Made by a program: the position numbers and the translations under genes | Shown: positions 1 to 64,000 of the stretch, one piece after another | Layout: each line of letters begins with the position of its first letter | Numbering within the stretch: the first letter of the stretch is position 1 | The notes under the pieces: model-generated | Database searches by the model: none | Seen by the model: the letters and a program-made list of their open reading frames with translations, nothing else | What the model was told of the DNA's origin: nothing | Assembly (NCBI RefSeq): GCF_900109545.1 | Contig: NZ_FOAP01000019.1 | Span: forward strand, 1 to 64,000 | DNA: 64,000 nt | Source: Stigmatella aurantiaca | GTDB taxonomy: Bacteria; Myxococcota; Myxococcia; Myxococcales; Myxococcaceae | Direction: 5' to 3'

Positions 1-429
1 GGCGCGTCCATCGCGGTGCTCTTGATTCGCTCCACCGTCACCCTGGAAGGCGACACGGTGCTGCGCACCACGGGAGGGGGACGGGGCGGAAAGGGGGGGC
101 TGGGGGGAGATGGCGGCACCGGCGGTGGTGGAGGCCCCGGAGGCGACGGAGGGGTGTACACCTCCATAAACACCTCCAACACCTACAACTCCTCGGGCAG
201 CGCGGGCGGATACGGGGGAAAGGGCGGCCGGGGCGGCAATGGCGGTGGGGGAGGAGGCGGCGGAGGGGGGCCCTCCGTGGGCGTGTGGTGTCAGCCAGGC
301 GCCAGCATCACCAATTTCAGCACCACCCTCGTGCCTGAACTCGGCGATGGGGGAGCCGGCGGCGAGGGAGGCTTGGATGGCGGCACGGGGGAAAGCGCTC
401 TCAGCCGGGACTGTATTCCTCCCTTGTAA
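1..429 (+). CDS. Glycine-rich surface protein, C-terminal fragment (5' end outside window)
   Basis: The frame is open from base 1 and reads GASIAVLLIRSTVTLEG before a long run of GG-X repeats, so the start lies upstream of the window. The pattern of a beta-strand-like segment followed by glycine repeats interrupted by Ser/Thr/Asn-rich patches resembles the large PE-PGRS-like surface proteins common in myxobacteria; their function is unknown. The frame stops at 427-429, but glycine-rich coding (GGAGGAGERGRNGGQG) resumes at once in the next frame to about 490. This suggests the C-terminus has been frameshifted. Composition alone cannot identify a family, and the glycine bias could make a non-coding frame look plausible. 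Confidence 0.6.
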   Translation, partial: GASIAVLLIRSTVTLEGDTVLRTTGGGRGGKGGLGGDGGTGGGGGPGGDGGVYTSINTSNTYNSSGSAGGYGGKGGRGGNGGGGGGGGGGPSVGVWCQPGASITNFSTTLVPELGDGGAGGEGGLDGGTGESALSRDCIPPL

Positions 430-514
430 CTCCTTGGGCGGGGCGGGCGGCGCCGGAGAAAGGGGCCGCAATGGCGGCCAGGGCAGTTTAATGAAGTCAC
501 TAGGAGCGAGCCGA

Positions 515-748
515 ATGCCCCTTCGGGATCTCACCCGGGATTCAGTCCTCAAAGCGCTCGCCGAGTTCGATGAACTTGGCCGCGAACCCTTCCTGCGGCA
601 ATATGGGTTCTCAAGATCGTTGGAGTACTTCATCATTCACGGCGGCCAACGGTAGGACTCGAAGGTCATCGCGGGTGCAGCCCACCATGATGCTGCCGGA
701 AAACCGTTGAAGAGAACCTCGTCCCATTGTGTGCGAATTGCCATGTGA
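515..748 (+). pseudogene. ScoMcrA-like N-terminal head domain protein, degenerate
   Basis: Translation from ATG 515 gives MPLRDLTRDSVLKALAEFDE followed by a LGR..FL..YGF segment and HGGQR, then a TAG stop at 653-655, then DSKVIAGAAHHDAAGKPL in the same frame up to paired TGA stops at 746-751. In the ScoMcrA-like head domain, which sits at the N-terminus of HNH/SRA-type restriction-like endonucleases, this stretch reads RYDSKAIAGAAH, so the TAG replaces the expected Tyr codon. No HNH or SRA region follows, so the gene is also truncated. The frame upstream of the ATG runs into the glycine-rich tail of the previous gene, which suggests a recombination junction near 490-515. Family assignment rests on remembered motifs. 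Confidence 0.6.
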
Positions 749-1003
749 TGATTCACGCGCGGCCTGGAGTGACTCTTTCAGTCGACGAGCTTCGGGGCCG
801 AATGCGCACAGCTCATCCAAGCTTCGGGCACGAAATATCGTGAGAAGTTCTCAAGTGGCAGGCGCGAGCCTGTCACTCCGCCCCCACCAAGGTGTGCCGA
901 ACTGTCACGTAGAAGCGGGGGCTCCCTGGAACTTGGCTCTGACGAGGATGGCACATGGCTTGAAGAGTGCCCTTGGGATGCCTTGCACCGGGGCCACTTC
1001 GCC

Positions 1004-1243
1004 ATGAACCTCATCGAGCCTGTCGTGCTGGTCTGCACCCTGACAGGCGCCATCACTGGAGCCGTGCTGTGCTGGCCCATTCACCCGATGATGGGAGCGG
1101 TAGGCGCCGTGGTGGGCGTCCTGGCCGGGGTGCTGGTAGCTCCCCTCTTGCTCTTGGCGATCCTGATCCCCTTCATCGCCGTGACCCAGGGGCCTCGCGA
1201 GGCGCTGAAGCAGTGCCGGGAGTTCTTCTCCCGGCCTCGCTAG
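1004..1243 (+). CDS. Small two-helix membrane protein, unknown function
   Basis: A 79-residue product begins MNLIEPVVLV at ATG 1004. It has two hydrophobic segments, roughly residues 5-24 and 28-60, separated by a short WPIHPMMG turn, and a basic tail ending in FFSRPR. This fits a small inner-membrane hairpin protein. No family is recognised. The same frame stays open upstream to a stop at 749-751 apart from one TGA near 770, and an in-frame TTG exists at 983, so a longer or 5'-truncated gene is possible. No good ribosome-binding site precedes ATG 1004, which lowers confidence. Confidence 0.45.
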   Translation: MNLIEPVVLVCTLTGAITGAVLCWPIHPMMGAVGAVVGVLAGVLVAPLLLLAILIPFIAVTQGPREALKQCREFFSRPR

Positions 1244-1265
1244 GTCATCTCAGTGCAACACCCGC

Positions 1266-1472
1266 TCAAGGCAGGAAGTAACAGACACAGCTACCGCTGG
1301 CGCACGAGCCGTAGTCGTAGCCACGGTCCGTGCAGATCTGGGAACACTTGAACTCAGTGCACGCCGCGGCGGATGGCTCGGGCAGACGCGCCGCCTCCGC
1401 AGACGGGATTCCTGCGGTGAAGCCAACTCCGAGGCCCAGTGCCAGTGCGGCGCCGACGATGATTTGACGCAT
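1266..1472 (-). CDS. Secreted cysteine-rich peptide with defensin-like CSab cysteine pattern
   Basis: The 68-residue product starts MRQIIVGAALALGLGVGF, a clear Sec signal peptide likely cut after a PSAEA-type site, leaving a mature peptide of about 35-40 residues. The start is fixed by a strong GGGAGGA site 5 bases upstream of the ATG at 1472. The mature part has six cysteines spaced C-x4-C-x3-C-x9-C-x4-C-x-C, ending in CVCYFLP. The CxxxC and CxC pair with a preceding G-S-C is the signature of the cysteine-stabilised alpha-beta fold of defensins and scorpion toxins. Defensin-like peptides of this kind are known from the myxobacterium Anaeromyxobacter (AdDLP). Antimicrobial activity is inferred only. 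The gene stands alone between a membrane protein and a hydrolase. Confidence 0.8.
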   Translation of the reverse strand: MRQIIVGAALALGLGVGFTAGIPSAEAARLPEPSAAACTEFKCSQICTDRGYDYGSCASGSCVCYFLP

Positions 1473-1594
1473 TATGTCCTCCCATGCGCGGCTCATGCGC
1501 GCCCCGTTGGCATAGTGGATGGAATCATGAAATACAAGGATTCCATGTGCATATGAGCGTGCCGGAGCGCTGCCCTTCCAGGAGTTCGCCGGTT

Positions 1595-2251
1595 TCAGCG
1601 CTGGGGGGGCGTGTCGAGCAACTGCTGCTCCCACGTGTAGCTGGTGCCGACGACGCCCATGTGCTCGACGAGCAATTGGGAGATGCCCGGCACGGTGGCC
1701 GTCCGGGCCCAGTCACGCTGGAGCTCCGAGGCCAGCACCGTCCAGGTGATCGGCACCGCGCCGGCCTGAACCATCCGCTGGATCGCCATCTCGTGCGCTT
1801 CGAGGCTGACGCCGCCCGAGGCGTCGGTGACGATGTAGACCTCATAGCCTTCGCCGAGCGCCTGGATCGCTGGCATCGCGAGGCAGATCTCGGTCCACAG
1901 CGCCGCCATGACGATCTTCTTCTTGCCGGTCTTCTTGACCCAGTCGACGGCGCGGGAGTCCTGCCAGGTATTGATGAAGGTTCGGTTGAGCGGCTTCTGC
2001 TCAGGGAAGACGTCCTGCAAGGGCTTGAGCAGGTAGCCGCCCCGCTCCTCGAGCACCGTGGTCAGCAGCGTCGGCACGCCGAACAGCTTCGCGGCCTTGG
2101 CCAGCCCCACCACGTTGTTGATGATCGTCTGGGTGTCATGGCTGCGCAGGCCCGCGAACTGGAAGGGCTGATGGTCAATCAGGAGCAGCACGCAGTTGTC
2201 AGGCGTGAGCAGGGCATCCAGACCGGTCTTGGGGGAAGCAGAGGGGCTCAT
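1595..2251 (-). CDS. Isochorismatase-family hydrolase, YcaC-like
   Basis: The 218-residue protein starts MSPSASPKTG after a GGAGA site. It carries the cysteine-hydrolase fold of the isochorismatase superfamily: LLLIDHQPFQF with the catalytic Asp near residue 26, the RTFINTWQD segment typical of the YcaC subgroup, and the nucleophile motif ALWTEICLAM with Cys near residue 123. YcaC-type enzymes are amidohydrolases of uncertain natural substrate. The gene is divergent from a LysR regulator across 135 bases that contain a perfect palindrome, so it is probably the regulator's target. The frame stays open beyond the start into the regulator region, but nothing there resembles protein. The length is normal for the family. 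Confidence 0.9.
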   Translation of the reverse strand: MSPSASPKTGLDALLTPDNCVLLLIDHQPFQFAGLRSHDTQTIINNVVGLAKAAKLFGVPTLLTTVLEERGGYLLKPLQDVFPEQKPLNRTFINTWQDSRAVDWVKKTGKKKIVMAALWTEICLAMPAIQALGEGYEVYIVTDASGGVSLEAHEMAIQRMVQAGAVPITWTVLASELQRDWARTATVPGISQLLVEHMGVVGTSYTWEQQLLDTPPQR

Positions 2252-2331
2252 GGAGATCTCCAAACACGAAGGGTGTGAAGGGAGAATGCGTTCCGGGCTC
2301 CTCTTGCAACAGAGGGAAGTCTGTGGAATCT

Positions 2332-2352
2332 CTTTAAACAAGATGTTTAAAG
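2332..2352. promoter_or_regulatory. Palindromic operator candidate between hydrolase and LysR gene
   Basis: CTTTAAACA-AGA-TGTTTAAAG is a perfect inverted repeat with 9-base arms and a 3-base spacer. It contains the T-N11-A core typical of LysR-family operators. It lies 34 bases upstream of the LysR ATG and 80 bases upstream of the hydrolase ATG, and it is strikingly AT-rich for this genome. It probably binds the adjacent regulator and controls both divergent genes. Binding is inferred. Confidence 0.7.
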
Positions 2353-2386
2353 CGTTTCTGCTTGGTGCCCTGGAGCCGTGTGTACC

Positions 2387-3310
2387 ATGGAGACCCTCAT
2401 CACCCTGGAGTCGTTCGTGCGCAGCGCGCAGGTGGCGAGCTTCTCGGGCGCCGCGCGGCAGCTGGGCCTGACGCCCGCGGCCGTCAGTCAAAACGTGGCA
2501 CGGCTCGAGGCCAAGCTGGGCGTGCGCCTGTTCCAGCGCAGCACGCGCGGGCTGACCTTGACCGAATCGGGCGAGCGCTTTCTGCGCGAGGCCAGCCCGG
2601 GCCTGGAGTCGCTCCAGGCCGCCATCGCGAATGCCTCGTCGGCCGCGGGACAGCCCTCGGGGGTGTTGAAGGTCAGCGTGTCTCCTGGGTTCGGGCTCGA
2701 CTACCTCGTGCCCCTGTTGCAGGACTTCCTCGCGCGCTATCCCGCCATCGTGCCGGATTGGCACTTCGAGAACCGGCCGGTGGATCTGATCGCGGAGGGC
2801 TTCGATGCGGCGATCGGAGGGGGCTTCGAGCTGCCTTCAGGGGTGGCCGCGCGTGAGCTGGCCAGGGCTCACGTGATTGGGGTGGCCTCGCCTGCGTACC
2901 TGGAGCGGCACGCACCGCTCAAGGAGCCCGCGGACCTCCAGCACCACGAGGGCCTCCTGTTGCGCTCACCGCTGAGCGGGCGCATCCGCTCATGGCTGTT
3001 GCGCACGCGTTCGGGCGAGCAGTTCTCGGTCGAGATGAAGCCGCGTCTGATCATCAATGATCCCGATTCGCTCTGCCGATGCGCGGCGATGGGCCTGGGC
3101 ATTACCTTCGTCGTGACGGCGAATGTCTTGCCGTACTTGCAGAGCGGAGCGCTGGTGCGGGTGTTGCCCAAGTGGCACGCTGACATTGGGCCGATCGCGC
3201 TCTATTACGCCGGGCACCGGCAGCTGCCCGCGAAGACCCGCGTGTTCGTGAACCATGTCGTCGAGGAGTTCCGGCGCCAGAACCTCGCCAAGCTGTTCTC
3301 CGCGCTCTGA
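2387..3310 (+). CDS. LysR-family transcriptional regulator
   Basis: The 307-residue protein starts METLITLESFVRSAQ. Residues about 3-62 form the winged helix-turn-helix (FSGAARQLGLTPAAVSQNVA, then LFQRSTRGLTLTESGERF), and about 85-300 form the periplasmic-binding-like effector domain. The N-terminus and the DWHFENRPVDLIAEGFDAAI region match the large CrgA-type LysR subgroup. A GTG three codons upstream (2378) is an alternative start. It is divergent from the YcaC-like hydrolase and likely controls it and itself through the palindrome at 2332-2352. The inducer is unknown. Confidence 0.93.
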   Translation: METLITLESFVRSAQVASFSGAARQLGLTPAAVSQNVARLEAKLGVRLFQRSTRGLTLTESGERFLREASPGLESLQAAIANASSAAGQPSGVLKVSVSPGFGLDYLVPLLQDFLARYPAIVPDWHFENRPVDLIAEGFDAAIGGGFELPSGVAARELARAHVIGVASPAYLERHAPLKEPADLQHHEGLLLRSPLSGRIRSWLLRTRSGEQFSVEMKPRLIINDPDSLCRCAAMGLGITFVVTANVLPYLQSGALVRVLPKWHADIGPIALYYAGHRQLPAKTRVFVNHVVEEFRRQNLAKLFSAL

Positions 3311-3354
3311 GCACGGCCCGCGCTCATCTGGCTGCGGGCCTCAACCCGGGGGTA

Positions 3355-3621
3355 TTACTCAATGGGGCGGCGTATCCAGGGGCTTCCCACATCACGACGC
3401 TCCGCTTCCCAGTGCTGTTTCAAGTCCAGGATTTCGTTGATGCCCGGTTCTCGCTCGATCAAGTGATTCAGGCCCACCACTCGCGGGCCATCGCCCGGTT
3501 CGTGTTCTTCGCCACAAAGAAACTGCCAGTCGCCCTCTTCATGCGCGGCCAGCAGGATGGGACGGCTTCCTTCGAACACATGGCGGCACACGAATGCAGC
3601 ACGTTCACGCTCCACGCTCAT
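3355..3621 (-). CDS. Candidate immunity protein (SitI-like) for the adjacent HNH toxin
   Basis: The 88-residue protein begins MSVERERAAFVCRHVFEG and contains GDWQFLCGEEHE, then VVGLNHLIEREPGI, ending in PWIRRP. The WQFLCG...VGLNHLI arrangement resembles DUF2185-type small proteins, which often act as immunity factors, but the match is from memory and moderate. It lies 19 bases downstream of the SitA-like toxin on the same strand, the position of SitI in myxobacterial sitAI pairs, so neutralising that nuclease is the most likely role. A GTG at 3615 with GGAG at better spacing is an alternative start. No signal peptide is seen, which fits a cytoplasmic antidote. Confidence 0.7.
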   Translation of the reverse strand: MSVERERAAFVCRHVFEGSRPILLAAHEEGDWQFLCGEEHEPGDGPRVVGLNHLIEREPGINEILDLKQHWEAERRDVGSPWIRRPIE

Positions 3622-3640
3622 CTCCAGACCCTTGTTCGAA

Positions 3641-4900
3641 TTAGCGGTTTTTGGGAGGAATCCAGTCCGTATCCAAGTCTTGTGCCCCCTTTTCGCGGTT
3701 GCAGGTCCGGCACGAGGGCGCCAGGTTATCTCCGGAGGAAGGGCCTCCCTTGCTGTACGGCTGCCGGTGATCCGCCTCGTAAGTGTCAGACCTCCCTGGC
3801 TCTCGCGTGAGCTCTTCGTCACAGTATTCGCAGCGTGCTCGTCCCGCTGCATCCTGGCTCTTCTCATAGGCCGCGTCGCGGTCTGCCTTGCTGAATCGGC
3901 GGGAGCCCTGTGAATTGGCGGTCATGGCGACCGCGCCTGGGGCCAGGGTGAGGGTCAAACTCCCGGCGGAGAGGGCCGCTGCCTTCACTTCTCCTACCGC
4001 CGCGAGACGGATACCCATTTGAGTCTCGGCTTGGGCCGCAGCCAACGTCGCACTGGGCAGCTTCGGCACGCGTGCGGCCAGCGCCGGCGCTGGGGAGCCG
4101 ATGGCGGCCATTGCCACCATGGCGAATGCCCGGGCGGCGTTCCTGCCCATCACCTGGCCGTAACGTTCACCTGCCTCGCGAAGGGCACTGAACGTGGTGG
4201 CGCGGTCCGCTTCGTCCATGAGGTGCCGGAAGCCCACGATGAGGCTCCAGAAGGTGTCGATTCCCACGTAGGCGATGAGCGTGGCGGTCATCACGGCGGC
4301 GATGCCCTTGGAAACGGGCTCGGGCACGGTGATGAGGACCATGTACGTGGTCCACGTCCAGAGCACCGCTGCGGCCATGGCTTGGGGATCGGCCATGTCC
4401 CGGAATGCCTCGCTCATTTCGTCCAGAACGGAAGCCTTGGCAAGAGCCATGCACAGGGCGAGACGGCCGTCGCTGTCGAGGGTGCGGCTTCCAGTCAGGA
4501 GCCGCAGGCAGTCTCCGGGCCTGCCCGTGCGCTCGCACCAGTGCATGTAATCGCGTGTTAACTCCACCTCTGCTTTGGAGGCCTGCTCCTTGAGGTGAGC
4601 GCCCGGTGCGAGCGGCGTGAGGCGGCGGCTGGAGGCCTCATACGTGTAAGAACCGCTCCGTGTTTCCACGTCGAAGAGCCGCTGGGCGGCTTCTTGGGGC
4701 CGAGGAGAGGGGCGTACTCTCCGGGCGAGTTTCGCCATGGCGGTCTCGAACTCATGGCCATTCAGCGCCACAGGCCCACCGCCGGAACGCGGGGTCAAAA
4801 TGAGGGTGCCGGACGGCCCCATGTTCAGGCTGACCGTTCGGGAGGCTGTGCCACAGCCCACAAGGAGAACCATCAACACGGCCGGGAAGAACAGCTTCAT
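3641..4900 (-). CDS. SitA5-family polymorphic lipoprotein toxin with C-terminal HNH nuclease
   Basis: The 419-residue protein starts MKLFFPAVLMVLLVGC, a lipoprotein signal with the lipidated Cys at residue 16, after a perfect AGGAGG site. Residues 20-340 match the conserved carrier region of SitA-type toxins (VSLNMGPSGTLILTPRSGG; ELTRDYMHWCERTGRPGDCL; a hydrophobic stretch near 170-220 with VPEPVSKGIAAVMTATLI). The C-terminal 65 residues are an HNH nuclease: CEYC at 357, EADH at 375-378, SKGG, NLAPSCRTCN at 392-401. SitA toxins move between kin by outer-membrane exchange and kill siblings lacking the matching SitI. A candidate immunity gene follows 19 bases downstream; a VOC gene, not a sitB homologue, precedes it. 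Confidence 0.87.
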   Translation of the reverse strand: MKLFFPAVLMVLLVGCGTASRTVSLNMGPSGTLILTPRSGGGPVALNGHEFETAMAKLARRVRPSPRPQEAAQRLFDVETRSGSYTYEASSRRLTPLAPGAHLKEQASKAEVELTRDYMHWCERTGRPGDCLRLLTGSRTLDSDGRLALCMALAKASVLDEMSEAFRDMADPQAMAAAVLWTWTTYMVLITVPEPVSKGIAAVMTATLIAYVGIDTFWSLIVGFRHLMDEADRATTFSALREAGERYGQVMGRNAARAFAMVAMAAIGSPAPALAARVPKLPSATLAAAQAETQMGIRLAAVGEVKAAALSAGSLTLTLAPGAVAMTANSQGSRRFSKADRDAAYEKSQDAAGRARCEYCDEELTREPGRSDTYEADHRQPYSKGGPSSGDNLAPSCRTCNREKGAQDLDTDWIPPKNR

Positions 4901-4918
4901 GGCGATTCCTCCTGAGGG

Positions 4919-5341
4919 TCATCCGAGGCTGGGAGCTTCCAGGAGCTCGTCGTAGCCCCGCCCCCGGAACTCGATCAGACAGAGGCCGTGGCCGAAGGGA
5001 TCCGCCAGGAGGGCGATGCGGCCCCACTTCGTCACCTCGATGTCCTTTTCAATGACGGCCCCCGCGCTCCGGGCCCGCTGCACCGCTGCATCGAGATCGC
5101 TGACCACGAAGTCCAGATGGACCGGCGTCCAGTGCCGGCGGTAGGTGCGAGGCAGGGACGCAGTGGGGCTGGCGGAGCTCCCCTCGGGCTTGGCGAGCAA
5201 GTCGATGGGCGAGGGTGCCCCGAGGAGCTCCGCCCAGCCGTCTCCGAGCCGGCGCCCGAGCGTGAGCCCCAGCGCCTGCGTGTAGAAGGCAATGCCCTGC
5301 TCCAGATCGTTGACATCGATACACGCGCGAAGTTCAAGCAT
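4919..5341 (-). CDS. VOC (glyoxalase/bleomycin-resistance) family protein
   Basis: The 140-residue protein starts [20 protein letters not shown] and shows the paired beta-alpha-beta-beta-beta modules of the vicinal oxygen chelate fold, with [13 protein letters not shown] opening the second half and a [15 protein letters not shown]-terminal strand. Such proteins are small metal-dependent isomerases, dioxygenases or drug-binding proteins; the substrate cannot be told here. It sits 18 bases upstream of the SitA-like toxin on the same strand and may be its operon leader. It is divergent from the metal ATPase with only 35 bases between starts, so promoters must overlap the neighbours' 5' ends. Confidence 0.85.
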
Positions 5342-5376
5342 GGGCCGGAATCCTTCCACAGCCGAGGATGACCTCC

Positions 5377-7716
5377 ATGCACGAAGCACCGTCAGGCGAC
5401 TCCCGGCCCGTGGACCCGGTCTGTGGCATGCGGGTGGACCCCGGGCACCCCAAGGGGGGCACCTTCGAGCATGAAGGCCAGCGCTACTTCTTCTGCAACC
5501 CGAAGTGCCGGGAGAAGTTCCGCGCGGATCCTCAAAAATATCTGAACCCCCCGCCTGCCCCCGTGCCCGAGGCGCCGCCCGGGACGATGTACATCTGCCC
5601 GATGGATCCGGAGGTCCGGCAAGACCATCCGGGGGCCTGCCCCAAGTGTGGCATGGCGCTGGAGCCCGAAGCCCTCACCTTGGGGGACGAGACGCCGGAC
5701 CCCGAGCTGCTCCTCATGACGCGCCGGTTCTGGGTGTGTCTGGCCCTCAGCGTGCCCACGCTCGTCCTGGGCATGTCGGAGATGATTCCAGGCCAGCCGG
5801 TCCAGCAGCGGCTCTCGCCTGGTGCCCTCGCCTGGCTCCAGCTCGTGCTCAGCTCCCCCGTGGTGCTGTGGGGCGGAGCGCCCTTCTTCCAGCGGGGCTG
5901 GGCCTCGGTGCGCAACCGGCACCTCAACATGTTCACCCTCATCGCGCTGGGGACCGGCGCGGCCTACCTCTTCAGCGTCTTCGCCACGCTCTTTCCCGGT
6001 GCGCTGCCGCATGCCTTCACCGGCCATGGGGGCGCCATCCCCGTCTACTTCGAGGCCGCGGCCACCATCATCACGCTGGTGCTCCTGGGCCAGGTGCTGG
6101 AGCTGCGTGCCCGCCGGGCCACCTCGGGCGCGCTGCGGGCCCTCTTGAGCCTGGCGCCCACCACGGCCCGGCGGCTCCGGGAGGAGGGGGGCGAGGAGGA
6201 CGTGTCCCTGGAGGAGGTGCGGCCCGGAGACCGGCTGCGCGTGCGGCCCGGCGAGAAGGTCCCCGTGGATGGCGTGGTGGTGGAAGGGCAGGGCGCCGTG
6301 GACGAGTCCATGGTGACGGGCGAGTCGTTGCCGGTGGAGAAGGCGCCTGGCGCGAAGGTGACGGGAGGCACCGTCAACGGCACCGGGAGCCTCATCCTGA
6401 AGGCCGAGCGCGTGGGCAAGGACACGCTCCTGTCGCGCATCGTCCAGCGGGTGGGCGAGGCCCAGCGCACCCGCGCCCCCATCCAGCGGCTGGCGGACAC
6501 GGTGGCCTCCGTCTTCGTTCCCGCCGTCATCGCCGTGGCGGTGCTCACCGCCCTGGTGTGGAGCGTGTGGGGGCCCGAGCCCCGGTTCGCCCATGCCCTG
6601 GTGAACGCCGTGGCGGTGCTCATTATCGCCTGTCCGTGCGCGCTGGGGCTCGCCACGCCCATCTCCATCGTGGTGGCCACCGGGCGCGGGGCGCAGGTGG
6701 GGGTGCTCGTCCGGGAGGCCTCGGCGCTCGAACGGCTGGAGCGCGTGGACACGCTGGTGGTGGACAAGACGGGCACGCTCACCGAGGGCAAGCCCACGCT
6801 CGTCTCGGTGGAGCCCGTGGCGGGCATGACGGAGGCGCGGCTCCTGCACCTGGCCGCGAGCCTGGAGCGGGGCAGTGAGCACCCCCTGGCCGCCGCCATC
6901 GTCTCCGGGGCCGAGGCGCGCGGGGCCTCGCCCACGCGGGCCCAGGACTTCCGTTCGCTCACCGGCAAGGGCGTGGTGGGGCAGGTGGAGGGCACCTCCG
7001 TGGCGCTGGGCAACGCGGCGCTGTTCTCCGCCCTGGGGGTGGACGTGAGCGCCTTGTCCGCGCGGGCCGAGGCGCTGCGGCGCGAGGGACAGACGGTGGT
7101 GTTCGTGGCGGTGGAGGGAAAGGCCGCGGGGCTGCTGGGGGTGGAAGACCCCATCAAGGCCACCACGCCCGAGGCGCTGGCGCTCCTGCGGCGCGAGGGC
7201 CTGCGCGTGGTGATGCTCACCGGCGACAGCCGCACCACGGCGGAGGCGGTGGCCCGGAAGCTGGGCCTGGACGAGGTGATGGCCGAGGTGCTGCCCGAGG
7301 CGAAGGGGGACGTGGTGAAGCGGCTCCAGGCCGAGGGGCGGGTGGTGGCCATGGCCGGAGATGGCGTCAACGATGCGCCCGCCCTGGCCCAGGCGGACGT
7401 GGGCATCGCCATGGGGACCGGAACGGACGTCGCCATGGAGAGCGCGGGGGTGACGCTGGTGAAGGGGGACCTGGTGGGCATCGCCCGCGCGCGCGCCCTC
7501 AGCCAGGCCACGCTGCGCAACATCCGGCAGAACCTCTTCTTCGCCTTCGTCTACAACCTGCTCGGGGTGCCCCTGGCCGCCGGCGTCCTCTACCCCGCCT
7601 TCGGCTGGCTGCTGAGCCCCATGCTGGCCAGCGCCGCCATGAGCCTGTCCTCCGTGTCTGTCATTGGCAACGCATTGCGGCTGCGGAATCTAGCCAAACG
7701 GGAATCCTTGGAATAG
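5377..7716 (+). CDS. Heavy-metal (copper-type) translocating P1B ATPase with YHS domain
   Basis: The 779-residue membrane pump has an N-terminal YHS metal-binding domain ([10 protein letters not shown]...[12 protein letters not shown], about residues 11-57) and a second cysteine module ([10 protein letters not shown]...GACPKCGM, about 70-98) in place of the usual HMA domains. It then carries the actuator loop (TGES), the intramembrane CPC metal site ([11 protein letters not shown], Cys 419/421), the phosphorylation motif DKTGT (Asp 463), the SEHPLA nucleotide-binding motif and the [10 protein letters not shown] hinge. It exports Cu+ or Ag+ using ATP. The ATG at 5377 has GAGG at good spacing; an ATG nine bases upstream (5368) does not. 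No copper chaperone or CueR-type regulator is adjacent. Confidence 0.93.
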
Positions 7717-7746
7717 CTTGCAAAGCCTCACCAAGGAGCATCCCCC

Positions 7747-9402
7747 ATGCCGTCACACTCCGCAGCGCTCGTGGCCCTGGCCGCGCTTTCCCTCTCCCCG
7801 CTGTCCTACGCCCACTCCAACCCCTCGAAGGGGGTGGCCGCCGAGCCCTCCACCCTCGTGGCCAAGGTGTCCTTCGCCTCCCGGGAGGACCTCAACGGGC
7901 TGGCCGAGAAGCTGGATCTCACCGCCGCCGTGGACAATGAGAACCGCACCGTGGAGGCGCTCCTGTCGCGCGCGGAGTTCGACGCCCTGGTGGCCTCCGG
8001 ACGCAAGGTGGAGCTGCTCGAGGAGCAGACGCGGATCCTCAACGCGCCCCGGGAGCAGGACATGCGCCTGCAGGGCATCTCCGGCTACTCGTGCTACCGC
8101 ACCGTGAACGAGACCTACGCCGCCATGGCCCGGCTGGAGACCACCTACCCGAACCTCGCCGAGTGGAAGGACATCGGGGACTCCTGGGACAAGGTGACCG
8201 CCGGGGGCGCCGCGGGGGATGACCTGCGGGTCTTGATTCTCACCAACAAGTCGCGCCCCGGCCCCAAGCCGCGCTTCTTCCTCATGGGCGCCATCCACGC
8301 CCGCGAGTACACCACCGCGGAGATGGCCACGCGCTTCGCCGAGCAGCTCGCCTCGCGCTATGGCACGGACGCCGACGCCACGTGGCTGCTCGACCACCAC
8401 GAGCTGCACGTGGTGGTGCAGGCCAACCCCGACGGCCGCCGCATCGCCGAGACGGGCGCCTCCAAGCGCAAGAACACCAACACCACCCAGGGCTCGTGCA
8501 ACGCCACCACGTGGGGCGTGGACCTCAACCGCAACAGCAGCTTCGACTGGGGCGGCGGCGGCGCCAGCACCAGCTTCTGCAACGAGACGTACCGGGGCCG
8601 CTCCGCCGCCTCCGAGCCCGAGGTCCAGGCGCTGCAGAGCTACATCCGCTCCATCTTCCCCGACCAGCGCGGCACGGGCTCCACGGACGCCGCGCCCGCG
8701 GATGCCACCGGCCTGTTGATCAGCCTCCACAGCTACGGCGGCTACGTGCTCTATCCCTGGGGCGCCAGCACCACGCCTGCGCCCAACGCCACCCAGCTGC
8801 GGACCCTGGGGCGCAAGTTCAACTATTTCAATGGTTACCAGGCCTGCCAGGTGGCCTCGTGCCTCTACGCGGCCACGGGCTCCACGGATGCGTTCTCCTA
8901 TGGGGAGCTGGGCGTTGCCTCCTACACCTTCGAGATGGGCAGTGCGTTCTTCGAGAGCTGCACCAGCTTCGAGAACACCATCGTCCCGAAGAACATGGGG
9001 GCGCTCTATTACGCCTTCAAGGCCGCGCGCCGGCCCTACCAAGTGAGCGCGGGCCCCGATGCCACCACGCTCGCGCTGTCGGCCAGCACCGTCGCCCAGG
9101 GCACGAACGTGACGCTCTCCGCCCGCGCGGATGACACCCGCTACGGCACCAACGGTGGCACCGAGGCCTCGCAGGCCATCCGCGCCGCGCGCTACTCCAT
9201 CGACGCGCCCTCCTGGGTGTCCGGCACGCCCACCTACACCATGAACCCGGTGGATGGGGCCTTCAACGCCACCGCCGAGGCCGTGCAGGCCACCGTCTTC
9301 ACTGCGGGGCTGGCCCCCGGCCGGCACACGCTCTTCGTCGAGGCCCAGGACAGCCAGGGCAACTGGGGCGTGCCCTCGGCCGTCTTCCTGACCGTGCAGT
9401 GA
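7747..9402 (+). CDS. Secreted M14 zinc carboxypeptidase
   Basis: The 551-residue protein has a Sec signal (PSHSAALVALAALSLSPLSYA) and a pro-region to about residue 105. The M14 catalytic domain carries zinc ligands in GAIHAREY (His184, Glu187) and SLHSYGG (His328), the NPDGRR and WGVDLNRN substrate motifs, and the catalytic Glu396 in YTFEMGS. The last 120 residues form a beta-rich C-terminal domain ending FLTVQ. AAGGAG lies 8 bases before the ATG. It probably removes C-terminal residues from peptides of lysed prey or biomass outside the cell. It lies 30 bases after the metal ATPase on the same strand, but no functional tie is evident. Confidence 0.93.
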   Translation: MPSHSAALVALAALSLSPLSYAHSNPSKGVAAEPSTLVAKVSFASREDLNGLAEKLDLTAAVDNENRTVEALLSRAEFDALVASGRKVELLEEQTRILNAPREQDMRLQGISGYSCYRTVNETYAAMARLETTYPNLAEWKDIGDSWDKVTAGGAAGDDLRVLILTNKSRPGPKPRFFLMGAIHAREYTTAEMATRFAEQLASRYGTDADATWLLDHHELHVVVQANPDGRRIAETGASKRKNTNTTQGSCNATTWGVDLNRNSSFDWGGGGASTSFCNETYRGRSAASEPEVQALQSYIRSIFPDQRGTGSTDAAPADATGLLISLHSYGGYVLYPWGASTTPAPNATQLRTLGRKFNYFNGYQACQVASCLYAATGSTDAFSYGELGVASYTFEMGSAFFESCTSFENTIVPKNMGALYYAFKAARRPYQVSAGPDATTLALSASTVAQGTNVTLSARADDTRYGTNGGTEASQAIRAARYSIDAPSWVSGTPTYTMNPVDGAFNATAEAVQATVFTAGLAPGRHTLFVEAQDSQGNWGVPSAVFLTVQ

Positions 9403-9476
9403 GCCATCCGTTGTAATACCGATGATGCCGGACCGGGCCCCTTGTTTCCCGTTGCGTCACAGGGGGCCCCCCGCAG

Positions 9477-9510
9477 CATCATGGGACACGCGGCCTCGTG
9501 TCCCATGATG
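9477..9510. promoter_or_regulatory. Perfect 14-base inverted repeat at the hybrid kinase start
   Basis: CATCATGGGACACG-CGGCCT-CGTGTCCCATGATG is a flawless dyad with 14-base arms and a 6-base spacer. It contains the candidate start codons of the downstream kinase (ATG at 9481, 9505 and 9508). As DNA it could be an operator; as RNA it would fold into a very stable hairpin hiding the start codon. No T-tract follows, so it is not an intrinsic terminator. Function is inferred. Confidence 0.6.
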
Positions 9511-12500
9511 ACTCCAGCCCCCTCCCCCCCGCCGCAGGACAGCGCCGCCCAGCGTCAGGCCGAGGCGCACCTCCAGGAGCGGGATGAGCAGCTTCGCCTC
9601 GCCCAGCAGGCGGGGGGCATTGGCGCCTTCGCCGTGGACATCCGGACCGACGTGATGTCCACGACCCCGGAGTTCTGCCGCATCTTCGGGGTGGACGTGG
9701 TGGAGGCGATGCCCCCGCGGCAGATCGAAGCCCTCATCGTTCCCGAGGATGCGGCGATTGCCTCCAGCTCGCGCACGCGGGCCGAGGGCACGGTGCCCTC
9801 CCAGGCCGAGTACCGGATCCGCCATGCCCAGACGGGCGAGCTGCGGTGGATCTCCCGGCGGGCGGAGCTCGTCCGGGACGCCGAGGGCCGGCCCGTGCGG
9901 CTCGTGGGCATCGTCCAGGACGTGACCGAGCGCCGGCAGGCCGAGGATGCCCTGCGCGCGGCCAACGAGCGGGTTCAGCTCGCGCTCAACGCGGGCGCCG
10001 TGCTCGGCACCTGGGTCTGGGACATTCCCGCCGTGCGCATCACCGTCGATGCCCTCTTCGCGAAGTCCTTCGGGCTCACGCCCGTGCTGGCCTCCCAGGA
10101 GGTGACGGTCCAGGCCCTGTCGGCCTCCATCCATCCCGAGGACTTTCCCCGCGTGGAGGCGCTCGTCTCCCAGACGGTGGAGAAAGGCCAGCCGCTGCGC
10201 GTCGAGTTCCGGGCCCGGCAGTCCCATGGGGCCTACCTCTGGCTGGAGGCCAACGGCCACTGCGAGCATGACGCGCAGGGCAAGCCGCTGCGCTTCCCGG
10301 GGATTCTGCTCAACATCGACGAGCGGAAGCGGGCGGAGCTTCGCCAGCTGGCCCTCGCCGAGCTGGGCGAGCGGCTCCGGGCACTGGACAGCACCGCGGA
10401 CATCGCCGCGGTGGCCATGGAGGTGGCCGGGCGCCACTTCGGCCTCCTGCGCGCGGGGTACGGCCGGATCCTCACGTCCCAGGGGCAGCTGGTGATCGAA
10501 CGGGACTGGGTGTCCGGGCCCGAGGCTGCGGGGCTGGCGGGCACCTACCGGCTCGCGGACCTCGGGCCGTCCCTGGAGAACCTCCAGCGGGGCGAGCCCG
10601 TCATCATCCCGGACGTGGAGGCGGATCCGAGGACCGCCGGGCAGGCGGCCGCCTTGCGCGAGTACGGCGTCCGGGCGCTGCTCACCGTGCCGCTGCTCGA
10701 ACAGGGGCACCTGGCCGCCGTGCTGTACCTGCACAGCCCGGAGGTCCGCTCCTGGCAGCAGGAGGACATCCAGTTCGTGCACAACGTCGCGGACCGCATC
10801 TGGGCGGCCAGCGAGCGCGTGAAGGTGATGGCGGATCTGCGGCGCGCCAACGAGACGCTCGAGCAGCGCGTGGCCCAGCGCACGCGCGAGCGGGACCGCA
10901 TCTGGAACGTCTCCCAGGACTTGCAGCTCGTGACGGACTTCGAGGGCCGGATCCTCAGTGCGAACCCCGCCTGGACCACGATTCTCGGCTGGGCCCCGGA
11001 GGAGCTGGTGGGCAAGACCACCACGTGGCTCGAACATCCGGAGGACCAGGCGCGGACCCGCGCCGAGGTGGCGCGTCTGGCCGAGGGCCACCGGGTGATG
11101 GGCTTCGAGAACTCCATGCGCCACAAGGACGGCTCCTACCGGCTGCTGTCCTGGATGGCGGTGCCCGTGCCCGAGGACGCTTCCATCTATGCCGTCGCGC
11201 GCGACATCACCGCGCAGCGGCACATCGAGGAGCAGCTGCGGCAGGCCCAGAAGATGGAGGCGGTCGGCAACCTCACGGGGGGCGTGGCGCACGACTTCAA
11301 CAACCTGCTGCAAGTCATCGGCGGCAACCTCCAGCTCCTGGAGCGCGAGATGACCGCCCACGAGCGGGGCCTGCGCCGGGTGCAGACGGCCCTGAGCGCT
11401 GTCGATCGGGGCGCCAAGCTCGCCTCCCAGCTCCTCGCCTTCTCCCGGCGGCAGCCGCTGCAACCCCTGGTGCTGCACCTGGGCCGGCTGGTGCGCGGCA
11501 TGGATGACCTGCTGCGCCGTGCGCTGGGCGAGGATGTCGAGGTGGAGACCGTCGTGACGGGCGGCCTGTGGAACACGTTCGCGGACCCCAACCAGCTCGA
11601 GAACGTCATCCTCAACCTGGCCATCAACGCCCGGGATGCCATGACGGGCCATGGGCGGTTGACGATCGAGGTCCACAACGCCGTGCTCGATGAGCCGTAT
11701 GCCCAGCGCCACCCGGAGGCCGTCCCGGGCCCGTATGTGATGCTGGCCGTGTCCGACACGGGCAGTGGCATGCCGCCCGAGGTGCTGGCGCGCGCCTTCG
11801 AGCCCTTCTTCACCACCAAGTCCGAGGGCCGTGGCACGGGCCTGGGCTTGAGCATGGTGTACGGCTTCGTCAAGCAGAGCGGCGGCCACGTGAAGATCTA
11901 CAGCGAGCTGGGGCATGGCACGACCGTGAAGGTCTACCTGCCCCGCGCGCTCCAGGCCGAGGCGCCGCTCGCCGAGCCCGAGAAGGGCCCCGTCGAGGGG
12001 GGCGCCGAGACGGTGCTGGTGGTGGAGGACGACGCCGAGGTACGGGCCACGGTGGTGGAGATGTTGAGCGAGCTGGGCTACCGCATCCTCAAGGCCGTGG
12101 ATGCCCAGAGCGCGCTGGCCATTGTCCAGAGCGGCCTCCCGGTAGACCTGCTGCTCACCGACGTGGTGATGCCCGGGCCCTTGCGCAGCCCCGACATGGC
12201 GCGGGAGGCCAAGGCCCTGCTGCCGGACCTGGAGGTGCTCTTCACCTCGGGCTACTCGGAGAACGCCATCGTTCACGGGGGCCGGTTGGATCCGGGCGTC
12301 CACCTGCTGAGCAAGCCCTACCGGCGGGAGGACCTGGCGCGCAAGGTGCGCGGCCTGCTCAACGCCCGGTCGCGGCGGCGCGAGAGCCTGGCCTCGCGCG
12401 AGGCCCGGGAGCCGTCCCGGCCCGGGCGGGCGCGCCCGCAGGAGACGCCCCAGCGGCTGCGGGTGCTCCTGGTGGAGGACGATGCGGACATCCGCGCCTC

Positions 12501-12816
12501 GGCGAGCGAGCTGCTGAGCTTCCTGGGCCACGAGGTGCTGGCGGTGGAGAGCGCCGAGGAGGCCCGGGGCGCGCTGGTGGCGGACGCCTTCGACGTGCTG
12601 TTCACGGACGCGACGCTGCCGGGCATGTCCGGCGTGGACCTGGCGCGCGAGGCGGTGCGGCGGCGGGCCGGGCTGCGGATCATCATCGCCTCGGGGCACG
12701 GGCACGCGGCGCTCGAGGACGGAGGGCCCCGGCTGGATGGGGTGGTGGTGCTGCCCAAGCCCTATGCGCTGACGCAGATCCAGCAGGCGCTGTCGCAGGT
12801 GCTGAGCGCCCGCTGA
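9481..12816 (+). CDS. PAS-PAS-GAF-PAS hybrid histidine kinase with two receiver domains
   Basis: The soluble sensor kinase of about 1111 residues has, in order: PAS (about 30-150), PAS (155-275), GAF (285-460), PAS (480-590), HisKA with the phospho-His in GGVAHDFNNLL (about residue 604), HATPase (NLAINARDAM, DTGSGMP, GTGLGLSMVYG), and two receivers (VLVVEDDAEVR with TDVVMPG; LLVEDDADIR with TDATLPG) each ending in a KPY motif. No membrane helices are present, so it senses an intracellular cue. The GVAHDFNNLL box and NtrB-like organisation are common in myxobacteria. The start is uncertain: ATG 9481, 9505 and 9508 and TTG 9442 are in frame, none has a good binding site, and the region forms a perfect inverted repeat. 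Confidence 0.93.
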   Translation: MGHAASCPMMTPAPSPPPQDSAAQRQAEAHLQERDEQLRLAQQAGGIGAFAVDIRTDVMSTTPEFCRIFGVDVVEAMPPRQIEALIVPEDAAIASSSRTRAEGTVPSQAEYRIRHAQTGELRWISRRAELVRDAEGRPVRLVGIVQDVTERRQAEDALRAANERVQLALNAGAVLGTWVWDIPAVRITVDALFAKSFGLTPVLASQEVTVQALSASIHPEDFPRVEALVSQTVEKGQPLRVEFRARQSHGAYLWLEANGHCEHDAQGKPLRFPGILLNIDERKRAELRQLALAELGERLRALDSTADIAAVAMEVAGRHFGLLRAGYGRILTSQGQLVIERDWVSGPEAAGLAGTYRLADLGPSLENLQRGEPVIIPDVEADPRTAGQAAALREYGVRALLTVPLLEQGHLAAVLYLHSPEVRSWQQEDIQFVHNVADRIWAASERVKVMADLRRANETLEQRVAQRTRERDRIWNVSQDLQLVTDFEGRILSANPAWTTILGWAPEELVGKTTTWLEHPEDQARTRAEVARLAEGHRVMGFENSMRHKDGSYRLLSWMAVPVPEDASIYAVARDITAQRHIEEQLRQAQKMEAVGNLTGGVAHDFNNLLQVIGGNLQLLEREMTAHERGLRRVQTALSAVDRGAKLASQLLAFSRRQPLQPLVLHLGRLVRGMDDLLRRALGEDVEVETVVTGGLWNTFADPNQLENVILNLAINARDAMTGHGRLTIEVHNAVLDEPYAQRHPEAVPGPYVMLAVSDTGSGMPPEVLARAFEPFFTTKSEGRGTGLGLSMVYGFVKQSGGHVKIYSELGHGTTVKVYLPRALQAEAPLAEPEKGPVEGGAETVLVVEDDAEVRATVVEMLSELGYRILKAVDAQSALAIVQSGLPVDLLLTDVVMPGPLRSPDMAREAKALLPDLEVLFTSGYSENAIVHGGRLDPGVHLLSKPYRREDLARKVRGLLNARSRRRESLASREAREPSRPGRARPQETPQRLRVLLVEDDADIRASASELLSFLGHEVLAVESAEEARGALVADAFDVLFTDATLPGMSGVDLAREAVRRRAGLRIIIASGHGHAALEDGGPRLDGVVVLPKPYALTQIQQALSQVLSAR

Positions 12817-12829
12817 AGGGCCCCGCGGC

Positions 12830-14335
12830 TCACGGCACGCGGCGCAGGGTCCACAGCTGGCTGTCGGTGAACTCCGCCGTGGGCACGTAGGGGCTGTACT
12901 GCTGCACGGGGGTGTTGTTCTCCCCGGGGAAGGCCACCAGCAGGCGCTGGCTGCGCTTGTTGCGCAGGGCGTGGTAGCCGTTGCCCGCGTAGATGAGCTC
13001 CCACTGCTCGCTGTCCAAGGACAGGTCCGGGGTGTACTGCTCCAGGAGGGCCCCTTCCAGGGTGGAACCATCCTTCACCTTCATGGCCAGCCCGCTGTGG
13101 TGGTTGAGCACCTGGTAGGAGCGGCCCCCCACGTAGTTGAAGCTCCACTGCTGGGCGGCCCAGGTCTCGTTCACGTCGTACTGCACCAGGGCCGCCGCGT
13201 TGGTCTGCGCGCTGCCCGCCACGTGCAGCGCCTTGCCGGTGCGCTTGTTCACCAGGGTGTAGCGCCCCGAGAAGCCGCCCGTCTGCAGCCGGTGCTCCAG
13301 CGCCGCGTAGGCGGGCTTCTCGTTGTAGGACGCATCGAAGATGAGCGGATCATTGCTGGGCAGCCACGTGTACTTGTCGGTGACGCCCCAGAGCTGGAAG
13401 GCCTTCACGGCGGGCTGCTGGAGCACCCGGTCGAGGATGTTCCAGTACACGTCCGCCTGGGCCGTCAGGTCCGCGGCGGTGGCCGGGTGGCTGTCGGTGG
13501 CGACGTCCATCTCGCTCACGTAGAGCTGGATGCCCAGCGCCGCGAAGCGCCGCATGTTGTCCGCGAAGCTCTGGTAGTTGATGCCCTTCTGCTTGATGTG
13601 CATCTGGAAGGCGAGGCCATCGAAGGGCACGCCCCTGGCCAGCAGGCCTTGGATCATCGCGTACACGGCATTGGACTTGGCGTTGATCGTCTCGATGCCG
13701 TAGTCGTTGTAGACGAGCTTGGCGCCCGGGTCCGCGGTGCGCGCCGTCCAGAAGGCCTTGTCCACGAAGCCCGTGCCCATGGCCTGGTACCAGACGGAGT
13801 TGCGGTACGAGCCATCGTCGTTGAAGGCCTCGTTGACCACGTCCCACGCCCAGACCTTGCCCTGGTAGCGGGTGGCCACGGTGGTGATGAAGGTCTTCAT
13901 CACCGCCTCGCGCTCACTCAGGGCGGTGCTGTCCACCCAGGCGGGGACCTTGTACCAGACGAGCGTGTGGCCATGCAGGGCCAGGCCGTTGGTGCGCGCG
14001 TAGTTCACCAGCGTGTCCGCATCCCCCCAGAGGAACTCGTCCCTCTGGTTGGGCTGGATGAACTTCATCTTCAGCTCGTTCTCGGGGGTGACCAGGTTGA
14101 ACTCGCGCGTCAACGTGCCGCGGAAGGGCGCGTCGTTGTCGATCGCCGAGCGCTTGGCCACCCCGCCAAAGGTGATGCCGTGGGTGGCCGCCAGCGTCTT
14201 GAGCCCTCCGCCCACCGCCACGGCCTCCGCCGTGTGTGTGCCCAGGGCGTCCTGCGCCTCCGGCTCCCACAGCCCTTCTTGTCCTCCGCAGGCCGCGAGG
14301 CAGAGCGTGATGAGCAGGGGCAGGGGGCGGGCCAT
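12830..14335 (-). CDS. GH10 endo-beta-1,4-xylanase lipoprotein with ricin-type (CBM13) domain
   Basis: The 501-residue protein starts MARPLPLLITLCLAAC, a lipoprotein signal with Cys16, behind a GGAGG site. Residues about 55-355 are the GH10 barrel with KMKFIQPNQ, GHTLVW, the acid/base Glu169 in WDVVNEAFND and the nucleophile Glu275 in YVSEMDV. The last 140 residues form a beta-trefoil with repeated QW-type motifs (AAQQWSF, DSEQWEL, DSQLWTL), a ricin/CBM13 sugar-binding module. It hydrolyses xylan at the cell surface or after release. It converges on the hybrid kinase with only 13 bases between. A dyad upstream at 14390-14409 may be its operator. Confidence 0.95.
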   Translation of the reverse strand: MARPLPLLITLCLAACGGQEGLWEPEAQDALGTHTAEAVAVGGGLKTLAATHGITFGGVAKRSAIDNDAPFRGTLTREFNLVTPENELKMKFIQPNQRDEFLWGDADTLVNYARTNGLALHGHTLVWYKVPAWVDSTALSEREAVMKTFITTVATRYQGKVWAWDVVNEAFNDDGSYRNSVWYQAMGTGFVDKAFWTARTADPGAKLVYNDYGIETINAKSNAVYAMIQGLLARGVPFDGLAFQMHIKQKGINYQSFADNMRRFAALGIQLYVSEMDVATDSHPATAADLTAQADVYWNILDRVLQQPAVKAFQLWGVTDKYTWLPSNDPLIFDASYNEKPAYAALEHRLQTGGFSGRYTLVNKRTGKALHVAGSAQTNAAALVQYDVNETWAAQQWSFNYVGGRSYQVLNHHSGLAMKVKDGSTLEGALLEQYTPDLSLDSEQWELIYAGNGYHALRNKRSQRLLVAFPGENNTPVQQYSPYVPTAEFTDSQLWTLRRVP

Positions 14336-14389
14336 GGGACCTCCGGAAGCCGAGCGCGACATTGGCTACAGTCAGGAAAGATATTTCGT

Positions 14390-14409
14390 TTCCCGTTGTA
14401 ACACGGGAA
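14390..14409. promoter_or_regulatory. Inverted repeat upstream of xylanase gene
   Basis: TTCCCGT-TGTAAC-ACGGGAA has perfect 7-base arms and lies 55-74 bases upstream of the xylanase ATG, in a comparatively AT-rich gap. An outer TCAGGA/TCCTGA pair flanks it. The position and symmetry fit a repressor or activator site for sugar-dependent control. No regulator gene is adjacent, so the binding protein is unknown. Confidence 0.4.
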
Positions 14410-14479
14410 TCCTGAAATGGAAGCTATATCGGCTTTTCCCCGTTTAGGTCCCCGACCCCCTCCCCGCGCCGGGAGTCAC

Positions 14480-14716
14480 TCAGTGCAGCGGGTCGGTGGA
14501 CCACTGCTTCATGGCGTCCTTGCCCGGACGGTCCAGGTGGATGCCCGACTCATCGACGGACTGCACCCAGGACAGGGGGATGTAGTGGTGCTCGCCGTTC
14601 TCGTCGCGGGCGAGCTTGATGGTGTCGCTGCCATCCATGTGGTCCACCCGGGCAAAGGGGACGTTGTTCGAGCAAATCACCGGCATCTTGGGCTGTACCT
14701 GCTTGGCGTCGACCAT
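14480..14716 (-). CDS. DUF2171-family small protein
   Basis: The 78-residue protein starts MVDAKQVQPKM, set by AGGAGG 8 bases upstream. It has the DUF2171 layout of an early GxxVPFARVDHMDG segment, DTIKLARDENG, then HHYIPLSWV, probably a small PRC-barrel-like beta fold. Members are often found among stress or envelope genes, but their role is unknown. No signal peptide is present. The 184 bases between this gene and the divergent Rieske gene hold an 8-base inverted pair (AGGTGCAC near 14750 and GTGCACCT near 14868) but no clear promoter. Confidence 0.85.
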   Translation of the reverse strand: MVDAKQVQPKMPVICSNNVPFARVDHMDGSDTIKLARDENGEHHYIPLSWVQSVDESGIHLDRPGKDAMKQWSTDPLH

Positions 14717-14900
14717 GGCCTGCCTCCTGAAGGGTCCTTGCTGAGGCAAAGGTGCACACCGCGGGAAGGGGTGCCCGGCGGAGCCGCCAGGCTGCCCGCC
14801 GGGCGGCTTGAACTTCCGGGCCTTGGGTCTCTCCGCCGGCCTCCACGCCGGAGAAGAGAGGAGGCGTGCACCTGGCGTGTGCGTCGATAGACTTCAGGCC

Positions 14901-15983
14901 ATGAGTCCTCGTGACGAGGCACGGGCGCCAGGCGCCCCGGCCGGCAACATCTCCGTGGTCCGGCTGCCGGACTGCTGGTTCATCCTCTGCGCCTCGGGGG
15001 AGCTGGGCGGCAAGCCGCTCATGCGCACCTTGCAGGGCACGCCGCTCGTGCTCTTTCGAGGGGAGGGGGGGCGGCCCGCAGCGCTCCTGGACCGCTGTCC
15101 CCACCGCAACATCCCGCTGTCGCTGGGGCGGGTCGTCGAGGGCCAGCTCCAGTGCGGCTACCACGGGTGGCGCTTCGACGCGGCCGGGGAGTGCCGCGCG
15201 ATTCCCGGCCTGAGCGGGGAGACGCGCGCCAAGGCCCGTTGCGCGGCCTCCTATGCCACGCGCGAGCAGGACGGGTTCATCTGGGTGTACTCGACGCCCG
15301 GCGTGGAGCCCACCTCGGAGCCCTACCGCTTCCCACTGCTGGAGGCGCCCGGCTACAGCACCGTGCGCCGCGTGGTGCGCGCCCCGGGCTCGCTGCACGC
15401 CTCGCTGGAGAACACGCTGGATGTGCCGCACACCGCGTTCCTGCACGGGGGGCTGTTTCGCACCGCGAAGAAGCGCAACGAAATCGAGGTGGTGGTGCGC
15501 CGGGGCGCGGACCGGGTGGAGGCCGAGTACATCGGCGAGCCGCGCCCCCAGGGGCTCGTGGGCCGGGTGCTGGCCCCGGGCGGCGGGGTGGTGCAGCACT
15601 TCGACCGGTTCCTGATGCCGTCCATCGCCCAGGTGGAGTACCGCATCGGCGCGGAGAGCCACCTGATGGTCAGCTCCGCGATGACGCCGGTGTCCGACTG
15701 GGACACGCTCATCTACGCGGTGGTGACGTTCCGGCTGCCCATTCCCCACTGGCTGGTGAAGCCGTTCCTCACCCCCGTGGCGATGCACATCTTCTCGCAG
15801 GACTCGCGCATCCTGAAGCAGCAGACGGACACCATCCACCGCTTCGGCACCGAGCTGTACGTCTCCACCGAGCTGGACGTGCTGGGCCCCGCCATCCTGC
15901 GCCTGCTGCGCTCCGCGGGCCGGCAGAAGACGGCGTCCGAGCCCGAGCCCGAGCAGGAGACGCGGCTGAAGATGCTCGTGTGA
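14901..15983 (+). CDS. Rieske non-heme iron oxygenase, alpha-subunit type
   Basis: The 360-residue protein starts MSPRDEARAPGAPA. Its N-terminal Rieske domain binds a 2Fe-2S cluster through CPHRN (about residue 70) and CGYHGW (about 90). The C-terminal catalytic domain carries the mononuclear iron motif ENTLDVPHTAFLHGG, giving the two His and Asp ligands. The overall form is closer to the single-component oxygenases of the PaO/DAF-36-like group than to two-subunit dioxygenases. The substrate is unknown; hydroxylation or desaturation of a hydrophobic compound is plausible. No ferredoxin or reductase gene is adjacent. The frame extends upstream to 14808 without protein-like sequence, so the ATG is preferred. 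Confidence 0.9.
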   Translation: MSPRDEARAPGAPAGNISVVRLPDCWFILCASGELGGKPLMRTLQGTPLVLFRGEGGRPAALLDRCPHRNIPLSLGRVVEGQLQCGYHGWRFDAAGECRAIPGLSGETRAKARCAASYATREQDGFIWVYSTPGVEPTSEPYRFPLLEAPGYSTVRRVVRAPGSLHASLENTLDVPHTAFLHGGLFRTAKKRNEIEVVVRRGADRVEAEYIGEPRPQGLVGRVLAPGGGVVQHFDRFLMPSIAQVEYRIGAESHLMVSSAMTPVSDWDTLIYAVVTFRLPIPHWLVKPFLTPVAMHIFSQDSRILKQQTDTIHRFGTELYVSTELDVLGPAILRLLRSAGRQKTASEPEPEQETRLKMLV

Positions 15984-15990
15984 GCGCGCG

Positions 15991-16947
15991 CTACGCGGGG
16001 CCGCGGCCCTGGAGCAGCTCCGTGGAGAAGTAGCGCTCCATGCGGTCCGGGAACACCGTCACCACCTGGGCGCCGACGCCCAGCCGCCGGGCCGCCTCCA
16101 CCGCCGCCACGTAGTTGAGCCCCGAGGAGGGCCCCACCGGAAAGCCCCGCCGGATGAGGGCCCGGGCCGTGTTCATGGCCGCCTCGTCCGAGACGTTCAG
16201 CTCCACCAGCCCCGGCAGGTCCGCCTCGCGGTAGAGCCTGGACAGCCCGTCCACCACGCCGGGCACCCGCGAGCTGAAGCTGCAACACTCGATGTCGGTG
16301 CCCAGGCCGGAGATGGGCCGGGCCACGAAGGGCACCACGGGACAGCCGGCCTCCGCGAACGCCTGGTACAGGCCCACCACCGTGCCGCCCGTGCCCACGC
16401 CGCTCACCACGCCGTGCACCAGCCCGCCCGGAACCTGGGAGAGAATCTCCTGGCCCGTCCACACGCGGTGGGCCTCGGCGTTGTCCGGGTTCTCGAACTG
16501 GCGCGGCGCGAAGGCGCCCCGCTCGCGCGCCAGCTCCTCCGCCCGCGCGATGGCGCCCCGGATGCCCTCCCCGCGGGGGACGAGCACCACGTCCCCGCCA
16601 TAGGCGCGGATGGTGAGCACGCGCTCGCCGGTGACGCCCTCGGGCATCACCGCGGTGAACTTCACCCCCATCTGCGCCGCGGCCAGCGCCAGCGCGATGC
16701 TCGTCGAGCCGCTGGAGGCCTCCACCACCTCGCCGCCGGGGCACAGCTCGCCCAGCCGCCACGCCTTCTCCAGCATGTACCGGGCGATGCGGTCCTTCGT
16801 GGAGCCGCTGGGGTTGAGGAACTCCAGCTTGCACCACACCACGGGGTCCTCCTCGCGCAGCCGGACCGGCACCAGCGGGGTGGGGCCGATGGACTGGAGG
16901 AAGCGTCCATCGGCGGGCAGCGGGCGGCAGGGCGGGCGGGTGCTCAT
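15991..16947 (-). CDS. PLP-dependent cysteine-synthase-family enzyme
   Basis: The 318-residue fold-type II PLP enzyme has the Schiff-base lysine in NPSGSTKDRIARYML, the substrate loop SSGSTSIALA, and the phosphate-binding GVGTGGTVVG motif. PVGPSSGLN near the C-terminus binds the pyridine nitrogen side. These are hallmarks of O-acetylserine sulfhydrylase and cystathionine beta-synthase relatives; the true acceptor cannot be told. It converges on the Rieske gene with seven bases between and is divergent from the DUF2378 gene. The ATG at 16947 lacks a good ribosome-binding site, and a GTG eight codons upstream is also possible. Confidence 0.9.
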   Translation of the reverse strand: MSTRPPCRPLPADGRFLQSIGPTPLVPVRLREEDPVVWCKLEFLNPSGSTKDRIARYMLEKAWRLGELCPGGEVVEASSGSTSIALALAAAQMGVKFTAVMPEGVTGERVLTIRAYGGDVVLVPRGEGIRGAIARAEELARERGAFAPRQFENPDNAEAHRVWTGQEILSQVPGGLVHGVVSGVGTGGTVVGLYQAFAEAGCPVVPFVARPISGLGTDIECCSFSSRVPGVVDGLSRLYREADLPGLVELNVSDEAAMNTARALIRRGFPVGPSSGLNYVAAVEAARRLGVGAQVVTVFPDRMERYFSTELLQGRGPA

Positions 16948-17059
16948 GGAGGACAGTGTTTCTTCCACGATGCCTGGAGGGCTGCAATCTTCCACCAGCC
17001 AACGAATGGGCGGGGGGGCGACTCGCGCCGGATTGCCTGGGCCTGCCAAGGTGGCGGGC

Positions 17060-17650
17060 ATGCCGAACGAGAAGCTTGTCTTCGCTCAGTCCGTGGAAGC
17101 CCTTTTTGTCCGGTCTCTGGGTCCCCGCATCATGCGAGAGGAGCGGCTGCGGCTGCGGGAGGCGGGGTTGGACCTGTCCGAGCCCTTGCGGCCGGCCTAC
17201 CTGCTGGAGCAGTGGAAGACGTTCCTGCGGGCGGCGGCCTCGGCGGTGTTCCCCACCAACTCCTGCGAGGCGGCGCACTTCGCGCTGGGCGAGCACCTCG
17301 TGCAGGGCTACCGGCAGACGGCGGTGGGCCGGGCGAGCATGTCGCTCATCTCCCACATGGGCCCTCGGGGCACCCTGGAGCGCATCTCTCACAACTTCCG
17401 CGCCGGCAACAACTTCAACGAGGCGCGCGTGGAGGAGCTGAAGGACCGCTCCGCCACGCTGTGGCTGAAGGACGTGGCCGCCGACAACCCCTTCTTCAGC
17501 GCGGGCTTCCTGACCGAGACGCTCCGGGGCGCCGGCGCCCTGGACATCCGCGTGGAGCCCATCGCCTTCGAAGAGTCCTCGGCCACCTTCCGGCTCGCCT
17601 GGGCGCTGGGAGCCCGCCGGCCCGCCTCCGGACCTCACGCCGCTATATAA
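17060..17650 (+). CDS. DUF2378 (TIGR02265) myxobacterial family protein
   Basis: The 196-residue protein starts MPNEKLVFAQSVEALFVRSL and follows the layout of the Myxococcales paralogous family TIGR02265/DUF2378: an early LFVRSLG segment, VFP with a conserved hydrophobic stretch, LGEHLVQGYRQTAVGRA, then GPRGTLERISHNFRAGNNF. These genes are present in many copies per myxobacterial genome and have no settled function. No signal peptide or membrane segment is seen. The start is near the divergent cysteine-synthase-like gene, leaving 112 bases for two promoters. Confidence 0.88.
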   Translation: MPNEKLVFAQSVEALFVRSLGPRIMREERLRLREAGLDLSEPLRPAYLLEQWKTFLRAAASAVFPTNSCEAAHFALGEHLVQGYRQTAVGRASMSLISHMGPRGTLERISHNFRAGNNFNEARVEELKDRSATLWLKDVAADNPFFSAGFLTETLRGAGALDIRVEPIAFEESSATFRLAWALGARRPASGPHAAI

Positions 17651-17766
17651 GGATGCGGGGCGCCGGGCGGCCGGTAGGACGAGGTAGGCCAAGCGCTCCA
17701 GTCTGACCCTTCCGGGGACACAGGCCGTGCGTTGACGGGCGCCTGCACCTGTGTTCAGGCTCATGC

Positions 17767-20700
17767 GTGAGCGCCATGGCCCCGCAAATCTCCATCGACT
17801 TCCTGGCTGCCCCGGCGGCCCACCCCGCGTTGGAGCCGTTCCACCCCGTCGTGCAGCGCTGGTTCACCGAGCGGCTGGGAGAGCCCTCGAGGCCCCAGGT
17901 GGAAGGCTGGCCTCTCATCCAGGGCGGCTCGGACGTTCTCATCGCCGCGCCCACCGGCAGCGGCAAGACGCTCACCGCCTTCCTGGCCGCGCTGGACATG
18001 CTCTTCCGCCAGGCGCTGGAGGGCACGCTCCTGGACGCCACCCAGGTGCTGTACGTGTCGCCGCTCAAGGCGCTGGGCAACGACGTGCAGAAGAACCTCC
18101 TCCAGCCACTGGAGGAGCTGCTGGCGCGGGCGCGCGCGGAGGGCTACCGGCCCCAGGAGCTGCGCGTGCAGGTGCGCACGGGCGACACCTCCGCCTCCGA
18201 GCGGGCGCGGATGCTGCGCCGCCCCCCGCACATCCTCATCACCACGCCGGAGTCCATCTACCTCTACCTCACCGCGGACCGGGCCCGGAGCACGCTGCGC
18301 TCGGTGCACACCGTCATCGTGGATGAAATCCACGCGCTGGCGCGGGACAAGCGAGGCAGCCACTTCGCGCTCTCCATGGAGCGGCTCAAGGCGCTCACCC
18401 TGGTGCGCCCGCAGCTCATCGGCCTGTCGGCCACGCAGAAGCCGCTGGACCAGATCGCCCGCTTCCTCACCGGCGCCACGCTGGAGGAGTGCCGGCGCGT
18501 GGAGGTGGGGCACCAGCGGCCGTGGGAGCTGACGGTCGAGATTCCGGACGAGGAGCTGGGCTCGATCGCCACCCACGAGATGTGGGGCCAGATTTATGAC
18601 CGGCTGGTGCAGCTCACCACCGAGCACCGCACCACGCTCATCTTCGTGAACACGCGGCGGCTGGCCGAGCGCGTGGCGCATGACCTGGGGGAGCGGCTCG
18701 GCCACGACAAGGTGGCCGCGCACCACGGCAGCATGTCCCGGGAGATCCGCCTCGCGGCGGAGGAGCGGCTCAAGTCGGGCCAGCTCTCGGCGATGGTGGC
18801 CACCGCGTCGCTGGAGCTGGGCATCGACGTGGGCAACGTGGACATGGTGGTGCAGCTGGGCAGCACGCGCGCCATCTCCGTGCTGCTCCAGCGCGTGGGC
18901 CGTGCGGGCCACTACAAGGGCGGCATCTCCAGGGGCATCCTCTTCGCGATGACGCGCGACGAGCTGATGGAGTGCGCCGCGCTGCTCAACGCCGTGCGCG
19001 AGGGCGACCTGGACGCGGTGCGCATGCCGGAGAAGCCGCTGGACGTGCTGGCCCAGCAGATCGTCGCCGCGTGCGCCTGCGAGGAGTGGGACGAGCGCGC
19101 CCTGTTCTCCATCTTCCAGCGCGCCCACCCGTACCGGGAGCTCACCTGGGAGGAGTACCAGGCGGTGCTGGAGATGCTCTCCGAGGGCGTGGCGCTGCGC
19201 CGGGGCCGCAGCGGGGTGCACCTGCACCGGGACCGGGTGAACCACCGGCTGAAGGCCCGGCGCGGGGTGCGCATCACCGCGCTGACCAACGGCGGCGCCA
19301 TCCCGGACACCTTCACCTTCTCCGTCACCGCCGAGCCCGAGGGCAAGGTGGTGGGCCAGCTCGACGAGGACTTCGCGGTGGAGTCCTCCCCCGGGGACAT
19401 CTTCCTGCTGGGCTCCACGGCGTGGCGCATCCAGCGCGTCATCGGCAGCACGGTGCAGGTGGAGGACGCGAAGGGCGCCCCGCCCAACGTGCCCTTCTGG
19501 CGCGGCGAGGCCCCGGGACGCACCGACGAGCTGTCGCTCCAGGTGGGCCGGCTGCGCGAGGAGCTGCTGCGGCACGAGAACCCGGCCTCCTTCCTCCAGA
19601 AGGAGCTGCGCATGTCCGCCCCAGCGGTGGACGCGCTCCTGGGCTACCTGCGGCTGGGGCAGAAGATGCTGGGCGTGGTGCCCAGCCACACCACCGTGGT
19701 GGCCGAGCGCTTCTTCGATGAGGCGGGCGGCATGCAGCTCATCATCCACGCGCCCTTTGGCAGCCGCATCAACCGGGCCTGGGGCATGGCGCTGCGCAAG
19801 AGCTTCTGCCGCTCGTTCGACTTCGAGCTGCAGGCGGCGGCCACCGAGGACGGCATCCTCCTGTCCCTGGGAGACCAGCACTCGTTCCCCCTGGCGGACA
19901 TCTTCGACTTCGTCCACCCGGACCGCGCCGAGGAGGTGCTGACCCAGGCCATCCTCCAGGCGCCCCTCTTCGGCACCCGCTTCCGGTGGAACGCCACGCG
20001 CTCGCTGGCGCTCAACCGCTTCATGGGCGGCAAGCGCGTGGCGCCCAACCTCCAGCGCGCCCGGAGCGAGGACCTGCTGGCCTCCGTCTTCCCCGCGCAG
20101 GTGGGCTGTCAGGACAACCACGGCGGCGGGGACATCGAGCTGCCGGACCATCCGCTGGTGAACCAGACGATGGGCGACTGCCTGCACGAGGCCATGGACA
20201 TCCAGGGCCTGCGCGAGGTGCTGCGCCGCATGAAGGACGGGCGCATCCGCCTGGAGGCGCGGGACGTGCCGGAGCCCAGCGTCTTCGCGCACCAGATGAT
20301 CCACAGCATGCCCTACACCTTCCTGGACGACGCGCCGGCGGAGGAGCGGCGGGTGCGCAACGTGGCGCTGCGCCGGTCGATGCCGGCCGAGGACGCCGCG
20401 TCCTTCGGCTCGCTGGACGCGGACGCCATCGCCCAGGTGGTGGAGGACGCGGCGCCGCCCATGCGCGACGCGGACGAGCTGCACGACGCGCTGCTCCAGC
20501 TCGTGCTGCTGCGCGCCGCCGAGGTGCCCCGGGGGCTGGAGGTGCCGCTCTTCCAGCAGGGCCGCGTGGCGTGGCTGGAGCGCCCGGGCGGGCGCTTCCT
20601 GGTGGCCGCCGAGCGGGGCAGTGCCATCCGGGCCCTCTTCCCGGATGTGGCGCCGCAGCCGCCGCTGCCCGTGCTGGAGCATGACCGGCCCATGGAGCGC

Positions 20701-22116
20701 GAGGCCGCCACGCTCCAGGTGGTGCGCGGCTACATGGAGATGCTGGGGCCCACCACGGCGGGGGAGCTGGCCCAGCTCGTGCTCCTGAGCGAGTCCGATG
20801 TGAACATGGCCCTGCACCAGCTGGAGAGCTCGGGCAACGTGCTGCGCGGGCAGTACCGGCCGCTGCTCACCCCGCGCTCGCCAGATGCGCCGCCGCCGCT
20901 CGAGTGGTGCGACCGGCGCCTGCTCCAGCGCATCCACCGCCTCACGGTGGGGCGGCTGCGCAAGGAAATCGAGCCGCTGAGCGCGCAGGACTTCATGCGC
21001 TTCCTCTTCCGGTGGCACCACCTGGAGGAACTGGACGCACTGCGCGGCTCCACCGGCCTGCTCAAGGCCATTGGCCTGCTTCAGGGCTACGAGGCCCCGG
21101 CCTCCTCCTGGGAGCGCTTCCTGCTGCCCGCGCGCATGAAGGGCTATACGCCGGACCTGCTGGAGCGCGTCTGCTACGAGGGCGGGGTGGCGTGGGGCCG
21201 GCTCACGGTGAAGGACGCGAAGCCCCCGGCCGGGCCTCGCCGGGGCGCCCCGGTGCCCCCGCCGGAGCCCGAGGCCCCCCGGACGCGCGCCCCGCAGCCC
21301 ACGCGCAACGCGAGCCTCACCTTCGCCCGCCGGGAGAACCTGGACTGGATGCTGGCCGCTGCGCGGCCCCACGCGGTGCTCTCGGACGGCGGGGTGTGGC
21401 TGCCCGCGGACCTGTCCGCCGCGGCGCGCGACGTGGTGGCGGTGCTGGAGCAGCGTGGGGCGTGCTTCTTCAATGATTTGGTGTCCCGCGCGCGCCGCCT
21501 GCCGGCCGAAGTCGAAGACGCATTGTGGGAGCTCGTGGCGCGCGGGCTCGTCACGGCCGACGCGGTGCAGAACCTGCGCGTGTTGCAGAGCCCGGCCCAG
21601 CGCAGGCGCCAGAAGCTGCTGCAGCGCGGGGGCCCGGGGCGCTGGAGCCTGCTGGTGCCCTCCGAGCCGAAGCCCGCGGAGGAGGTGACCGACGCGCTGG
21701 CCCGCCTGTTCCTCCAGCGCTACGGCATCGTCTGGAGAGACCTGGTGATACGCGAGGCGCTCGCGCCGAGCTGGCGCGAGCTGCTGTTCGTGTACCGGCG
21801 CATGGAGGCGCGCGGGGAGGTGCGCGGGGGCCGCTTCGTGTCGGGCTTCGTGGGCGAGCAGTTCGCGCTGCCGGAGGCGGTGGACGTGGCGCGGGCGGTG
21901 CGCCGGCACGCGCCCTCGGGCGTGCGGGTGCAGCTCTCCGCGGTGGATCCGCTCAACCTCACGGGCGTGGTGACGCCAGGCCCGCGCGTGCCCGCCACGG
22001 TGGGCAACGTGGTGACGTGGGTGGACGGGATTCCCCAGGGAGTCGATGCCCTCGCGGAGGAAGGGGGCGAGGACTCGGAGGGCGAAGAGGACGAGGGCCA
22101 GGCAGCCGCGGGCTGA
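17767..22116 (+). CDS. lhr: Lhr-type large DEAD/H-box helicase
   Basis: The 1449-residue protein begins MSAMAPQISIDFLAAP (GTG 17767; ATG at 17776 also possible). The helicase core fills about the first 400 residues: AAPTGSGKTLTAF (motif I), SPLKALGND (Ia), VHTVIVDEIHAL (II, DEIH), LIGLSATQKP (III), then the second RecA domain with HHGSMSREIR, ATASLELGIDVG and QRVGRAGH. The rest is the winged-helix and Lhr-core region, with EARDVPEPSVFAHQM and the long C-terminal extension typical of full-length bacterial Lhr (about 1500 residues). Lhr is a 3'-5' ATP-dependent helicase linked to DNA repair after crosslink damage. TTGACG at 17732 could be a -35 box. It stands as a single gene. Confidence 0.93.
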   Translation: MSAMAPQISIDFLAAPAAHPALEPFHPVVQRWFTERLGEPSRPQVEGWPLIQGGSDVLIAAPTGSGKTLTAFLAALDMLFRQALEGTLLDATQVLYVSPLKALGNDVQKNLLQPLEELLARARAEGYRPQELRVQVRTGDTSASERARMLRRPPHILITTPESIYLYLTADRARSTLRSVHTVIVDEIHALARDKRGSHFALSMERLKALTLVRPQLIGLSATQKPLDQIARFLTGATLEECRRVEVGHQRPWELTVEIPDEELGSIATHEMWGQIYDRLVQLTTEHRTTLIFVNTRRLAERVAHDLGERLGHDKVAAHHGSMSREIRLAAEERLKSGQLSAMVATASLELGIDVGNVDMVVQLGSTRAISVLLQRVGRAGHYKGGISRGILFAMTRDELMECAALLNAVREGDLDAVRMPEKPLDVLAQQIVAACACEEWDERALFSIFQRAHPYRELTWEEYQAVLEMLSEGVALRRGRSGVHLHRDRVNHRLKARRGVRITALTNGGAIPDTFTFSVTAEPEGKVVGQLDEDFAVESSPGDIFLLGSTAWRIQRVIGSTVQVEDAKGAPPNVPFWRGEAPGRTDELSLQVGRLREELLRHENPASFLQKELRMSAPAVDALLGYLRLGQKMLGVVPSHTTVVAERFFDEAGGMQLIIHAPFGSRINRAWGMALRKSFCRSFDFELQAAATEDGILLSLGDQHSFPLADIFDFVHPDRAEEVLTQAILQAPLFGTRFRWNATRSLALNRFMGGKRVAPNLQRARSEDLLASVFPAQVGCQDNHGGGDIELPDHPLVNQTMGDCLHEAMDIQGLREVLRRMKDGRIRLEARDVPEPSVFAHQMIHSMPYTFLDDAPAEERRVRNVALRRSMPAEDAASFGSLDADAIAQVVEDAAPPMRDADELHDALLQLVLLRAAEVPRGLEVPLFQQGRVAWLERPGGRFLVAAERGSAIRALFPDVAPQPPLPVLEHDRPMEREAATLQVVRGYMEMLGPTTAGELAQLVLLSESDVNMALHQLESSGNVLRGQYRPLLTPRSPDAPPPLEWCDRRLLQRIHRLTVGRLRKEIEPLSAQDFMRFLFRWHHLEELDALRGSTGLLKAIGLLQGYEAPASSWERFLLPARMKGYTPDLLERVCYEGGVAWGRLTVKDAKPPAGPRRGAPVPPPEPEAPRTRAPQPTRNASLTFARRENLDWMLAAARPHAVLSDGGVWLPADLSAAARDVVAVLEQRGACFFNDLVSRARRLPAEVEDALWELVARGLVTADAVQNLRVLQSPAQRRRQKLLQRGGPGRWSLLVPSEPKPAEEVTDALARLFLQRYGIVWRDLVIREALAPSWRELLFVYRRMEARGEVRGGRFVSGFVGEQFALPEAVDVARAVRRHAPSGVRVQLSAVDPLNLTGVVTPGPRVPATVGNVVTWVDGIPQGVDALAEEGGEDSEGEEDEGQAAAG

Positions 22117-22194
22117 GGAGCGCCAAGGAAGCGGCACATGGCCCCTTCAAGGCTGCTAGGGTCCATGCCCTTCCAACCGGAGGGGAACCTTCGC

Positions 22195-24711
22195 ATGCGC
22201 CGTCTACTCGTCTTGGGGTTGTTGCTGCTCACCGCTTGTGAGAGCTCAGGGGATCCGGAGGATCCCAACAAGGGGCGGATTCAGGGCCAGCTCAGCCCGT
22301 TCCAGGGCTCCACGGCCTCCGCGGGGAGTTCCTCCGCGCGTCCCGCGGTGCTCCAGGGCGAGGAGGGGCGCAAGCTCGCCCTGGCCTTCTCCCGCGCCTT
22401 CGCCCAGAAGCGGCAGCAGCTCAAGGCCGCCGCCCAGGGGCTGACGAGCCCGGAGCTGCCCATCCTCATGCCCCGCGCGGGCAAGGAGGCCCTGGCGCGG
22501 CTGCCCCAGGAGGAGCCCTCGCTGGAGGGCGAGGTGCTCGTCCGCCTGGAGGAGGCGGGCCTGGATGAGAAGGCGGCGCTGGAGCGGGTGCAGCGGCCCG
22601 GCTACCGCGCGGTGCACAAGGGGTTCGCCAGTGAGTTCATCCACGTGATTGCCTACGAGCCGCTGGATGGCCACATGGCGACGCTGGCCGAGACGGGCCG
22701 GCTCGTGGCGCAGGTGGGGGCGCTGCCCGGGGTGCGCTTCGCGGAGAAGAACCTCCGCATGCACGCCTTCAAGGCGCCGAATGACAAGGCCTACGGCTTC
22801 CAGTGGCACTACCCCTCGCTCAACCTGCCGTCCGCGTGGGACGTGCAGACGAACGAGAGCAGCCCGGTGGTGGTGGCCGTCATCGACACCGGCATCCGCG
22901 CCCACCCGGATCTCCAGGGGCAGGTGCTTCCCGGCTACGACATGATCTCCGACACCTCCAACGCGGGGGACGGCAACGGGCGCGACAACAATCCCAACGA
23001 CGAGGGCGAGGACGAGCCCGGCGGCGGCTCCTCGTGGCATGGCACGCACGTGGCCGGCACCATCGGGGCGTCCACCAACAACCAGAACGGCGTGGCCGGC
23101 GTGTCCTGGGGCGCGAAAATCCTTCCGGTGCGTGCGCTCGGACGGCTCGGAGGCTCCAGCGCGGACATCGTCGCGGCGATGACCTGGGCGGCGGGAGGCA
23201 CCGTGACGGGCGTGCCGGCAAACCCCAACCCCGCCAAGGTCGTCAACTTGAGCCTGGGCGGAGCCTCGCCGCCGCAGAAGGCGTACCAGGACGTCATCGA
23301 CGCCTTCCCCAACACCATCTTCGTCATCGCCGCGGGCAACGAGAACGTGAATGCCAGCAACACCACGCCGTGCAACCAGCAGAACGTCATCTGCGTGGGC
23401 TCGACGAACTTCGCCGGCAAGCGCAGCAGCTTCTCCAACTTCGGCTCCGCCGTGGACGTGATGGCCAGCGGCGGGGAGATGCGCGAGGACCTCAACGGCG
23501 ACGGCTACGCGGACGGCGTGCTGTCCACGTCCTTCGACGAGAAGGGCGAGCCGGCGTACGTCTTCAACCAGGGCACCAGCATGGCCTCGCCGCACGTGGC
23601 GGGCGTGGTGGCGCTGATGGCCCGCCTGTCCCCCAACCTGTCCCGCGCCCAGGCCGAGAGCCTGCTGAAGAGCACGGCCAGCGCGAGCAGCCAGTGCAAC
23701 GAGGGCTGTGGCTCGGGGCTGGTGAACGCCCTGGCGGCGCTCAAGCGGCTCCAGGGTGGCAGCCAGGATGATCCGCCGTCGCTGGGCATCACCGCCTCGC
23801 AGCTGTCCTTCCAGGGCAGTGGCTCGCAGCAGCTCGTCATCTCCAACCTGGGGGGCGGCACGCTCCAGGCGTCGGTGGCGGTCTCGGGGCCGCAGGCCTC
23901 CGCGGTGTCGCTCTCCCCCAGTGCGGTGTCCGTGCCGGCCTACGGCTCGGACGCGGTGACGGTGACGGTGAACGCAGCGGGGCTCGCCAGTGGCGAGTAC
24001 TCCGCCACGCTCACCGTGACGAGCGCCACCGGGGCGGGCAACGCCACGGTGACGGTGCGGATCCGCGTGGGCGCGCGCGAGGACAAGGACGCGTTCATCG
24101 GCTTCGCGTGGCAGGACCTCACGGGCGAGTGGCAGGTGGACGACGCGGCCGTGGCGGAGGTCCGGGTTGCCCGGGACTACCAGTACTCCATCGACCTGGT
24201 GCCGCATGAGTACTACGCCCTGGCGACCATCGACGATGACGAGGACGGCACGTTCTTCGAGGACACCGACCGCTCGGGCTTCTGGCGGAACGTGGACGCC
24301 TTCGAGGGCATTCCGTTGGAGGCTGGGCAGACGGTGACGGGGATCAGCTTCGACCTGGTGCCGCTGGCGCCCATCGGCGATGACGCGCCGGAGCCGAATC
24401 CGGAGACGGACGTGGGGCTCCCGTGTGACTCCAGCGCGGACTGTCCGGGCGCGGGCCGGTGCAACACGAACTACCTGGGGGGCTACTGCACGTACGACTG
24501 TGTCGCCGACGAGTCTTGCCCAGAGGGCTCCAGGTGCTTCAACGGCTCCTGCCACGCCAGGTGCACGGGCCCCGCCGAGGGGCAGGGCTCCTGCCGGAGC
24601 GACTACGTGTGCTACGACGACGACACGGGCATGGGCCTGTGCCTGCCGGACTGCCGCGAGATGCCGAATCTCTGCCGCCTCGGCTGCGACGCCCGGGGCT
24701 ACTGCCTGTAA
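22195..24711 (+). CDS. Subtilisin-like (S8) serine protease lipoprotein with cysteine-rich tail
   Basis: The 838-residue protein starts MRRLLVLGLLLLTAC, a lipoprotein signal with Cys15, behind GGAGGGG. After a pro-region (to about residue 190), the S8 catalytic domain has Asp231 (AVIDTGIRAHPDL), His285 (SSWHGTHVAGTIG), the oxyanion Asn in FVIAAGNEN and Ser462 (GTSMASPHVAG). A BACON/Ig-like beta domain follows (about 520-625), then a SLAP-like beta region, and a C-terminal stretch of about 90 residues with 18 cysteines (CDSSADCPGAGRC..., CVADESCPEGSRC) like the Dickkopf-type tails of myxobacterial surface proteins. It is probably a self-processed surface protease used on prey or fruiting-body proteins. 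An ATG at 22165 is in frame but lacks signal-peptide logic. Confidence 0.93.
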   Translation: MRRLLVLGLLLLTACESSGDPEDPNKGRIQGQLSPFQGSTASAGSSSARPAVLQGEEGRKLALAFSRAFAQKRQQLKAAAQGLTSPELPILMPRAGKEALARLPQEEPSLEGEVLVRLEEAGLDEKAALERVQRPGYRAVHKGFASEFIHVIAYEPLDGHMATLAETGRLVAQVGALPGVRFAEKNLRMHAFKAPNDKAYGFQWHYPSLNLPSAWDVQTNESSPVVVAVIDTGIRAHPDLQGQVLPGYDMISDTSNAGDGNGRDNNPNDEGEDEPGGGSSWHGTHVAGTIGASTNNQNGVAGVSWGAKILPVRALGRLGGSSADIVAAMTWAAGGTVTGVPANPNPAKVVNLSLGGASPPQKAYQDVIDAFPNTIFVIAAGNENVNASNTTPCNQQNVICVGSTNFAGKRSSFSNFGSAVDVMASGGEMREDLNGDGYADGVLSTSFDEKGEPAYVFNQGTSMASPHVAGVVALMARLSPNLSRAQAESLLKSTASASSQCNEGCGSGLVNALAALKRLQGGSQDDPPSLGITASQLSFQGSGSQQLVISNLGGGTLQASVAVSGPQASAVSLSPSAVSVPAYGSDAVTVTVNAAGLASGEYSATLTVTSATGAGNATVTVRIRVGAREDKDAFIGFAWQDLTGEWQVDDAAVAEVRVARDYQYSIDLVPHEYYALATIDDDEDGTFFEDTDRSGFWRNVDAFEGIPLEAGQTVTGISFDLVPLAPIGDDAPEPNPETDVGLPCDSSADCPGAGRCNTNYLGGYCTYDCVADESCPEGSRCFNGSCHARCTGPAEGQGSCRSDYVCYDDDTGMGLCLPDCREMPNLCRLGCDARGYCL

Positions 24712-24725
24712 GGAAGCGGCCCGGC

Positions 24726-24759
24726 CCAGGGGACGTCCCTCGTTGAGGACGTCTCCTGG
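24726..24759. terminator. Strong hairpin after protease gene (terminator-like, no T-tract)
   Basis: CCAGGGGACGTCC and GGACGTCTCCTGG are 13-base arms pairing with one G-T wobble around the loop CTCGTTGA, 15 bases after the protease stop. Stability and position suggest transcript-end formation, but no T-run follows, so Rho-independent termination would be atypical. Lying 54 bases upstream of the heme oxygenase ATG, it might instead be an operator or leader hairpin of the phytochrome operon. Confidence 0.45.
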
Positions 24760-24812
24760 CGCTTGGCGAGAGCCTTTGTCCTCCCACGGTAGCTGGTGGA
24801 CACTTCTGGGAG

Positions 24813-25481
24813 ATGACGGTTTCCTTGGGGGGGGAGCGGAAGCATCCTCCGAAACGCTTGTCTTCGAATCCTGCGAATCTTCTTCAGCGGTTGAAGTTGG
24901 AAACACGGCCTCACCACGAGCGGGCCGAGCGAACGGTGCGCTTCCTGGATCCGGCCCTCACGCCAGCGGAATACCGCCGTCACCTCGAGGCGCTCTGGGG
25001 GCTGCATGCGCCCCTGGAGGAACGGCTCGCCGAGGTGCTCGCGGGGCCCGTCCCCGCCCTGCGCATCGGGGAGCGCCGCAGGGTGCCCTGGCTGGTGGAG
25101 GATCTCCGGGCGCTGGGCCATGACACGGAGTCCCTGGAGAAGCTGTCCCGGGCCACGTGGCTGCCGCCGCTGCCCGGCGTGCCCGAGGCGCTCGGCTGCT
25201 GCTACGTGCTGGAGGGCTCCACGCTGGGAGGCCAGGTCATCCTGCGCCACCTCCAGCGCCACTTCGAGGGCGTGCCGGTGGGCCCCTTCGCGTTCCTGCG
25301 CGCTTACGGCGACCAGACCGGCCCCATGTGGCGGGCCCTGGGAGAGGCCCTCACCCAGGCCTCGGACGAGGCCGCCTCGGAATCGTTCGATGCGCGCGTG
25401 GTGAAGGGCGCGCAGGACACCTTCGACGCGTTCGTGGCGTGGCTCGCCCAGGAGGCGGCGAATGCGCCCGTCCGTCTCTGA
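24813..25481 (+). CDS. bphO: Biliverdin-forming heme oxygenase (BphO)
   Basis: The 222-residue protein is all-alpha with the heme-oxygenase N-terminal motif LKLETRPHHERAE; the axial heme ligand is most likely His35. The distal helix lies around CCYVLEGSTLGGQVILRHL, which has the conserved YVxEGSxLGG signature. Heme oxygenase opens heme to biliverdin, CO and iron. Its stop overlaps the start of the bacteriophytochrome gene by 20 bases, the classic bphO-bphP arrangement that supplies the chromophore. The ATG at 24813 has GGGAG directly beside it, so a start a few codons downstream cannot be excluded. Confidence 0.93.
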   Translation: MTVSLGGERKHPPKRLSSNPANLLQRLKLETRPHHERAERTVRFLDPALTPAEYRRHLEALWGLHAPLEERLAEVLAGPVPALRIGERRRVPWLVEDLRALGHDTESLEKLSRATWLPPLPGVPEALGCCYVLEGSTLGGQVILRHLQRHFEGVPVGPFAFLRAYGDQTGPMWRALGEALTQASDEAASESFDARVVKGAQDTFDAFVAWLAQEAANAPVRL

Positions 25482-27705
25482 GCTCGAGCTGAGCCAGTGT
25501 GACCGCGAGCCCATCCACCTGCTGGGCGGGATCCAAGCCTACGGGGTGCTGCTCGCGTTCCGGGGGCCGGACCGGCGCCTGGAGGTGGTGAGCGCCAACA
25601 CCCAGGCGCTGCTGGGGCGCCCGCCCGAGGCGCTGCTGGGCAAGACCGCCGCCCAGGTGCTGCCCGCGGAGCTGTGGGCCCAGTGGGAGCTGCTCTCCGC
25701 CCGGGGCGCGCTGCGGGTGGCGTTGCCCTCGGGGCCCTACCGGGCGCTGCTGCACGAGAGCGATGGGCTGACGGTCCTGGAGCTGGAGCCCGCGGAGCTG
25801 CAGCCGGACATGGAGGAGACGGCGCTGGAGCTGGTCCGGCGGCTGGTCTCTCCGCTGGCCGGGGCGAAGGGCACGCGGGAGCTGCTCCAGACGGCGGCCA
25901 ACACGGTGCGGGCCCTCACGGGCTTCGACCGGGTGATGGTGTACCGCTTCGACGCGGACTGGCACGGCGAGGTGCTGGCCGAGAGCAAACGGGAGGGCAT
26001 GGACGGCTTTCTCGGCATGCACTTTCCGGCCACGGACATCCCCGTGCAGGCGCGGGCGCTCTACACCCGCAACCCGCTGCGGCTGATCGCCAACGCGCGC
26101 GCCCGTCCCGTGCCGCTGGTGCCTTCGGTGGTGCCGGAGCTGGGCCGCCCGTTGGATCTCTCCGGCTCGGCGCTGCGCAGCGTCTCCCCGATTCACCTGG
26201 AGTACCTGCGCAACATGGGCGTGGAGGCCTCCTTCTCGCTGTCGCTGCTCAAGGACGGCGCGCTCTGGGGGCTCATCGCCTGCCACCACCTGGCGCCCCT
26301 GCACCTCTCCTACGAGCGGCGCCGGGCCTGCGAGGTGCTCACCCAGCTGCTCGCGCTGCAGCTCTCCTCCGAGGAGCGGGCGGCGGAGGCCGCCGAGGAC
26401 TCCCACCGCGCCGCGCTCCTGGGCCCGCTGGCCACCTCCCTGGGGGCGGGCGGGACGCTGGAGGAGGCGCTGGCGAAGGACGGCGCCCGGGTGCTGGAGC
26501 TCACCGGGGCCACCGGCGCCGCGCTGCTGCTGGGCGGCGAGCCGCTGCTCGTGGGGCGCACGCCCAGCATGGACGAGGTGGAGGCGCTGGCGGCCTGGTT
26601 GGCCCCGCAGCCCTTCCAGACGTCCTTCCACACCGAGCGGCTGGGGAGCCTCTACCCGCCCCTGGCCGCGCGCGCGGACGTGGCGGCCGGCCTGCTCGCG
26701 GTGCGGCTGGCGCCGGCGTCCTCGCGCCTGGCGCTCTGGTTCCGTCCGGAGGCGGTGCGCACCATTTCCTGGGCGGGCAACCCGCGCAAGCCCGCCGAGC
26801 CCGAGCCGGGCCACGCGCGGCTGCACCCCCGGGGCTCGTTCCAGGCCTGGGAGGAGACCGTCCGCGAGACGAGCCCGGCCTGGAAGCGCGCGGACCTGGC
26901 CGCGGCGGAGGGCTTTCGCAGCGCGCTCATCGGCGTGGTGTTGCGCCAGGCGGCGGAGCTGGAGCGCCTCTCCGAGGCCCTGAGCCGCTCCAACGCGGAG
27001 CTGGATGCGTTCGGCCACACCGTGGCGCATGACCTCAAGGAGCCCCTGCGGGGCATCCAGCAGTACGCGGGCTTCGTGATGGAGGACTACCACGGCGCGC
27101 TCGGCCCCGAGGGCCGGGGGCACATGGAGTCGCTGATGTGGCTCGCGCAGCGCTCCGGGGACATGCTGGATGGGCTCTTCGAGTACAGCCGCGCGGGCCG
27201 CGTGGATCTGGCCTGGGGCGAGGTGAACATGCAGGAGGTGGTGGACGAGGTGCTCGCCACCCTGTCCACCCGGTTCCAGGCAGAGAAGCTCACCGTGCGC
27301 ATGCCACGCCGCCTGCCCACCGTGCGGTGTGACGGCATCCGCATCGCCCAGGTGTGGGCCAACCTCCTGGTGAACGCGGCCAAATATCAGGAAGGCCCAG
27401 AGCGTTGGGTGGAGGCCGGTTTTCATGGCCCCGGCGAACCGCGGCCCGGTGCCGCGGGGCGTTATGCCTCTGCCTACGTGTTCTACGTGAAAGATCCGGG
27501 TATCGGTATCGCCCCCCCATTCCACGAAGCCATCTTCGAGATGTTCCGCCGGTTGCACTCCGCCAAGGCGTACGGTGGGGGGACGGGGGTGGGGTTGGCC
27601 ATCGCGCGCCGGTTGGTTCAACTGCACGGCGGAGCCCTGTGGGTGGATTCCGCACCGAAGCAGGGCGCGACCTTCTATTTCACGCTTGGCCGAGGACCTG
27701 GTTGA
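25462..27705 (+). CDS. bphP: Bacteriophytochrome histidine kinase (BphP)
   Basis: The 747-residue red/far-red photoreceptor has an N-terminal PAS domain with biliverdin-binding Cys13 (SQCDREPIHLLGGIQ). The GAF domain (about 130-320) carries PATDIPVQAR and SVSPIHLEYLRNMG, in which the His next to the bilin is kept. The PHY domain (about 320-500) has the tongue motif PRGSF. A HisKA domain follows with the phospho-His in GHTVAHDLKEPLRGIQQYA, then HATPase (NLLVNAAKY, DPGIGIAP, GTGVGLAIARRL). It binds biliverdin from the overlapping bphO product and probably phosphorylates the next gene's receiver. Myxobacterial phytochromes influence fruiting in Stigmatella; here the conserved His separates it from the Thr-containing SaBphP1 type. 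Confidence 0.95.
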   Translation: MRPSVSELELSQCDREPIHLLGGIQAYGVLLAFRGPDRRLEVVSANTQALLGRPPEALLGKTAAQVLPAELWAQWELLSARGALRVALPSGPYRALLHESDGLTVLELEPAELQPDMEETALELVRRLVSPLAGAKGTRELLQTAANTVRALTGFDRVMVYRFDADWHGEVLAESKREGMDGFLGMHFPATDIPVQARALYTRNPLRLIANARARPVPLVPSVVPELGRPLDLSGSALRSVSPIHLEYLRNMGVEASFSLSLLKDGALWGLIACHHLAPLHLSYERRRACEVLTQLLALQLSSEERAAEAAEDSHRAALLGPLATSLGAGGTLEEALAKDGARVLELTGATGAALLLGGEPLLVGRTPSMDEVEALAAWLAPQPFQTSFHTERLGSLYPPLAARADVAAGLLAVRLAPASSRLALWFRPEAVRTISWAGNPRKPAEPEPGHARLHPRGSFQAWEETVRETSPAWKRADLAAAEGFRSALIGVVLRQAAELERLSEALSRSNAELDAFGHTVAHDLKEPLRGIQQYAGFVMEDYHGALGPEGRGHMESLMWLAQRSGDMLDGLFEYSRAGRVDLAWGEVNMQEVVDEVLATLSTRFQAEKLTVRMPRRLPTVRCDGIRIAQVWANLLVNAAKYQEGPERWVEAGFHGPGEPRPGAAGRYASAYVFYVKDPGIGIAPPFHEAIFEMFRRLHSAKAYGGGTGVGLAIARRLVQLHGGALWVDSAPKQGATFYFTLGRGPG

Positions 27706-28145
27706 TGGCGCGTCCGCTCTTGTTGGTGGAGGACAGTGACTCGGATGCAGAGGCCCTGTTCCGGCTGTCCCGGCAACTGCCGCTGAGCCCGCCCATCATC
27801 CGCGTCCACAGCGGCGAGAGCGCGCTGGACTTCCTCCACCGGCGGGGCGACCACGTGAACGCGCTGCGTCCCTCGCTGGTGCTGCTGGACCTGCACCTGC
27901 CGGGCATCGGGGGCCGGGAAGTGCTCGCCGACCTCAAGGCGGACCCCGAGCTGCGCTCCATCCCCGTCATCATCTTCTCCTCCTCCGAGGAGCCGGCGGA
28001 TGTGGAGGGGGCGTACGCGAGCGGGGCCAACAGCTACCTGCACAAGCCGCCCGGGGGGCTCCGGCTCCAGACCGCGGCGCAGGCCCTCCAGGCCTTCTGG
28101 TTCACGGCCGCCATCTTACCTGGCGACAAGGAGCCGCCGCAGTGA
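27705..28145 (+). CDS. Single-domain response regulator, Rcp1-like
   Basis: The 146-residue protein consists of one receiver domain: acidic pair EDSDSD, phospho-Asp in VLLDLHLPGIGG, Ser/Thr in IIFSSS, and Lys in GANSYLHKP. The YASGANSYLHKP ending is typical of phytochrome-partnered Rcp1-type regulators. The ATG overlaps the bphP stop (TGATG). No output domain exists, so it likely relays phosphate or acts by protein contact. It is the expected first target of the phytochrome kinase. Confidence 0.93.
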   Translation: MARPLLLVEDSDSDAEALFRLSRQLPLSPPIIRVHSGESALDFLHRRGDHVNALRPSLVLLDLHLPGIGGREVLADLKADPELRSIPVIIFSSSEEPADVEGAYASGANSYLHKPPGGLRLQTAAQALQAFWFTAAILPGDKEPPQ

Positions 28146-29329
28146 GCGTCCGCGTCCTCCAGGTGGATGACAGCGCCGCTGATCAGATGATGGTTCGCCG
28201 TGCGTTGGAGCGGGACCCCGACACGCGCTGGGAGGTGGAGCAATTCTCCAGCGCGGAGGAGGCGCTGGAGCGCGCCACCGCGTCCGTGCCGGACGTGGTG
28301 CTGATGGACTTCCACCTGCCGGGCATGAATGGCGTGGAGCTGCTGCGCGCCCTGCGGGAGCGGTGTACGGGGCGTGTCCCGGCCTGCGTGCTGCTCACCG
28401 GCACGGGCAACGAGCGCCTGGCGGTGGAGGCCATGAAGTCCGGGGCGCAGGACTACCTCGTCAAGGGGACCTTCACGCCGGAGCGCCTGCGCCACAGCCT
28501 GCGCGCGGCGCTGGAGACGGTGCGGCTGGAGCGCGCACTGGAGGGCCGGCGCCTCCAGACCGAGCGCGCCGAGCGGGCCGCGCGCGAGGCCCTGGCCGTC
28601 CGCGACGAGTTGTTCGCCCTGGCCACCCATGACCTCAAGGGCCCGCTGCAGATCATCAGCCTCAACGCCCAGTTCTTGCGGCTCAAGATGCCGGCCGCGA
28701 GCCTGACGCCCTCGCTGGACGCGCGGCTCACCAGCATCGGCCACGCGGCGATGCGCATGGGGGAGCTCATCGACCACTTCCTCATCGCCACCCGGGGCCG
28801 GGAGCAGCTGCTGCGCCGCGAGCGCATGGACCTGCTGGCCCTGGTGAACACCAAGGTGCGCGAGCTGGAGAGCATGTCCACCCGCCACGTCTTCCACCTG
28901 CGCGTGGAGGGCAAGGACTTCACCGGCAACTGGGACTCCACGAGCCTGGAGCGGGTGCTGGACAACCTGCTGAGCAACGCCGTGAAGTACAGCCCCGCCG
29001 GGGGCAACATCCTCGTGACGCTGGCCGAGGGGGCTGCCCAGCCGGAGCGCCAGGTGCTGCTGCGCGTGGAGGACCCCGGGCTGGGCATCCCCGAGAAGGA
29101 CTTGCCCCACGTGTTCGAGCGCTTCCACCGGGCCAGCAACGTGCCGGACACCATCGCGGGCTCCGGGGTGGGGCTGGCGAGCGTGCGCCGGCTGGTGGAA
29201 CTGCACGGCGGCTCCATCGAGGTGAAGAGCCAGCAGGGCCAGGGCGCGGCCTTCACCGTGCTGCTGCCTCAGGACGTGAGCTCGGGCTCCCCTGAGTCCG
29301 GCGAGGGCCCGGCGCACGACGCGCACTGA
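28142..29329 (+). CDS. Receiver-histidine kinase (REC-HisKA-HATPase)
   Basis: The 395-residue protein starts with GTG in a GTGA overlap with the previous stop. An N-terminal receiver (VLQVDDSAADQM, phospho-Asp in VLMDFHLPGMNG, Lys in DYLVKG) is joined by a short coiled linker to HisKA (LATHDLKGPLQI, phospho-His) and HATPase (DNLLSNAVKYSP, EDPGLGIPEKD, GSGVGLASVRRL). This inverted hybrid order lets the receiver control the kinase. As the fourth overlapping gene after bphO-bphP-regulator it is probably a second tier of the light pathway. The final output regulator is not in the window. Confidence 0.93.
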   Translation: MSVRVLQVDDSAADQMMVRRALERDPDTRWEVEQFSSAEEALERATASVPDVVLMDFHLPGMNGVELLRALRERCTGRVPACVLLTGTGNERLAVEAMKSGAQDYLVKGTFTPERLRHSLRAALETVRLERALEGRRLQTERAERAAREALAVRDELFALATHDLKGPLQIISLNAQFLRLKMPAASLTPSLDARLTSIGHAAMRMGELIDHFLIATRGREQLLRRERMDLLALVNTKVRELESMSTRHVFHLRVEGKDFTGNWDSTSLERVLDNLLSNAVKYSPAGGNILVTLAEGAAQPERQVLLRVEDPGLGIPEKDLPHVFERFHRASNVPDTIAGSGVGLASVRRLVELHGGSIEVKSQQGQGAAFTVLLPQDVSSGSPESGEGPAHDAH

Positions 29330-29336
29330 ACCCCCG

Positions 29337-29900
29337 TCAGGGCACGGCGGGCAGGCTGCCGCGCAGCATGAAGTAGACCACCACGCCCGTTACCGACACA
29401 TAGAGCCAGATGGGGGCCAGCCACCGCGTCACCTTGCGGTGCCGCGTGAACGCCTTGCGCCAGGCGAAGTAGAAGGACATGAGCGCCATGGGCAGCACGG
29501 GGATGGACAGCAGCACGTGGCTGGCGAGGATCGCCAGGTACACCGTGCGCAGCGGCCCCGTGCCCGCGTAGCGCGTGTCCCCGTGCACGTAGTGGTACGC
29601 CAGATACCCCACCAGGAAGAGCGCCGAGGAGGCGAATGCGGACACCATGAGGTACTGGTGCACCCGCTGCGCCTGGCGCCGGATGGCCACCCACCCGGCC
29701 AGCAGCAGGCTCGCCGAGAGCGTGTTGAGGCTCGCGTTCACCGCCGGCATGAAGCGCAGATCCACGCTCGTGTCCCCGCCCCGGCGGATGAGCAGCAGGT
29801 ACCCCAGCAGCGACAGCGCCGCCACGGACACCACCCCCGTGAAGACGTAGAAGGTTCGGTCCGTGAGACGCGACGTGGGGGCTGGAGCAGCGTTCGACAT
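29337..29900 (-). CDS. DUF420 integral membrane protein (CtaM-like)
   Basis: The 187-residue protein has five predicted transmembrane helices (about residues 15-36, 55-73, 84-106, 119-146, 158-180) with conserved His in NTLSAS...VHQYLM, YHYVHGD and SHVLLSIPVLP, the DUF420 pattern. Family members such as CtaM/YozB assist assembly of heme-copper terminal oxidases. It converges on the receiver kinase gene and is divergent from the exported five-gene module. The ATG has only AGGGGG close by. The 154 bases up to the next start contain an AT-rich stretch (GTAAAA...TAAAAACTCGTAATT) that probably holds the divergent promoters. Confidence 0.85.
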   Translation of the reverse strand: MSNAAPAPTSRLTDRTFYVFTGVVSVAALSLLGYLLLIRRGGDTSVDLRFMPAVNASLNTLSASLLLAGWVAIRRQAQRVHQYLMVSAFASSALFLVGYLAYHYVHGDTRYAGTGPLRTVYLAILASHVLLSIPVLPMALMSFYFAWRKAFTRHRKVTRWLAPIWLYVSVTGVVVYFMLRGSLPAVP

Positions 29901-30054
29901 GCCCCCTGAATGTCTTGAAACATGCAGGCTTGCAACCTCTCCCCCGGGGGTGGGCTGCCCTCCCACAGTCGTAAAAGTGTGGGGCAATAGTAAAAACTCG
30001 TAATTCCGGGTACCGTTCACTGCGAGTCATTACGCACCCCCTTGGAGGTTCCCC

Positions 30055-32067
30055 TTGCCCCGCGCGCGTCGCTGCTTCACCGCCCTCGCGGCCCTGGCCT
30101 TGCTGATGGCGGTGGCGCCTGCTGCCTCGGCCGAGGAGGCGGTTTGTGGTCCGGTGGAGCAGGTTCCCCTGCAGCGGCACCTGCGCCAGCTGTCCCTGGA
30201 CCTGCTGGGCCGGCCACCCACCATCGAGGAGTACCAGGCCATCGAGGCCCAGGGCTCCATCGGCGCCGAGGACATCCAGCAGATGATGAACTCGGAAGAG
30301 TTCTACCTGCGGATGCGTGGCTTTCACCGCGCGCTGCTGCGCTCGAACATCCGCTCGAGCGTCAACGACAACGGGGACTACCGGGTGCAGGGCACCGGGG
30401 CGGTGAACAACCCCTTCGGCATGCGCGGCAACACCGCCACCGGGCTCCGGGGCGTCAACGGCCAGGCGTGTGACGGCTACATCGAGCAGTCCGAGTGCAA
30501 CAGCACCCAGCAGGATCCGCACGCGGAGCCGGCCTCCAAGAAGTGCGCGGACGAGCGGGGCGTGCCGCTGCCGGTGAGCTACGACTACGACACGAACTAC
30601 TTCGCCTGCACGCGGCTGGACGCCACGGATGCGTCCGTCACCTCGTGCGAGGTGGCGGTGACCAAGGGCCTGGTGCCCGCCAAGCGGCTGTACTTCTGTG
30701 ACATGCGGCGGCTGAGCGACGGCAAGCTCCACCCGCATTACTGCGTGCCGGACCCGGCCAAGAACACCACGGGCGCGCTGACGCAGGAGGAGCTGGACGG
30801 CTCGGGCAAGGTGGTGGCCTTCCTTCACCCCAATCCGCCCGACAGCCGGGCGCTGGCGCGGCTGGACCGCTGCACCCTGGAGCCCACGCTGCGCAACGGC
30901 GTGAAGGGCAGCTACGCGGCCCCGCGCGGCTGCATCCAGCGCGAGGGCTACCTGATGAAGCCCCTGCCGTTCTTCCCGGTGAGCCCCGCGGCGGAGCAGG
31001 CCGGCAAGGTGGCCGTGTGCGCCTATGACGCGCAGGAGCGGGACGTGAATCCGTGGACGCTGGAGTCCTGCGAGACGTCCCGCTTCGCCGCGGACCGCAG
31101 CTGCGGCTGCGGCGCGAAGATGCGCCGCTGCGGCGTGGCGGACGCGTACGCCAACACCTACAATGCCCGCACCGACGCCTTCAACGCGGAGCCGGAGCTC
31201 ATCGCCGACTCGGTGATTCGCAACAACGAGCCCTACTACAATCTCCTCACCACGCGCCGCTCGTTCGTGAACGGCACCCTGTCCGAGTTCTACCGGCAGC
31301 GCCAGGGCGTGGGCGTCTTCAACGTCACGGCCCCCGCGCCCCTGGATGCGGTGCCGGCCATCGCCTACAACCAGCAGGACACCTGGCAGGAGTACACGCG
31401 CAGCGCGTTCCACTCCGGCGTGCTCACCACCCCGTCCTTCCTCTACCGCTTCCCCACGCAGCGCGCGCGTGTGAGCGAGTTCTACGAGGCCTTCCTCTGC
31501 AAGACGTTCGTGCCGTCGAAGGACCCGCTGCCCCCGCCGGAGGACCCCAGCCACCGCGACAACAACCTCGCCCGGCGCGCCGGGTGCAACTACTGCCACG
31601 CCACCATCGAGCCCACGGGCGCGCACTGGGGCCGCTTCGACGAGCGCAACTCGCTGTTCCTCTCCCCGGAGCGCTACCCGCGCTCGGATCCGAAGTGCAA
31701 GGAGTGCGCCCTCAGGGGGGACACCTCGTGCGGCGGTGAGTGCGGCGCCTACGTGATGCAGGCCTTCGACGAGGAGGGGGCCAACTCGCTCGGCATGCTC
31801 AAGACGTACCTGTACCGCACCGAGTCCGAGGAGCCGAACATCGAGGGCGGCCCGTCGCTGCTGGTGCAGCGCATGATGCAGACAGGCGACATGGAGCGCT
31901 GCACCGTGAAGCGCATGTGGCACGAGTTCCTGGGCCGGCCCATGACGGCGCAGGAGCAGCAGCTGTACCTCGAGTCCCTGGCCCAGAACTTCGCCAGCAA
32001 CCACCACAGCCTGAAGTCTCTCATCGAGACGCTGCTGATGACCGATGCCTACCGGAGGATCGACTGA
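30055..32067 (+). CDS. Exported DUF1549/DUF1585-like protein with c-type heme motif
   Basis: The 670-residue protein starts with TTG, supported by GGAGG six bases upstream and by the signal peptide that follows (CFTALAALALLMAVAPAASA). Near residue 40, RQLSLDLLGRPPTIEEYQAI resembles DUF1549. CNYCHATIEPTGAHWGRFD around residue 515 is a CxxCH heme site as in DUF1592/DUF1588-type proteins. The C-terminus (RMWHEFLGRPMTAQEQQLYL) resembles DUF1585. Other cysteine pairs (CGCGAKMRRCG, CGGECG) suggest a disulfide-rich periplasmic or surface protein. It overlaps the next lipoprotein by one base (TGATG) and heads a five-gene module with a DUF1501 protein, mirroring the DUF1549/DUF1501 pairings known in planctomycetes. 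Function unknown. Confidence 0.85.
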   Translation: MPRARRCFTALAALALLMAVAPAASAEEAVCGPVEQVPLQRHLRQLSLDLLGRPPTIEEYQAIEAQGSIGAEDIQQMMNSEEFYLRMRGFHRALLRSNIRSSVNDNGDYRVQGTGAVNNPFGMRGNTATGLRGVNGQACDGYIEQSECNSTQQDPHAEPASKKCADERGVPLPVSYDYDTNYFACTRLDATDASVTSCEVAVTKGLVPAKRLYFCDMRRLSDGKLHPHYCVPDPAKNTTGALTQEELDGSGKVVAFLHPNPPDSRALARLDRCTLEPTLRNGVKGSYAAPRGCIQREGYLMKPLPFFPVSPAAEQAGKVAVCAYDAQERDVNPWTLESCETSRFAADRSCGCGAKMRRCGVADAYANTYNARTDAFNAEPELIADSVIRNNEPYYNLLTTRRSFVNGTLSEFYRQRQGVGVFNVTAPAPLDAVPAIAYNQQDTWQEYTRSAFHSGVLTTPSFLYRFPTQRARVSEFYEAFLCKTFVPSKDPLPPPEDPSHRDNNLARRAGCNYCHATIEPTGAHWGRFDERNSLFLSPERYPRSDPKCKECALRGDTSCGGECGAYVMQAFDEEGANSLGMLKTYLYRTESEEPNIEGGPSLLVQRMMQTGDMERCTVKRMWHEFLGRPMTAQEQQLYLESLAQNFASNHHSLKSLIETLLMTDAYRRID

Positions 32068-32756
32068 TGCGCCGCTACGTCGCCCTCGCGCTGCTCGCGC
32101 TGGCCCCCGCCTGTTCCAACACCGAAGAGAAGACGCCCCTCCCGCCGCCTGAAGACGGGCAGCTGGAGCCCCTTCCCCCCGGCCATGGGGAAGGGGGCGG
32201 AGGAGGAGACGGAGGGGGTGGGGTGATGCCCCTGCCGGATCCCGAGGCGCAAGAGGGCTCGGTGGGCCGGGCGCCCCGCCGCCTCACCGTGGCCCAGCTC
32301 AAGACGTCCATCCAGACGGCGGTGGGCCGCTCCTGGGACGAGCTCGAGTCGCTGGCGCCGTCGCTGGGCCGCGCGGACTACGCCAACATCGTCACGGAGA
32401 ACATCGAGCCCAACCTCGTCTTCGCCAAGTTCATGGAGGATGGCGCGCGCAAGGTGTGCCTGGACCAGGCCTCCGCGGAGCTGGCGCAGCCGGACCCCAG
32501 TGCCCGCGTGCTCAGCCGCACCGTGCCGGGCGCCATGAAGGACATGAAGGCGCTCAACGACGCGCAGGTGGAGCAGCTGCTCGGCTACCTGTCCACGCGG
32601 TTCTGGGGCGCGCCGCTGTCGGGCGAGGAGCTGCCCAAGTGGAAGCGGCTCTTCACCCAGGCCTCCGCCCGGGCCCTGACCCTCAAGAAGCCGGACCAGG
32701 CGTTCGCCGTGGTCTGCATCGCGATGATGACGGACTCGCGCTTCATCACCTACTGA
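32067..32756 (+). CDS. Lipoprotein of unknown function in the DUF1501 module
   Basis: The 229-residue product starts MRRYVALALLALAPAC, a lipoprotein signal with Cys16. A proline/glycine-rich linker (GEGGGGGDGGGG, about residues 40-55) leads to a helical domain (PRRLTVAQLKTSIQTAVGRS, GYLSTRFWGAPLSGEELPKW, IAMMTDSRFITY). The domain resembles the C-terminal helices of DUF1585-type proteins, but no family is recognised. Its start overlaps the preceding stop, so the two are translated together. The linker suggests a tethered surface domain. Confidence 0.85.
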   Translation: MRRYVALALLALAPACSNTEEKTPLPPPEDGQLEPLPPGHGEGGGGGDGGGGVMPLPDPEAQEGSVGRAPRRLTVAQLKTSIQTAVGRSWDELESLAPSLGRADYANIVTENIEPNLVFAKFMEDGARKVCLDQASAELAQPDPSARVLSRTVPGAMKDMKALNDAQVEQLLGYLSTRFWGAPLSGEELPKWKRLFTQASARALTLKKPDQAFAVVCIAMMTDSRFITY

Positions 32757-32774
32757 TCTCCGGGGACCTCGATC

Positions 32775-34157
32775 ATGAAGAAGAACCCAACGCCCCCCAG
32801 TCCTGGCCGCCGCAACCTGCTCAAGGCCGCCGCCGGCTTCATGGGCGCCAGCCTCTTCGGCGGCCTGCCCTTCCGCGCGTTCGCCCAGGCGTCGGACCTG
32901 GCCGCCCCGGACCGCTGCTTCATCTTCGTGTACTTCAACGGCGGCTGGGATCAGCTGCTGGCCTTCGACCCCAAGGACCCGGACATCTTCACCCCGGAGC
33001 GGGTCACCAGCACGCAGATCCTCCCCGGCTACAACCTCATCAATGATCCGCGCTTCGAGTCCCGGCCGCTGGTGCCGGAGAAGAACGGCGTCCGGTCGAA
33101 CATCCACTTCGGCCCCGCGGTGGGCCGGCTGGCGAACCACTTCGACCTGATGACGGTGGTGCGCGGCATCAACATGAACACGCTGGGCCACGAGGTGGGC
33201 TACCGCTACTTCCTCACCGGCAAGCAGCCCATCGGCAGCGCGGCGCGCGGCTCGTCCACCGCCACGGAGATCGTCGGGCAGTTCAAGCCCGCGGTGCCCA
33301 TCCCCTCGGTGGCCTACAACATCGAGACGTACAACGACCGCTACCCCGGCCAGGCCAACGCCCTCCGGGTGAGCCGCTCGGCGGACCTGCTGCTGACGCT
33401 CTCGCCCAGCTCCCGCACACTGGACAGCGAAATCGAGAAGGAGCTGGTGGACCTGCGCGGCCAGCCCATCTCGTGCGAGGCGGCGGCCTACGGGGCGCGC
33501 GGCGTGGGAACAGCGTACGCCACGAGCCAGGACCAGATGCGCTCGGTGCTCTCCAACCGGCTGGACAACGCCTTCCGCTTCGAGCGGCCCGAGCACGCGG
33601 AGCTGCGGCAGAAGTACGGCCTGGCGGGCTCGGGGCCCTACGACAACGAGGCGGGCCGCGCGGCGTTGGTGGCCACCGCGCTCAAGAAGGGCATCAGCCA
33701 GTGCGTCACCATCAACATGACCGGTGGCCTGGACACGCACTTCGGCACCCAGCTCACGCACGCCAACAACCAGCGCCGCGGCTTCGACGCGCTGGCCACG
33801 CTTGTGGACGACCTCCGGGCAAGCAACCATCCGGCGGGCGGCAACTTCATGGACCACACCACCATCATGGTGTTCTCCGAGTTCTCCCGCACGCCGACCA
33901 TCAACACCTCCGGTGGGCGTGACCACCACCTGACCAACAGCTGCCTGCTCATGGGGGCAGGGGTGAAGCACAACTTCGTGATGGGCCGCAGCGGGGACAT
34001 CGGCATGTCGCCGGGCACGTTTGACCTTCGGACCGGAGCATCGGATCCTAACGGGGAAAACATCCTGCCGGAGCACGTCATCGCCACGGTGCTGGCTTCG
34101 GCGAACCTCGACTACAGCATCACCCGGGTGGAGCCGCTGAGGACCATCCTGGCCTGA
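32775..34157 (+). CDS. DUF1501 family protein, Tat-exported
   Basis: The 460-residue protein carries a twin-arginine signal (GRRNLLKAAAGFMGASLF...AFAQA). The body has the DUF1501 features of FVYFNGGWDQLLAFDP near the mature N-terminus, TVVRGINMNTLGH, GGLDTHFG and MVFSEFSRTPTIN; the latter motifs resemble the alkaline-phosphatase/sulfatase metal-site fold to which DUF1501 belongs. The reaction is unknown. Tat export suggests it folds with a metal cofactor before transport. It is the fixed partner of DUF1549/DUF1585-type proteins and lies 18 bases after the lipoprotein gene. Confidence 0.92.
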   Translation: MKKNPTPPSPGRRNLLKAAAGFMGASLFGGLPFRAFAQASDLAAPDRCFIFVYFNGGWDQLLAFDPKDPDIFTPERVTSTQILPGYNLINDPRFESRPLVPEKNGVRSNIHFGPAVGRLANHFDLMTVVRGINMNTLGHEVGYRYFLTGKQPIGSAARGSSTATEIVGQFKPAVPIPSVAYNIETYNDRYPGQANALRVSRSADLLLTLSPSSRTLDSEIEKELVDLRGQPISCEAAAYGARGVGTAYATSQDQMRSVLSNRLDNAFRFERPEHAELRQKYGLAGSGPYDNEAGRAALVATALKKGISQCVTINMTGGLDTHFGTQLTHANNQRRGFDALATLVDDLRASNHPAGGNFMDHTTIMVFSEFSRTPTINTSGGRDHHLTNSCLLMGAGVKHNFVMGRSGDIGMSPGTFDLRTGASDPNGENILPEHVIATVLASANLDYSITRVEPLRTILA

Positions 34158-34167
34158 CCGGAAGCAG

Positions 34168-35721
34168 ATGAAGATGACAGCCTTCTCGCGGGAGAAGGAG
34201 GGAGTGAAGGCTGCCCTTCCCCTCCTTCTCGTTCTGGCAGCTGCCGCAGGTGTGGGCGGCTGTTCATCCTCCTCCTCCCTGCCGCTGGAGCGGCCCCGGC
34301 CCATGGCCTTCCAGGCGGTCCAGGCGCACGCGGCGCAGGCGCTGGCGCCGGGCTCGGGCTTCGCGGATCAATCCGGCGGTGGCGTCTTCGTCACCGTGGC
34401 GGGCGAGGCGGTGCGGCTGCGGCTGGATGGCACCCGCGCCCAACTGGTGAGCCACCCGGGCAACCCCGTGGCGCCCGGCCGCGTGCGCGCGGTGTTCCGC
34501 ACCGGGCCCCGCACCGCGCTGGTGGAGGCGGAGCAGGGGCTGTTCATCGCCGACTCGGGCTGGATGATCGCCCCGCCCTGGCGGCAGAGGCTGGGGCCCG
34601 GGCTGCTGGCCTCGGCGCAGACGGCCGACGGGGCGGTGTGGCTGGCGCATACCTCGGGGCTGTACCGCATGTCGGGCGGGCAGCTCACCGCGCTCAAGGT
34701 GGGGGACGCGGCCCTGACGGGCATCACCTCGATGGCGGCGGCGCCCGCGGTGGAGGATGCGGCGCCGGGCCTGTGGATGCTGCGCGATGGCCAGCCCTCC
34801 GTGGTGGTGGCGCTCTCGGCCAGCGTGCACCAGGTGCGCCCGGCGGAGATTCCCCTGGAGGAGAACGAATCGCTGCTGTCCCTGGCCTCGCTGGAGGCCT
34901 CGAAGGAGCAGGGCGCCGAGCTGTGGGCGCTCACCACCGAGCGGCTGCTGCGCTTCAAGAACCGGCGCTGGTCGCGGGTGGAGTTCCCCCAGAAGCCCGC
35001 GCAGCTCCTGGCCGCGGGCCGCTTCCTGTGGGTGAAGTCCAGCGACCAGCTGCTCGCCTATGACGCGGACGCGGACCGCTGGGGCGAGGCCATGGGCCTG
35101 GACATGCGCGAGTTCCGCTTCCTGGCGGCCGACGAGAGCGGCTGCGCCTGGGTGCTGCTTGGGGGCCAGGCCGCCTCGCTGAGCTGGGGCGCGGTGGCGC
35201 GCGTGAACGGGCTGTACCAGGGGCAGAAGGTGGTGGCCGACGGGCTGGTGGTGCGCGCCATTCCGCCAGTGGGCCCCGAGCCCTCGGCCCTGCTCTTTCA
35301 GCTCGGCGGCGCGGACATCCTCTCGGAGGGGCCCACCTACAGCCTGGGCGGCTCCGAGTCGGATGGCACCCCGCGCGCCTTCTCCTTCGCGTCGCTGGAG
35401 CCCGGCATGCACTCGCTGAGCGTGGTGGCGCGCTTCCTGGATGGGACGGAGACGCGCCGGGTGGTGCACTTCGACTACCAGCCGGTGGGCACCGCGGTGC
35501 TCGGCTGGGCGCAGGACATCCGCTCCATCCACGAGTCGCGGTGCGCCCAGTGCCACGTCTCGGGCCCGGGCCGGCCGCTCGCCACGTATGAGCAGTGGAA
35601 GGAGAACGCCGAGCGCATCGTCAAGGCGGTGCGCGACCAGCGCATGCCGGCCGATGGCCCCCTGGATCCGCAGCTCATCAACACCATTCAGCGCTGGGCG
35701 TCGTCTGGCGCCAATCCCTGA
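34168..35721 (+). CDS. Lipoprotein with propeller-like domain and C-terminal cytochrome c motif
   Basis: The 517-residue product starts MKMTAFSREKEG and has a hydrophobic signal ending AAAAGVGGC (lipobox). The middle 350 residues show repeated short beta motifs (TADGAVWLAHTSGLYRMSGG, SGCAWVLLGG) like the blades of a two-component-regulator-type propeller. The last 70 residues hold one heme site, SRCAQCHVSGPGRPL, and MPADGPLD, whose Met may be the axial ligand, as in small c-type cytochromes. It is ten bases after the DUF1501 gene. A surface electron-carrying or sensing role is inferred only. The start could be a later in-frame ATG or GTG. Confidence 0.85.
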   Translation: MKMTAFSREKEGVKAALPLLLVLAAAAGVGGCSSSSSLPLERPRPMAFQAVQAHAAQALAPGSGFADQSGGGVFVTVAGEAVRLRLDGTRAQLVSHPGNPVAPGRVRAVFRTGPRTALVEAEQGLFIADSGWMIAPPWRQRLGPGLLASAQTADGAVWLAHTSGLYRMSGGQLTALKVGDAALTGITSMAAAPAVEDAAPGLWMLRDGQPSVVVALSASVHQVRPAEIPLEENESLLSLASLEASKEQGAELWALTTERLLRFKNRRWSRVEFPQKPAQLLAAGRFLWVKSSDQLLAYDADADRWGEAMGLDMREFRFLAADESGCAWVLLGGQAASLSWGAVARVNGLYQGQKVVADGLVVRAIPPVGPEPSALLFQLGGADILSEGPTYSLGGSESDGTPRAFSFASLEPGMHSLSVVARFLDGTETRRVVHFDYQPVGTAVLGWAQDIRSIHESRCAQCHVSGPGRPLATYEQWKENAERIVKAVRDQRMPADGPLDPQLINTIQRWASSGANP

Positions 35722-35738
35722 GGCTTCGAGGTCAACGC

Positions 35739-38700
35739 ATGCCGTCCCGACTGCTCTTCCGCGCGGTGCCCCTCGCCGCGCTCCTGACCCTGGCCTGCGC
35801 CGCTGAAGAGGACGCGCTGCCGCCCCTGCAGGAGCCGCCCGTGTTGGACCCTTGCGAGGGCCTGAGCCCGCTGTCGTTCACGGTGTCGCCCGTCCAGGTG
35901 CGCGTGTCCCAGCCGGTGTCCCTCACGGCCCGGGGGGGCAGCGGCGCGTACCGCTTCCGGGCCGAGCCCGGCGGCTCGGGAGGCCAGGTCGTCGGTGGCA
36001 CCTTCGTCGCGGGGCCGACGCCCGCCACGGACACTCTCGTGGTGGAGGATGCGCGGTGCTCGGGCAGGGCTGAGGGCGCGCAGGTGGGCGATGCGCGGGC
36101 CACGGTCGAGGTGCTGGCGGCGTTCGACGTGGCCCCGGGGCGCGCCATGGTGCGTCCAGGCACCTCCTTTCAGGTCCGCACCGAGGGGATGATTGGCTCG
36201 GCCGAGTTCACGCTGGTGAGCAGCCAGGCGGGCAGCACGCTGTCGGCCACGGGCCTCTACAAGGCGGGCACGGGGCAGGGCATCGACCAGCTGCGCGTGC
36301 GCGACAGCCAGATGGGCAACGTGGCCCTGCTCGAGTTCGAGGTGAACAAGGACGCGAAGCTGCGCTCCAGCCCGCAGGTGCTGGCGCTGCCCGCGGGCTC
36401 CTCCGCGAAGCTGAACGCCACCGGGGGCAGTGACCGGGTGGTGTGGACGAAGCTGTCCGGCCCGGGCTCGGTGTCTGGCAGCCGCATCCAGATTGACCCC
36501 GGGGCCCGGGAGCCGGTGCTGCTGGAGGCCTCGGATCCCTTCACCGGGGACAAGGCCCAGGTCTCCATCCGGGTGATGGAGGAGCTGACGCGCCCGTCGC
36601 AGGCCCACGGGCGCCTCACGGACGTGGCGGCCATCGTCTCCGCGGACTTCGACGGGGACGGCCACGAGGACGTGGCGGTGGGCCGGCGCGAGAGCGACCT
36701 GAGCCGGCCCTCGGGCGGCGCGGTGTTCATCTACCGGGGCAGTGCCTCGGGGCTTCCCCGGGATCCCACCTGGGTGCTCACGGGCCTGACGGACACGGCG
36801 AGCTTCGGCGAGACGCTGGCGGCAGGAGACCTGGACGGGGACCGTCGCGCGGACCTGGTGGTGGGCTCGCCGGGCGCGGACATCACCGGCGCGGACTCGG
36901 GCGCGGTGTACCTGTACCGCTGGGGCGCCACGGGCCCGGAGCTGATGCGCGCGCCGCTGACGAGCGTCACGCGCGGCGGGGTGTTCAGCGCGGGCCTGGC
37001 CCTGGCGGACGCCGACGGCGATGGGGACCTGGACATCTTCGCCAGCGCTCCCGCGGGGGACCTGGCCGCCTCCTCGGCGGTGAGCCGCCGCGGCGTGGTG
37101 GACATCTTCACGCTGACGCCGGGCAAGCCGGTGCCGGACCTGCCGTCGATGCGGCTGGGCGGCAACGACTTGGCGAAGGACGGCGCGACGATGTCGCGCA
37201 GCAACACGGACTTCGGCCGGTCGCTGGTGGTGGCGGACCTCAACGGGGATGGGCGCGTGGACGTGGCGGCCCAGAGCAAGGTGTCCCGGTACAACTCGGA
37301 CGGCTCCGTGTCCGCCACGGTGCTCACGGCCCTCTCGGTGCACTTCGGGCGGGCGGACGGGCTGGGATTCCAGGCCATCCCGGATGTGTACGTGATGCCC
37401 TCCAACACGGCGGACACCAATGAGGGCACCTGGCGCCTGGACGCGGTGGCCGCGGAAGGCGGCCGTCCGCCGCTGCTGATGGTGGTGATGGACCGGGCGA
37501 ACTCGCCGGACCTGAGCGCCAGCGGCGGGCTGAAGTCGGGCGCGGACTCCGGCGGGGTGCTGTTCTTCGATCTCTCCGCCTTCCAGCCCACGGGGGAGCC
37601 CCCGGTGAAGCCCGTGCAGATGGCCCGGGGCGAGGCCTACGCGCAGATTTATGGTGAGGCGGCCAACATCGTCGCGGGCCGGAGCTGGGCGGTGGTGGAC
37701 GTGGACGGCCAGCCGGGCCCCGAGCTGGTGCTTGGCGCGCCTTACGCCACGGCACCCGGGAACCCCACCCTGGCCAACGCGGGCCGGCTGCTGGCGTACC
37801 CGCTGGCCACGCTCACGAAGGGCAGCATCCTCAACAAGCCCCTGTCGGTGCTCCATGGGCAGAACGCCCTGGATGTGCTGGGCGTCGGGCTGGCGCCGTG
37901 GAAGGGCCCGGCGGGGCAGGCGCTGGTGGCCTTCTCGGGCCGCTCCACCTCCGAGGCGGGCGCTTTCGTGGGCCGCGTGGAGTCCTTCTCCCGCGTGGGG
38001 GCTTCGCTGTCCGAGTGGACGCGCCAGGCCCACCTGGTGCCGGCCAAGCCCGCCGTGGAGCGCTTCGGCGAGGTGGTGGCGGCGGCGGTGGGGGCGAACA
38101 ACCGGACGATGGCGCTGGTGGGCATGCCGGGCTACGCCGGGGCCGCCAACAGCGGCAACGACTTTGGCTCGGGCCGCGCGTACGTGTACGACGTGACGCG
38201 CAAGACGGCGGCCACGCTCGTGGCCGAAGGGGCCACCGCGCCCCTGACGAACGGGCGCAACGTGGGCACGGACGTCGCGTTCACGGACTTCAACGGCGAT
38301 GGCCGGGCGGACCTGGTGGTGGGCTCGCCCGCCCTGTCCGTGCCGAGCAGCACGCAGACGGCGGAGCTGGCCGTGTACGCCACGGCGCCCAAGGCCGGCT
38401 GCGTCACCTCGGCCAACCAGCCCGTGGGCGGGCTCCTCGTGTCGCTGGGCCAGACGGACGGCTCCTTCAAGGATGCCTACCGGCTGTGGGCGCCGCGCGT
38501 GCTGAGCGGCTGCACACCCGAGACGGACGGGCGGTGCCAGCGCAGCCAGATTGGCCGGGGCCTGGTGGGCGGCTTCGACTTCAACGGGGACGGCAAGAAG
38601 GACATCGGCGCCATGCGCAACAATGGCTTCGAGGTCTTCCTGGGCCGGGCCCCGGATGACGCCTCGCTCGCGAAGCTGTCCATGGGGTGCGATCCGCTCT

Positions 38701-39476
38701 ACTCCACGCCGCCCTCCTCGGTGCGGCAGACCTCGGCGCCGGCGGCGCTGGGGGACCTGAACGGGGACGGCTGTGACGAGATTGCCTGGCGCTACACGGA
38801 GTCGGGCCGCTCGGGCGTCATCATCCTGCTGGGCTACGAGCCCGCGGGAGGCCGGTGCGGGGGCCGTGCGGCGGCCTCCTGGGTGCGCGTGGCCGCGGAC
38901 GCGGAGGTGGGCACCAACAACCTGGGGCTCGGCGTGGCGACGGCGCGCGCGGGCAACTTCCTGAACGACAAGGTGGACCGGGTGGCCATCAGCGCCACGA
39001 GCGTCCCCTTCGACGGGGTGACGCAGCCCGTGGTGTTCCTGTTCGAGACGCCGGATCTGCTGGCGGGCATTCCCACCTCGGGCGAGAAGCTGATGAATGC
39101 CCTGGGGAACGCCGAGCCCCCGGTGACGCTGGTACACCAGTCGCGCGCGGTGAACTTCGGGGCCGCGATGGTGGGCGGCAAGGACTGGACGGGCGATGGC
39201 ATCCCGGACCTCATCGTCAGCGCGCCCGGGGCCTCGGTGGCCTCGGACGGTGGCGGGGCGGTGTTCCTCTACGCCGGCGGCGCCCAGTCCAAGGGGGCGC
39301 TCACGCCCTGGATGGTCGCCGTGGGGGACGTGAGCGAGCGCTCCAACCTCGGGCAGGATCTCGCGCTGTCGCCTGGCGCGAGCGGGGTGCCGCCGGTGCT
39401 CGTCATCGGAGCACCGAACAGCTACCGCACGGGGACCCAGAACGGCACGGCGTTCAGCCTGACCCTGACGCCCTGA
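35739..39476 (+). CDS. Large FG-GAP repeat lipoprotein (integrin-alpha-like propeller)
   Basis: The 1245-residue protein starts MPSRLLFRAVPLAALLTLAC (lipobox Cys20). Residues about 45-290 are Ig-like beta domains. The rest contains about nine FG-GAP-like units with calcium loops such as DFDGDGHEDVAVG, DLDGDRRADLVVG, DADGDGDLDIF, DLNGDGRVDVA, DFNGDGRADLVVG and DFNGDGKKDIG, the calcium-binding seven-bladed propeller pattern of integrin alpha chains. Such proteins usually bind surfaces or proteins. It closes the five-gene exported module, 17 bases after the cytochrome-like lipoprotein, and converges on ligD with no clear terminator between. Confidence 0.92.
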   Translation: MPSRLLFRAVPLAALLTLACAAEEDALPPLQEPPVLDPCEGLSPLSFTVSPVQVRVSQPVSLTARGGSGAYRFRAEPGGSGGQVVGGTFVAGPTPATDTLVVEDARCSGRAEGAQVGDARATVEVLAAFDVAPGRAMVRPGTSFQVRTEGMIGSAEFTLVSSQAGSTLSATGLYKAGTGQGIDQLRVRDSQMGNVALLEFEVNKDAKLRSSPQVLALPAGSSAKLNATGGSDRVVWTKLSGPGSVSGSRIQIDPGAREPVLLEASDPFTGDKAQVSIRVMEELTRPSQAHGRLTDVAAIVSADFDGDGHEDVAVGRRESDLSRPSGGAVFIYRGSASGLPRDPTWVLTGLTDTASFGETLAAGDLDGDRRADLVVGSPGADITGADSGAVYLYRWGATGPELMRAPLTSVTRGGVFSAGLALADADGDGDLDIFASAPAGDLAASSAVSRRGVVDIFTLTPGKPVPDLPSMRLGGNDLAKDGATMSRSNTDFGRSLVVADLNGDGRVDVAAQSKVSRYNSDGSVSATVLTALSVHFGRADGLGFQAIPDVYVMPSNTADTNEGTWRLDAVAAEGGRPPLLMVVMDRANSPDLSASGGLKSGADSGGVLFFDLSAFQPTGEPPVKPVQMARGEAYAQIYGEAANIVAGRSWAVVDVDGQPGPELVLGAPYATAPGNPTLANAGRLLAYPLATLTKGSILNKPLSVLHGQNALDVLGVGLAPWKGPAGQALVAFSGRSTSEAGAFVGRVESFSRVGASLSEWTRQAHLVPAKPAVERFGEVVAAAVGANNRTMALVGMPGYAGAANSGNDFGSGRAYVYDVTRKTAATLVAEGATAPLTNGRNVGTDVAFTDFNGDGRADLVVGSPALSVPSSTQTAELAVYATAPKAGCVTSANQPVGGLLVSLGQTDGSFKDAYRLWAPRVLSGCTPETDGRCQRSQIGRGLVGGFDFNGDGKKDIGAMRNNGFEVFLGRAPDDASLAKLSMGCDPLYSTPPSSVRQTSAPAALGDLNGDGCDEIAWRYTESGRSGVIILLGYEPAGGRCGGRAAASWVRVAADAEVGTNNLGLGVATARAGNFLNDKVDRVAISATSVPFDGVTQPVVFLFETPDLLAGIPTSGEKLMNALGNAEPPVTLVHQSRAVNFGAAMVGGKDWTGDGIPDLIVSAPGASVASDGGGAVFLYAGGAQSKGALTPWMVAVGDVSERSNLGQDLALSPGASGVPPVLVIGAPNSYRTGTQNGTAFSLTLTP

Positions 39477-39488
39477 GCGGCCCCGGCC

Positions 39489-41984
39489 TCACTCGAGCGT
39501 CTGGGTGCCCTGGAGTGCCTGCGCGAACAGGTCCCCCACGGCATCCAGCCGCTTCGCCAGCGTCTTCAGGTTGAAGCGCAGGGGGTCCAGCTTCCGCGTC
39601 ACCTCGCTCCACTTGAGCGGGGCGGAGAAGGGGGCCCCGGCGATGGCGCGAAGCGAGTAGGGCGCCACCACGGTCTTTCCCCGGCCGTTCTGGCCCACGT
39701 CCAGGTAGAGCCGCCCGCGGCGCTTCGAGATGCTGCGCTCGGTGGTGGCGATGCTGCCCAGCTCCGCCTCCAGCTCGGCGGCGATCCGCTCCGAGAACCG
39801 CTGGGTCTGGGCATAGGTGTGCCCGGGCGCCAGGGGAACCAGCACGTGCAGCCCGCGCTTGCCCGAAGTCTTCGGCAGGCTCTCCAGCCCGAGCGCCTCC
39901 AGCTTCTCGCGCAGAAGGCGGGCCACGGTGAGCAGGTCCTCCCAGCCGCCCTTGCCGGGATCCAGATCGAACACCACCCAGTCGGGCTGCGCGAGCTTCG
40001 GCGCATGGCTGGACCAGACGTGCAGGGTGAGCGCGGACTGGTTGGCGAGCCACAGCAGCGCATCCACGTTCTGCACGTTCACGTGCCGCAGCGTCTTCTC
40101 CTCGTGCTTCACGCGCAACGTGGGCAGCCACCCGGGCATGCCGGACAGCTCGTGCCGGAAGAAGCCCGGGGCCTGGATGCCCGCGGGCCACTGCTGCACG
40201 GCGAGGGGCCGGTTCGCCAGCACCGGCAGGAGCAGGGGCGCCGCCTCGCGGTAGTAATCGAACACGTCCTGCTTGGTGAACCCGTCCTCGGGGAAGAGCA
40301 CCCGGTCCCCGTGGGTCAGCCGCGCCATCCCGGTGTCCTCCGCCGGGGGCGCCTTCGGAGCGGCCGCGCGCGTGGAGCGGGCCGCAAGCGCCGTGGGGGC
40401 GCGGCGGGAGCCCGAGCTGCGCGAGGCCTTGGCGGTGGCCTGGGGTTTCTCGCGCACCACCTCCTCTGGCTTCTTGTCCGTGCGCAGGCCCTGGAAGACC
40501 GGGTGCCGCAGCCGGCCATCGGAGGTCCACTCGGTGAACTGGAGCTGGGCCACGTACTTGGGCTTGACCCAGACGGCGCCCGCGCGGGCCTTCGCGTCCA
40601 CCGCGGCGGGGGCCTTCACGCGCTGCCGGTCGAGCAGGGCGCGCAGCTCGCGCCGTGTCTTCGAGGTGAAGCCGGTGCCCACCTTGCCCACGTCGTGGTA
40701 GCCGTCCGGCCCGTGCACGCCCACCAGCAGCGCGCCGATCTCCTCCTTCGCCCGCTCGTTCTTGATGGGCAGGTAGCCGAGGATGACGGCCTCCTGGCCT
40801 GCCTGGACCTTGAGCTTCAGCCAGTCGCCGGAGCGTGAGCCCACGTAGGCGGAGCCCTTGCGCTTGGCGATGAGCCCCTCCCAGCCCCGGCGCCGGGCCT
40901 CCGCGAGCGCCTTGTCTCCGGGCAGCTCCAGGCGCTCGGAGAGCTGGATCGGCGGCTTCACGCCCGCGAGCAACTGCTCCAGCAGCTCGCGCCGGGCCTC
41001 CAGGGGCCGTTGCCGCAGGTCCTCACCGTCCAGCCACAGCAGGTCGAAGGCGACGAAGCGTTGCTCCGCGCCGCTGCCCTGTTGCAGGAGCTGGAAGCGG
41101 GAGCGGCCCTCGGCATCCAGGGCGACGATCTCGCCATCCAGCACGGCCTCGGTGACGCGCAGCCCGCGCAGGGCCTCGGCGATCTGCGGGAACCGGGCGG
41201 CCAGGTCATTGCCGTTGCGGCTGTCGAGCGTCAGCGTGCCGGAGGACAGGGCGGCCAGGGCACGGAAGCCGTCGTACTTCACCTCATAGAGGTGGGTGGC
41301 ATCATCGGCCTGCTCGGGAACGGAGAGCTGGGCGAGCATGGGAGGCCACACCCGCTGGAGGAGCTGCTCCACGGGCAGGGGGCCCTGCTTCCGCGCGGCC
41401 TTGCGCACGGGCCCTCGCGTGGCGCGGCGGCCGGACTTCACGGACTCGGGGTGCTCGGCGGTGACGTCGTAGTCCGGGTTCTCCTCGCCATCCACCGCCT
41501 TGAAGCACAGCCACTGGGCCTTCTTGCCGCGGGGCTTCGTGCGGATGAGGTGCCAGCGGCCCTTGAGCTTCTCGCCGTGGAGCTGCACCGTGAGGTGGCC
41601 CTTCTGGCGCTGGGCGTGGGCCTCCCCGGGCGGCACGGTCTCGTAGGTGCCGCGGTCCCACAGCAGGGAGTCTCCGCCGCCATACTCCCCCTCGGGGATA
41701 CGCCCCTCGAACCCGGCGTAGGCCAGCGGGTGGTCTTCCGTCTCCACCGCGAGCCGCTTCGTCTTCGGGTCGAAGCTGGGCCCCTTGGGCAGCGCCCAGC
41801 TGGCCAGCGCGCCGTCGATCTCCAGGCGCAAGTCGTAGTGGAGCCGGGTGGCATCGTGCTTGTGCACGACGAAGATGGGCGGCTCGCCCGGGCCACGAGG
41901 GGCTTCGGCCCCGGGCTCGGGCTCGGAGGTCTTCTGAAAGTCGCGCTTGGCGCGGTAGGTCCGGAGAGAACGTGGGCTTTTCAC
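39489..41984 (-). CDS. ligD: Multidomain ATP-dependent DNA ligase LigD
   Basis: The 831-residue protein has an N-terminal 3'-phosphoesterase (FVVHKHDATRLHYDLRLEID, GEYGGGDSLLWDRGTYE), a central ATP-dependent ligase with the adenylated Lys236 in YEVKYDGFR and DGEIVALD, and a C-terminal primase/polymerase with the catalytic acidic pair in WVVFDLDPG and the TxGKRGLHV motif. The order PE-LIG-POL is one of the known LigD arrangements. It repairs double-strand breaks by end joining together with Ku, but no ku gene lies in the window. GTG 41984 is chosen because LigD proteins usually begin close to SLRTYRAKRDF; GTG 42023 is also in frame. Confidence 0.94.
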   Translation of the reverse strand: MKSPRSLRTYRAKRDFQKTSEPEPGAEAPRGPGEPPIFVVHKHDATRLHYDLRLEIDGALASWALPKGPSFDPKTKRLAVETEDHPLAYAGFEGRIPEGEYGGGDSLLWDRGTYETVPPGEAHAQRQKGHLTVQLHGEKLKGRWHLIRTKPRGKKAQWLCFKAVDGEENPDYDVTAEHPESVKSGRRATRGPVRKAARKQGPLPVEQLLQRVWPPMLAQLSVPEQADDATHLYEVKYDGFRALAALSSGTLTLDSRNGNDLAARFPQIAEALRGLRVTEAVLDGEIVALDAEGRSRFQLLQQGSGAEQRFVAFDLLWLDGEDLRQRPLEARRELLEQLLAGVKPPIQLSERLELPGDKALAEARRRGWEGLIAKRKGSAYVGSRSGDWLKLKVQAGQEAVILGYLPIKNERAKEEIGALLVGVHGPDGYHDVGKVGTGFTSKTRRELRALLDRQRVKAPAAVDAKARAGAVWVKPKYVAQLQFTEWTSDGRLRHPVFQGLRTDKKPEEVVREKPQATAKASRSSGSRRAPTALAARSTRAAAPKAPPAEDTGMARLTHGDRVLFPEDGFTKQDVFDYYREAAPLLLPVLANRPLAVQQWPAGIQAPGFFRHELSGMPGWLPTLRVKHEEKTLRHVNVQNVDALLWLANQSALTLHVWSSHAPKLAQPDWVVFDLDPGKGGWEDLLTVARLLREKLEALGLESLPKTSGKRGLHVLVPLAPGHTYAQTQRFSERIAAELEAELGSIATTERSISKRRGRLYLDVGQNGRGKTVVAPYSLRAIAGAPFSAPLKWSEVTRKLDPLRFNLKTLAKRLDAVGDLFAQALQGTQTLE

Positions 41985-42065
41985 CCACCCACAATTCGCA
42001 CCGTCCGGCTCCGGTGCAATCACCCCGTCCCCGGCGAGGGGACGGGAGTGATACGGGCCCCCGGC

Positions 42066-42374
42066 TCAGCTCAGGGGCAGCGGCGACGGGTGTTTCAGCT
42101 CGTCCACGGACTTGAGGGCGGTCACCAGCTGGGTGGGGCCGGTGCGCTCCACCTGCTGGGAGTCATCCAGCGTCTTCACGATCTTGTTGTAGGTGCCCAG
42201 GATGAGCAGGGTGGGCGCCCACTGGCCCACGAAGTTGGCCCAGGACTTCCGGTTGAGCACCATCAGGGTGGCGCTCACGGCCATCGCGCCGATGGCCAGC
42301 CCCAGGAAGCTGACGGAGGGAACCTTCTTCGTCACCTGCTCGATGCTCGTCGTGGCCACGTCTTCATTCTTCAT
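42066..42374 (-). CDS. Small membrane protein with two helices, unknown function
   Basis: The 102-residue product starts MKNEDVATTSIEQVTKKV, with AAGGGG upstream. It has two hydrophobic helices, about residues 21-40 (VSFLGLAIGAMAVSATLMVL) and 47-62 (WAPTLLILGTYN), separated by RKSWANF, and a polar C-terminal tail. No family is recognised with confidence. It is divergent from the ferritin-like gene; both are small genes of a type often linked to stress response. The 187 bases between them hold a perfect hairpin, CGGGCTT-GGCTG-AAGCCCG, at 42496-42514. Confidence 0.75.
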   Translation of the reverse strand: MKNEDVATTSIEQVTKKVPSVSFLGLAIGAMAVSATLMVLNRKSWANFVGQWAPTLLILGTYNKIVKTLDDSQQVERTGPTQLVTALKSVDELKHPSPLPLS

Positions 42375-42561
42375 GGCTTGACCCCTTTGGGTTGCGGTGT
42401 GCCGGTGAAGGTGCGCACGGCGTCAGGGCCTGCATCCGGCGGCCTCTTGCTTGCTCTCCTGCCGGGAAAGGGCGCGATGGCGCTTCGCGTCATGACGGGC
42501 TTGGCTGAAGCCCGGCTGCTCCCCACTTTGAGGGGACGTCACTCTTCGAGGAGGTTCGGCG

Positions 42562-43047
42562 ATGGAAGTGAAGTCCGAAGTGGTGAAGTTGCGGAGCCTG
42601 GCCCAGCTCGACGCGGACGCGGTGGGCACCTACGACGCGGCGATCTCCCGGATTGCCGCGCCCCTGGTGCGTGAGCGGCTCAATGATTTCCGGGTGGACC
42701 ACCTGCGCCACATCCAGGATCTCAACCTGCTCATCGAGCGCTTCGGCGGCGAGCCGGTGGCGCTGAGCCCCGACCTGAAGGGCGCGGCGATGAAGGGCCT
42801 GACGGCGGTGACGAGCATGATGGGCACCGAGGCGGCCCTGGTGGCCATGCTCGGCAACGAGGAGTTCACCAACCGCGCCTATGACTTGGCGCTCCAGTTC
42901 GACTGGAGCCCGGAGGTGGCGCAGCTCATCCAGAAGAACCGGGAGGATGAACGGCGCCACCTGACGTGGATCCGCGATGCGATCCGCGCCCGTCCCTGGC
43001 TGCGCGAGCAGGCCTCGGCCGCCGAGGGCTCGGAAATCACCACCTGA
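42562..43047 (+). CDS. Ferritin-like protein, DUF2383-type
   Basis: The 161-residue product starts MEVKSEVVKLRSLAQLDADA behind GAGGAGG. It is all-helical with ferritin-like iron-ligand spacing: Asp/Tyr early in helix 1 (LDADAVGTYDAAI), DHLRHIQDLN in helix 2, MGTEAALVAMLGNEE in helix 3 and KNREDERRHLTWI in helix 4 with ExxH. This matches DUF2383/PA2169-type four-helix bundles. Members are induced in stress and may bind a di-iron centre; activity here is unproven. It stands alone between divergent and downstream genes. Confidence 0.85.
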   Translation: MEVKSEVVKLRSLAQLDADAVGTYDAAISRIAAPLVRERLNDFRVDHLRHIQDLNLLIERFGGEPVALSPDLKGAAMKGLTAVTSMMGTEAALVAMLGNEEFTNRAYDLALQFDWSPEVAQLIQKNREDERRHLTWIRDAIRARPWLREQASAAEGSEITT

Positions 43048-43188
43048 CGGGCGGAGCGTCTCGCAGGGGTCCAATTTTCCGCCCGGTGAACAGCGGTGCG
43101 ACCCCAGGGGGCGTGCCTGCGTTGACCTGTGCACCTGCGCGCCGGCTCCTAGCTGCGAGGCAGGAGGCGGTGGCGTAGGCTGCCGGGG

Positions 43189-44577
43189 GTGAACGAGACC
43201 ACGGTTTACCAGCCGGACCTCCTCTATGTGCGGGGACGGCTCCAAGAGGGAGGCGCCCTGCGGGTGGGCGCCGATGGCCGCATCCTGGAGCCGGGAGGGC
43301 CCCTGCCGGAAGGGGCACGCCTCGTCCGGCTGCCCGGGCGTGCATTGCTTCCAGGGCTCGTCAACGGGCACTCCCACGCCTTCCAGCGGCTCATCCGCGG
43401 GCGCACGGAGTACGTGGCCGAGGGCCATGGCTCGGATGACTTCTGGAGCTGGCGCGAGGCCATGTACCGCGCCGCCGAGGCCCTGACGCCCGAGGAAGTG
43501 TACACCGCCTCGCGGCAGGCCTTCCTGGAGATGGTGCTCTCGGGAATCACCGCGGTGGGCGAGTTCCACTACCTGCACCACCAGCCAGACGGCACCCCGT
43601 ACGAGGACCGCAACGAGCTGGCGCGCGCGGTGATTCGCGCCGCCCGGGACGTGGGCCTGCGCATCGTCCTTCTGCGGGTGGGCTATGCGCGCGCGGGCTT
43701 CCGCGTGCCGGAGAACCCCCGGCAGCGCCGCTTCATCGAGCCGGACGTGGACATGTTCCTCGCGGCGGTGGCGGAGCTGGCGCGGGCCACGCGGGGAGAC
43801 CCCGGGGTGACGGTGGGGCTGGCGCCGCACAGCGTGCGCGCGGTGCCCAAGGAGTGGCTCACCGTGCTCGCCGGGGTGCGCACGGACATGCCGGTGCACA
43901 TGCACGTGGCGGAGCAGCCCCGCGAGGTGGAGGTGTGCCTCGCCGAGCACGGCCGGCGCCCGGTGGAGCTCCTGGAGGAGCTGGGCGTGCTGGAGACGCG
44001 CTTCACCGCCGTGCACGCGGTGCACGTGACGGAGGACGAGGCGCGGATGCTGGGCGAGGTGTCCGCGGGCGTGTGCGCCTGCCCCTCCACGGAGCGCAAC
44101 CTGGGCGACGGCATCATCGCCGCGGACATGCTGGCGGCGCAGGGCGTGCGCCTGAGCCTGGGCTCGGACAGCCAGGCCCTGGTGGACCTGCTGGACGAGG
44201 CCCGGCAGCTTGAGGGGCACCTGCGGCTGCGGCGGCTGCGGCGCGCGGTGATGGACCCGGGCGGCGGCGCGGTGGACGGGCTGGGGGTGCGGCTGCTGGA
44301 GCTGGCCACGGTGAACGGGGCGAAGAGCCTGGGGCTGCCCACGGGCTCGCTGGAGCCGGGCACGCCCGCGGACTTCTTCACGGTGGACCTGAACCACCCC
44401 TCGCTCGTGGGGGCCAGCCCCGCCTCGCTGCTCTCGGGCATCGTGCTCGGCACGGACAAGGCGGCGGTGCGGGACGTGGCGGTGGACGGAAAGCTCGTGG
44501 TGCGAGATGGACTCCATCCGCGCGCGGAGGAAACTGGCCGCGCCTTCCACACCCTGGCCCGGAGACTCTACCCGTGA
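43189..44577 (+). CDS. hutF: Formimidoylglutamate deiminase HutF
   Basis: The 462-residue amidohydrolase has metal ligands in NGHSHAFQR, a further His in EFHYLHH, HMHVAEQPREV, HAVHVTEDE and the catalytic Asp region SLGSDSQALVDLLDEARQLE; the SDSQ form with the ARxLE tail and AYRAEEALTPE-type segment mark HutF among the guanine-deaminase-like enzymes. It converts formimino-glutamate to N-formylglutamate plus ammonia in histidine breakdown. The start is GTG 43189, with only a GGGG run nearby; TTGACC at 43122 may be a -35 box. The stop overlaps the following M20 gene by four bases. No hutH, hutU or hutI is in the window. Confidence 0.92.
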   Translation: MNETTVYQPDLLYVRGRLQEGGALRVGADGRILEPGGPLPEGARLVRLPGRALLPGLVNGHSHAFQRLIRGRTEYVAEGHGSDDFWSWREAMYRAAEALTPEEVYTASRQAFLEMVLSGITAVGEFHYLHHQPDGTPYEDRNELARAVIRAARDVGLRIVLLRVGYARAGFRVPENPRQRRFIEPDVDMFLAAVAELARATRGDPGVTVGLAPHSVRAVPKEWLTVLAGVRTDMPVHMHVAEQPREVEVCLAEHGRRPVELLEELGVLETRFTAVHAVHVTEDEARMLGEVSAGVCACPSTERNLGDGIIAADMLAAQGVRLSLGSDSQALVDLLDEARQLEGHLRLRRLRRAVMDPGGGAVDGLGVRLLELATVNGAKSLGLPTGSLEPGTPADFFTVDLNHPSLVGASPASLLSGIVLGTDKAAVRDVAVDGKLVVRDGLHPRAEETGRAFHTLARRLYP

Positions 44578-45713
44578 ACGACACCCTGCCCGCGCTGCGC
44601 GCCACCCTGACGGAGCTGGTGGCGCTGGACACCACCTCGTCCCGTCCCAACGCGCCGCTCATCGACTCCGCGCAGCAGCACCTGGAGCGGGCGGGCTTCT
44701 CCGCGCAGCGCCAGCGCTACCTGGATGACGCGGGCGTGGAGAAGGTGAACCTGGTGGCGGTGAAGGGCGGGGACGAGGGGCGCGCGGCGCTCGCGCTGGT
44801 GGGGCACTCGGACTGCGTCCCCTATGACGCGGCGTGGACGGACGCGCTGCGGCTGACGGAGAAGGACGGGCGGCTGTACGCGCGCGGCGCGTGTGACACC
44901 AAGGGCTTCATCGCCTGCGCGCTCCACGCGGCCACCCACGCCACGAACCTGCGCGCGCCGCTGATGGTGGTGCTCACCGCGGACGAGGAGGTGGGGCTCG
45001 TGGGCGCGAAAAGGCTGGTGGAGGCGGGGCTGGGGCGGGCACGGCACGCCATCGTGGGAGAGCCCACGCGGCTGACGCCCATCCGGGCCAACAAGGGCTA
45101 CTGCCTCGCCGAGGTGGAGGTGCAGGGCAAGGAGGGGCACAGCGCGTACCCGGAGTCGGGCGCCTCGGCCATCTTCCGCGCCGGGCGCTTCCTGCACCGG
45201 CTGGAGGCGCTGGCGTACACCACGCTGCGTGAGGAGCGGGACACGGGCTTCGAGCCGCCCTACACCACGGTGAACGTGGGGCTCATCCAGGGGGGCAAGG
45301 CGAAGAACGTCATCCCCGGGGCGTGCCGCTTCACGGTGGAGTGGCGGCCCATTCCGGGCCAGTCCCCGGACCGGGTGGCGGAGATGCTGGAGCGCATCCG
45401 CCAGGAGCTGGTGAAGCAGGAGCCGGGTTACGAGGCGCGCATCCGCGTGCTGCGGATGGACCGGGGCGTGAGCACGCCGCCGGAGGCGGACGTGGTGCGC
45501 TTCCTGGCGGAGGTGTCCGGCAACGAGCCGGGCACCGTCTCCTTCGGCACCGAGGCCCCGCAGCTCACGGAGCTGGGGGCCGAGGCGGTGGTGTTCGGCC
45601 CGGGAGACATCCGGGTGGCGCACCAGACCGGGGAGTACGTGCCGGCGGAGGACCTGGTGCGCTGCGAGTCCGCGCTCGCCCAGGCCATCACGCGCTTCTG
45701 CGGCACGCCCTGA
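44574..45713 (+). CDS. M20-family deacylase, ArgE-like
   Basis: The 379-residue zinc amidohydrolase starts GTG in a GTGA overlap with hutF. It has the M20 metal and catalytic motifs GHSDCVPYD, GRLYARGACDTKGFIA, LTADEEVGLVGA and GEPTRL, the dimerisation-domain KGYCLAEVEVQGKEGHSAYP, and a late FGTEAPQL and VFGPGDIRVAHQTGEY carrying the last ligand. It resembles acetylornithine deacetylase. Translational coupling to HutF suggests it acts on the HutF product, N-formylglutamate, in place of HutG. ArgE-type enzymes can cleave N-formyl amino acids, so this is plausible but untested; an ordinary acetylornithine deacetylase remains possible. Confidence 0.9.
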   Translation: MNDTLPALRATLTELVALDTTSSRPNAPLIDSAQQHLERAGFSAQRQRYLDDAGVEKVNLVAVKGGDEGRAALALVGHSDCVPYDAAWTDALRLTEKDGRLYARGACDTKGFIACALHAATHATNLRAPLMVVLTADEEVGLVGAKRLVEAGLGRARHAIVGEPTRLTPIRANKGYCLAEVEVQGKEGHSAYPESGASAIFRAGRFLHRLEALAYTTLREERDTGFEPPYTTVNVGLIQGGKAKNVIPGACRFTVEWRPIPGQSPDRVAEMLERIRQELVKQEPGYEARIRVLRMDRGVSTPPEADVVRFLAEVSGNEPGTVSFGTEAPQLTELGAEAVVFGPGDIRVAHQTGEYVPAEDLVRCESALAQAITRFCGTP

Positions 45714-45722
45714 GGCGGGGGA

Positions 45723-46394
45723 CTACCAGGGGCAGTCGACCACTTCCACGGTGCGCGTCACCGGGGTGGCCACGTTGCCGCCCGGATCCGTGAGCGTGTA
45801 GGTAACCGTGTAGGTGCCCTCGGCCCAGCCATTCACCTCGCCGGTGCGCCAGATGACGTGCGAGAGGGGGCCGTAGCACGCGTCGGTGGCCTCGGCGCCG
45901 GGATCCACGAACGGGCGGTTGCAGGTGTGGACGATGTGGGCCGCGCCCTTGAGCGACAGCGTGGGGGCCGTGCGGTCATCGACCTTGACCCAGCGGGTGG
46001 CGGCCACCGCGTGCCCGCCCGGAGGCTGCGCCCAGTAGGACACCGCGTAGTCGCCCTCGACCTTGGGGTTCGGGCCGGGCTCCTTGGGCGTGGGGTTCTG
46101 CCCGGAGTTGTACGTGTTGACCGTCAGGGCGTTGCCACACCCGTCGGCGGCCTGCGCGCCCGGATCCGTGTAGGTGGCGGACGCCGAGCACTCGATGGTC
46201 CAGTTCGCCTCGCCGTTGAGCGTCAGCGTGGCGGGCAAGGAGGCACAGGCAGGCCCGTTCGCCAGTGCGCCCTCCGCCTGCGCGGGGGCGTCCGAACCGG
46301 TCTCCGGAGCATCCGCGGGCCCACACGCGGCGAGGGTGAAGGCAGAGAGCAGAAGCCCACGGTAAGACTTTGAACCGCTGATTAGTTTGAGCAT
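45723..46394 (-). CDS. Lipoprotein with two Ig-like (DUF5011/HYR-type) repeats
   Basis: The 223-residue product starts MLKLISGSKSYRG and has a lipobox signal (LLLSAFTLAACG, Cys24). Two similar domains follow, each with an early Cys, YTDPGAQAADGCGN or FVDPGAEATDACYG, and YAVSYWAQPPGG or YTVTYTLTDPGGN. The DPGA.A.D.C plus YTVTY pattern is the bacterial Ig-like DUF5011 fold of surface proteins. Its role is unknown. It converges on the M20 gene. The ATG lacks a clear binding site. The 143 bases up to the divergent PpiC gene show no evident element. Confidence 0.85.
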   Translation of the reverse strand: MLKLISGSKSYRGLLLSAFTLAACGPADAPETGSDAPAQAEGALANGPACASLPATLTLNGEANWTIECSASATYTDPGAQAADGCGNALTVNTYNSGQNPTPKEPGPNPKVEGDYAVSYWAQPPGGHAVAATRWVKVDDRTAPTLSLKGAAHIVHTCNRPFVDPGAEATDACYGPLSHVIWRTGEVNGWAEGTYTVTYTLTDPGGNVATPVTRTVEVVDCPW

Positions 46395-46537
46395 GGAGAT
46401 ATTCTAACGAATCCAGAAAACACGGCCAGGTCTGAAAGTGCCGGTGAGTGTTCTGGACCAGCCGAGGGGGCTGCGGAGGAATCGCGGCGGGTGCCTTGCT
46501 GGCCCCGGGGCAGGGTGCTAGCGAGAAGCCCCGTCCC

Positions 46538-47548
46538 ATGCGCTTCCGCCCTCTGCTCTCGGTTCCCGCCCTCTCGGTTCTCCTGTTCTCTGGCTGTGGC
46601 AAGGAAGGCCCGGCGGCCGGGAGCACCTCGTCCCCGCCGGCCGCGCAGGTGAAGGGCACGCCGGTGGTCTCGTTTCAGGGCGGCGCCATCACCCTGGAGC
46701 AACTCCAGACTTACATCTCGCAGATGAACCCCGCCGCACGCACCCGGGTGCAGTCGGTGGAGCAGCGGCGGGAGTACGCCGAGGGGCTGGCGCGCTTCGA
46801 GCTCTTCGTCCAGGAGGCGCGGCGCCGGGGGCTGGACCAGGACCCGGAGGTGCTTGAGGCGGCCAAGCGCGCCATGGTGCAGCGGCTGCTGCACAAGGAG
46901 TTCGAGGAGCAGGCGGCCCCGGTCACCCCCGAGGACATCGCCGCCTATTACGAGACGAACAAGGCCGAGTTCATCTCCCCGGCGCGCGGGCGCTACTCGC
47001 ACCTGCTGGTGCCTGCCCCCGCGGGGAGCGCTGATCGCGCCGCGAAGAAGAAGCAGGCCCAGGCGCTGCTGGACAAGGCGCGCAAGCTCCAGCCCCTGGA
47101 CTTCGATGGCTTCGATGCGCTGGTGAAGGAGGCCTCGGGCGATCCGGAGGCCAAACCCGCGAGCGCCGACACCCACCTGGTCACCCCCGGGGAATTGAAG
47201 GAAAAGCTGGGGCCCGAGGTGGCCGCCGCGGCGGGCAAGCTTCAGCGCGTGGGGGAGACCTCGGCCGTGGTGGAGTCCCCCAAAGGCTTTCATCTGCTGA
47301 AACTGACCGACGTGCGCCCCGAGCGAAACCAGCCCCTGGAGGCTGTGTCATCGATGTTACGCACGCGAATCGCCCGCGAGCGGCGGGAGGCGCGCGTCAG
47401 CGCATACACCGAGAAACTCCAGGAACAAGCTCAATTCAAGACAGACACAGCAGTGCTTGAAAAGCTTCAGGTCGACGTTCAGGCCCCGCAGGCCGAGGCC
47501 ACGGGGCCGGTGCCGGGTTATCTTCCAGCGCCTCAGCCCACGCGTTAG
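46538..47548 (+). CDS. Parvulin-type peptidyl-prolyl isomerase lipoprotein (PpiC/SurA-like)
   Basis: The 336-residue lipoprotein starts MRFRPLLSVPALSVLLFSGC (Cys20). It has a SurA-like helical N-domain (about 45-145, ALARFELFVQEARRRG, VQRLLHKEFEE) and a rotamase domain (about 150-270) in which SPARGRYSHLLVPAP and GFHLLKLTDVRPER are the first and last parvulin strands. It probably helps fold outer-membrane or surface proteins in the periplasm. The region between it and the M36 protease (145 bases) has a weak TCCCGG/CCGGGA dyad and no clear terminator. Confidence 0.9.
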   Translation: MRFRPLLSVPALSVLLFSGCGKEGPAAGSTSSPPAAQVKGTPVVSFQGGAITLEQLQTYISQMNPAARTRVQSVEQRREYAEGLARFELFVQEARRRGLDQDPEVLEAAKRAMVQRLLHKEFEEQAAPVTPEDIAAYYETNKAEFISPARGRYSHLLVPAPAGSADRAAKKKQAQALLDKARKLQPLDFDGFDALVKEASGDPEAKPASADTHLVTPGELKEKLGPEVAAAAGKLQRVGETSAVVESPKGFHLLKLTDVRPERNQPLEAVSSMLRTRIARERREARVSAYTEKLQEQAQFKTDTAVLEKLQVDVQAPQAEATGPVPGYLPAPQPTR

Positions 47549-47693
47549 CCGTTATTTCCCGGGGTGACTTTTACCGGGACGTCACATTGCGTACACTTGC
47601 CCGTCCCTGGTGTCTGAGTACTCCGGGCGGATGGTGCCTGGGGTTTGGGCCAGGGGACGGTGGCGTACCGTTTTTTCTCCACAGGGGTAGACC

Positions 47694-50600
47694 GTGAAGC
47701 AATGGGTTTCGGCCTTGTCAGGCCTGGTGCTGGCCGTCTCGGGGACGGCAGCAAATGGGAAGGATCTTCCCAATATTGATGCGTCTCAAAAGGGCGCATC
47801 GTCTCTGCGCAAGGACAGCCATGTCCAGGCGCAGGCTTCGGGCCTGCGCGTCTCCCAGTTCGGAGCGCGTGCGGGGGAATCGGCGTTCCTGTGGGGAAAC
47901 CGGACGGCGGTCGACGAGCGGCTCCAGTCGGCCCTGCGGCGCATGTCGCCGGAGCAGGCCGCGCGCGTGCACCTGGGCCGGGTGGCCCCGCTCTACAACC
48001 TGTCCGCCGAGGTGGCGCAGTCGGCGCCCGCGAGCGTGCATCCGCTGCTCCCGGGGCGTGACGCCTCGCTGGTGACCTTCCAGCAGAAGGTGGACGGCAT
48101 CGAGGTGTTCCGCAGCGCGCTCACGCTGGCGCTGAACGACCGGCACGAGCTGATCTCGCTCTCGGGCGCCTTCTCCCCGCATGCGCCGGCCAGCACGAAG
48201 GGCCGCAAGCTGCGCTTCACCCTGGATGCCCCGCGCGCCATCTCCGCGGCCTACGAGGACCTCAACGGCCAGGCCATCGACGCCATCAGCCTCGAGGCGG
48301 TGGGCAAGGCGCAGGGCCCGTATACCTCGTACCGCTTCACCGCCGCCTCCAACGCCCGCTACTCGGCGAAGATGATGGCGCCGGCGCGCGTGAAGCAGGT
48401 CTTCTTCCCGCTGGCCGAGCGGCTCGTGCCCGCGTGGTACGTGGAGCTGAACACCGGCGCGGCGGGCTCGTCCGAGGGCGACTACTACGCGTACGTCATC
48501 GCCGCGGACAACGGCAAGGTGCTCTTCCGCAACAACCTGACCGTCTCCGACGCCTTCTCCTACCGCGTGTGGGCGCAGAGCACGGCCCCCTTCCTGCCGG
48601 ACGATGGTCCGCAGGGCACCGTGGGCACCCCGCACCCCACGGGCATGCCGGACGGCTACCAGCCGCCCTTCGTTGCCCCCAACCTCGTCACGTTGCAGAA
48701 CGCGCCCTTCAGCCGGAATGATCCCTGGCTGCCGGCCAACGCGACCGAGACCGTGGGCAACAACGTGGACGCGTACGCCGACATCTCGGGCGACGACGGC
48801 CTGGATGACGTGGACTTCCGCGCCTCCGTCACCGCGCCCAAGGTGTTCGACCGCGTCTACGACGTGACCCAGGAGCCGGACGCCACCACGGGCCAGCAGA
48901 TGGCGGCCATCACCCAGCTCTTCTTCGCCAACAACTTCTTCCACGACTGGTACTACGACTCGGGCTTCACCGAGGCGGCGGGTAACGCGCAGGAGGACAA
49001 CTTCGGCCGGGGCGGCTTTGGCAACGACAGCCTCCGGGCCGAGGCGCAGGACTCCAGCGGGCTGAACAACGCCAACATGTCCACGCCGGCGGACGGTGCC
49101 TCGCCGCGCATGCAGATGTACCTGTTCACCCCGAACACGGAGACCACCTTCACGGTGACCGCTCCGGGGTCCATCGCGGGCGAGTACACGCCGGGCGTGG
49201 CCGACTTCGGGCCCACGGCCTTCAGCGTCTCGGGCAACGTCGTGCTCGTGCAGGACGCGGGCGGGGCCTCCCCCACGGACGGCTGCGAGACGCCGTTCAC
49301 CAACGCCGCCGCGGTGGCGGGCAACATCGCCCTGATTGACCGTGGCAACTGCAACTTCGCCATCAAGGCGCTGAACGCCCAGGCCGCCGGGGCCATCGGT
49401 GTCCTCATCGCCAACAACGCCCCTGGCGCCGCGCCGGGCCTGGGCGGCACCGACCCGGCCATCACCACGCCCACCCTGTCGCTGAGCCAGGCCGATGGCG
49501 CCACCATCAAGGGCGCGCTGATCGGCGGCCCGGTGTCGGTGGTGATGTTCCGCGAGGCGGCGCCCTACCGCGACGGCTCGATCGACAACAGCATCGTGGC
49601 GCACGAGTGGGGCCACTACATCAGCAACCGCCTCATCGCCGACGGCAGCGGTCTGTCGAACAACCAGGGCCGCTCCATGGGCGAGGGTTGGGCCGACATG
49701 CACGCGCTGCTGATGATGGCGCGTGAGTCGGACGAGGCCCTGCCGGGCAACGAGGGCTTCAAGGGCGCCTACGCCGTCGCGGGCTACGTCTCCGGTGGCG
49801 GAGGCAACGATGGGTACTACTTCGGCCTGCGCCGCTACCCGTACTCCACGGACTTCAGCCGCAACCCACTGACCTTCAAGCACATCCAGGCGGGCGTGGC
49901 CCTGCCGGCCACCGCTCCCATCAACCCGGACCTGGTGGGCACCAACAACGCCGAGTACCACAACGCCGGCGAGGTGTGGACCTCGATGCTCTGGGAGGCC
50001 TACACCTCCTTGCTCAAGGACAAGCCGCGCCTGACGTTCGCGCAGGCCCAGCAGCGGATGAAGGCCTACATCGTGGCGGGCTACAAGCTGACCCCGCCCT
50101 CGCCGACCTTCATCGAGGCGCGTGACGCCATCCTGGCGGCCGCGTACCTGGGTGACCCGGCGGACTTCAAGCTCATCTACTCCGCCTTCGCCCGCCGTGG
50201 CGCGGGTCTCCGGGCCGTGGCGCCTTCCCGCTCCTCGACGACGCACGCGGGCGTGGTGGAGAGCTTCCTCACCGGCAAGGACGTGGAGCTGGGTGGGGCC
50301 GAGCTCATCGAGAACGAGGGCAGCTGCGACGATGACGGCGTGCTCGACAACGGCGAGAGCGGCGTCATCCGCCTGACCATCTACAACACCGGTGACGCGA
50401 CGGTGAACGCGACCACCGCCACCGTGACGAGTTCGGATCCGGGCGTCACCCTGGCCAACGGGGGCTTGCTCACCTTCCCGGCCATCCAGCCGTTCGCCTC
50501 GGCCACGGTGGATGTGGGCGTGTCGCTCAATGGCCCGCAGGAGGTGCGCACCCTCACCTTCCAGATCGCCTACCGCGACGCGGAGCAGTCCATCCCGGGC

Positions 50601-53120
50601 GACCGGACGGCGGCTTTCCAGGTGCGTGCCAACACGGACGACGCCCTGAACGCCTCCGCCTCGGATGACTTCGAGGCCAACGTGAGCCCCTGGACCGTGG
50701 GCCGGGACCCGAACCTGGGCGACTACTACCCCTGGTTCCGCTACGAGGAGACGGCCAACGAGCACTACTTCTACGGTGTGGACGCGCCCGAGACGGCGGA
50801 CATCTACCTCATCTCGCCGCCGCTGCAGGTCTCGGCGTCGGGCAGCTTCAGCTTCACGTTCGAGCACCGCTACGCCTTCGAGTACGGCGCCGATGACTTT
50901 GGTGACCTGTACTTCTTCGACGGCGGCGTCATCGAGATCAGCACGGACGGCGGCCTGACGTGGGCGGACATCGGCGAGCAGGCGTCGCCGGGCTACGACG
51001 CGGTCCTTGAGGCGGGCGGCGACAACCCGCTGGAGCAGCGTGAGGCCTTCGCGGGCGTGAGCGCGGGCTACCCGGCGTGGATTCCCGCCACCGTCAACCT
51101 GGGCTCGTCGTTCGCGGGCCAGACCGTCCGGATCCGCTTCCGCATCGGTACGGACCTGGCCGTGGGCTCGGTGGGCTGGGATGTGGAGAACGTCAGCTTC
51201 TCGGGCATCACCAACACGCCCTTCAACAAGCTGGTCGCGGAGACCGAGCAGTGCGTGCCCAACACCCCGCCGGTGGCCAACGCGGGCCCGGACCAGACGG
51301 TGGACGAGCGCACCCCGGTGACGCTGAACGGCAGCGCTTCCTCGGATCCCGAGGGCGAGCCGCTGACGTACGCGTGGACCCAGACGGCGGGCCCCACGGC
51401 GGCGCTCACCGGCGCCAACACCGCCAGCCCCACCTTCACCGCCCCGGAAGTGACGGCCAGCACCGCGCTCACCTTCCGGCTCACGGTGAGCGACGGGGAC
51501 CTCACGCACTCCGACACGGTGACCATCACCGTGAACAACGTGAACCGCGCGCCGGTGGCCAACGCGGGCCCGGACGCGTCGGTGGATGAGCGCACCACGG
51601 TGACGCTGAACGGCAGCGGCACGGATCCGGACGGCGGCACGCTGACGTACGCGTGGACCCAAACGGTGGGCCCCACGGTGACGCTCAGCAGCGCCACGGC
51701 CGCCAAGCCCACCTTCACGGCGCCGGAAGTGACGGCCAACACCGCGCTCACCTTCCAGCTCACGGTGAGCGACGGCACGCTGACCAGCTCCGACACGGTG
51801 ACCATCACCGTGCGCAACGTGAACCGCACGCCGGTGGCCAACGCGGGCCCGGACCAGACGGTGGACGAGGGCGCCACGGTGACGCTGGCGGGTAACGGCA
51901 CGGACGCGGATGGCGACACGGTGACGTACGCGTGGACGCAGACGGCGGGCCCCACGGTGGCGCTCAGCAGCGCCACGGTGGCCAGCCCCACCTTCACCGC
52001 TCCGGACGTGACGGCCAACACCACGCTCACCTTCAGCCTTCGGGTGAGCGACGGCACGGCGACCAGCTCCGCCGACACGGTGAACATCATCGTGCGCAAC
52101 GTGAACCGCGCGCCGGTGGCCAACGCGGGCCCGGACCAGACGGTGAACGAGCGCGCCGCGGTGACGCTGGATGGCAGCGGCTCCACGGATCCGGACGGCT
52201 CCACGGTGACGTACGCGTGGACCCAGACGGCGGGCCCCACGGTGACGCTCAGCAGCACCACGGCGGCCAAGCCCACCTTCACGGCGCCGGAAGTGGAGGC
52301 CGACACGGCCCTCACCTTCCAGCTCACGGTGAGCGACGGTACGCTGACCCACTCCGACACGGTGACCATCACCGTGGAGAACGACAACCGGGCGCCGGTG
52401 GCCAACGCGGGCCCTGCGCAGACGGTGGACGAGCGCACCGAGGTGACGCTGGCGGGCAGCGGCACGGACGCGGATGGTGACACGCTGACGTACGCGTGGA
52501 CCCAGACGGCGGGCCCGGCGGTGACGCTCAGCAGCGCCACGGTGGCCAACCCCACCTTCACGGCCCCTGAGGTGGCGGCGGACACGGAGCTGACCTTCAG
52601 CCTGGTGGTCAGCGACGGAAACGCCTCCTCCGAGCCCAGCACGGTCACCATCACGGTTCGCGATGTGAACCGTGCGCCGGTGGCCGATGCGGGCGCCGAC
52701 CAGAGCGTGCAGGAGGGCACGGAGGTGCGCCTGGCCGGGACCGCCACGGATCCGGACGGGGATGCGCTGACGTACGCCTGGACGCAGACGGCGGGTCCGT
52801 CGGTGACGCTCACGGGGGCGGATGCCGCCGGGGCCACCTTCACCGCGCCGGATGTGGACGCCGACACGGTGCTCACCTTCACCTTCAAGGTGACGGATGC
52901 GAAGGGCCTGAGCAGCGAGGACACGGTCTCCATCACGGTGACGGCGAAGACCGGCGGCGGCGATGGCGACGGCGACGGCGACGGCGACGGCGATGGCGAT
53001 GGCGGTGACGACGGGGACGAGGGCTGCGGTTGTGCCACCGACTCGGGCGCCGGTCCGCTCATGCCGCTGCTGATGCTCGGCATGGTGGTGCTGAGCCGCC
53101 GCCGGCTGTTCTCGCGGTAA
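47694..53120 (+). CDS. M36 (fungalysin) metalloprotease with PA domain, PKD repeats and MYXO-CTERM
   Basis: The 1808-residue secreted protein starts at GTG 47694, with AGGGG nearby. Order: signal peptide, FTP-type pro-peptide (to about 280), M36 catalytic domain with zinc site HEWGH (His637, Glu638, His641), and an inserted PA domain (about 500-620, with GNIALIDRGNCNF and AGAIGVLIANN). A beta-sandwich region with DxxDNGESGVIRL spans about 860-1180. Six PKD-like repeats of about 94 residues follow (1193-1752), then a Gly-Asp run. The end is GCGCATDSGAG, a hydrophobic helix and SRRRLFSR: a MYXO-CTERM signal processed by myxosortase for surface anchoring. It ends at a strong terminator. Likely role: extracellular digestion. 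Confidence 0.95.
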   Translation: MKQWVSALSGLVLAVSGTAANGKDLPNIDASQKGASSLRKDSHVQAQASGLRVSQFGARAGESAFLWGNRTAVDERLQSALRRMSPEQAARVHLGRVAPLYNLSAEVAQSAPASVHPLLPGRDASLVTFQQKVDGIEVFRSALTLALNDRHELISLSGAFSPHAPASTKGRKLRFTLDAPRAISAAYEDLNGQAIDAISLEAVGKAQGPYTSYRFTAASNARYSAKMMAPARVKQVFFPLAERLVPAWYVELNTGAAGSSEGDYYAYVIAADNGKVLFRNNLTVSDAFSYRVWAQSTAPFLPDDGPQGTVGTPHPTGMPDGYQPPFVAPNLVTLQNAPFSRNDPWLPANATETVGNNVDAYADISGDDGLDDVDFRASVTAPKVFDRVYDVTQEPDATTGQQMAAITQLFFANNFFHDWYYDSGFTEAAGNAQEDNFGRGGFGNDSLRAEAQDSSGLNNANMSTPADGASPRMQMYLFTPNTETTFTVTAPGSIAGEYTPGVADFGPTAFSVSGNVVLVQDAGGASPTDGCETPFTNAAAVAGNIALIDRGNCNFAIKALNAQAAGAIGVLIANNAPGAAPGLGGTDPAITTPTLSLSQADGATIKGALIGGPVSVVMFREAAPYRDGSIDNSIVAHEWGHYISNRLIADGSGLSNNQGRSMGEGWADMHALLMMARESDEALPGNEGFKGAYAVAGYVSGGGGNDGYYFGLRRYPYSTDFSRNPLTFKHIQAGVALPATAPINPDLVGTNNAEYHNAGEVWTSMLWEAYTSLLKDKPRLTFAQAQQRMKAYIVAGYKLTPPSPTFIEARDAILAAAYLGDPADFKLIYSAFARRGAGLRAVAPSRSSTTHAGVVESFLTGKDVELGGAELIENEGSCDDDGVLDNGESGVIRLTIYNTGDATVNATTATVTSSDPGVTLANGGLLTFPAIQPFASATVDVGVSLNGPQEVRTLTFQIAYRDAEQSIPGDRTAAFQVRANTDDALNASASDDFEANVSPWTVGRDPNLGDYYPWFRYEETANEHYFYGVDAPETADIYLISPPLQVSASGSFSFTFEHRYAFEYGADDFGDLYFFDGGVIEISTDGGLTWADIGEQASPGYDAVLEAGGDNPLEQREAFAGVSAGYPAWIPATVNLGSSFAGQTVRIRFRIGTDLAVGSVGWDVENVSFSGITNTPFNKLVAETEQCVPNTPPVANAGPDQTVDERTPVTLNGSASSDPEGEPLTYAWTQTAGPTAALTGANTASPTFTAPEVTASTALTFRLTVSDGDLTHSDTVTITVNNVNRAPVANAGPDASVDERTTVTLNGSGTDPDGGTLTYAWTQTVGPTVTLSSATAAKPTFTAPEVTANTALTFQLTVSDGTLTSSDTVTITVRNVNRTPVANAGPDQTVDEGATVTLAGNGTDADGDTVTYAWTQTAGPTVALSSATVASPTFTAPDVTANTTLTFSLRVSDGTATSSADTVNIIVRNVNRAPVANAGPDQTVNERAAVTLDGSGSTDPDGSTVTYAWTQTAGPTVTLSSTTAAKPTFTAPEVEADTALTFQLTVSDGTLTHSDTVTITVENDNRAPVANAGPAQTVDERTEVTLAGSGTDADGDTLTYAWTQTAGPAVTLSSATVANPTFTAPEVAADTELTFSLVVSDGNASSEPSTVTITVRDVNRAPVADAGADQSVQEGTEVRLAGTATDPDGDALTYAWTQTAGPSVTLTGADAAGATFTAPDVDADTVLTFTFKVTDAKGLSSEDTVSITVTAKTGGGDGDGDGDGDGDGDGGDDGDEGCGCATDSGAGPLMPLLMLGMVVLSRRRLFSR
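51270..52950 (+). repeat. Six tandem PKD-like repeat units in the M36 protease gene
   Basis: Units start at 51270, 51552, 51831, 52113, 52395 and 52677, with a period of 279-282 bases (93-94 codons). Each opens with PVANAGPDQTVDE and contains a YAWTQTAGPTV core and TFTAPEV. The DNA is strongly conserved between units (for example TACGCGTGGAC recurs), so homologous recombination could change copy number. Confidence 0.93.
52959..53000 (+). repeat. Hexanucleotide GGCGAY run (Gly-Asp linker)
   Basis: Seven tandem six-base units (GGCGAC or GGCGAT) encode a Gly-Asp stretch directly before the MYXO-CTERM signal. A hexamer repeat expands or contracts without shifting the frame, so only linker length would vary. 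Confidence 0.9.
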
Positions 53121-53135
53121 TCTGAGCAGTACGGG

Positions 53136-53172
53136 GAGGGCCCGGGTGCATGCCCGGGCCCTCTTTCTTTTT
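53136..53172 (+). terminator. Rho-independent terminator of the M36 protease gene
   Basis: GAGGGCCCGGG-TGCATG-CCCGGGCCCTC has perfect 11-base arms and a six-base loop, followed directly by TTTCTTTTT, 16 bases after the stop codon. This is a textbook intrinsic terminator for the + strand. Confidence 0.95.
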
Positions 53173-53206
53173 GGGGCGCAGAACCCGGCCCGGGGAGGCG
53201 CACGTC

Positions 53207-53659
53207 ATGGATGAGGGACGGTCAGCGGCGGAAGGGTGGACGTTGCTTCGCCGGTTCGTCTCACTCCAGGCCGAGCTGCTCCGGGCTTTGATGCAGGGCT
53301 CCTCCGGCGCCGAGGCCTTCCGGGCGGCCCAGCGGCTTCCCCGTCACGGCGAGCTGCAGGTCCGGGGTGAGCGTTGGCGGTTCCACCGGCATGGCGGCGG
53401 CGTGGGCTTCGAGGGCACGGACTCGCGGCGGGTGGTGGATGCCCACCGGGCCCTGGGGACGCCCGAGTCCTTCGATGCCTGGCGGTTGATGCTGTACCTG
53501 GAGTCCATCGGTGTGAATGCCGTCCACCTGGGGGCCCGGGAGTTCTTGACGGACGACGAGCGCGAGCTCGAGCAGTGGCTGGCGGAGCTGGAGGGCCTGG
53601 GGCTCGTCCGGCGCGAGCCGCGCGAGGTCCGCATGTGGCGGCTCGCCCCCCAGCATTGA
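53207..53659 (+). CDS. Hypothetical cytoplasmic protein, DUF6896-like
   Basis: The 150-residue product starts MDEGRSAAEGWTLLRRFVSL, set by GGGGAGG upstream. It has an N-terminal helix, then RGERWRFHRHGGGVGFEGTDSRR, FDAWRLMLYLESIG and an acidic helix pair (DDERELEQWLAELEGLGLV). The HG..V.F.G...V.. and FDAWRL arrangement is reminiscent of DUF6896, but this is a weak match. The frame is open further upstream into the terminator, which cannot be translated usefully. It converges on mfd with almost no gap. Function unknown. Confidence 0.8.
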   Translation: MDEGRSAAEGWTLLRRFVSLQAELLRALMQGSSGAEAFRAAQRLPRHGELQVRGERWRFHRHGGGVGFEGTDSRRVVDAHRALGTPESFDAWRLMLYLESIGVNAVHLGAREFLTDDERELEQWLAELEGLGLVRREPREVRMWRLAPQH

Positions 53660-53660
53660 A

Positions 53661-56600
53661 TCAAGCCTGGGGAAGCGCGCAGGCGCTCAAGTCTCTCAGC
53701 ACCTTCTTGGCCTCGGCGATGAGGGCGGGGCCCTGGGTGCCCTCCTGCACCCGGACGATGAGCTTCATGTCCGGGGTGAGCCGGTAGACGCCCTTGGAGC
53801 GCTGCACCAGCGCCGCCACCTTGGGACCATCCAGCAGGGCATCGGCCCCCAGCGTCACCACCAGCCGGCTGGTGCCGCCCTCCAGGGCACGGAGCCGCAG
53901 GTCGCGCATGTCGATCTTCAGCAGCGTCACCTCCGAGAGGGTGTCCACCTCGTCGGGCGCCTCGCCGAAGCGGTCCACCAGCTCGGCGCGCAGGTCCGTG
54001 ACTTCGTCCGGGTGGCTGGCTTGGCTGAAGCGCTTGTAGAAGACGAGCCGCTGGTGCACGTCCGGCACGTAGTCGTCCGGGATGAGGGCCGGCATGGACA
54101 GGGTGATGTCGGGCTCCACCTGGACGCGGGGCGGCTGGCCCTGCATCTCCGCCACGGCTTCTTCCAGGAGCTGGGCGTACATGTCGAAGCCGATCTCCGC
54201 GATGGCGCCGGACTGCTTGTCGCCGAGCAGGTTGCCCGCGCCGCGGATCTCCAGGTCATGGCTGGCGATGGAGAAGCCCGCGCCCAGCTCGGTGAAGTTC
54301 TGGAGGACCTCCAGGCGGCGCTGCGCATCGCGCGTCACGGCGCGCCGGGCGGGCACGAGCAGGTACGCGTACGCGCGCTCCTTGGAGCGGCCCACGCGCC
54401 CGCGCAGCTGGTAGAGCTGGGCGAGGCCGAACGCATCCGCGCGGTTGATGATCATCGTGTTGGCGCTGGAGATGTCGATGCCGCTCTCGATGATGGAGGT
54501 GCACAGGAGCACCTGGTGCTGCTTCTCGGTGAACGCCAGCATGACCTTCTCGAGCTGGCCCTCGCCCATCTGGCCATGGGCCACGCCGATGCGGATGTTC
54601 GGCACCAGCTCCTTGAGGAGCTTCTCCATGGAGGCGATGGACTGCACGCGGTTGTGGACGAAGAACACCTGGCCGCCGCGGGCCACCTCGCGCTCGATGG
54701 CCTCCTTGATGACCTGGGGATCGAACTTCATCACGAAGGTACGGATGGAGCGCCGGTCCTGCGGCGGGGTGGCGATGATGCTCATGTCGCGCACGCCGGA
54801 CATGGACATGTGGAGCGTGCGGGGAATGGGGGTGGCCGTCAGCGTGAGCACATCCACCTGGGTGCGCAGCCGCTTGAGCTGCTCCTTCTGCTTCACGCCG
54901 AAGCGCTGCTCCTCGTCGACGATGAGCAGGCCCAGGTCCTTGAAGGCCACATCGCCGCCGAGCAGCTTGTGCGTGCCGAGCAGGACGTCGACCTTCCCCT
55001 CCTTGGCGCGCTTGAGCAGCTCCCGCACCTCGGGCGGCTTCTTGAGGCCGGAGATCACCTCCACGGTGATGGGGTAGTCCTTGAAGCGCTTCTTGAAGGA
55101 CAGGAAGTGCTGCTGGGCCAGCACGGTGGTGGGCACCAGCACCGCCACCTGCTTGCGGTCGAGCGCGGCCTTGAAGGCGGCGCGCATGGCCACCTCGGTC
55201 TTGCCGTAGCCCACGTCGCCGCAGACGAGCCGGTCCATGGGGACGGGCTTCTGCATGTCCGCGAGCACATCCTCGATGGCCTTGGCCTGGTCGGGGGTCT
55301 CCTCGAACTCGAAGTCCGCCTCGAACTGGGCGAAGTAGCGGTCCGGCGCGGAGAAGGCATGGCCGGGGTGGGCCTTGCGCGCGGCGGCGAGCTGGAGCAG
55401 CTCCGCGGCCATCTTGAGGAGCTGTTCCTTGACGCGCTTCTTGGTCTTCTCCCAGCCGGGGGTGCCCAGCTTGTCGAGCTGGACCTGGCTGGGGTCTCCG
55501 CCGGTGAACTTCTGGATGAGCCGCATGCGGCCCACCGGCAGGTAGATCTTGTCCCGGCCCGCGTACTCCAGGACGAGGAAGTCCCCGGGCACGCCGTTCA
55601 CCTGCATCTTCGTCAGGCCCGCGTAGCGGCCGATGCCGAAGTCGGTGTGGACGATGAGGTCCCCCTCCTTGAGGTCCTTGAAGCCCGCGCCGAAGGCCTC
55701 CGTCTTCTTGGAGCGGCGGACGCGGCGCCGGGCGCGCACGCCGAAAATCTCCTCGTCGGCGAGCACCGCGAGCCCCCCGGCGCCGTCCACGAAGCCGTGG
55801 CTCACCTCGCCCGTGAAGAGGTGGGCGTAGACGGAGGGCTCGTAGAGCTTGGCCGCGTCCGTGAGGGACTCCTCGTGGATGCGGACCATGAGGTTGCGGT
55901 CCAGCAGCAGACGCTTGAGGCGATCCGCCTGGCTCAGGGTGCCACAGGCGATGGCGCACGCCATGTGCATGTCCCGCCACCGCTGGAGGCGCTCCACCAG
56001 CGGGGTGAGGGCGCCCTCTTCGCCGTGGTGGGCGAGGATGGCCTCGCGCAGGTCCTGTGTCCCGCCAAAGGCGAAGAGCACCGGAGGCTGCTCGCTGGGC
56101 GTCAACGCCAGGCCGCCGCCCTCGAACACGCGCCAGCCGGCCAGCTGCGCATCGGCTTGTTCGCGGGTGAGGAAGTGCTGGGCGGGGGGGAGCGTCAGGT
56201 CCTGGCGGGCGTCGGCCTCCTGGTGGGTGCGCTCCAGCTCCTCCCACAGGTCGCTGGCGGCCCGGTCCAACCCCACCGGATCATCGAGGTAGACGAGGGG
56301 CTCCTGCCCCCACAGGCGCAGGTAATCAAAGACGGTGGACAGCCCTCCCTCGAAGAAGCCGGGGAGCAGCCCCTCCAGGCCAAAGCCGGGCAGCCCCTCG
56401 CGCAGGGCCTCCAGACGCTCGCGCAGCTTGATGGTGGGCAGGTTGATGTGGTCGGCCACGGCGCGGGCGGTGGCCTCGGCCCGGGCGCGCGTCTCCTCGG
56501 TGAGGAGCAGCTCGCGCGCGGGCACCAGGTACACCTCCTTGAGCGAGTCCACGGTGCGCTGGTTGTCCGGGTCGAAGACGCGGATGGACTCGATGGTGTC

Positions 56601-57245
56601 CCCGAAGAACTCGAGCCGCACGGGCCGGTCATAGAGGGGGCTGAATACATCCAGGATGCCGCCGCGCACGGAGAAGGTCCCCGGGTCCTCCACGAGCGGG
56701 CTGGACTGGTAGCCCATGAGGACGAGCTTGCGGGCAAGCGAGTCCCGGTCGAAGTCCTGGCCGGTGGTGATGCGCTCCGCCAGGGAAGCCATCGTGGACA
56801 CGGGCAGGACGCGGCGCAGGAGGGCGCGCACGGAGAGCACCAGCGCGGGGAAGCGCGTGCCCTGGCTCAGGTGAAAGAGGCTTCCCAGGCGCTCGCTGAC
56901 GACGCGGGGCTCGGGCGAGAGTTCGTCGTAGGGGAGCACCTCGTCGCCCGGCAGGCGGAGCACGCGGGGGGCGAGCAGGGAGCCATTGCCCCCCAGGAAG
57001 AAGGCCAGGTCACTGGCCAGCGCATCGGCTGCTTCCTCGTCCGCCGCGACGCAGACAAGCGGGGCCTTGAGGGTCCTGGAGAGGCGGGCGAGGACGTGAC
57101 CGCGCGCGGCGCCATGCAGGCCCTGGGTCCGGACACGCTGCCCGGGCCGGAGCCGTTCCAGCAACCGGGGGAAAGGATCTCCCGACGGAGGGGTGCCCCC
57201 GCGCAATGCCTCTGAACCGGCTGCCTGGCTGAAAGGTGTATCCAT
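53661..57245 (-). CDS. mfd: Transcription-repair coupling factor Mfd
   Basis: The 1194-residue protein starts MDTPFSQAAGSEALRGG; AGGA lies 9 bases upstream. N-terminal UvrB-like domains (LPGDEVLPYDELSPE, SVRGGILDVF), the RNA-polymerase-interacting domain (GDLIVHTDFGIGRY) and the RecG-like translocase with GDVGYGKTEVAM (motif I), VDEEQRFGV (motif II), LTATPIPRTL (III), LCTSIIESGID and QLRGRVGRS are all seen, then the C-terminal TRCF domain. Mfd pushes stalled RNA polymerase off damaged DNA and recruits UvrA. The length is normal. An upstream ATG at 57272 is in frame but has poorer context. Confidence 0.97.
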   Translation of the reverse strand: MDTPFSQAAGSEALRGGTPPSGDPFPRLLERLRPGQRVRTQGLHGAARGHVLARLSRTLKAPLVCVAADEEAADALASDLAFFLGGNGSLLAPRVLRLPGDEVLPYDELSPEPRVVSERLGSLFHLSQGTRFPALVLSVRALLRRVLPVSTMASLAERITTGQDFDRDSLARKLVLMGYQSSPLVEDPGTFSVRGGILDVFSPLYDRPVRLEFFGDTIESIRVFDPDNQRTVDSLKEVYLVPARELLLTEETRARAEATARAVADHINLPTIKLRERLEALREGLPGFGLEGLLPGFFEGGLSTVFDYLRLWGQEPLVYLDDPVGLDRAASDLWEELERTHQEADARQDLTLPPAQHFLTREQADAQLAGWRVFEGGGLALTPSEQPPVLFAFGGTQDLREAILAHHGEEGALTPLVERLQRWRDMHMACAIACGTLSQADRLKRLLLDRNLMVRIHEESLTDAAKLYEPSVYAHLFTGEVSHGFVDGAGGLAVLADEEIFGVRARRRVRRSKKTEAFGAGFKDLKEGDLIVHTDFGIGRYAGLTKMQVNGVPGDFLVLEYAGRDKIYLPVGRMRLIQKFTGGDPSQVQLDKLGTPGWEKTKKRVKEQLLKMAAELLQLAAARKAHPGHAFSAPDRYFAQFEADFEFEETPDQAKAIEDVLADMQKPVPMDRLVCGDVGYGKTEVAMRAAFKAALDRKQVAVLVPTTVLAQQHFLSFKKRFKDYPITVEVISGLKKPPEVRELLKRAKEGKVDVLLGTHKLLGGDVAFKDLGLLIVDEEQRFGVKQKEQLKRLRTQVDVLTLTATPIPRTLHMSMSGVRDMSIIATPPQDRRSIRTFVMKFDPQVIKEAIEREVARGGQVFFVHNRVQSIASMEKLLKELVPNIRIGVAHGQMGEGQLEKVMLAFTEKQHQVLLCTSIIESGIDISSANTMIINRADAFGLAQLYQLRGRVGRSKERAYAYLLVPARRAVTRDAQRRLEVLQNFTELGAGFSIASHDLEIRGAGNLLGDKQSGAIAEIGFDMYAQLLEEAVAEMQGQPPRVQVEPDITLSMPALIPDDYVPDVHQRLVFYKRFSQASHPDEVTDLRAELVDRFGEAPDEVDTLSEVTLLKIDMRDLRLRALEGGTSRLVVTLGADALLDGPKVAALVQRSKGVYRLTPDMKLIVRVQEGTQGPALIAEAKKVLRDLSACALPQA

Positions 57246-57454
57246 TTCGGGATTCCTGAGGCCCCGCGTCATAGGAGCCGCCTGGGGCCCGGTCAACGGT
57301 GGACCTGCTGCCGGGCACACCGTGGAAAGGTCCGACTGTCCGGTTGTCACTGCCACCGGCGGATGCCTGACACCTGGAGGGGCAGGGAAGTTCACCCCCT
57401 TGGCATGGGCGGTAGGCTGAAGGCCCCAGGTTCGGAGACGCCACGAGGCAAGCC

Positions 57455-58783
57455 ATGCGATTCCGGAGAGAGACGACGCCGCTGCTGGAGGGGAGAGGCC
57501 CGTCCGCGCGGGAGGAGTGGGTGATGCTTAGGGGGATTCGCTCCGCCGAAGGAGCCCTGATCGACTTCGAGTGCGTGAAGGCCTCTGCCGGTCTGGAGCG
57601 GCAGGAGGGAGACGCCGTCTTGCCCCTTCCGGGCCGGCGGCTGCTGGAGGCCTCGCCCTGGGCGGATGGATGCGGTCTCTTCGAGTTGTGCGTGCGGGCC
57701 GTGGAGGATCAGGTGCCGGAGGTGGCGCGGTTCACGGGCGGGGAGCCACCGGCGGCCGTCCAGGTGCGGGTGCGAGCGGCTCCTGGGCAGGGCGGGCTCA
57801 CGCTCTTCTGGGAGGAGAGCGCCGAACCGCTGGAGGCGCCGTCGCAGGACCTCGCGGTGCTACGAGCCCTTCTTGAGGGCAGCCCGGATGCCGTGTTCGC
57901 GAAGAACCTGGAGGGGCAGTACGTCCTGCTCAATCCCACGGCGGCGAGGGCCTTGGGACGGCCTGCCGGGCAGGTGCTGGGCTGTGACCGGGAGGCCTCG
58001 GTGCCGCGGCGCCAGGAGCTGGAGCAGGACGTGGAGGGCCGGTGCCGCGAGCGCTTCATCGGGATGCTGGGCCATGATCTGGGCAATCCGCTGTTGGCGA
58101 TCCGGCTCACCTCGGCGGCGCTGCTGGCCCGGGACGCGTTACCGCCGGACGTGCGGCGAGGGCTGGAGCGCATCGAGGGCAGCGCTGGGCGGATGGCGAG
58201 GATGGTGCGGCAGTTGCTGGACTTTACCCGGGCGCGCGTGGGCAGAGGAATGCCGCTGCGACCGGGAGAGGTCGCCCTGGACGAGGTGTGCCGGCAAGTC
58301 ATCGGCGAACTGGAGCTGGCCTCGCCTGGACGGGAGATCCGGCTGGAGACGCGTGGAAATTGCCGGGGCTTCTGGGACCTCGAGCGCATCGCCCAGGTGC
58401 TGTCCAACCTGGTGGCCAATGCGCTCCAGCACAGCCCGGCGGGAACGCCCATCCGCGTGAGCTTGGAAGGGGTGGACTCCCTGCAGCGCATCGAGGTGCA
58501 CAACACCGGGCAGCCCATTCCGGAAGCGCTCCGCCCGCGGCTCTTCGAGCCGTTCCTTCGCGCCGAGCGGGGACCGGCCGCTTCTCCCGGGGGGGGGCTG
58601 GGACTGGGGCTCTACATCGTCGCGCAGATCGTCCAGTCTCATGGAGGATGTGTCGAGGTCAGCTCCACGGCCGAGGACGGAACCCGGTTCATCGTGCTGC
58701 TTCCGCGCGCGGTGCCGGCTGCGGGGGGCACGGTGGAGGAAGGCACCTTGCCGCGGCAGGCGTACCGGGGGGTGGCCAGCTGA
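57455..58783 (+). CDS. PAS-containing histidine kinase
   Basis: The 442-residue soluble kinase starts MRFRRETTPLLEG after GAGG. A divergent PAS-like N-domain (about 20-125) is followed by a shortened PAS (LLEGSPDAVFAKNLEGQYVL, about 135-185), then HisKA with the phospho-His in GMLGHDLGNPLLAI and HATPase (SNLVANALQHSP, GGLGLGLYIVAQ). The second PAS lacks most of its C-terminal half and runs directly into HisKA, so it may be a remnant. No partner regulator is adjacent. It is divergent from mfd, with 209 bases between starts and no evident promoter motif. Confidence 0.9.
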   Translation: MRFRRETTPLLEGRGPSAREEWVMLRGIRSAEGALIDFECVKASAGLERQEGDAVLPLPGRRLLEASPWADGCGLFELCVRAVEDQVPEVARFTGGEPPAAVQVRVRAAPGQGGLTLFWEESAEPLEAPSQDLAVLRALLEGSPDAVFAKNLEGQYVLLNPTAARALGRPAGQVLGCDREASVPRRQELEQDVEGRCRERFIGMLGHDLGNPLLAIRLTSAALLARDALPPDVRRGLERIEGSAGRMARMVRQLLDFTRARVGRGMPLRPGEVALDEVCRQVIGELELASPGREIRLETRGNCRGFWDLERIAQVLSNLVANALQHSPAGTPIRVSLEGVDSLQRIEVHNTGQPIPEALRPRLFEPFLRAERGPAASPGGGLGLGLYIVAQIVQSHGGCVEVSSTAEDGTRFIVLLPRAVPAAGGTVEEGTLPRQAYRGVAS

Positions 58784-58814
58784 AGCGTCCCGCTGGAAGC
58801 GGCCCTGGGGGCCT

Positions 58815-60407
58815 TCAGCGCAAGGGCGCGTCCCGCCACTCCAGCCGGTAGAGGGTCAGGGGCTCCTGCTTGCCCTTGACCTGGATGGGCGGCAGCTTCG
58901 TCAAGGGCCACGTACACGCCTGGCAGCGCTGGAGCGTGGCTTCGGAGAGGCAGATCTCCGCCGGATTCGTGGCATCGCAGATGCGGCTGGCGACGTTGGT
59001 TGCATCGCCAATGGTGGCGTACTGCAGGTAGTGCTCGGAGCCGATGTTGCCCGCGGCGACGCGGCCCGTGTTGAGCCCGACATGGATCTGAATCTCGGGC
59101 CGGCCCTGCTCGCGCCAGTGGGCGTTCAGGTCCGCCAGCGCGCGTTGCATCTCCACCGCCGCGCGCAGGGCCCGGTCCGCGTCATCGGGCTGGGAGAACG
59201 GCGCGCCCCACACCGCCATCAGCGCATCGCCGATGTACTTCTCGAGCGTCCCCTCGTGGCGGAAGACGATGTCGGCCATGACGGGGAAGTACTCGTTGAG
59301 CAGGTCCACCACCTGGCGGGGGTGCAGGGTGGAGGACAGCGAGGTGAAGCCGGTGATGTCCGAGAAGAGGACGGTCACCTCCGTCTCGACGATGTCCAGG
59401 GGCGCGCCCCGCGCGCTGCGCAGCTTCTTGATGACGGGAGGAGGGAAGAACCGCAGGTAGGCGGTGCGCAGCGCGGCCTCTTCGGCCAGGCGCTCGGACA
59501 ACAGCGAGTTCTCCAGCGCGATGGCGGCCTGGTTGCCGAAGGCGGTGAGGAACTCCAGGTCCTCCTCGGTGAAGCCGTTGACCCGGGCCAGATTGTCCAC
59601 ATAGAGCACGCCGAGGACCGTGTCCTGGGGCTTGAGCGGCACGCACATGGCCGAGCGGATGGACTGCAACATGACGGAATCGGCCCCCGTGAGCCGGGGA
59701 TCATCCAGGGCATCCGCGAAGAGCGCCGCCACAGAGTGGGTGCGCACGTAGTCGACGACATGCTGGCTGTAGAAGGCCCCGGAAGGCACCTCGCCCGTGA
59801 GGAAGCGGGCCACCCGGGGGCGCAGCTCACCGCTGAGGGCGTCCACCAGCAGGATGACCACCCGGTCCACGTCGAGGATCTGGAAGACGAGCTGGGCGAT
59901 GCGCTCCAGCAACCCGTCGATGGGGCCCGCGGAGGACAGGAGCTGGCTGACCTTGAGCAGCACCTCCAGCTTCTCGGCGGAGCGCAGGGCGGCCTGCCGG
60001 GCCTGCCGGACCTTCAGGGCCGACTGGCTGCCGACGGTCCGCTCCCGCTCCAGCAACTCCTCCATGGAGGGCAGGGAGAAGCGCGTTTTCAAGTCCTGGA
60101 TGTGCGTGGGCTCCACCACCTCCAGAACGGACGTGAGCTTGAAGAGCACGTCGCCACACTGGAAGGAGTCGCCGTCCCGGAGCTCGTAACGTTCGACGCG
60201 CGCGCCTTGCACGAGCGTCCCGTTCTTGCTTCCCAGGTCCACCAGCACCACGCGTGTGCCCTCCCGCTCCAGGCGTGCGTGGCGGCGGGACAGGCTCAGG
60301 TGGAGCACCCGGAAGGTGTTCTCGCCGGTGCGGCCGATGGTGGAGTGTCCCTCGGGCAGCTGGAGCGGCTGCTCAGTGGACAGCCCTGGGTTCACGATGA
60401 GCCACAT
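58815..60407 (-). CDS. FHA-GAF-class III adenylate cyclase
   Basis: The 530-residue protein starts MWLIVNPGLSTEQPLQLPEG. An N-terminal FHA domain (IGRTGENTFRV, SLSRRHARLE, DLGSKNGT; about 18-95) reads phosphothreonine. A linker helix leads to a GAF domain (about 145-310, VPLKPQDTVLGVLYVDN), then a class III cyclase domain with the metal-binding FSDITGF, EKYIGDALMAVWG and AGNIGSEHYLQYATIGDATNVA. Conserved residues fit ATP to cAMP, but guanylate specificity cannot be excluded. It resembles myxobacterial Cya proteins. The combination links Ser/Thr kinase signalling to cAMP. The ATG has a weak AGGG site. Confidence 0.92.
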   Translation of the reverse strand: MWLIVNPGLSTEQPLQLPEGHSTIGRTGENTFRVLHLSLSRRHARLEREGTRVVLVDLGSKNGTLVQGARVERYELRDGDSFQCGDVLFKLTSVLEVVEPTHIQDLKTRFSLPSMEELLERERTVGSQSALKVRQARQAALRSAEKLEVLLKVSQLLSSAGPIDGLLERIAQLVFQILDVDRVVILLVDALSGELRPRVARFLTGEVPSGAFYSQHVVDYVRTHSVAALFADALDDPRLTGADSVMLQSIRSAMCVPLKPQDTVLGVLYVDNLARVNGFTEEDLEFLTAFGNQAAIALENSLLSERLAEEAALRTAYLRFFPPPVIKKLRSARGAPLDIVETEVTVLFSDITGFTSLSSTLHPRQVVDLLNEYFPVMADIVFRHEGTLEKYIGDALMAVWGAPFSQPDDADRALRAAVEMQRALADLNAHWREQGRPEIQIHVGLNTGRVAAGNIGSEHYLQYATIGDATNVASRICDATNPAEICLSEATLQRCQACTWPLTKLPPIQVKGKQEPLTLYRLEWRDAPLR

Positions 60408-60480
60408 GTTGCCCTATGGTAGCGTGTGGGGCCGCCGAAGCACGTGCCCTGAGGGCTTCATTTCGTGAGAAGGGGGCTGC

Positions 60481-60753
60481 TCAGGGGCCGTGGCGCGCGG
60501 CGGCGCGAAGCCGGAGCAGGTAGCCCTGGGCTCCGGGGTCGACCAGCTCCAGGGCTGCGTGGGGGCTGAGCCTCCGGTAATCCTCTTCATCCCCCTCGTC
60601 GTCCTTGTCGTCCTTGTCGTCCTTGCCCATCAGGGGCTGGGGGCGGGCCATGCGGGGTTCGATCGAGGCCAGCCCCGAGGCGCTCGCGCGAGCCGAGGAG
60701 AAGAGGGTGACGAGGGACAGGACGAAGAGCAGGGCGACGGTGACAGTCTTCAT
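60481..60753 (-). CDS. Small exported acidic protein
   Basis: The 90-residue product starts MKTVTVALLFVLSLVTLFSS, a signal peptide probably cut after SARASA, behind GGAG. The mature part has a strongly acidic run (KDDKDDKDDEGDEED, about residues 44-58) that could bind Ca2+ or other cations, then a short basic tail. No family is recognised. It lies 64 bases downstream of the cytochrome c gene on the same strand and may share its transcript. Confidence 0.7.
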   Translation of the reverse strand: MKTVTVALLFVLSLVTLFSSARASASGLASIEPRMARPQPLMGKDDKDDKDDEGDEEDYRRLSPHAALELVDPGAQGYLLRLRAAARHGP

Positions 60754-60817
60754 GGGAGGGCTCCAGCAGGGCTCACCCAGGGCGGACGAACCGTCCCCCA
60801 CGGTATTCACGCGGCCT

Positions 60818-61135
60818 TTATTTCGCCTGGAGGCCCCGGACGTACTTCACCAGCGCGTCGATCTCCTCCGTGCTGAGCTTGTCCTTGTAGCCCTTCATCT
60901 TGCTCCCGGAGACGCCTTCGGTGATGGCCTGGCGGATCTTTTCGTCCGAGTGGTTCTTCTGCCACTCGGGCAGGGACATATCGCCGATCTTCTCCCGCTC
61001 GCCCACCTTGGTCTTCGCCTTGCCATCGTCGCCGTGGCACGACTTGCACTTAGCCTTCCATACATCAGCCACATCATCCGCCTGTGCGCTCGCGGCGACG
61101 GAGAGGGCCAGTACCAGGGCAAACCGCGTCTTCAT
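60818..61135 (-). CDS. Class I c-type cytochrome, periplasmic
   Basis: The 105-residue protein starts MKTRFALVLALSVAASAQAD, a Sec signal, behind GAGGAGG. The heme site CKSCHGDDG is near residue 30 and the axial Met is likely in SGSKMKGYKDKL; KYVRGLQAK ends the last helix. It is a small monoheme cytochrome that carries electrons in the periplasm. On the minus strand, TATACT at 61227-61222 could be its -10 box. The small acidic gene follows downstream. Confidence 0.93.
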   Translation of the reverse strand: MKTRFALVLALSVAASAQADDVADVWKAKCKSCHGDDGKAKTKVGEREKIGDMSLPEWQKNHSDEKIRQAITEGVSGSKMKGYKDKLSTEEIDALVKYVRGLQAK

Positions 61136-61464
61136 TCTGCCTCCTCTTTCTGCGGGTGAAACCTTCGGCCGGGTGGGGGATGGAGTCCGGCCCCGAAGCA
61201 CCCTCTATGAACGGGGCGCCGAGTATAGACGGAGGACTGTTCGGGCGACATCGCCGTCAACGGCGCAGGGGGACGAGGCCGGTGCGCGCCAGAGAACGGT
61301 TGCTGGGACCGAAAACTCGGCTGAGAACGTAAAATCATGATGTCAACGAAACTCACAAGGGATCACGTTGCAGCATCCTGTGAGGGTCGTATGTTCGCGG
61401 GTTCCATGCCTCGCGCGGGAGGGCAGGCTCCCGCTGTGAGGCCATCCTTCTGAGGAGGGCCTCG
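61136..61464. other. Divergent intergenic region between cytochrome c and VWA lipoprotein genes
   Basis: These 329 bases hold no protein-like frame. A TATACT hexamer on the minus strand (61227-61222) may serve the cytochrome gene. An AT-rich patch (AAAATCATGATGTCAACGAAACT, split around 61331-61353) may hold the promoter for the lipoprotein, whose GAGGAGG site is at the right end. No tRNA, small RNA or terminator was recognised. Confidence 0.5.
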
Positions 61465-64000
61465 ATGAAAATGAGAAGAATGCTTTATGTCTCGCTGCTG
61501 CTTCCGGTCTTGATGACCGCGGCCGCATGCAGTTCGGACATTGTGGATCCCAAACCGGACGGAGGAGGAGGGGGCGTGGTGCCGCCGCCGCCACCACCGC
61601 CGCTGCCGACGGATCCGAATGATCCCAAGAACGACACGAAGGACACCGACTGTGACGGCCTGAGTGACAAGGTCGAGTTCGAGACGGTGCGCGATGGAGG
61701 GAAGACGGATCCGGGCCAGCGGGATACGGACAATGACGGTCTGCCCGACGGACTCGAAGTGGGTGTCACCCAGCCGGTCGCGGGCACCTCGTGCCCCAAT
61801 CTGCTGCTGGACTCGGACCCTCGCCGGCAGACGGACCCGCTCAACTTCGACACGGACGGAGACGGGCTGTGGGACGGGAAGGAGGACGCGAACAAGAACG
61901 GCAAGGCGGACAATGAGGAGACCAATCCGCTGATGAAGGACACGGACTGTGACGGACTCATCGACGGTCCGACCCAGGGTGCCGTGAAGGGCGAGGACCA
62001 GAACGCGGACGGGAAGAAAGACGCCAACGAGACCGATCCCCGCCGTTTCGACACGGATGGGGACGGCATCTCGGACGGAGTGGAGTCGGGCGTCACCGTG
62101 AGCCCGGATCCGGTCACCTGCGCCAACATCTTCATTCCGGATGCGAGCCCCGGGACGACGACGAACCCGGTGAACCCGGACTCGGACGGTGATGGCATCC
62201 CCGACGGCGCGGAGGACACCAACCAGAATGGTGGGGTGGATCCTGGAGAACTGGATCCCAACGCAGGCGACGCGACGGGGCCCGTGGGCCAGGTGTGCAC
62301 GGTCAACAACCTGCGTCCGGTGACCTTCCAGTCCGAGGATGGCGCGGACCTGAAGTTGGCCTTGCCTCCGACGTTCACGGAGGTGACGCAGATCAAGGTG
62401 GGGAACGAGGTGAAGGGGCTGGTGGGCTATGACAGCAGCACGAAGGTGGCGTTCCTGGCCTTCCGCCGCGCGGCACCGGCGGGCGCCACGGATCCGCTCG
62501 GGGATGAGGAAGAGCTGCGTCCTGCTATCAACGGCAAGGGCGCACTGACCAACCGCACCGCGCAGGTGTTCAAGACGTGGGACGGCTTCAACGCGGTGCA
62601 GGCCTTCTACGACCAGTCGGGAGCCAGCACGGACCTCAAGCGCCGGACGGATCAACTGGTGGATGCGTTGGTGCCTGGCAGTACGGGCCGCCTGAGTCAG
62701 GAGGCCGCGGGGGTGAACGGTGACTTCCGCCTCCAAGCGCTCTTCGTGCATCGCTCGAACGACAGCGTGGTGGTGTTGGTGGCCGTGGTGCCCCTGGCCA
62801 GCGTGACGGGAGCCAACCGCAGCTCGACCGCGGCCTTCTCGTCCAAGGACCTGTCCGATGGTTCCGCGCTCGCGCAATTCGGCGAGCCCACGGCGGTGCA
62901 GTGTGAGCGCTTCCAGTTGGAAGCGGCGAAGGTGGACTTCATCTTCGTCGTGGACGACAGCGGCTCGATGGCAAGCTCGCAGGATGCGCTTGCTGCTACG
63001 GCCAGTGCCGCGGTGGATTCGCTCAATGCCTCGTCATTGGACTGGCGAATGACGCTTGTCTCGTCCTCGTATCACTACGGGACCTCATGGTCCAACGCAG
63101 GCACGATTCGGCGCTTTACCCGCAACGTGAACAAAGTGAAATCATGGCTCACGAGCGGTAGCAATTGCGTGAACAATGTCTGCAGCGGGGTTCCTACAAC
63201 CCCCGAGGCCGCAGCTTGCCCCGGGGCTCTTAAACCCCCCAGCGAGGATGAGACCGGCAAGTCCATCGAAGGTGCGAATGGTGGTTGTTCGGTGGGAATC
63301 GCGGGAAGCGGTAACGAAGGAGTGCTCGGCGCGGCAAGGAAGGTCATCAATGATATCACCCCAGGAACGGAGCCGACCGAGGCAGAGTCGAATCTCCGTG
63401 CCCGTAAAGACGCCACGCTCGTGGTCGTGTTGCTCGGGGACGCGGATGACCAGACGTTGAAGGATGTGAATAACGGTATCGAGAATTGCGGCTCGGGTGG
63501 AACCAAGGAGAGGGAGGGGTCTGCTTGTGAGCCTGTTCAGACCTTCATCAACTTCTTCGGCAGCGTGACGTCGCCGGTCACTCCCACCAACAAGACAGGC
63601 AGTCTCATCACCGTTCATGGCATCATCTGCCCGGGTGGCAGCTACTGTGGGTGCGGTGCAGGGCAAACGTGCACGGGCACGAGTTCCAGCCGTGAATTCA
63701 ACCCCCAGGCTGGAGGCGTATCGAAGGCCCGCAACGCCGCGGTGGTCAATGCCACGGGTGGAGTGATTGGCTCCATCATCGACAACAACTCCATCCGGGT
63801 ATCGATGGACGCCATCATCGCGGATGCCATCGGGAACGCGGGTTACAAGACCCTCAAGCCGCCCATCGGTGCGTCCCTCAAGGTGGCGCTGAGCGAGGTG
63901 CGCGACGCAAACGTCTGCAACGCCAACAACGTGCCTCGAAGCACCGTCAATGGCTTCGACTTCGACGGCAGCGCGCGGACCCTCTCGCTCTTTGGTGCGT
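61465..64000 (+). CDS. cglD: CglD-like VWA/thrombospondin-3 lipoprotein (3' end outside window)
   Basis: The frame opens at ATG 61465 behind GAGGAGG and stays open to the right edge (about 845 residues). A lipoprotein signal (LLLPVLMTAAAC, Cys22) and a proline run lead to about five thrombospondin-type-3 calcium motifs (DTDCDGLSDKVE, DTDNDGLPDGLE, DTDGDGLWDGKED, DTDGDGISDG, DSDGDGIPDG). A VWA domain follows from about residue 490 with the MIDAS motif VDFIFVVDDSGSMASS and a later VVVLLGDADD. This matches CglD, an outer-membrane lipoprotein needed for contact-stimulated adventurous gliding in Myxococcus; the name rests on memory. Third-position GC falls inside the VWA domain. Confidence 0.85.
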   Translation, partial: MKMRRMLYVSLLLPVLMTAAACSSDIVDPKPDGGGGGVVPPPPPPPLPTDPNDPKNDTKDTDCDGLSDKVEFETVRDGGKTDPGQRDTDNDGLPDGLEVGVTQPVAGTSCPNLLLDSDPRRQTDPLNFDTDGDGLWDGKEDANKNGKADNEETNPLMKDTDCDGLIDGPTQGAVKGEDQNADGKKDANETDPRRFDTDGDGISDGVESGVTVSPDPVTCANIFIPDASPGTTTNPVNPDSDGDGIPDGAEDTNQNGGVDPGELDPNAGDATGPVGQVCTVNNLRPVTFQSEDGADLKLALPPTFTEVTQIKVGNEVKGLVGYDSSTKVAFLAFRRAAPAGATDPLGDEEELRPAINGKGALTNRTAQVFKTWDGFNAVQAFYDQSGASTDLKRRTDQLVDALVPGSTGRLSQEAAGVNGDFRLQALFVHRSNDSVVVLVAVVPLASVTGANRSSTAAFSSKDLSDGSALAQFGEPTAVQCERFQLEAAKVDFIFVVDDSGSMASSQDALAATASAAVDSLNASSLDWRMTLVSSSYHYGTSWSNAGTIRRFTRNVNKVKSWLTSGSNCVNNVCSGVPTTPEAAACPGALKPPSEDETGKSIEGANGGCSVGIAGSGNEGVLGAARKVINDITPGTEPTEAESNLRARKDATLVVVLLGDADDQTLKDVNNGIENCGSGGTKEREGSACEPVQTFINFFGSVTSPVTPTNKTGSLITVHGIICPGGSYCGCGAGQTCTGTSSSREFNPQAGGVSKARNAAVVNATGGVIGSIIDNNSIRVSMDAIIADAIGNAGYKTLKPPIGASLKVALSEVRDANVCNANNVPRSTVNGFDFDGSARTLSLFGA

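Follow-up and report, generated by a model that had tools for sequence, protein, structure and literature searches.

A perfect inverted repeat over the likely start codons of a hybrid histidine kinase gene in Stigmatella aurantiaca, with imperfect counterparts in three related species

The likely start codons of a hybrid histidine kinase gene of Stigmatella aurantiaca lie inside a perfect 14-base inverted repeat with a 6-base spacer, CATCATGGGACACG-CGGCCT-CGTGTCCCATGATG, which occupies positions 9477-9510 of the window (the whole 64-kb stretch of DNA analyzed here). Comparison with three related species suggests that this dyad goes back to an older, imperfect repeat, present in one part of the genus and perfected in S. 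aurantiaca. As our leading explanation, which we hold tentatively, the start-site repeat became a perfect hairpin that would lower the translation of the kinase or make it conditional.

The dyad and the kinase start site

The sequence at this place agrees exactly with the original prediction of a 14-base dyad without mismatch. The left arm (hairpin H2; 9477-9490, forward strand) matches TCATGTGACAC in three relatives, the spacer CGGCCT that would form the hairpin loop (9491-9496, forward strand) has 6 bases in G001 and 5 bases in G005 and G004, and the right arm (9497-9510, forward strand) contains the likely start codons. When one mismatch is tolerated, the arms extend to 17 bases with no spacer between them.

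Among the 19 close perfect inverted repeats found in the window with arms of at least 9 and a spacer of at most 20 bases, the dyad has the longest arms, the runners-up having arms of 11. Of 60 first-order Markov sequences as long as the window, one contained arms of 14 and none contained longer arms, and a chance origin of such a long dyad in the window is unlikely, as had been proposed. A sample of 464 kb from the same genome, comprising the window and 20 further stretches, contains three repeats with arms of 14 and five with arms of at least 12, the dyad counted. On crude gene calls, the three longest are the dyad itself, one repeat between converging predicted genes (L149:1903-1938) and one within a predicted frame near its start, so this class of repeat is rare and not unique. 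The repeat between the converging genes, also a perfect 14-base hairpin, is not followed by a T run.

The gene downstream (9505-12816, forward strand) encodes a hybrid histidine kinase of 1103 amino acids, counted from 9505, with PAS, GAF, HisKA and HATPase_c domains and two receiver domains, in line with the predicted location of the dyad on the start of such a gene. Three ATG codons are indeed present within the dyad (9481, 9505 and 9508), but one of these three proposed starts is less likely than the others, as the ATG matching 9481 runs straight into TGA in all three relatives (L006, L007 and L008). In contrast, all four species have an in-frame ATG at 9505 or 9508: both are found in S. 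aurantiaca and G005, the second in G001 and the first in G004. The two consecutive codons at 9505-9510 (forward strand), both ATG in the window, correspond to GTG ATG in G001, ATG ATG in G005 and ATG CCG in G004. For these reasons the kinase most likely starts in the right arm, which shifts its probable start from 9481 to 9505/9508. Since an in-frame GTG is found in the left arm of G005 and G004, as is the in-frame ATG 9481 in the window, the right-arm start is the probable one rather than the proven one. No good Shine-Dalgarno sequence is evident in the 18 bases preceding the right-arm ATG. The start-stop (ATG-TGA) upstream of the kinase has been lost in the window, leaving the in-frame upstream ATG 9481.

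Change of the repeat within the genus

The kinase gene is preceded by a gene for an M14 zinc carboxypeptidase (7747-9402, forward strand), whose stop codon is separated from the dyad by 74 bases, and followed on the opposite strand by a GH10 gene that also encodes a ricin-type lectin domain. The order of M14 carboxypeptidase, hybrid kinase and GH10 is common to G001, G005 and G004 of the same genus, and their kinases are 90%, 80% and 80% identical to that of S. aurantiaca, respectively. In G002 and G006 the kinase relatives reach 67%, and neither genome contains a carboxypeptidase match anywhere; G003 has distant kinases only (best E 1.5e-39) and likewise no carboxypeptidase match. No dyad was seen at the kinase starts of G002 and G006 in a scan that would miss imperfect dyads; covering perfect arms of at least 8 and one fold each at the other orthologues (L009-L011), the same type of scan was also blank on G001, G005 and G004, known carriers of imperfect copies. 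L012 and L013 were left out of the start comparison, as their frames extend further upstream. The dyad is known from four of the seven genus genomes.

The expectation that the dyad would be conserved in relatives holds in part: it is found at the same place in all three syntenic relatives and includes one compensated pair, whereas its perfection is absent there. The arms form 14 of 14 pairs only in S. aurantiaca, 12 in G001 (one of them U-G), 13 in G005, where the left arm carries two extra bases, and 10 in G004. Counted over all four syntenic loci, 49 of the 56 stem cells are paired (87.5%), compared with 50% at most when the partner arm is slid. An A.C mismatch common to G001, G005 and G004 is gone in the window, so that an imperfect ancestor and a more perfect descendant can be distinguished, as in a quasipalindrome.

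With the direction of change polarized by these three relatives, the stem acquired three changes in the S. aurantiaca lineage: T to G at 9484, A to C at its exact partner 9503, and C to T at 9501. The first two make up one compensated pair and the third repairs the A.C mismatch; the loop also changed, at 9492 and 9496. Perfect pairing results from 78 of the 88,452 possible triples of changes to the stem as inferred for the ancestor. The perfection of the dyad is compatible with either a template switch that corrected the quasipalindrome or selection for base pairing. In the first case, the left arm would have mutated once, at 9484, and a template switch would then have rewritten the right arm at 9501 and 9503 after the sequence of the left. 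Such a sequence of events could account for all three stem changes, as could selection for pairing, which may have favored the perfection of the stem. Given the prior change at 9484, a single copying event would suffice for 9501 and 9503, while the two loop changes do not fit it.

In E. coli, template switching makes quasipalindromes more perfect (PMC7202029), and compensatory changes in RNA stems can arise by the same process (PMC8794818). The dyad resembles the E. coli mutations (PMC7202029) in being an imperfect repeat perfected by one arm coming to match the other. It differs from them in that its history is deduced from four species rather than from observed mutants, needs a prior left-arm mutation and leaves the loop changes unexplained. 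As in the template-switch changes of RNA stems (PMC8794818), two partner bases changed together and a mismatch was repaired in one stem and one lineage; in contrast to those stems, the dyad is located at the start of a protein gene, not in a structural RNA, and shows three stem changes only.

Template switching needs no selection (PMC8794818, PMC7202029), which favors the alternative that the dyad is functionless, being a chance quasipalindrome kept by local genome similarity and perfected by mutation alone. We regard this as rather unlikely. It is consistent with the occurrence of the dyad in only four of the seven genus genomes, with a weak hairpin in two of the four species and with the comparison of G005 and G004, in which the stem diverged faster than its flanks (4 of 28 vs 2 of 55 positions). 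The opposite is indicated by the retained pairing and by the comparison of G001 and G005, which differ at 2 of 28 positions in the stem and at none of the 5 in the loop, compared with 6 of 35 upstream and 12 of 20 just downstream. The substitution rates are therefore mixed, as if the dyad were held between G001 and G005 and not between G005 and G004. In the S. aurantiaca lineage, five changes fall in the 33 dyad columns vs 134 in the 6,158 columns of the whole locus, a density matched or exceeded at three other places of the 6.4 kb locus. Of 500 shuffles, 117 reached the covariation score and 29 the paired share; drawn from four sequences, both statistics are weak.

Predicted folding and kinase translation

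Hairpins that sequester the start codon in mRNA are a form of cis-acting translational control. The dyad is similar to them in that one arm of a hairpin predicted to be strong contains the start codon and a ribosome site is not evident nearby; in contrast to examples with a defined trigger or expression effect, it is known here from sequence and predicted folding. Our literature search retrieved no report of myxobacterial start-codon hairpins at histidine kinases.

The proposed hairpin over the start site in RNA is supported by a very strong predicted fold of the dyad in S. aurantiaca (-25.2 kcal/mol, z -5.5), matched by none of 500 shuffles. The folds of the relatives are -15.5 kcal/mol in G001 (z -4.6; as low in 0 of 500 shuffles), -13.9 in G005 (z -1.9; 20 of 500) and -9.4 in G004 (z -1.7; 40 of 500). 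The start codon is thus paired in a fold that beats shuffles in S. aurantiaca and G001, and more weakly in G005 and G004. The segment spanning -44 to +11 around ATG 9505 ranks second of 558 ATG candidates in the 464 kb, these candidates coming from 278 genes that were called crudely. For comparison, inverted repeats are few in a small region before start codons of E. coli (PMC6060812).

A second hairpin, H1, is predicted just upstream of the dyad (9435-9469, forward strand). It has the block TTTCCCRTTGCGTCAC in all four species; its loop is conserved, and in two of its stem pairs both partners have changed. Its support from folding is modest, with shuffles as low in 23, 20, 43 and 99 of 500 cases for S. 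aurantiaca, G001, G005 and G004, respectively. When the dyad and H1 are folded together, the corresponding numbers are 0, 3, 29 and 247, the last being shuffle-like.

The preferred role of the dyad is damped or conditional translation of the kinase, provided that transcription begins upstream. In an mRNA begun upstream, the hairpin would bury the kinase start codon, with no evident Shine-Dalgarno site nearby, and the buried start would lower translation or make it conditional, most strongly in S. aurantiaca. In a leaderless mRNA the left arm would be missing from the transcript. If this role is real, the four species represent one start-site hairpin at graded strengths, and this series would provide a test of template switching as a retuner of the translation of signaling genes.

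An elaboration of this role involves an alternative pairing of TTGCGTCACA with TGTGACACG, which joins the loop side of H1 to the left arm at -8.3 to -9.5 kcal/mol in the relatives and -5.5 kcal/mol in S. aurantiaca. In the same comparison the alternative and the dyad are even in G004 (-9.5 each), and the dyad is favored in G005 (-9.5 vs -14.9), G001 (-8.3 vs -12.5) and S. aurantiaca (-5.5 vs -22.1). The ancestral H1 and alternative pairing might then have formed an on/off switch that is now locked towards off, the template switch having strengthened the start-codon hairpin and reset kinase translation; we consider this version very unlikely.

Operator and transcript-end alternatives

The further suggestion of the original prediction, a strong site for a dimeric protein in the DNA, fits less well with the joint symmetric changes and with a spacer of either 5 or 6 bases. 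It is quite improbable, in our estimate, that the dyad serves the kinase promoter as an operator bound by a dimeric repressor. The symmetry is strong and the left-arm sequence is kept in three relatives, as an operator would have it, but in the S. aurantiaca lineage the symmetric bases changed jointly from T/A to G/C, preserving complementarity and not sequence, and the spacer differs between two species with 6 bases and two with 5. The joint change makes an operator less likely because the half-site, and not mere symmetry, is expected to persist.

A protein operator would often recur at other sites. In the genome of S. aurantiaca, the core pattern with up to two mismatches occurs at nine places per strand (one exact, one with one mismatch and seven with two) vs seven in the control. 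The best other match, with one mismatch (G000:C33), lies within a reading frame, close to the end of that frame. A relaxed pattern without mismatches found only the S. aurantiaca and G005 loci in the seven genus genomes and missed the G001 and G004 copies. A second pattern without mismatches, by design unable to match the S. aurantiaca copy, found only the G005 locus in 96 family genomes, missing the copies of S. aurantiaca, G001 and G004. Because the patterns missed known copies of the dyad, the absence of a second site is weak evidence against an operator. Similarly, no sigma-70-like site was found at 9200-9700, but 0.0 were expected from shuffles, so this negative result says little about a promoter.

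Alternatively, the dyad, alone or with H1, could mark the 3' end of the carboxypeptidase transcript or terminate it, as a hairpin that lacks a U run and reaches the next start by chance. This appears fairly unlikely to us. In its favor, the dyad accompanies the carboxypeptidase: it was not seen in G002, G003 and G006, none of which has a match to that gene, and the fetched flanks of L009-L013 yielded no carboxypeptidase. On the other hand, the dyad is followed by ATGATGACTCC and not by a T run, and therefore differs from an intrinsic terminator, which consists of a GC-rich stem and then a T run. No terminator-like sites were found at 9200-9700, though shuffles also gave almost none. Since the dyad spans the kinase start, transcripts ending there would require the kinase transcript to begin inside or past it. 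H1 is closer to the stop codon, and in three of the four syntenic loci no other 45-base fold is as strong, which makes it a better candidate than the dyad for the 3'-end hairpin of the carboxypeptidase gene. The block TTTCCCGTTGCGTCACAGGGGG, which was considered as a promoter and is read instead as part of H1, is present at the four loci and, with three mismatches, at one extra place in G004.

Folds past the carboxypeptidase stop codon were inspected, without a shuffle control, over 220 bases in 12 of the 18 matches listed, four of them syntenic. In six of the eight non-syntenic copies the strongest 45-base fold begins no more than 36 bases from the stop and shows no visible T run, and hairpins of this U-less kind may be common at 3' ends in these bacteria. 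A 3'-end role is accordingly conceivable, and likelier for H1 than for the dyad. The six copies with a fold near the stop are L157, L161, L162, L163, L164 and L165.
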